Shown: positions 1 to 21,344 of the stretch, piece by piece | How positions within the stretch are numbered: position 1 is the first letter of the stretch | Layout: the number at the start of each line of letters is the position of its first letter | Virus record (IMG/VR): IMGVR_UViG_3300024273_001952 | Coordinates: 1-21,344 of that record | Reading direction: 5' to 3' (one strand) | Origin: a virus | DNA length: 21,344 nt | Program-made: the position numbers and the translations under genes | The notes under the pieces: generated by a model | Database searches by the model: none | Told to the model about the DNA's origin: nothing | The model's input: only the letters and a program-made list of their open reading frames with translations

Positions 1-18
1 CTAGTTGTATTTTAGATT

Positions 19-759
19 TTATATATTTTTATTTTTTTTCAAAACATCTAATCTATTTACCCTTTTCATTATGTAGAAACCTCTTATTTTAAAGAATTTT
101 TTAGTACTTTTTAAAAAGTTATTATAGTTATAGTGTTTGTTAAATGCAGGTATGTCATATGACTTTAGTGTTTCAAACTCTTTTTCTGCATCTACATTTT
201 TATATATTTCAATATCTATATTCATCATTTTTTTTGATATTGATTTATAGTTTATATATGAACTGTCTAAAAAGTGATTCTCTAAAAATGAAGGTATTTC
301 CAACTTTGTGCTATAATAATACATCATAATTATATCACTTAATTTAGGGAATACAACTAGTTCTTTAGAGATTAATTTTGAAAAATCTTCAGTATACAAT
401 TGTTTGGCTTCTTTAGTTTCTTTTATGGGCGTACCTTTATTTTTGAAAATACACCAATCTACATAAGCGTGTTTAATCTCATGTATTACCGCATCCAGAG
501 TTAGATATGAAAAATTTAGATATAAATAAACTCTATATTTGTTATCAATAAATCCAGAATTGCTATGGTCATAATGAATGGTTTCAGAATGTTGTATTAT
601 CCACTCGTCTACTTTTATGTCATTGTATTGACTTGTGATATTTCCTGGAATGGTTATTTTCAACTCATCTAGATTGACGTTGTTGTTTTCAAAGTGCTCT
701 TGTATAACTTTTACAATATCATTTGAAACTATATGTACAATTTTTGATATTCCTAACAT
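19..759 (-). CDS. Putative HExxH-type zinc metallopeptidase, 246 aa
   Basis: The ATG at 759 opens a 246-residue protein. The clearest signal is H93-E-I-K-H97 within an amphipathic helix (context LDAVIHEIKHAY), the HExxH signature in which two His bind zinc and Glu is the catalytic base of zincin peptidases. It is preceded by a beta-like YRVYLYLNFSY segment (about 75-85), as in minimal zincins where an edge strand lies next to the active helix. The third zinc ligand is not obvious. The C-terminal third is Lys/Asn/Tyr-rich. There is no signal peptide or membrane segment. The gene follows the terminator of the small gene upstream by only a few bases, with no Shine-Dalgarno sequence, so it depends on read-through or on a promoter overlapping that terminator. 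Substrate and role are unknown. The motif is seen directly; enzymatic activity is inferred. Confidence 0.55.
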   Translation of the reverse strand: MLGISKIVHIVSNDIVKVIQEHFENNNVNLDELKITIPGNITSQYNDIKVDEWIIQHSETIHYDHSNSGFIDNKYRVYLYLNFSYLTLDAVIHEIKHAYVDWCIFKNKGTPIKETKEAKQLYTEDFSKLISKELVVFPKLSDIIMMYYYSTKLEIPSFLENHFLDSSYINYKSISKKMMNIDIEIYKNVDAEKEFETLKSYDIPAFNKHYNYNNFLKSTKKFFKIRGFYIMKRVNRLDVLKKNKNI

Positions 760-767
760 ATAATAGC

Positions 768-799
768 AAAAAAAAAAAGAAGGTCATACAACCTTCTTT
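768..799 (-). terminator. Rho-independent terminator after the 75-aa gene
   Basis: A 9-bp perfect stem (776-784 with 791-799, containing AAGAAGGT/ACCTTCTT) and a 6-nt loop are followed, read on the minus strand, by a run of about 11 T (complement of the A run at 768-778). It lies 22 nt beyond the stop of the 75-aa gene and ends just before the start of the metallopeptidase-like gene. Confidence 0.85.
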
Positions 800-820
800 C
801 TTATTTTAAAGTTGTTTTTC

Positions 821-1048
821 TTATCTATTATTATATAGAAAGTTTTTTAAATTTTTAATACTGTTTGCATACCCAAGAGGGTCACAAGAAGCATTTTCGG
901 TTAAATAGTCATTAACTAATTTTAATAACTCTGGTGTCTCTTCAAAAAGAAACACAATTTTTTTGCCTAATTTCTCAACCTCATACTTAAAACCCTTAAG
1001 TTTTAAAAAAGCTGACAAATAAAGGTCTGATGTCTTGTACTTGTTCAT
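821..1048 (-). CDS. Small DUF5659-like protein, 75 aa
   Basis: This is a complete 75-residue ORF with an ATG at 1048. The pattern is YKTSDLYLSAFLKLKGF at the N-terminus, then a KKIVFLFEE strand, then a C-terminal SIKNLKNFLY helix. It matches from memory a family of very small phage and bacterial proteins annotated as DUF5659 (YKT-DLYLAAFL--KGF, then F-F, then a closing LK helix). The function of the family is not established. The gene has its own strong terminator downstream and a 94-nt A/T-rich region upstream, so it may be transcribed separately from the fibre genes. There is no Shine-Dalgarno sequence; the leader is A-rich on the coding strand. Confidence 0.6.
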   Translation of the reverse strand: MNKYKTSDLYLSAFLKLKGFKYEVEKLGKKIVFLFEETPELLKLVNDYLTENASCDPLGYANSIKNLKNFLYNNR

Positions 1049-1142
1049 TTTTTTCTTTATTTATATTACTCGTTTTTTGTTAATAATAAATATCATAATT
1101 TTTTAGATAATAGATTCAAAAAATGAAAAAAATTAGAAAAAA
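1049..1142. other. A/T-rich intergenic region with possible minus-strand promoter
   Basis: This 94-nt gap separates the 237-aa fibre gene from the 75-aa gene, both on the minus strand. It contains one copy of TTAATAATAAATA (1080-1092), a 13-mer that also occurs just upstream of two other minus-strand genes. It also holds a short A-rich direct repeat, AAAATTAGAAA, near 1128-1148. No convincing hairpin terminator was seen for the fibre gene. Confidence 0.3.
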
Positions 1143-1856
1143 TTAGAAAAATCTATAGGTACATTTTATTCTTGAACTTTTCATAGGCGGGTAGTTAAAT
1201 ATAATTTTATTTTCAACCATCACATAGTCAGCCATTTGACTTTCATCTTGTAATAAACCGTTTAAATAAACATGTTCAGAATTTAATTCAGGATAATTTT
1301 GTACAATAAACTCTTTATTAATACCATCAGCCACACCAGAAGGTATTTCCTTGTCAGATATATTTAGTTCTGGAGATATAGTGTCCACCATTCTATAGGA
1401 GCATCTAACGGTAGAGCCTAGAAAGGGAGGGTAATTAAAAGTTATTAAATTATCAATTATGATATAGTCATACCCCACCCCAGGGTCTTGCAATAAACCG
1501 TTTAAATAAACATGTTCAGAGCCTATTTTTGGCTCTTGAGACAATTCAAAATTGGTATTCATACCATCGGTTAATCCGTTTGGAATTTCTCTGTCATAAA
1601 AAAGTTTATCATCTCTATGTTGTATGGAAAGGGGTTGCCAGTCATTTATTGTAAATTCCCAATTTGAATTTTTTAACACAAAAAAATCATTAGTCTCTAA
1701 TATGTATGCCAACATCCCAGACTTTCTTCTTTCTGAAGGAAGATTGTTTAGTTGAAACATATTATTGAAAACACTATATGCCCCAACGTCCATTGGGGTG
1801 ATGTAGGGATTGCTATTTATTACACTTTTGCCGTTATGTGTTATAAGTGCTGGCAT
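1143..1856 (-). CDS. Tail fibre protein with two 80-residue-period repeats, 237 aa
   Basis: Residues 38-75 (NLPSERRKSGMLAYILET, then a W-containing strand) follow a pattern common in phage fibre proteins, where a conserved RR-GM--YV--T module precedes the receptor-binding part. Two tandem repeats follow, residues 90-157 and 170-237, offset by exactly 80 residues. They share SEHVYLNGLLQD (113-124 and 193-204), an F-NYPP strand and a closing C-YR. Similar HVYLNG-LQ modules occur in shaft regions of phage fibres. The protein ends immediately after repeat 2. The gene lies last in the minus-strand tail cluster, 50 nt after the 350-aa fibre gene. A role as fibre shaft or distal adhesin is inferred; the repeat is directly visible. 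Confidence 0.65.
   Translation of the reverse strand: MPALITHNGKSVINSNPYITPMDVGAYSVFNNMFQLNNLPSERRKSGMLAYILETNDFFVLKNSNWEFTINDWQPLSIQHRDDKLFYDREIPNGLTDGMNTNFELSQEPKIGSEHVYLNGLLQDPGVGYDYIIIDNLITFNYPPFLGSTVRCSYRMVDTISPELNISDKEIPSGVADGINKEFIVQNYPELNSEHVYLNGLLQDESQMADYVMVENKIIFNYPPMKSSRIKCTYRFF
1246..1520. repeat. Near-identical 35-nt direct repeat, 240 bp apart
   Basis: Positions 1246-1280 and 1486-1520 are identical except for one base (1251 versus 1491). They encode the shared SEHVYLNGLLQD core of the two protein repeats. The surrounding repeat is conserved mainly at protein level, so these 35 nt are unusually well preserved in DNA. Confidence 0.9.
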
Positions 1857-1865
1857 AATTTACTT

Positions 1866-1878
1866 TTAATAATAAATA
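1866..1878 (-). promoter_or_regulatory. Shared A/T-rich 13-mer upstream of the 237-aa gene
   Basis: TATTTATTATTAA on the minus strand ends 9 nt before the ATG at 1856. An identical copy ends 10 nt before the ATG at 9577, and a third lies at 1080-1092. A TATAAATA octamer, identical to the T4 late-promoter core, is also present on the minus strand at 1884-1891. In A/T-rich DNA either match could be chance; the repeated spacing to two starts is what makes it worth listing. Confidence 0.3.
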
Positions 1879-1906
1879 GTAATTATTTATAAATTATTGT
1901 TAATTT

Positions 1907-2959
1907 TTAGCTTCTAGCCATTCTAATCCAAATGTCATCATCAACAGCTGTAAACCAATAGTTTGCATTGTAATACGCCTGGCCTTGGTATGTCCCAGAA
2001 ATGGTAGAGCCTGTATACACGCCAGAGGGACTCCAATTGCTAGAATTGTCTAACAAAGTAATTGTAGAAGCTGAAAGCGTGTAAGATTCCAACATAGGTA
2101 TTTCCTCTACCGTACCACCAGATTGGGTTACGGTTCCTATTACAGACCTCCCACCCAAGTCTTGCATCTTGTCAAATGTGACACTATCTGGTTGAATTGT
2201 GGTATTTCCAGAGTAGTTTATTAAAATATCACCCGTCAAATCAACTCCTTGTGGTGTGTTAGATAAATTTCCAACAAAAACTCTTCCTTGATTTAAAGAG
2301 TTTAGCGCAGCACCGTCTGTAGAGAATATGTCGTAAAGGTCTGTAGAGCCAGATGTAAGAATTCCAGAAACCTCAAGGTCACCACTTATGGTTAATCCAC
2401 TAAATTCATCTATAACAATATCTAAGGTTGAAGCATCACTTTTAGTTAGTGTTATTTTATTTGAATTATCATAAGATAAAGAGTTGGTAAATATATCTGG
2501 TCCACCTACAGCACCTACTGGTGCGAATATGTTATATAGATTAGTTCCTGCTGAATAAATTATACCATTATTTTCTGCTAATCTTGCATTTTGAGTATAT
2601 AGAGAATTGCTTTGAGATGCATTCACATTAATTCCGCCAACTACTACTGAATTTTGCACTCCATTTAAAACATCATTTCCAACACCTCCTACTATTGCAG
2701 AGTAGTCAGCATTTGTAGCTACATTATTATTTAAACCACCTAAAACAATTGAATAATCACCACCAGCATTGCTGCCTGAATCTTTTGATACAATAGAATT
2801 ATTTCCAGAACCTTCCTCAAAAAGACCAACAGTAGTACTACCAGTGCCTACAACAATGTTTTGAACCTCTCGTTTTAACGTTCTAAGGTTTACTGCATCC
2901 TTATCGTATTTGGGGTCTGATAAGTTTAATCCTCTACTATTTCTAAAGTCTGTTCCCAT
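1907..2959 (-). CDS. Tail fibre protein with YadA-head-like repeats, 350 aa
   Basis: The N-terminus (about 12-32, NLSDPKYDKDAVNLRTLKR) resembles the DP---DAVN---- segment found at the start of many phage fibre proteins. Residues 54-112 hold three rungs of the form S-IVLGG-NN, SAIVGG-GN and NSVVVGG, the left-handed beta-roll repeat of YadA-type trimeric adhesin heads. The linker NSLYTQNARLA (118-128) corresponds to the T-FV--LK linker of the neighbouring paralogs. The C-terminal 220 residues are different: a short internal duplication (SAGTNLYNIF 136-145; SGSTDLYDIF 203-212) and a Gly/Ser/Thr-rich beta region ending YWFTAVDDDIWIRMARS. It is the most divergent and longest of the four. A trimeric host-recognition fibre is inferred. 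Confidence 0.6.
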   Translation of the reverse strand: MGTDFRNSRGLNLSDPKYDKDAVNLRTLKREVQNIVVGTGSTTVGLFEEGSGNNSIVSKDSGSNAGGDYSIVLGGLNNNVATNADYSAIVGGVGNDVLNGVQNSVVVGGINVNASQSNSLYTQNARLAENNGIIYSAGTNLYNIFAPVGAVGGPDIFTNSLSYDNSNKITLTKSDASTLDIVIDEFSGLTISGDLEVSGILTSGSTDLYDIFSTDGAALNSLNQGRVFVGNLSNTPQGVDLTGDILINYSGNTTIQPDSVTFDKMQDLGGRSVIGTVTQSGGTVEEIPMLESYTLSASTITLLDNSSNWSPSGVYTGSTISGTYQGQAYYNANYWFTAVDDDIWIRMARS

Positions 2960-2975
2960 TTTTTTTTAGAATTTT

Positions 2976-3779
2976 TTATAAACCAGTACCAATTACTGAA
3001 AAATGAGGTGTAGGAGTGGTTGGAGAAGGAAAGTTAGTGTCTAATCCCAAATAGGTTATAGTGACATGTTGATAATTGCTGCCACAACAATCAAGGCTAA
3101 GCCCAGATAATTGATTGTTTATAAAAAAATCATTAAGACTTCCTAATCTTATGTTACCAAGGAATCCACCATTATCAATAATTACTAACTCAACAGTCCT
3201 TCCTATTTGGTCATCACTAATCATAAGTCTCAAATCAAGAGAAAAATCAGTACTCGTAGGGAGGCCGCCTGTATTTGTTGAATTATCTGTAATTAACAAA
3301 ATCTCATCATCTAAAGAAATTACAGGAATTTTATACTTATCTGGCTCATAAGGTTCTAGTGTAAGATATCTAGTATTTCTTATTCTACTACCTGTGCTTT
3401 TTAAATCTGGAACAAATGTTGTATTGTCAGTTACACCAGTTATATTTGAACCCCCTACTATTACTGAGTTTGAAGTTCCGCTAAGAATATTGTTTTCACC
3501 ACCTATTATTGCAGAATTTGTAGAATTATTTTTTATTAAATTATTATTACCTCCAATTATAGAGTTTTTAGTCCCGCCAGTAATTATGTTATTCTTACCT
3601 CCCAAAATAACCGAGTAGTCCGAAGACGATGAATTTGTATCATCTCCACGAGAAACTATAGATTGAAATCCTGTACCACCAGACCATATTTCAGTTCTAC
3701 CAGTATAAACATCGTTTATTTTTTCTCTAGCAGTATTTAGAGAATCTGTAATAAGTATAGGGTCAATTTTGCAGCTCAT
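2976..3779 (-). CDS. YadA-head-like fibre paralog, 267 aa
   Basis: Residues 9-40 carry the block shared with the next two genes: a short N-terminus, then N-AREKINDVYTG with IWSGGTG. Residues 56-115 hold four beta-roll rungs of the type SVILGGKNN, NSIIGGNNN, NSAIIGGENN and NSVIVGG. A linker T-FVPDLKSTGSRIRN (120-135) follows, then a C-terminal beta-rich domain (140-267) ending FSVIGTGL. An adjacent Cys pair (DCCG) occurs in that domain. YadA-type heads form trimeric left-handed beta-rolls that bind surface ligands; no membrane anchor is present here, fitting a phage fibre. The gene starts 20 nt after the previous stop and has no Shine-Dalgarno sequence. Confidence 0.65.
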   Translation of the reverse strand: MSCKIDPILITDSLNTAREKINDVYTGRTEIWSGGTGFQSIVSRGDDTNSSSSDYSVILGGKNNIITGGTKNSIIGGNNNLIKNNSTNSAIIGGENNILSGTSNSVIVGGSNITGVTDNTTFVPDLKSTGSRIRNTRYLTLEPYEPDKYKIPVISLDDEILLITDNSTNTGGLPTSTDFSLDLRLMISDDQIGRTVELVIIDNGGFLGNIRLGSLNDFFINNQLSGLSLDCCGSNYQHVTITYLGLDTNFPSPTTPTPHFSVIGTGL

Positions 3780-3799
3780 ATATATAAATATTAATTAAT

Positions 3800-4582
3800 T
3801 TAAACGATTCCATAAACATAAAATTGTGAATTTCCTGCATTGTTTAGTCCTGCATTCAGTATATGTACTACAGAAAGTGTGTTTGTACTTGAAATTTGAA
3901 GTGGGGCGTTTACTGGTCTATCATTTATTCTATAGCCATTAAAGAACCCAATAGCAAAGCCTAAGAACAAACTTCCACTAATAAAATTAGTCACTCTCAA
4001 CTCAACAATTTGTCCACTTCGGGCACTGCCTGCTAATCCATCTAACGCCAAAGACCAAAATATCGAAGGAGGTATTGCGCCTCCTATGTTTATGTCTACA
4101 AATACTATATCATCACTTGCCATTATAGCACTTGAGACATCATTGTGAGCCGTTATAGTGGGTTCAATTCTCACATTTCTAACTCTACTTTTTGTTGTTT
4201 TTAAACCTTGAACAAAAGTAGTATTACCTATATTTTTAGATATTATTGAATCGCCTCCTAACGCAACCGAACGCGATACATTAGACACGTAGGTGTCTCG
4301 ACCTCCAATAATGGCACAATCAAATTCTGCAGTAGAGTCATATATTACATTATTTTCACCTCCAACAATAGCAGAATACTGAGTTGAGCCAGAAATTAAA
4401 TGACCAGTCCCACCCAGTATGGATGAGTAGGTTGATTCCACTAAGTTCTCTGTACTATTGTCAGCAATTATAGAATTGCTACCCGTACTGGCTGACCATA
4501 AATTAGTTACTGCAGAGTAAGCGTTATTTATCTTAACTCTACCTTCATTTATTGTGTCACTACTTAATATTAATTCGCTCAT
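3800..4582 (-). CDS. YadA-head-like fibre paralog, 260 aa
   Basis: The layout matches its neighbours. The N-terminal block is SSDTINEGRVKINNAYSA with LWSASTG (7-34). Four beta-roll rungs follow (53-116; SSILGG, SAIVGGENN, CAIIGG, RSVALGG), then the linker T-FVQGLKTTKSRVRN (122-136) and a C-terminal beta domain ending FYVYGIV. The N-terminal block and linker are the best conserved parts among paralogs, while the C-terminal domains differ strongly, as expected if the N-terminus docks on the tail and the C-terminus binds a receptor. That division of labour is inferred. It sits 21 nt after the stop of the 292-aa gene in the same transcription direction. Confidence 0.65.
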   Translation of the reverse strand: MSELILSSDTINEGRVKINNAYSAVTNLWSASTGSNSIIADNSTENLVESTYSSILGGTGHLISGSTQYSAIVGGENNVIYDSTAEFDCAIIGGRDTYVSNVSRSVALGGDSIISKNIGNTTFVQGLKTTKSRVRNVRIEPTITAHNDVSSAIMASDDIVFVDINIGGAIPPSIFWSLALDGLAGSARSGQIVELRVTNFISGSLFLGFAIGFFNGYRINDRPVNAPLQISSTNTLSVVHILNAGLNNAGNSQFYVYGIV

Positions 4583-4603
4583 AATCTTTTTTATAATATT
4601 TTA

Positions 4604-5482
4604 TTACGCTCCTGTGCCATACACCTCTAAGTAAGTTGTGTTTCCCACAATTTTTGACACGACTATTCTCACGCTAACATAATTTGAGTCACTGATTGTA
4701 AATGGGGTACTTATAGGCAAGTTGTTGATATAATAGTCAACACCAGCACTAACGTCTGCGCCTAATATTAATGGTTGGACTGAAAAAAGCCCAGTTATCC
4801 TGTGTATAATATCAATCACTCTGCCCACTTTGGAGTTGCCAAAAACTAAATTTGACACATCCACATTCCATTCGCCGACACCGGGCGTCGATAAGTTAAA
4901 GTTATAAACAATAAAGTGCTCATCTTCATCTTCTATTTTAAAGCTGGCAAAACCACCGCTAACATATGAACTACTTAACACCGTTACCTTTTTATTATTT
5001 CTAATTCTAGCACCAAAAGACTGTATGTTTTCAGTGTAAACTGTATCAGAAGTATTGCCAGTCAATCCTTGTCCACCCAAAATAACTGTATTACTAACGT
5101 CAGAAGTTCCTGTAATAGCATTGTCTGCCCCTCCAACAATTACACAGTTTTCAATATCTACATTACTACCATTGTGAGTAATTAAATTTGAATTACCTGC
5201 AACAATAGAAGAGTTTTTTATAGTTGTATTAGAAGGGTCCTGTCCAAATATAGTATTCCCCAAACCAGCCAATATTGAACTATATTCTACTACAGAAGAG
5301 TTTGTGGCACTATTTCCACTTATTATATTGTTTCCATCATTATTAGTTATAATATTTTTTGTAATACCAGTAAAGTCGCCAGTGCTACCAGTCCATATAC
5401 AGTCTTGGGTATAAGCATCATTTATGATAACCCTACCTTGTTCTGTTGTGTCTCCACTAAATAATAATTCTGTTACTGGCAT
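4604..5482 (-). CDS. YadA-head-like fibre paralog, 292 aa
   Basis: The N-terminal block is SGDTTEQGRVIINDAYTQ with IWTGSTG (9-35). An Asn/Thr/Ser-rich stretch precedes four beta-roll rungs (67-143; SSILAG, SSIVAG, CVIVGG, TVILGG) with longer turns than in the other paralogs. The linker VYTENIQSFGARIRNN (148-163) leads to a C-terminal beta domain ending LEVYGTGA, close to the GTGL end of the 267-aa paralog. The gene starts 8 nt after the stop of the 501-aa gene. It is the first of four consecutive beta-roll fibre genes, probably made by tandem duplication and divergence. Confidence 0.65.
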   Translation of the reverse strand: MPVTELLFSGDTTEQGRVIINDAYTQDCIWTGSTGDFTGITKNIITNNDGNNIISGNSATNSSVVEYSSILAGLGNTIFGQDPSNTTIKNSSIVAGNSNLITHNGSNVDIENCVIVGGADNAITGTSDVSNTVILGGQGLTGNTSDTVYTENIQSFGARIRNNKKVTVLSSSYVSGGFASFKIEDEDEHFIVYNFNLSTPGVGEWNVDVSNLVFGNSKVGRVIDIIHRITGLFSVQPLILGADVSAGVDYYINNLPISTPFTISDSNYVSVRIVVSKIVGNTTYLEVYGTGA

Positions 5483-5490
5483 ATCTGTTT

Positions 5491-6996
5491 TTATATAAGT
5501 ATTTGTCCTTGTACATCTTCTATTGTTAAATCGCTACCCCAATTTAATCTAATGGTAAAGTCTTGTCCTGTAAGGTCTTCGTTTACTTCTAACACATATT
5601 CTTGAGTCACGTATCCATATTTAGACACTTCAAGCTGAAGTGCACCACCTTTTATGTCACTTATTGAGTAATTTCCATTTGAGTCTGTAATTGCAGAGAA
5701 TACTGCACCAGTACCACCTCCTAGAGGCTCATTGGTACCTTCTTCTATAACATTTTCATAAGGTGCATCAACTCCTAGTTCTACATCTGATGTTGTAGTA
5801 ACAACAGTAAATTTGACAGTGGCACCAGAGACTGAACTTCCAAATAATTCATTTTGATAAATTCTACCAGAAATATCATATATACCATCAGTAGCAGTAA
5901 ACGCATTTTCTGCCCTACCCCAAGTTGTGACATTTTGCTTTACCCCAAATACATTTGTAATTTCTTTAGTGTTTCCAACCCTGTATAAAAAGTTAGAATC
6001 TGGACTTAATGGTGTTGAGAATGTTCTTATAAATTCTGGCTCACCCTCTTGTCTTTGTATGTCAAAAACAGTAGAAGCTGTAAATCTAACATCATCAATA
6101 TCATATGTTACTTGTAACTTATAATAATCTCCATCAGACACATTGTTAAAACTGAAAATGGGAGAAAAAGTATCTAATTGACCTTGAACACTTGGCTCAT
6201 CACTAAGTACGTCTATGTTTGGTTTTTGGGGCGCTATAAAATAAGTAAATAAAGCTCCATGAACCGTAAGCCCAGAGAAAATTCCTTTATTTATAACCTC
6301 TGAATTCCTACTTGTTTGAAGTAAAAAGTTGCCATCCTCACTAAGTCCTGTTAGTGTTATATTTGTCGCAACTCCTTCGCTTAAAATTTGATACCCCCCT
6401 AAAGTTTTATCTCTTTCTAAGGGAAATTCATATCTAGTATCTACAAAATATTGAGACTTATCAGTTAAAAGGCTTTGAGAAAATTCATCTAACGGCTTTA
6501 CTACTGAAGGTAATGTTAAGCTGTATAAAGGCGTTGTTATCGTAGAGCCTGTATCATATAGTGAAATTAAAGGTGTAGACAATAAGCTGCCTATACTTTC
6601 CTTTGTCAAAGTTTCCCCAGTAGCAGCTATCGTTTGTCCGCTAGATGGCAATATCTCCTCCCCTAAGTAGTTAAAACTTTGAAACACTTGATTATAAGTT
6701 GAAAATTCAACTTTATATATATCATATATAGTTCTTGTTATAGAGCTAAACGAAGAAGTGTTTGCTGTATAATTATAATTTAATGTTTTTGAATTGTTTA
6801 TATTAACAGATATACCATCAACAACTTGTTCGTAATAATTAAATGTGGCACCCTTTAGTGAAAATAGTGGAACATTAAAAGGTTTCGGTTCCAACTCGGG
6901 TTCAAATATGTTGGGTATAGTATTTTGTAAGAAGACTTGAGAAACACCATTGTTTTCACCAATTGTACTAGATACTATTTGTTTATTTATTGACAT
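5491..6996 (-). CDS. Tail-associated protein with carboxypeptidase-regulatory-like domain, 501 aa
   Basis: Residues 1-365 are beta-rich, Ser/Thr/Asn-rich and not recognised. Residues 373-475 look like a carboxypeptidase-regulatory-like Ig fold: YDISGRIY, VSGATVKF, TDSNGNYSISDIKGG and LEVSKYGYVTQEY, the standard G-V-GA-V / TD-NG-Y / G-Y progression. Such domains are common on phage tail and fibre proteins, where they bind surfaces or brace the structure. A long Gly/Glu-containing insert (about 402-432) splits the usual domain. The start lies one base after the TGA of the gpI-like gene (TGATATG), so the two are almost certainly co-translated. A structural tail role is inferred from the domain and neighbours. 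Confidence 0.6.
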   Translation of the reverse strand: MSINKQIVSSTIGENNGVSQVFLQNTIPNIFEPELEPKPFNVPLFSLKGATFNYYEQVVDGISVNINNSKTLNYNYTANTSSFSSITRTIYDIYKVEFSTYNQVFQSFNYLGEEILPSSGQTIAATGETLTKESIGSLLSTPLISLYDTGSTITTPLYSLTLPSVVKPLDEFSQSLLTDKSQYFVDTRYEFPLERDKTLGGYQILSEGVATNITLTGLSEDGNFLLQTSRNSEVINKGIFSGLTVHGALFTYFIAPQKPNIDVLSDEPSVQGQLDTFSPIFSFNNVSDGDYYKLQVTYDIDDVRFTASTVFDIQRQEGEPEFIRTFSTPLSPDSNFLYRVGNTKEITNVFGVKQNVTTWGRAENAFTATDGIYDISGRIYQNELFGSSVSGATVKFTVVTTTSDVELGVDAPYENVIEEGTNEPLGGGTGAVFSAITDSNGNYSISDIKGGALQLEVSKYGYVTQEYVLEVNEDLTGQDFTIRLNWGSDLTIEDVQGQILI

Positions 6997-6997
6997 A

Positions 6998-9577
6998 TCA
7001 ATCTGGGTAAGTTATTGGAGTTAAGTCATTAATTTCCACCTCATAGTCAGATGAAATAGTGTCTTCTTCATATATATTAGTGTTTGTGTTTGCTAAATTT
7101 GTATTTAAATTTACCGTTTCAACTAATTTAATTTGAAAATCTGAAATGTCAACATTACCTTCAGCTTTATTAGAAACATCAGCATAAAAGTAATTGGATG
7201 TTATTGTTGGGTCAAATCTATTTGATACATTAACAGTGAAATCAGAAGCTTGTATAACGGGCTCAAATACGGGTGGTATTTCCACCTTAAACTCAGAGCC
7301 ATCATTTATACCTGGTCTATATACAAATCTATGTCTATTAAATGCTGTATTTCCATATACAGTACCATATGAAGACAGTATGCTTGTAGATGGCACTAAG
7401 AAAGGTACTAAATCTTGGAAATTTCTTTCTAGAAGCGTCAAGAACTTCTCTAACTTTCTAAATGTTAGCCTATTAGATTCTTGATTGTTAGTCCACAACA
7501 TGTATGTTACATATATTTTCTTTAAATCCCTGTAAGTACCTGTTGTTCCATTTTGCCAACCACTTGTCTTTCTATTTCTGGGGTCTACATTGTTTTGGTA
7601 TATATAGTCTAACCATTCATATATAGTCATACCAGTTAAATTGTCTGGCACAACTGTATTTATATCTTCAACTTGCCACTCAAAAGGAACCGTCAACCCA
7701 GAGAATACAGAAGAGGAAGAGCCCCATTTCCACCATCCATAACCAAATTCATACCAATCCATAACATCACACTCTATAGCTCTTGACGGCCTTAAGTCTA
7801 CGTTTACTTCTTTGCTATTTACAATACTTCTTGTGCTACCTGTTTTTATTTTTAAATTATCAACTCTTTTAAATGGTTCATATTCACTGCCTAATCCGTC
7901 AATAAAATCGCTTCCATTACCCCTACCTGAGCCTCCAATTTGAAAAATCTGAGAATTTACATCTGGGTATCCATCATTAATTAAAAGATTGCCATTTTCA
8001 TCTAAAGGTTTTGCATCTTGCAAATCTTCCGAACTTAAGTCTTCAAATAAGTTGGCAGGTATAAATGTTTCTGGGTCATCTGGATTTTCTGGAATGAATA
8101 GGTCGCTCTCTAAAGGTGTTATATCATCATCTACAGTGTCCAAATTTAAATCAAACTCTCTTTTTACTTGCTGTACATCATATACAAATTCTTCTAAGTT
8201 AAATAGACATTTGGGTGCCCCTATTAATTTAAATACAAAACTGACAGCATCTCTAGTTCCTCTATTTTTGTAAAGCCAAACTATATTTACCATCATTCTT
8301 CTCCAAATCTCTAGATTATATTCTTCAAAAGCTTTACCAGTTGAATCAAATTCACCAGCTAAATAATCTATAACATTTTCTGCATTAAATGCATTTGGAA
8401 GTTTTGCCCCTAACATATCTGCCAACCTAGACAAAAACTTATTTGGAACACTTTCTGAACCATCATAACTAACAGAATGAGCATAAGCCATACCATCTAT
8501 ATATTGTTTTATGGAATCAAATTGCTCACTATAAACTGTTGTTAATTTTCTGTATATTTTATCTTGAGAGTCTAGGTCGGTAAAATTTTCAGGAATCATA
8601 GTCCTGAGCATTATATTTGTCTTTTCCTCGTCAATAACTCTAGCATTAGATAGTATGTTATTTGCATAGGATTCAAACCCACTTCCATAGCTATCTGGAG
8701 AGAATCCATCAATAGTCCTAGGCCAATCAAATTGAACCCTTTCATAAGTGTCTGTTTCAGGCTCGGGAACCAAGAAGTTACCATCATAAATTAATTGATT
8801 CTCTAAGTTGGGTAAAGTTCTTTTAAATTGCCCCAGTCTTTGTCTGGTTGGTCTTATGTATATTGGGTAATTAAATGTAATGGCAGAAGATGGTTCTGTC
8901 GGCAATAATATTCCCTTGATTTTAAATTCTAAATATTGATTATATAAGTAATCGTATGAGATTATTTCATGAATATCATTCATAAACGTATTTCCAGTAG
9001 TCGTACTTTGTGAATCTCCACTTAATTGTATGGCAAAAGAGCTTGTGTCATTATATAAATCTATTTGAGATTCAGATTGTTCAGACCTACCTGATACATA
9101 TATAACATCTCCTTGATTAGTTATAGAAGAAAGTGAAATTTTAAACAAGGAAGTTTGAGCTACCAAATCATGAGAATAATCATATATAGTTACTCCACTG
9201 CTTATGGATTTAGATAGTAGTGCGTATGGAAAATTGTCTACTACATTATTTATTGCATTAGCCACTTTAGTGTAAAAGGAGCCAAAATATGCGTAACTAT
9301 TAGCGTCTTCTGGGTTTAAATTTAATTCATTTGATTTTGTGGTTATAATTTTTAAAACATCAAAATCAGCACTTTTTGAATTTTCTATAGTTTCGTAAGG
9401 CCCAAATGAAAGCGTAGAAGCACTTACTGACTCAGTGAACTTTTCATTAGACGGACTGCTATCAATATTAAAAGTTCCAAACGTAAATACAGATTCTGCA
9501 CTAGTTGCAGCGAATCTAGTGTCTCTACCAGGAGTTGGTTTTATGTCTAAAGTTGTACCACTATCTATTGATGTCAT
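6998..9577 (-). CDS. Baseplate/tail protein with P2 gpI-like region, 859 aa
   Basis: The central region, about residues 325-470, resembles the P2 gpI family of baseplate tail proteins. It has MLRTMIPENF, a helix around YSEQFDSIKQYID, FLSRLADMLGAKLP, and the diagnostic WRRMMVNIVWLYKNRGTRDAV followed by FKLIGAPKC (425-457). The KNRGTR-AV-----LIG pattern is the family hallmark. In P2-like phages gpI sits at the baseplate edge and helps attach tail fibres. Here the protein is several times longer than P2 gpI, with a 320-residue beta-rich N-terminal extension and a 390-residue C-terminal extension containing W-rich segments (about 610-665). It is the first gene of the minus-strand tail cluster and lies next to the divergent control region. 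Family assignment is from motif memory; no alignment was run. Confidence 0.65.
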   Translation of the reverse strand: MTSIDSGTTLDIKPTPGRDTRFAATSAESVFTFGTFNIDSSPSNEKFTESVSASTLSFGPYETIENSKSADFDVLKIITTKSNELNLNPEDANSYAYFGSFYTKVANAINNVVDNFPYALLSKSISSGVTIYDYSHDLVAQTSLFKISLSSITNQGDVIYVSGRSEQSESQIDLYNDTSSFAIQLSGDSQSTTTGNTFMNDIHEIISYDYLYNQYLEFKIKGILLPTEPSSAITFNYPIYIRPTRQRLGQFKRTLPNLENQLIYDGNFLVPEPETDTYERVQFDWPRTIDGFSPDSYGSGFESYANNILSNARVIDEEKTNIMLRTMIPENFTDLDSQDKIYRKLTTVYSEQFDSIKQYIDGMAYAHSVSYDGSESVPNKFLSRLADMLGAKLPNAFNAENVIDYLAGEFDSTGKAFEEYNLEIWRRMMVNIVWLYKNRGTRDAVSFVFKLIGAPKCLFNLEEFVYDVQQVKREFDLNLDTVDDDITPLESDLFIPENPDDPETFIPANLFEDLSSEDLQDAKPLDENGNLLINDGYPDVNSQIFQIGGSGRGNGSDFIDGLGSEYEPFKRVDNLKIKTGSTRSIVNSKEVNVDLRPSRAIECDVMDWYEFGYGWWKWGSSSSVFSGLTVPFEWQVEDINTVVPDNLTGMTIYEWLDYIYQNNVDPRNRKTSGWQNGTTGTYRDLKKIYVTYMLWTNNQESNRLTFRKLEKFLTLLERNFQDLVPFLVPSTSILSSYGTVYGNTAFNRHRFVYRPGINDGSEFKVEIPPVFEPVIQASDFTVNVSNRFDPTITSNYFYADVSNKAEGNVDISDFQIKLVETVNLNTNLANTNTNIYEEDTISSDYEVEINDLTPITYPD

Positions 9578-9758
9578 GTAAAATTCTTTAATAATAAATA
9601 TTTAGTCAAAAAAACTTATAGAAATTATTTCTATTTTTTTTTACTATAATATTTATTCCTATAGGAATGAAATATTTTTTAAACTAAACAAATCAAAAGT
9701 TTACTTTAAAACTTTTAAAGTTATATTATAAAAAATTCTTAAAAAGAGTAAATAGAAA
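9578..9758. promoter_or_regulatory. Divergent control region between the two tail blocks
   Basis: This 181-nt A/T-rich gap should carry promoters for both tail blocks. It holds a perfect 14-bp palindrome ATTCCTATAGGAAT (9655-9668), the only G/C-bearing palindrome in the gap and a candidate operator. A 7-bp hairpin with a 3-nt loop (9618-9624/9628-9634) is followed on the plus strand by a T run. A weaker inverted repeat AAAAGTTT/AAACTTTT lies at 9695-9702/9709-9716. A TATAAT hexamer occurs at 9645-9650 without a matching -35 box. The 13-mer TATTTATTATTAA lies on the minus strand at 9588-9600, 10 nt before the ATG at 9577. No clear TAnnTTTG promoter was found in either direction. Confidence 0.45.
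9655..9668. promoter_or_regulatory. 14-bp perfect palindrome, candidate operator
   Basis: ATTCCTATAGGAAT is its own reverse complement and sits centrally between the divergent starts, 77 nt from the ATG at 9577 and 90 nt from the ATG at 9759. A binding site for a dimeric regulator is plausible but unproven. Confidence 0.3.
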
Positions 9759-11786
9759 ATGGGATATATTTTAAATGAACCTAAAACTTTTATAAACGTC
9801 AAATTAACTGATGTTGGTAGAAGACAATTGTCTTTAGGTAACTTGGTGTTTGTTAGTGCGGTATTTTCAGATAGAGAAGTTAACTATAGTATTGACAGAG
9901 ATGATAAGTATAGTATTGCAAATAATAGAATACTATCCCCCTTAGATGTGAATCCAACATTTGGAACTAGTTTTGATGGCTCTGAGCCAATAACTTTAGA
10001 GGGAAACCAAGTAACTTCAGCAAAACAATTTTCAACAGGAGCTACAGATAGCTATGGTATGTTTACTGGAACTACGGCTTCTAGCGCATCTACTGCAATA
10101 GATACTACAAAATTGTTAGGGGCTAACACTATTACTTATAGCTCATCTCCATTAAGTGGAGGCTCTACAGTTATCTTAGACAGTGCGACATACTATCCAA
10201 ATGCAGGAGATTTAGTTTTTATTCCATGGAGCCCAATACAGAATAGTGGAGCAACATATGTGGCAAATATAGTACCTTCAGGAAGTCCAACAGTTTCACT
10301 TTGGTATAGAGTTACTACTGCAGACAGTCCCGGTACAGGTGAAATAACTTTAGATAGACCGACCCCAGACTTTAATGGAGCCTCCACATCTCAAGTGGCT
10401 AACGCTTACTTCTATCCATATAATGGTATAGAAAGCTATTATGGAACAGCTTCTACAGTCAGTCCTATGTTGTGGAATATGAATATAGTTAGAACTCAAT
10501 CGGTAGAAGGAACTGACTTAACTCAGAGTGGATATACATCTTATGGCTCTATAGAATATAACGGAACAAAACAATATCTTGGATTTACAATAGATATAGA
10601 ATCTATAGGAATACTTCATTATACTAATGAGTATACTGGCAACACTTATGCAGAACAGTTTTTTGAAACTACAGTACAAGTTGATTTGCCATACGTTATG
10701 TGGCATGGTACTCAAGCGACTAATGGTCAAGCGCTCAACTATGGATTAACACTATACGATGTAGACGGAGCAACAGAATCAGATATAATATCCAATTCAA
10801 CATATAGACTTTTAAAGGATGGAGTTACGAACACAAGCAGAACTTTAGGTAGAGTATATCATAAGTTAAAACTTATTGTTATAACTGACCCCGAGCTGTT
10901 AACCGCATTAACTTACAAATCAAATAGAAACTATACACTGCCGCCATTAAATGTTGCCACTACTAGCGTTCCACAATACCCTCTTACAACACTTGAGGCT
11001 ACAGGGCTTGTAAAGTCGGGTAAAACTTATTTCGTAACTTACATTACAGAGAGTGAGTCTACATATGCTTCTGGGACAACATTTGGCTACCCAAAAGGTT
11101 TACATTGTGGTTATATTCAAAAGTTAAATGGAAATACAGATAGCGAAGGTAATAAACAATATTTAACCGCAAATTTCCCCACAGCTACATTTCCATATTT
11201 AAGAAACAGTGACAGTATGGTCACTCTTTCTGGTACTGGTTGGAACGCAAATAAAGTACAGCTGCTAGTTTCTGAACAAGATGACACAAGTGCTTCTCTT
11301 ACATTGGAAGACGTTCCCTCTTATGAGTGGAAGTTAATATCTGATGTATATGGAAATGGTATATATTCAGGGGAAACATCCGACACAACAATAGATGCAA
11401 GAAAATTAAATGGACATCAATTTATTATTTCTCAAGAAGATTATGATAGTGGTACTACATATGTCTTGGATAGTGTTTTTACAGAAAATGATGACCACTC
11501 TTTAACTGGGTTGACTTTTGGAGACGAATCTTTTGTTTTTGGAAATGTTAAATCAGACGTTGTAGCCACAACTTACAAAACTGTGATAACTACTTTTGCA
11601 AAAAATGATTCCTTAAACAGTTCAACAAATCTTTCTTTTGACAACGTCTTAGATAGTGGCACATACATAACAGAGATAGGAATATTAGATGGAGAAGGAA
11701 ATTTGGTGGCAGTAGGAAAGCCAACTTATCCGATAACAAAAAATGAAGGAAGGTTTTTAACTTTTCAATTACAAATAGACTTTTAA
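9759..11786 (+). CDS. Large tail/fibre-associated protein with adaptor ends, 675 aa
   Basis: The N-terminus (12-45) carries INVKLTDVGRRQL then VFSDREVNYSID, a pattern repeated in the 229-aa gene downstream (YLTEIGRQYL then FSLGDPDVNYRL). The last 41 residues, starting TYITEIGILDGEGNLVAVGK, align without gaps to the last 41 of the 384-aa gene; by hand count 16 of 41 are identical. The EIG--D--GNLVAV pattern also resembles the N-terminal attachment segment of P2-like fibres (EVG-FD-DG-L--VAN). The middle 580 residues are Ser/Thr/Gly/Tyr-rich and beta-like with no recognised domain. The first base pairs upstream are A-rich without a Shine-Dalgarno sequence. It is probably a virion protein of the distal tail. 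The start ATG is the first in frame after the control region. Confidence 0.55.
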   Translation: MGYILNEPKTFINVKLTDVGRRQLSLGNLVFVSAVFSDREVNYSIDRDDKYSIANNRILSPLDVNPTFGTSFDGSEPITLEGNQVTSAKQFSTGATDSYGMFTGTTASSASTAIDTTKLLGANTITYSSSPLSGGSTVILDSATYYPNAGDLVFIPWSPIQNSGATYVANIVPSGSPTVSLWYRVTTADSPGTGEITLDRPTPDFNGASTSQVANAYFYPYNGIESYYGTASTVSPMLWNMNIVRTQSVEGTDLTQSGYTSYGSIEYNGTKQYLGFTIDIESIGILHYTNEYTGNTYAEQFFETTVQVDLPYVMWHGTQATNGQALNYGLTLYDVDGATESDIISNSTYRLLKDGVTNTSRTLGRVYHKLKLIVITDPELLTALTYKSNRNYTLPPLNVATTSVPQYPLTTLEATGLVKSGKTYFVTYITESESTYASGTTFGYPKGLHCGYIQKLNGNTDSEGNKQYLTANFPTATFPYLRNSDSMVTLSGTGWNANKVQLLVSEQDDTSASLTLEDVPSYEWKLISDVYGNGIYSGETSDTTIDARKLNGHQFIISQEDYDSGTTYVLDSVFTENDDHSLTGLTFGDESFVFGNVKSDVVATTYKTVITTFAKNDSLNSSTNLSFDNVLDSGTYITEIGILDGEGNLVAVGKPTYPITKNEGRFLTFQLQIDF

Positions 11787-11802
11787 AAAATAAAATTAAA
11801 AC

Positions 11803-12492
11803 ATGGGAGCAATAACATCAGCAGACACAATTTATGCAACAGCTTATCTGACAGAGATAGGAAGACAATATTTATTTCAAGATAATAATCACCCTAGGTT
11901 TGTAGAGCTTAGTGACGGAACTAGAATAGATAGATTAAAAATAGAAAGATTTTCTCTAGGAGACCCAGATGTGAATTACAGATTACCAGACCAATTGACA
12001 TCGGGAGATATTCCAGATTTGTCTGGTGAAAATGAAAATAACATTACAGGCGCCAAAGGTAGGACGTTAAACAGTTTAATATCACCTTTCGAATCTGTTT
12101 TAGGAGATGGAGATGACTCTTTAGAGTATACTACTAGTCAAGGAGATATTACTGTAGACTTAAATAAAGATTTATCTCAAATAGAAACGGTATATACTCA
12201 AGAGTTGTTGACTCTATTGGATGAAGAGCCTACTTTAGAATCTACATATGACCTACTGCCAAAGAATTTTGGAGAGAATCAAGTAAAAGATGGGGAATTG
12301 ATAATTACATTGAGAGCTGCTACCCAAGCAAACCCTGGATATAGAATAAGAATTTTATATCCAACAATTGAAGATGATAATAATATATGTACTATTCAAT
12401 TTGAAAGAGCAAATGTACTGCAAACAAATAAGAAATTATACCAAAAACTTTCATCAACTATATCTCCCATTTCACTTGGTGGAGTGGAGTAA
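11803..12492 (+). CDS. Tail-associated protein with shared N-terminal adaptor, 229 aa
   Basis: Residues 12-25 (TAYLTEIGRQYLFQ) and 48-62 (IERFSLGDPDVNYRL) match in order and spacing the start of the 675-aa protein. The loop between them is longer and contains an SDGTRIDR segment. The module LT--GR--L then F-LGD-DVNY recurs, from memory, in virion proteins of Bacteroidota phages and is probably a docking domain. The rest is acidic and then beta-rich (LIITLRAATQANPGYRIRILY). It lacks the C-terminal 41-residue module found in its two relatives. It starts 16 nt after the previous stop, and the leader is A-rich with no Shine-Dalgarno sequence. Function beyond virion association is unknown. Confidence 0.5.
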   Translation: MGAITSADTIYATAYLTEIGRQYLFQDNNHPRFVELSDGTRIDRLKIERFSLGDPDVNYRLPDQLTSGDIPDLSGENENNITGAKGRTLNSLISPFESVLGDGDDSLEYTTSQGDITVDLNKDLSQIETVYTQELLTLLDEEPTLESTYDLLPKNFGENQVKDGELIITLRAATQANPGYRIRILYPTIEDDNNICTIQFERANVLQTNKKLYQKLSSTISPISLGGVE

Positions 12493-12517
12493 AATAACTT
12501 AATAAATAAAAACAATT

Positions 12518-12928
12518 ATGAACACTAATAACGTAAGTCCAGCTAGGAAAAAGGCAAAAAACTTTAGCAAAACCCCTCTTACAAGAAGGTTGGGACCATT
12601 GACTAAAGATGTATCACCACTTCAACAGTCTATTAATGATGGTAATTCTGAAGTGTCCTATAACGATTGGCAAGTTATGGATAACTTTGATGAAGGATTA
12701 AGACAAGCTTTAATTAAGTGGGTAGACACTACTAAGGAGGGTAAGATAGTTTTAAACCCTACAGGTTCAACAAGAACTAAGACTATAAACTTTCAATTTT
12801 ACGGAAATCCCTCTAAAGACATAATTGGAGCTGGTGACATTGGGGAATTTAAGTTAGAATTTAAGTACACCAAAAAAATCATACAACCTTTAGCTATTAG
12901 TGGTAGTAACACTATTATAGAGAGATAG
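12518..12928 (+). CDS. Hypothetical protein in tail block, 136 aa
   Basis: This is a complete small ORF with a basic, disordered N-terminus (SPARKKAKNFSKTPLTRRLG) followed by a short helix around WQVMDNFDEGLRQALIKWVD and a beta-rich C-terminal half (KTINFQFYG, FKLEFKYTKK). There is no signal peptide, membrane span or recognised motif. It lies between two genes that share tail modules and is in the same operon, 25 nt after the previous stop, so a small structural or assembly role is likely. The function is not identifiable from sequence alone. Its TAG stop falls inside the second of two TAGAGAGA repeats. Confidence 0.5.
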   Translation: MNTNNVSPARKKAKNFSKTPLTRRLGPLTKDVSPLQQSINDGNSEVSYNDWQVMDNFDEGLRQALIKWVDTTKEGKIVLNPTGSTRTKTINFQFYGNPSKDIIGAGDIGEFKLEFKYTKKIIQPLAISGSNTIIER

Positions 12929-12960
12929 AGAGATAAATAAATAAATAAAATAAAAATAAA
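12918..12960 (+). repeat. Short tandem repeats spanning a gene junction
   Basis: Two TAGAGAGA copies (12918-12933) are followed by three TAAA units and longer TAAAA/TAAAAA/TAAA units up to the ATG at 12961. The first part codes for the end of the 136-aa protein. The second is an A-rich leader for the next gene, where no Shine-Dalgarno sequence is present. Confidence 0.8.
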
Positions 12961-14115
12961 ATGATTGCAGATTCAAGATTTACGAAAAAAGTAGATTCAT
13001 ATGTAGCCCTTCAGAGAGAGAGTTCAAAAATACAAAGTCTTTCAGAAGAAACTTTAAAGTTTACTCTCTGTGATAGAGATAATTTATCCGATAAGAAAGG
13101 AAATTATTTTATGTCTTTTAATTTACCATTTAAGACAAGTCAATTCCCTACAGCTAGCAGGGTTTCTGAAGTTTTCCCAGAACTACAACAATTAAATGTA
13201 GACCAGATTATAATAACTCCTATATCAGCAAATGACTATAGTGAATTTATAGATGGGAGAACAGTTACAATGAGAGTGCCAGTTTCTGGTAGTTCTAATC
13301 CTACATTATTGTCAGGTGTAACTTTAGTGTCTAGTACATATACAGCGGTGAAACCTCTTAAATATGAGTCTAACATACTCCTTGGAGATAATATTGTGTT
13401 TTTATTTTCAGACGACATTAACAAGCCTTATAGCGGTAAGACAGTAAATGAATTAGGAGATGCAATCAACAATTCAACAGTCACTTCTTGGGACCCAACT
13501 GGGGAGTATAAAGATAGGGCGGGTGCTACATCTTATTCTGAAGTTAGACGATTCTACAATACAGACCAAAGAACGAATGGCAGTTATGCCGTTACGGTTC
13601 CATCAGGATATCCAGAAAATAGAGAGGGGTATAATTATGATGTTCCATGTGGATTTGCAGTTCTAGATAAGGGTTATGTGGTAATTACTCACCCTCAAAT
13701 TGTAAATAACTTTCCATGGACATCAGGATTTACAGAGTCTGGCACTCCTTATGTAGACGATTTCAATGTTGGCAGTAAAACAGATATTCACTTTACAGGA
13801 AGTAGCTCAGCAGACATATCTGCCGAAGGCGCTTTACTTTCATATAAAGATATAGATACATCATTTAAAATGACATCTGTATGTATAGCTATGCCACAAG
13901 AGTTTTATGTATCAAACAATCCCACCTGGGATAAAGAAAAGGCTATTGCACAAATGAATACAGAAACCGCAATTGTAAATTATGATGATATATACATAAC
14001 TGAAATTGGTTTGTATAATAGTTTTGGTGAATTAATATCTGTAGCAAAAATGAGTGAACCCATTAAGAAGACTTATGTAAACGCACTTACTTTCGAAATA
14101 AATCTAGAAATGTAA
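12961..14115 (+). CDS. Tail/fibre-associated protein with shared C-terminal module, 384 aa
   Basis: The last 41 residues (from IYITEIGLYNSFGELISVAK) align without gaps to the C-terminus of the 675-aa protein. The N-terminal part differs: an opening helix with QRESSKIQSLSEETLKF, then a beta-rich body with loops such as GYPENREGYNYDVPCGFAVLDKG. No N-terminal LT--GR adaptor is present. It is the last gene of the plus-strand tail operon and is followed 22 nt later by a terminator stem. The shared C-terminus suggests the same docking partner as the 675-aa protein, or a common trimerisation or attachment element. Both are inferences. Confidence 0.55.
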   Translation: MIADSRFTKKVDSYVALQRESSKIQSLSEETLKFTLCDRDNLSDKKGNYFMSFNLPFKTSQFPTASRVSEVFPELQQLNVDQIIITPISANDYSEFIDGRTVTMRVPVSGSSNPTLLSGVTLVSSTYTAVKPLKYESNILLGDNIVFLFSDDINKPYSGKTVNELGDAINNSTVTSWDPTGEYKDRAGATSYSEVRRFYNTDQRTNGSYAVTVPSGYPENREGYNYDVPCGFAVLDKGYVVITHPQIVNNFPWTSGFTESGTPYVDDFNVGSKTDIHFTGSSSADISAEGALLSYKDIDTSFKMTSVCIAMPQEFYVSNNPTWDKEKAIAQMNTETAIVNYDDIYITEIGLYNSFGELISVAKMSEPIKKTYVNALTFEINLEM

Positions 14116-14137
14116 AAAATAAAAACAATAACCCTAT

Positions 14138-14166
14138 AAGCCCTCACACATTTGAGGGCTTTTTTG
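14138..14166 (+). terminator. Rho-independent terminator ending the plus-strand tail operon
   Basis: A 9-bp stem, AAGCCCTCA (14138-14146) with TGAGGGCTT (14153-14161), and a 6-nt loop are followed by a T run at 14160-14165. It is G/C-rich against a very A/T-rich background and lies right after the 384-aa gene, separating tail from replication genes. Confidence 0.92.
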
Positions 14167-14196
14167 TTTACTTTTTTTTATAATATTATAATTTAG
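14163..14196 (+). promoter_or_regulatory. Possible Bacteroidota-type promoter for the RuvC-like gene
   Basis: TTTG at 14163-14166, overlapping the terminator T run, is followed after 22 nt by TAATTTAG (14189-14196), which matches TAnnTTTG at five of six defined positions. Transcription would start a few bases before the ATG at 14208, which argues for that ATG rather than the GTG at 14196. This is a weak call because the background is A/T-rich. Confidence 0.3.
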
Positions 14197-14207
14197 TGAA
14201 AAAAAAT

Positions 14208-14789
14208 ATGACTTTAGGATTAGATATTTCTACAACAGTAATTGGAATTGCTCTTTTTGACAAAGATGATAAGCTTTGTAATTTAGAATACATTAAATTT
14301 AAACCAAAGACAAACTTATTTCAAAGATTAGATGATTTTGTTGAGCATTTTGAAAAGTTAAGTTCTGCAATTAATTTAGAAAAAGGTAAAAATAAATTAA
14401 AACACATATCAATAGAAGAGCCACTAAAAGCTTTTAAGGGTAAGTTTTCAAATGCGGAAACGATACAAAAACTAACCACAATGAATGCTTTTGTTAGTTT
14501 GTATGTTTATAGAAAATTTAAGATAGAGCCAAGGTACTATAATGTACAAACTGCAAGAAAAACAGCATTTCCAAATCTTACACTACCCAAGAGTGCTCCA
14601 AATAAAAAGTATTTAATTTGGGAAAAAGTCGTTGAAAAAGAGCCCCAAATAAATTGGGTTTACTCTAAAAAAACTCACAAACTTAGAGATGAGAATTTTG
14701 ATATGTCTGATGCTTATGTTGTTGGATATGCAGATATTGTTACTAGACATATAACTGAAAAGAATATCATAAAAGAAATAGAGTTGTAA
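14208..14789 (+). CDS. RuvC-like Holliday-junction resolvase/nuclease, 193 aa
   Basis: The protein opens MTLGLDISTTVIGIALFD, the first strand of an RNase H-fold RuvC nuclease with catalytic Asp6. A second acidic site is in HISIEEPL (E70/E71), and the C-terminal pair is in FDMSDAYVVGYAD (D165 and D168, spaced three apart as in RuvC D138/D141). Length is close to that of bacterial RuvC. These enzymes cut four-way junctions and, in phages, resolve branched replicative DNA before packaging. A GTG at 14196 would add four residues, but the ATG puts the conserved strand at the usual distance from the start. It is followed by the primase and SbcD-SbcC genes. Exact substrate is inferred. Confidence 0.75.
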   Translation: MTLGLDISTTVIGIALFDKDDKLCNLEYIKFKPKTNLFQRLDDFVEHFEKLSSAINLEKGKNKLKHISIEEPLKAFKGKFSNAETIQKLTTMNAFVSLYVYRKFKIEPRYYNVQTARKTAFPNLTLPKSAPNKKYLIWEKVVEKEPQINWVYSKKTHKLRDENFDMSDAYVVGYADIVTRHITEKNIIKEIEL

Positions 14790-14791
14790 AA

Positions 14792-14822
14792 TTGTTTAAA
14801 AAATCTTTTTAGCGTATATTTG
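14792..14822 (+). promoter_or_regulatory. Bacteroidota-type promoter before the primase
   Basis: TTG at 14792-14794 and a perfect TAnnTTTG box (TATATTTG, 14815-14822) are separated by 20 nt, matching the -33/-7 consensus known for Bacteroidota housekeeping sigma factor. Transcription would start near 14829, giving a leader of only about 13 nt before the TTG start codon at 14842. Confidence 0.6.
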
Positions 14823-14841
14823 TTTATTATAAATCTCTGTA

Positions 14842-15906
14842 TTGGAAAATAATAAGCAAATAGTCACATCTATATTAGAAAGAATATTCGGTTCACCTAA
14901 GAAAACTGGTGACATTAAAGAGTATGAGTTCAATTGCAAAAGTAGAGTTTGTAGAAATGATGAGGATAAATATAATCTTGCATACAATTCTCAAAATCAC
15001 ATATTCCAATGTTGGAAATGTAAATATAAAGGTCACGTACACAAATTGGTTTCAGAATATGGAAACAAAGACGATTTAGATAGGGTATCATTAGTTGTCC
15101 CAAGAAAAAAAGCCTTTAAAAAAGAAAAGAAGTCAGAGGAGTATAACGACATGATTTCATGCTCTTTGCCAGAAGGTTTTAAATACATGTCCAAGAAAAG
15201 TGATTCAAAATATTACAAAGCTGCCTTAAGGTACATGACTAAAGAGAGGGGTTGGGACTGGGATAAGATAAAAAAGCACAATATAGGATATACAGAGAAT
15301 AAGGGTAATAGAAAGTATAGAGTAGTATTCCCTTCATATAATGAATATGGTCAAATAAATTATTATGTTGGAAGAACATATTATGATGTCGTAAAGCCTA
15401 ATTACATGGGACCCCCAAAGGAAGAGGTTGCTAGAACTGAAATTATATTTAATTCTAAAAATGTAAACTTTGATATACCCGTTTTTTTAGTTGAGGGAGT
15501 TTTTGATGCAGCATGTATATACAATTCTGTACCTATGCTTGGAAAGGAGCCAGCTAATGTAATTATAAAGAAGTTGGTAGAACACAACACTAGGGTCGTT
15601 TTGTGCTTAGATGAAGATGCTCTTTATGATAGTATAGAAATTTACAATAAACTTAGCTCTTACGGATTAGATGTTTACTTTGTCGAAATACCAGACGATA
15701 TAGATGAGTTTCATAAAGCAAATGGAAAACAAGCTACAATTGAACTTTTGAAAACTTGTAGAAAGTTAGATTTTCAATATATGTTTCAAAAATTTGCACT
15801 TAAAGAAAGTGTAAAAAAGAGAGATTGTGTAGATGAGAAAGGTTTAAAAAGTGAGTGGGAAAAAATGAAATCAGAAATATTAAAAGACCAAAATGAGCAC
15901 AGTTAA
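14842..15906 (+). CDS. DnaG-type DNA primase (zinc finger + TOPRIM), 354 aa
   Basis: This enzyme would make RNA primers for phage DNA replication. An N-terminal zinc ribbon has C32-x4-C37 and C57-x2-C60 (FQCWKCKYKGHVHKLV), the DnaG/T7-type primase layout in which the second pair sits in a CW-C---G pattern. A middle RYRVVFPSYNEYGQINYYVGR segment (about 158-178) corresponds to the DnaG catalytic N-terminal part. The TOPRIM fold shows FLVEGVFDA (E219) and LCLDEDA (D257, D259), the metal-binding acids. No helicase domain is fused, and none is adjacent. The start is TTG at 14842; an in-frame TAA at 14830 excludes a longer form. Its 3' end overlaps the SbcD-SbcC start by 14 nt, so translation is probably coupled. 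Confidence 0.8.
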   Translation: MENNKQIVTSILERIFGSPKKTGDIKEYEFNCKSRVCRNDEDKYNLAYNSQNHIFQCWKCKYKGHVHKLVSEYGNKDDLDRVSLVVPRKKAFKKEKKSEEYNDMISCSLPEGFKYMSKKSDSKYYKAALRYMTKERGWDWDKIKKHNIGYTENKGNRKYRVVFPSYNEYGQINYYVGRTYYDVVKPNYMGPPKEEVARTEIIFNSKNVNFDIPVFLVEGVFDAACIYNSVPMLGKEPANVIIKKLVEHNTRVVLCLDEDALYDSIEIYNKLSSYGLDVYFVEIPDDIDEFHKANGKQATIELLKTCRKLDFQYMFQKFALKESVKKRDCVDEKGLKSEWEKMKSEILKDQNEHS

Positions 15907-18900
15907 AATAAATGATTCAATAGCGCATATATCTGATGTTCACATTAGGTATGGCAGTAGACATAAGGAGTATAAAATTGTTTTTCAAAGAACTATAGAT
16001 GATTTAAAATCTCAAAATTTAAAAAGAATTGCAATAACAGGAGATTTATTTCATATAAAAATAAATCTATCTCCTAATGCCTTAGAGTTGGCTGGATGGT
16101 TTCTGAAGGAACTCTCTCAAATAGCGCCAGTTGACTTAATATTAGGTAATCATGATTTAAATCTACAATCTTTAGACCAAGGAAATTCTATTGAGCCTAT
16201 AGTTAAATTAATTAGTGATGGGTATATTGTTGAAAAAGGTGTTGAAAAATTGCCAAAACACAAAGGGAGTGGACATGGTATATTCTTCTTTCTTCACAGC
16301 GGTTTCTATGAAATAAATAACGATATAGTTTATGGTATATATTCTTGTTTAGATAATGAGATTTTAACTTTAAATAAAAAAGATAAAAATAAAACATATA
16401 TCGCAATGTACCACGGCCCAGTATATGGTTCAAGGGGCAATAATGGCTATGAGCTACACGATAGCGAATATATGATGAAGCTCAGCACATTTAATAATTT
16501 TGACATTGTAATGTTGGGAGATATACATGAGCATCAGGCTTTTTCACTAAAAACATCAGCGACAGAAAACATAGCATACCCTGGGTCTTTAGTTCAGCAA
16601 GATTATGGAGAAACCATTGACAAAGGCTATATTGTTTGGGATTTAAAAAAGAAGACTTTCTCAAGAAAGTTTATACCTAATGATTATGGCTTTTCTAGCT
16701 TACACATATCCAAAGGAGAGCTTTTTGAAGAAAGGGTGGACAGCTTGACTCTTTCTAATAATCCTAAAAAAACAAAAGTTTCAGTTACTTGGGAGGCTTT
16801 TGAAGAAGATTATTCAGTAGAGAAGGAGAAGCAGATAGAAAAGTTAATAAAGAGTAAGTATGGCTGTGAAGTTATAAACGTTAACTTTAAACAAGTAAGT
16901 AAGCAGGAAGAGATAGACGGAATATCAATTGAGGAAGAAAAAGACTATACTAATGTAGATGAGTTTGAGTCTTTATTGAAAGATTTTGTGGAAAATAGTG
17001 AATATGATAATGAAGAAGAGGTTTTAGAACTTTCTAGAAAAATAGATAAAGAACTAAATCACTCTTCAGAAAAGGGTAAAAAATGGTTCCTAGATGGAAT
17101 TGAAGTTTGGAATCTTTTCAGCTTCCCAGAACAAAAAACTGTTTTTAATTTTAATGAAATGTCTGGGGTTACTGGTATTTTTGGAAAAAATTTTAAAGGA
17201 AAAACTAATTTAATTAGAGCCCTTGTTTGGATTGCTTATAGAAAAATATTGGGAGGAGGAGAGGCTCATAGATTAACAAACATGTATACAGAAAGCGATA
17301 AGGCTGGTGGTCGTGTTTATCTAACTATTGATTCTCAGAAGTTTTATATAGAGAGAACTGTAAAGGTTAGGACTAAAAAAGATGGTACCCCCGATGTTTC
17401 TTATGGAGTTGAATATAAGGTGTTAAAAGAAAATGCTGAGGGGAAAAAGGTTTGGAAATCAATAGACTCTGACAAATCTGCTACTGAAAAAACTGAGAGA
17501 AATAATATTATTATAGAGTCTATAGGAAAGTTTGATGATTTTACAAAAATAGTATTACAAGCCCAAGGTGGTGAGGGAAATTTTTTAGATATGAGTCAGC
17601 AACCTAAAAATGATTTGATAAACAAATACCTAGGTCTTGAAGTTTTTAGAGATAGGTATGATTATGCAAAAAAGATATTCAACGACATAAAGTCAAAACA
17701 AAAATATCTAGGCAGCTCAAAAGAGCATAAAGAATCCATTGCTAAAGAAGAAGTGTTTATAGTTGAAAATAATAAATTATTAAAAAAGTACAAGCAAGAA
17801 AAGTTAGATACTGATAAGTTGGTGGAGGTTCAGGATTCTAAAATATTAGAATTGACGAAAACTTTAATAAAAGTAGAGCCCACAAACTATAAAGATATTA
17901 ATTCTGCAAAAAGTGCTATTGAAAAACTGAAAATACAACTATCTACTAATACGTCAACAGAATCTGAGTTAATTGATTGGGTGTCTTCTAATTTTAAAAA
18001 AGAAGTCCCTAAAGAATCTACATCAAGTGTTGATATAATTAATGATAATCTTAAGCTTTGTAGAAAAAAGTTTGAAACTGAAAAAAATGAATTCAAATCC
18101 CTTAATGAATGGGTAAAAAACAATCCTTTACAGAAAGAAATAGATGTAGAGCCTATAAAAGAAGGCATTTTGAAAGCAGAGTCTGCCCTAATAAAGCTTA
18201 ATGATAAATTAGAGGTTTCTAAGGGGAAGAAGTGTCCTACATGCGGAAATGTTGAACAGAAAGCTGATGTGGATTTGCAAAATGATTGTACACAGAAAAT
18301 TGAGAGAGGCATAAAGTTTATAACAGATAAAAAGTCTGAAATAAAAAAGTCTAAAGATATAAGTAATCATAATATACATTTTGGAAAACAAGAAAACAAA
18401 ATTGGTTCTTTAAAAAATTCTTTAAAAGAAAATAAAGTTAAAATAGATGATTTAAAAAGTGTCTTAGAGTTATCTCAAAAGATTTCTGAAATAAATAAAC
18501 ACAATAGTTTAGTGGAATCTAAAAACACTTCATTAAATACAGCAAAAAGTGAAATACTAAATTTAAAAACAAAGATTGAAAAAATAGAGAAAGATATTTC
18601 TATATTAGAATCTAATAAGAGTTCATTGAAAATTAATGAAAATATAAATTTAGAAATCAAGCTAAATGAAGATGAGAAAAAATCTTTAAGATTAATCATA
18701 AATCAACTTAATGATAAATTGACTTCAATTAAATCAGACTTAAAACTATCCCAGAACAATAAAGAAAATTTAGAAGAAAAGATAGGAACTATAAAAAAAG
18801 CAGAGTCTTCTTTCAGTAAATATGCTATATACTTACAGGCAGTACATAGAGACGGAATTCCTGCAAGAATAATAAGACAAAAGTTGCCTGTAATTAATTA

Positions 18901-19393
18901 CAAAATAAATTCTATTTTGAAAAACTTAGTTGACTTTAAGATGGAAATGACTATAAAAAAGAATGGTGACATTAAGGAGTTGTTTTATTTTAACTCCATT
19001 GAAAAAGATGCCTTACCAATGACTATGGCTTCAGGTGCACAAAAATTCATAGGAAGTGTAGCAATAAGAGACTCCCTTCACTTTGTAAGCTCATTAACTA
19101 AGCCATCACTGTGCATTATAGATGAGGGGTTTGGTGCTCTAGATAACGATTTAACTATAGCTATGCAGTCTGTATTTTATTACTTAAAAGGTAAGTACAA
19201 AAACACTTGGATTATAACTCATAAAAATGAAATTAAAGACTTTGTTGACAACATAATTCAAGTAACTAAAAATAGGTCAACTTTAACTGATGAACAAATA
19301 AAAGAAAACCCTATGGCAGGAATATCTGTGTTTGATGTAAATAATAGAAATAATATTGTTTCTAAAAGTGTTCCTAAAGAAGTTTCTGCTTAA
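15893..19393 (+). CDS. sbcCD: Fused SbcD(Mre11)-SbcC(Rad50) nuclease/ATPase, 1166 aa
   Basis: One uninterrupted reading frame contains both subunits of the SbcCD/Mre11-Rad50 complex (T4 gp47 and gp46), which processes DNA ends for recombination. The N-terminal metallophosphoesterase (1-240) has D15-x-H17, GD51, GN86-H87-D, H174 in YHGPVYG, GD210-IHEH214, then AYPGSLVQQDYGE. A capping and acidic helical region (about 270-395) corresponds to the SbcD C-terminus. The ATPase begins near 397 with Walker A GKNFKGKT (431-438) and a Q-loop QAQGG (about 555). Coiled coil flanks the zinc hook C781-PT-C784, then come the signature MASGAQKF (about 1045-1052), Walker B LCIIDE (D1077, E1078) and H-loop H1110. 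All key residues appear intact. Coiled-coil arms of about 170-190 residues are shorter than in E. coli SbcC. Stop overlaps the convergent gene by 4 nt. Confidence 0.92.
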   Translation: MSTVKINDSIAHISDVHIRYGSRHKEYKIVFQRTIDDLKSQNLKRIAITGDLFHIKINLSPNALELAGWFLKELSQIAPVDLILGNHDLNLQSLDQGNSIEPIVKLISDGYIVEKGVEKLPKHKGSGHGIFFFLHSGFYEINNDIVYGIYSCLDNEILTLNKKDKNKTYIAMYHGPVYGSRGNNGYELHDSEYMMKLSTFNNFDIVMLGDIHEHQAFSLKTSATENIAYPGSLVQQDYGETIDKGYIVWDLKKKTFSRKFIPNDYGFSSLHISKGELFEERVDSLTLSNNPKKTKVSVTWEAFEEDYSVEKEKQIEKLIKSKYGCEVINVNFKQVSKQEEIDGISIEEEKDYTNVDEFESLLKDFVENSEYDNEEEVLELSRKIDKELNHSSEKGKKWFLDGIEVWNLFSFPEQKTVFNFNEMSGVTGIFGKNFKGKTNLIRALVWIAYRKILGGGEAHRLTNMYTESDKAGGRVYLTIDSQKFYIERTVKVRTKKDGTPDVSYGVEYKVLKENAEGKKVWKSIDSDKSATEKTERNNIIIESIGKFDDFTKIVLQAQGGEGNFLDMSQQPKNDLINKYLGLEVFRDRYDYAKKIFNDIKSKQKYLGSSKEHKESIAKEEVFIVENNKLLKKYKQEKLDTDKLVEVQDSKILELTKTLIKVEPTNYKDINSAKSAIEKLKIQLSTNTSTESELIDWVSSNFKKEVPKESTSSVDIINDNLKLCRKKFETEKNEFKSLNEWVKNNPLQKEIDVEPIKEGILKAESALIKLNDKLEVSKGKKCPTCGNVEQKADVDLQNDCTQKIERGIKFITDKKSEIKKSKDISNHNIHFGKQENKIGSLKNSLKENKVKIDDLKSVLELSQKISEINKHNSLVESKNTSLNTAKSEILNLKTKIEKIEKDISILESNKSSLKINENINLEIKLNEDEKKSLRLIINQLNDKLTSIKSDLKLSQNNKENLEEKIGTIKKAESSFSKYAIYLQAVHRDGIPARIIRQKLPVINYKINSILKNLVDFKMEMTIKKNGDIKELFYFNSIEKDALPMTMASGAQKFIGSVAIRDSLHFVSSLTKPSLCIIDEGFGALDNDLTIAMQSVFYYLKGKYKNTWIITHKNEIKDFVDNIIQVTKNRSTLTDEQIKENPMAGISVFDVNNRNNIVSKSVPKEVSA

Positions 19394-19983
19394 ATTCTAG
19401 TTTCTGGGTCTTTATAGGGTTGCTCTAAATCACGAGCCCCAGCTTCTTTAAACCTTCTAACTTTAGACCTGAGCTCATTTGCTTCCTCCTGTTTTGTGAC
19501 GAACTCTTGTTGGAACTTTTGTGCCTTAGTCAGACTGAAACTAACCTCTACAGTACTCATACCCCTATCGTTTGGGTTATAGCTTTTAGGATTGAAATTA
19601 AAAAAGTCACCCGTAAACCACATGCCCCTAATGTTACTAGCTTTAAAAAGTCGCCACACGTTTTTAGCCTCAGCACTTCTGACGCTCGTTTTACCAGCTT
19701 CTGATTCTGACTGACCCACCTTGTGTACTGCTCTTATGACACGATTCCCCGCCTTAGACATGCCCATTGCCACAGGATATATAACTCTATATTTACCAGA
19801 TTGAGCTATCATGTCATCGCCTTTATATAGTATCCCAACCTCTCTACCTTGAAGTATCGCTTGTGTCATTAAGTCTGTACTGAATGGGACTCTAGTGTTG
19901 CTTGCAGAAAAGTCTTCAGCACTTTCTTGTACCAAAATACCAGCTAACTCTTTATTTCTTTTTATGTAAGACTCGGATAACAT
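19390..19983 (-). CDS. WYL-like domain protein without DNA-binding domain, 197 aa
   Basis: Residues 35-130 look like a WYL/Sm-like fold: DLMTQAILQGREVGILYKG, YRVIYPVAMGMSKAGNRVIRAVHKVGQS, then VWRLFKASNIRGMWFTGDFF. This follows the WYL order of a strand with Y-G, an R-V-P--LG---GN--LRA strand, and a closing W-LF----I segment. Bacterial WYL regulators use this domain to sense ligands or nucleic acid and carry an N-terminal helix-turn-helix; none is visible here. A conserved-looking N-terminus (MLSESYIKRNKELAGIL) and a charged C-terminal coiled helix (about 150-190) flank it. The start lies 2 nt after the stop of the 380-aa gene, so they are co-translated. Assignment is from pattern only; a virion or regulatory role cannot be separated. 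Confidence 0.45.
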   Translation of the reverse strand: MLSESYIKRNKELAGILVQESAEDFSASNTRVPFSTDLMTQAILQGREVGILYKGDDMIAQSGKYRVIYPVAMGMSKAGNRVIRAVHKVGQSESEAGKTSVRSAEAKNVWRLFKASNIRGMWFTGDFFNFNPKSYNPNDRGMSTVEVSFSLTKAQKFQQEFVTKQEEANELRSKVRRFKEAGARDLEQPYKDPETRI

Positions 19984-19985
19984 AA

Positions 19986-21128
19986 TTACTTCTTACTTTT
20001 TTTCTTTGCTTTAGCCTTTTTGGCTTTAGACCACAAATCAGCATCTGCCTTTCTAGCACCGCCCGAACCTGTTATAAAACTATTAACTCTTCCCATAGCC
20101 CACTGATTTTGAGCAACACCAGGTCTGTGACCTGTTCTCCAAGCAGCCATTCCCCTGTTATAAACTTGCTTTAATATATAATAAGGTATGCTAGAATCTT
20201 TTGACTTTTTCTTTAACCCTTTGTCGTTACTTTTGGATTCACTCAAACCTTCTTGACTCTTTGGCATTATTGATATGCCATACTTTTTGTTTAAAATGCC
20301 TTCTAGAGCAATTGGTATAGCCATTGAAATTGAGCCCATAGCCATAACTCCAACTATTTTCGCTAAATCTTTAGATTGCTCTTTTAAAAAATGCACCTCT
20401 TCTTTGGATACATCTTTTTTCGCGAGTATTTTTTTGCATATTTTAAACGCTTGTATAGTTTCTCTTTTTTCTCTTAATGCTATTTCTTTAAACTTTTTAA
20501 AGGATTGAGATAATTTATTTTTTTTATCTTTTAAAACCTCAAAAGTCTCTCCGTACATTTTTTTATAAGCTAAAGTCGCGTCACTTTTTTCTGTGTACTC
20601 ACCTTTGTCAGCTTTCCATTGCTTAGTATAAGCTTTTGGGTCAGAAGATTTTTTGTTAGCAAATTTATCTATCTCCTTTTTCATTTGAGACCTTTTGCTT
20701 TTAGATTTAGATGTCAAATATTTCCCAGGTACCTTTCTTCCCTTTTTTGTTTCAGAGTCAGCACCTCTTTTTTCTAGAAACAATTCTAATGTTTCTGATA
20801 TTATTTTTTGTAAAACAGTTTTATCATTAGGTAATTTGCTTTTATAAACTTTAACCTCTAATTCACCAGTTCCTTTTATTAGCCTGTGAAATTGTTCTGA
20901 CTTTATAAATACAGGATTATCAACATTTAGAGGTTGTGGAATTTCGTTGTCTATTTGTATTTTCCAATCACTTTCGTGTAAGGGGAATATTATTCTATCC
21001 TCTATATCTCTATGCCAAACAAGCTCACCTTCTTTCAATAGGTCAGAAAATTTTCTAACAACAAAATCTCCATCTACCTTTTCTTTAAATGGTAAATTTT
21101 GTTTTTTGTTTTTATTAATATCGTCCAT
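19986..21128 (-). CDS. Modular phage protein: cupin-like, hydrophobic helix, RTGHRPG domain, 380 aa
   Basis: Several recognisable phage modules are strung together. Residues 25-96 (ELVWHRDIEDRIIFPL, then PQPLNVDNPVFI, then EQFHRLIKGTGELEVKV) look like a cupin-type barrel with WHRD and FHRLIKG elements. Residues 104-121 form a KIISETLELFLEKR helix. Residues 137-193 are a Lys/Ser-rich SKSKRSQMKKEIDKFA segment ending YKKMYG. Residues 241-290 have FLKEQSKDLAKI then a hydrophobic stretch (258-279, possible membrane helix) and SIMPK. Residues 318-366 have QVYNRGMAAWRTGHRPG, GRVNSFI and KADADLW, a domain common in large phages. The tail is a poly-Lys/Ala run. A GTG at 21131 is in frame; the ATG at 21128 was chosen as start. 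The function is unknown. Confidence 0.55.
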   Translation of the reverse strand: MDDINKNKKQNLPFKEKVDGDFVVRKFSDLLKEGELVWHRDIEDRIIFPLHESDWKIQIDNEIPQPLNVDNPVFIKSEQFHRLIKGTGELEVKVYKSKLPNDKTVLQKIISETLELFLEKRGADSETKKGRKVPGKYLTSKSKSKRSQMKKEIDKFANKKSSDPKAYTKQWKADKGEYTEKSDATLAYKKMYGETFEVLKDKKNKLSQSFKKFKEIALREKRETIQAFKICKKILAKKDVSKEEVHFLKEQSKDLAKIVGVMAMGSISMAIPIALEGILNKKYGISIMPKSQEGLSESKSNDKGLKKKSKDSSIPYYILKQVYNRGMAAWRTGHRPGVAQNQWAMGRVNSFITGSGGARKADADLWSKAKKAKAKKKSKK

Positions 21129-21146
21129 CACATCAATTAATTTTGT

Positions 21147-21344
21147 CTACCACCACTTTCCCTGTCCGCTCAATCCTAACATTTTTGCATATCTAGGAAG
21201 CCTACATGACCAGTATCCTGGTTTTGTTTTATCATTCTTGCTTTCACAGTTGTGTCTATCTGCAAACCTTTTTCTAGCATCAGGGTCTTTGAGTTTAACT
21301 GCCAATTTACCCCCCCCATCTTTTGCGCCGAATGAAACCTTTAT
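21147..21344 (-). CDS. Partial CDS, C-terminal 65 residues, HNC...WSCR motif
   Basis: An open frame enters from the right edge and stops at TAG (21147-21149); its start is outside the window. The visible 65 residues include KVSFGAKDGGGKLAVKLKD, then RKRFADRHNCESKNDKTKPGYWSCRLPRYAKMLGL, ending SGQGKWW. The RHNC---K-KT-P-YWSC pattern recurs from memory at the ends of proteins in large marine phages and may be a small Cys/His structural motif. It carries an 8-base G run on the coding strand (GAT GGG GGG GGT), in frame. It lies 18 nt before the ATG of the 380-aa gene on the same strand. Confidence 0.7.
   Translation of the reverse strand: MKVSFGAKDGGGKLAVKLKDPDARKRFADRHNCESKNDKTKPGYWSCRLPRYAKMLGLSGQGKWW
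21310..21317. repeat. 8-base C/G homopolymer inside a coding region
   Basis: Eight consecutive C on the plus strand encode a Gly-Gly-Gly run in the partial gene. Long G/C homopolymers are rare in DNA this A/T-rich. Confidence 0.85.

Follow-up and report, generated by a model that had tools for sequence, protein, structure and literature searches.

Organisation of the sbcDC locus

The window, by which we mean the whole 21,344-nucleotide stretch of IMG/VR virus record IMGVR_UViG_3300024273_001952, carries on its plus strand a fused sbcDC gene that follows a DnaG-type primase gene in a run also containing a RuvC-like resolvase gene (Table 1). The 14-bp overlap of primase and sbcDC makes it probable that the two are co-translated. 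Elsewhere in the window, positions 19–9577 of the minus strand hold a long gene run with at most weak Pfam or PHROG matches (tail fibre, virion structural, carboxypeptidase-regulatory-like); the run probably encodes virion proteins of a little-known group of phages.

Table 1. Features of the sbcDC locus, in window coordinates.
Feature	Position	Strand	Evidence
RuvC-like Holliday-junction resolvase, same gene run as sbcDC	14196..14789	+	phrog_159, E 1e-6
DnaG-type primase gene immediately before sbcDC (14-bp overlap)	14842..15906	+	phrog_47, E 2e-29
Fused sbcDC gene, 1166 aa	15893..19393	+	Frame, Pfam, PHROG, motif alignment, AlphaFold2, PDB matches
Mre11/SbcD nuclease domain, residues 9–255	15917..16657	+	Pfam Metallophos, motif alignment, PDB matches to Mre11/SbcD
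94-bp tract right after GDIHEHQ, codons 215–246, with 20 of 21 substitutions relative to L003	16537..16630	+	Window/L003 comparison
Capping domain, residues 256–341	16658..16915	+	AlphaFold2 fold; SbcD/Mre11 PDB matches reaching residues 331–341
Predicted Mre11-type helix-loop-helix (Rad50-binding) segment, helices 355–367 and 374–388	16955..17056	+	AlphaFold2 secondary structure
8-residue linker from SbcD to SbcC, residues 389–396	17057..17080	+	AlphaFold2 model; codons 367–422 without a start codon
Rad50/SbcC N-lobe, residues 397–600, Walker A at 17174–17209	17081..17692	+	AAA_23, motif alignment, PDB
Zinc-hook CPTC, residues 781–784, between two coiled-coil arms (about residues 583–984)	18233..18244	+	Motif alignment, AlphaFold2
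Rad50/SbcC C-lobe motifs: signature SGAQK, Walker B/D-loop IIDEGFGALD, H-loop H1110	19025..19222	+	Motif alignment

The sbcDC frame runs from ATG to stop over 1166 codons with no internal stop, and encodes Mre11 first and Rad50 second, the arrangement of an R555-type fusion. Pfam matches over cut-off were obtained for Metallophos (residues 10–213, E 6e-11) and AAA_23 (residues 407–632, E 1.3e-6), and PHROG 77 (SbcC) spans residues 164–1135 (E 9e-36). When aligned with phage relatives and with the T4 gp47/46 and E. coli SbcD/SbcC proteins, the sequence shows the calcineurin-like phosphoesterase motifs (DxH, GD, GNHD, H and GxxH) at D15xH17, G50-D51-LFH, G85-N86-H87-D, H174 and G209-D210-I-H212, one metal ligand being Asp instead of His. 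All motifs of a Rad50/SbcC ABC ATPase are likewise present, in agreement with the PDB head matches: Walker A at 428–439 (GIFGKNFKGKTN), the Q-loop Q558, the signature S1047-G1048, the Walker B/D-loop IIDEGFGALD at 1075–1084 and the H-loop H1110. The zinc hook C781-P-T-C784 has the expected CxxC form and lies between helices of an antiparallel coiled coil in both the alignment and the structural model.

The earlier note on this DNA had claimed a complete motif set. This stands insofar as every nuclease and ATPase motif occurs, and in order, but two depart from the canonical form: the signature is SGAQK and not SGGEK, and the last nuclease motif is GDIH in place of the GHIH of Mre11/SbcD, with Asp where P. 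furiosus Mre11 has H206. Each of the 153 distinct fused relatives in the collection keeps GDIH, part of that set having been gathered with a GDIH-containing pattern and one of the scans having made no use of GDIH. The CxxC zinc hook is found in 151 of the same 153.

Predicted structure

An AlphaFold2 monomer model built from a 54-row alignment (mean pLDDT 82, pTM 0.51) contains both folds in one chain. Together with the single frame, this supports the single-chain SbcD-SbcC protein proposed in the earlier note. Residues ∼4–332 match SbcD/Mre11 structures with Z scores of 23–25, the best being E. coli/S. aureus SbcD (entries 7dog, 4lty; Z ∼25), while residues 396–1151 match the Mre11-Rad50/SbcC heads 3av0, 7yzo and 6s85 (Z 26–28). 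A capping domain lies within the SbcD match and is followed by two helices (355–388) in the position expected for the Mre11 helix-loop-helix, which we infer to dock on the base of the coiled coil. The SbcD part had been described as running into a Rad50 strand near residue 397, and the model places an 8-residue linker there, with the first Rad50 strand starting at 397. This linker fits the 9–12 residues predicted to bridge the Mre11 and Rad50 ends in the T. maritima complex (Yoshida et al., PMC3175470). As this is a monomer model with a pTM of 0.51, the relative placement of nuclease and heads is putative. The closest whole-length viral structural matches are fused giant-virus 'DNA repair exonucleases' and the fused phage proteins of PTm1, pT24 and H9NCG5, the last being 1301 aa, the same length as PAU gp288.

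Integrity of the fused frame

An assembly or frameshift artefact joining two adjacent genes has in its favour that many genomes carry SbcD and SbcC side by side, with a 4-bp gene overlap in E. coli, but the same fused frame recurs in many independent contigs. It is intact in L001 and L002 (86–87% identity, also 1166 aa) and is kept in more distant contigs, at 73% (L012), 63%, 60% (L016), 41–46% and 23–28% identity, with the isolated phages Mel-JY01, PAU and pT24 in the lowest range. The earlier note had named a stop or a shift of frame between the two modules as grounds for abandoning the fusion; these independent contigs show neither. The artefact reading also sits badly with purifying selection at the junction. 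In comparisons of the window with L001, L002 and L012, dN/dS of the junction (341–397) is 0.03–0.17 against 0.07–0.10 for the whole gene; the gene stands at about 0.07, the ATPase C-lobe is lowest at 0.02 and the nuclease domain ranges from 0.04 to 0.21. We reject an artefact, whose probability we consider negligible, and the fusion in the window is confirmed.

One frame could nevertheless yield a separate SbcC as well, by internal initiation or product cleavage, giving a mixture of fused and free protein. In favour of this are the short, rather variable linker and the internal starts known from other phage genes. Against this, a scan of the window frame found no ATG, GTG or TTG in codons 367–422, and hence none near 17070, where a start used for a separate SbcC would, according to the earlier note, have spoken against the fusion; the first ATG past the junction is codon 423, inside the Rad50 N-lobe just ahead of Walker A. 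An internal start at the junction is rejected on this basis, and we regard coexisting free SbcC as very unlikely.

Distribution of the fusion

Pattern scans of IMG/VR each returned at least 540–575 confirmed relatives, and among the fetched loci both modules lie in one frame of 1012–1172 aa at no fewer than 188 loci, encoding at least 153 distinct proteins. The earlier note had left the frequency of such fusions as a question for database searches; these now show that the single-chain form is standard in this phage family. Of the fetched loci, 241 contain a gene homologous to the primase that precedes sbcDC here, and the fused relatives in IMG/VR stand nearly always behind a primase gene, as in the window. 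The isolated phages that carry the fusion include Microcystis phage Mel-JY01, Sphingomonas phage PAU and Tenacibaculum phage pT24, where the annotation covers one half only ('AAA domain' or 'metallo-phosphoesterase'). A second full SbcC-type ATPase was not detected in ten large contigs (134–287 kb). The tree, with only three unfused rows, all long-branched, allows one or several fusion origins.

A tblastn search of plasmids with the fused protein gave no match. Scanning a collection of genome contigs gave six loci. Two are full fused frames, on contigs filed as metagenome-assembled genomes of a member of the Chloroflexi (L092) and of an archaeon (L093), one is a partial frame on a 3.9-kb contig filed under a deltaproteobacterium (L091), and three are short or weak matches. 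As these short contigs may be viral and have been binned with cellular genomes by mistake, the scan gave no clear cellular carrier.

A recurrent breakage site in the nuclease domain

In the tree, the loop just past GDIHxxQ (codon ∼215) is a breakage site of the fused gene in at least three lineages, giving an SbcD N-terminal half and an SbcD C-terminal half fused to SbcC. When 80 contigs were chosen solely on residues 1–214, the gene proved fused in 53, split at this site in 7 and cut by the contig end in 19; a further scan recovered the same split contigs and two more split sequences, L185 and L186. The split loci include L006, L161, L163, L171, L141, L177, L185 and L186, and the tree calls for at least three independent breaks. 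In the huge phage LR756508 (L006:5947-10172) a 305-aa ORF interrupts the gene directly after GDIHKRQ. With its Zn-ribbon-like CxxC pairs and TnsA-like PD-(D/E)XK domain, this ORF looks like a homing endonuclease. In the L161 group, which forms one clade, the insert is instead an ORF of ∼300 aa without a clear Pfam family and unrelated to that of LR756508. L177 is split without any insert, with an ATGA overlap between its two genes. The N-terminal pieces share similar tails (…EDELEKYLNSGW…, …ESKVDEYKLEGW…) with an ...E.Y...GW motif. An Rfam search of six loci gave no group I intron at the split site, and scanning with just the N-terminal piece of LR756508 gave no matches. By eye, the insert ORFs L161:5216-6139 and L141:5168-6100 appear glycosyltransferase-like, an odd cargo for a homing site.

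The window gene is itself unsplit. The window and L003, its nearest sister among the matches listed, are 99.75% identical over 11.46 kb, a stretch in which 20 of their 21 substitutions lie in the 94-bp tract. Their sbcDC genes are identical over the 3404 bp outside this tract, which coincides with the place where relatives are split. T4-like phages offer examples both of co-conversion tracts and of endonuclease-split genes whose pieces reassemble, as with Aeh1 nrdA (PMC2988022), and a recombination or co-conversion footprint would be the natural reading of the tract, although it may be an assembly bubble between strains. A divergence peak at the split site is absent in 22 other close pairs, making the window/L003 tract a single case. 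That the loop is a recurrent mobile-element target, with the tract as co-conversion footprint of such an element, is a proposal for which we see an even balance of probability.

Proposed function

The gene very probably encodes a phage R555-type single-chain Mre11-Rad50 (SbcD-SbcC) nuclease-ATPase that would perform gp46/gp47-type end resection for recombination-dependent replication. What the analysis establishes is the reading frame with its domains, motifs and fold, together with its conservation, gene neighbourhood and purifying selection; the fact that the record is a 21-kb fragment counts against this explanation. T4 gp46/47 and SbcCD have established end-processing functions, and it is these, with the neighbouring primase and RuvC-like genes, that suggest the role in recombination-dependent replication. 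Two copies would dimerise through their nuclease domains and ATP-bound heads, with the helix-loop-helix docked on the coil base and the linker connecting SbcD with the first Rad50 strand. Through binding and hydrolysing ATP, the heads would control how DNA ends reach the Mn-dependent nuclease, which would trim blocked or hairpin ends and leave 3' single-stranded ends, and these would feed recombination-dependent replication and repair, as with T4 gp46/gp47, beside the phage primase and RuvC-like resolvase. A one-chain fusion is also predicted to fix SbcD:SbcC stoichiometry at 1:1.

With Asp replacing the second motif-V His in the metal site, metal preference or activity may differ. Carried further, the nuclease could be altered or inactive and the protein mainly an ATP-dependent DNA tether or end clamp, a reading favoured by the invariance of D210 across the clade and by the same change reported for Mimivirus R555. 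It is hard to reconcile with the retention of the remaining metal-binding and catalytic residues (D15, H17, D51, N86, H87, H174 and H212), with the ability of Asp to bind metal and with the nuclease-domain dN/dS given above. We therefore think loss or alteration of nuclease activity unlikely and favour the single-chain nuclease-ATPase.

If the breakage site is a true mobile-element target, a fused enzyme would have been re-split inside its nuclease domain and then reassembled, for which we know of no description in SbcCD/Mre11-Rad50. Repeated re-splitting of the nuclease domain would offer a testable 'genes-in-pieces' case, and the single chain would be convenient for studying the structure and mechanism of Mre11-Rad50. 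The breakage site is the newer result here, the fusion itself having been published in 2011 (PMC3175470).

Comparison with known systems

Yoshida, Claverie and Ogata described Mre11/Rad50 fusions in Mimivirus R555 and 12 others, including a Bacillus phage, and argued that the many R555 homologues of aquatic metagenomes belong to phages and lie next to primase genes (PMC3175470). The window fusion is a further case of this kind, common in aquatic phages, and its phage contig with adjoining primase matches their prediction. Fused genes predicted from aquatic metagenomes are thereby tied to actual phage contigs, in a family where the single chain, beside a primase, is the standard form. By its published description, Mimivirus R555 has the same Mre11-Rad50 order in one chain, a capping domain and helix-loop-helix, a short linker and, as here, Asp in place of His in its last nuclease motif (PMC3175470), whereas the carrier here is a tailed-phage contig and not a giant virus; the sequence is divergent, at 19–22% in structural alignment to the top giant-virus matches.

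Mel-JY01 (WWT39521), PAU gp288 and pT24 gp019 also combine the nuclease and the Rad50 head in a single gene, in Mel-JY01 with a primase-like gene close upstream, but they are only 23–28% identical to the window protein, those of PAU and pT24 are longer (1301–1310 aa) and PAU retains the canonical GHIH. T4 gp47/gp46 and E. coli SbcD/SbcC have identical enzymatic modules in identical order, and by analogy the window protein would share their presumed end processing and role in recombination-dependent replication. In T4 and E. coli, in contrast, the modules are two genes and two polypeptides, with two small genes separating 47 and 46 in T4 and sbcD and sbcC overlapping by 4 bp in E. coli.
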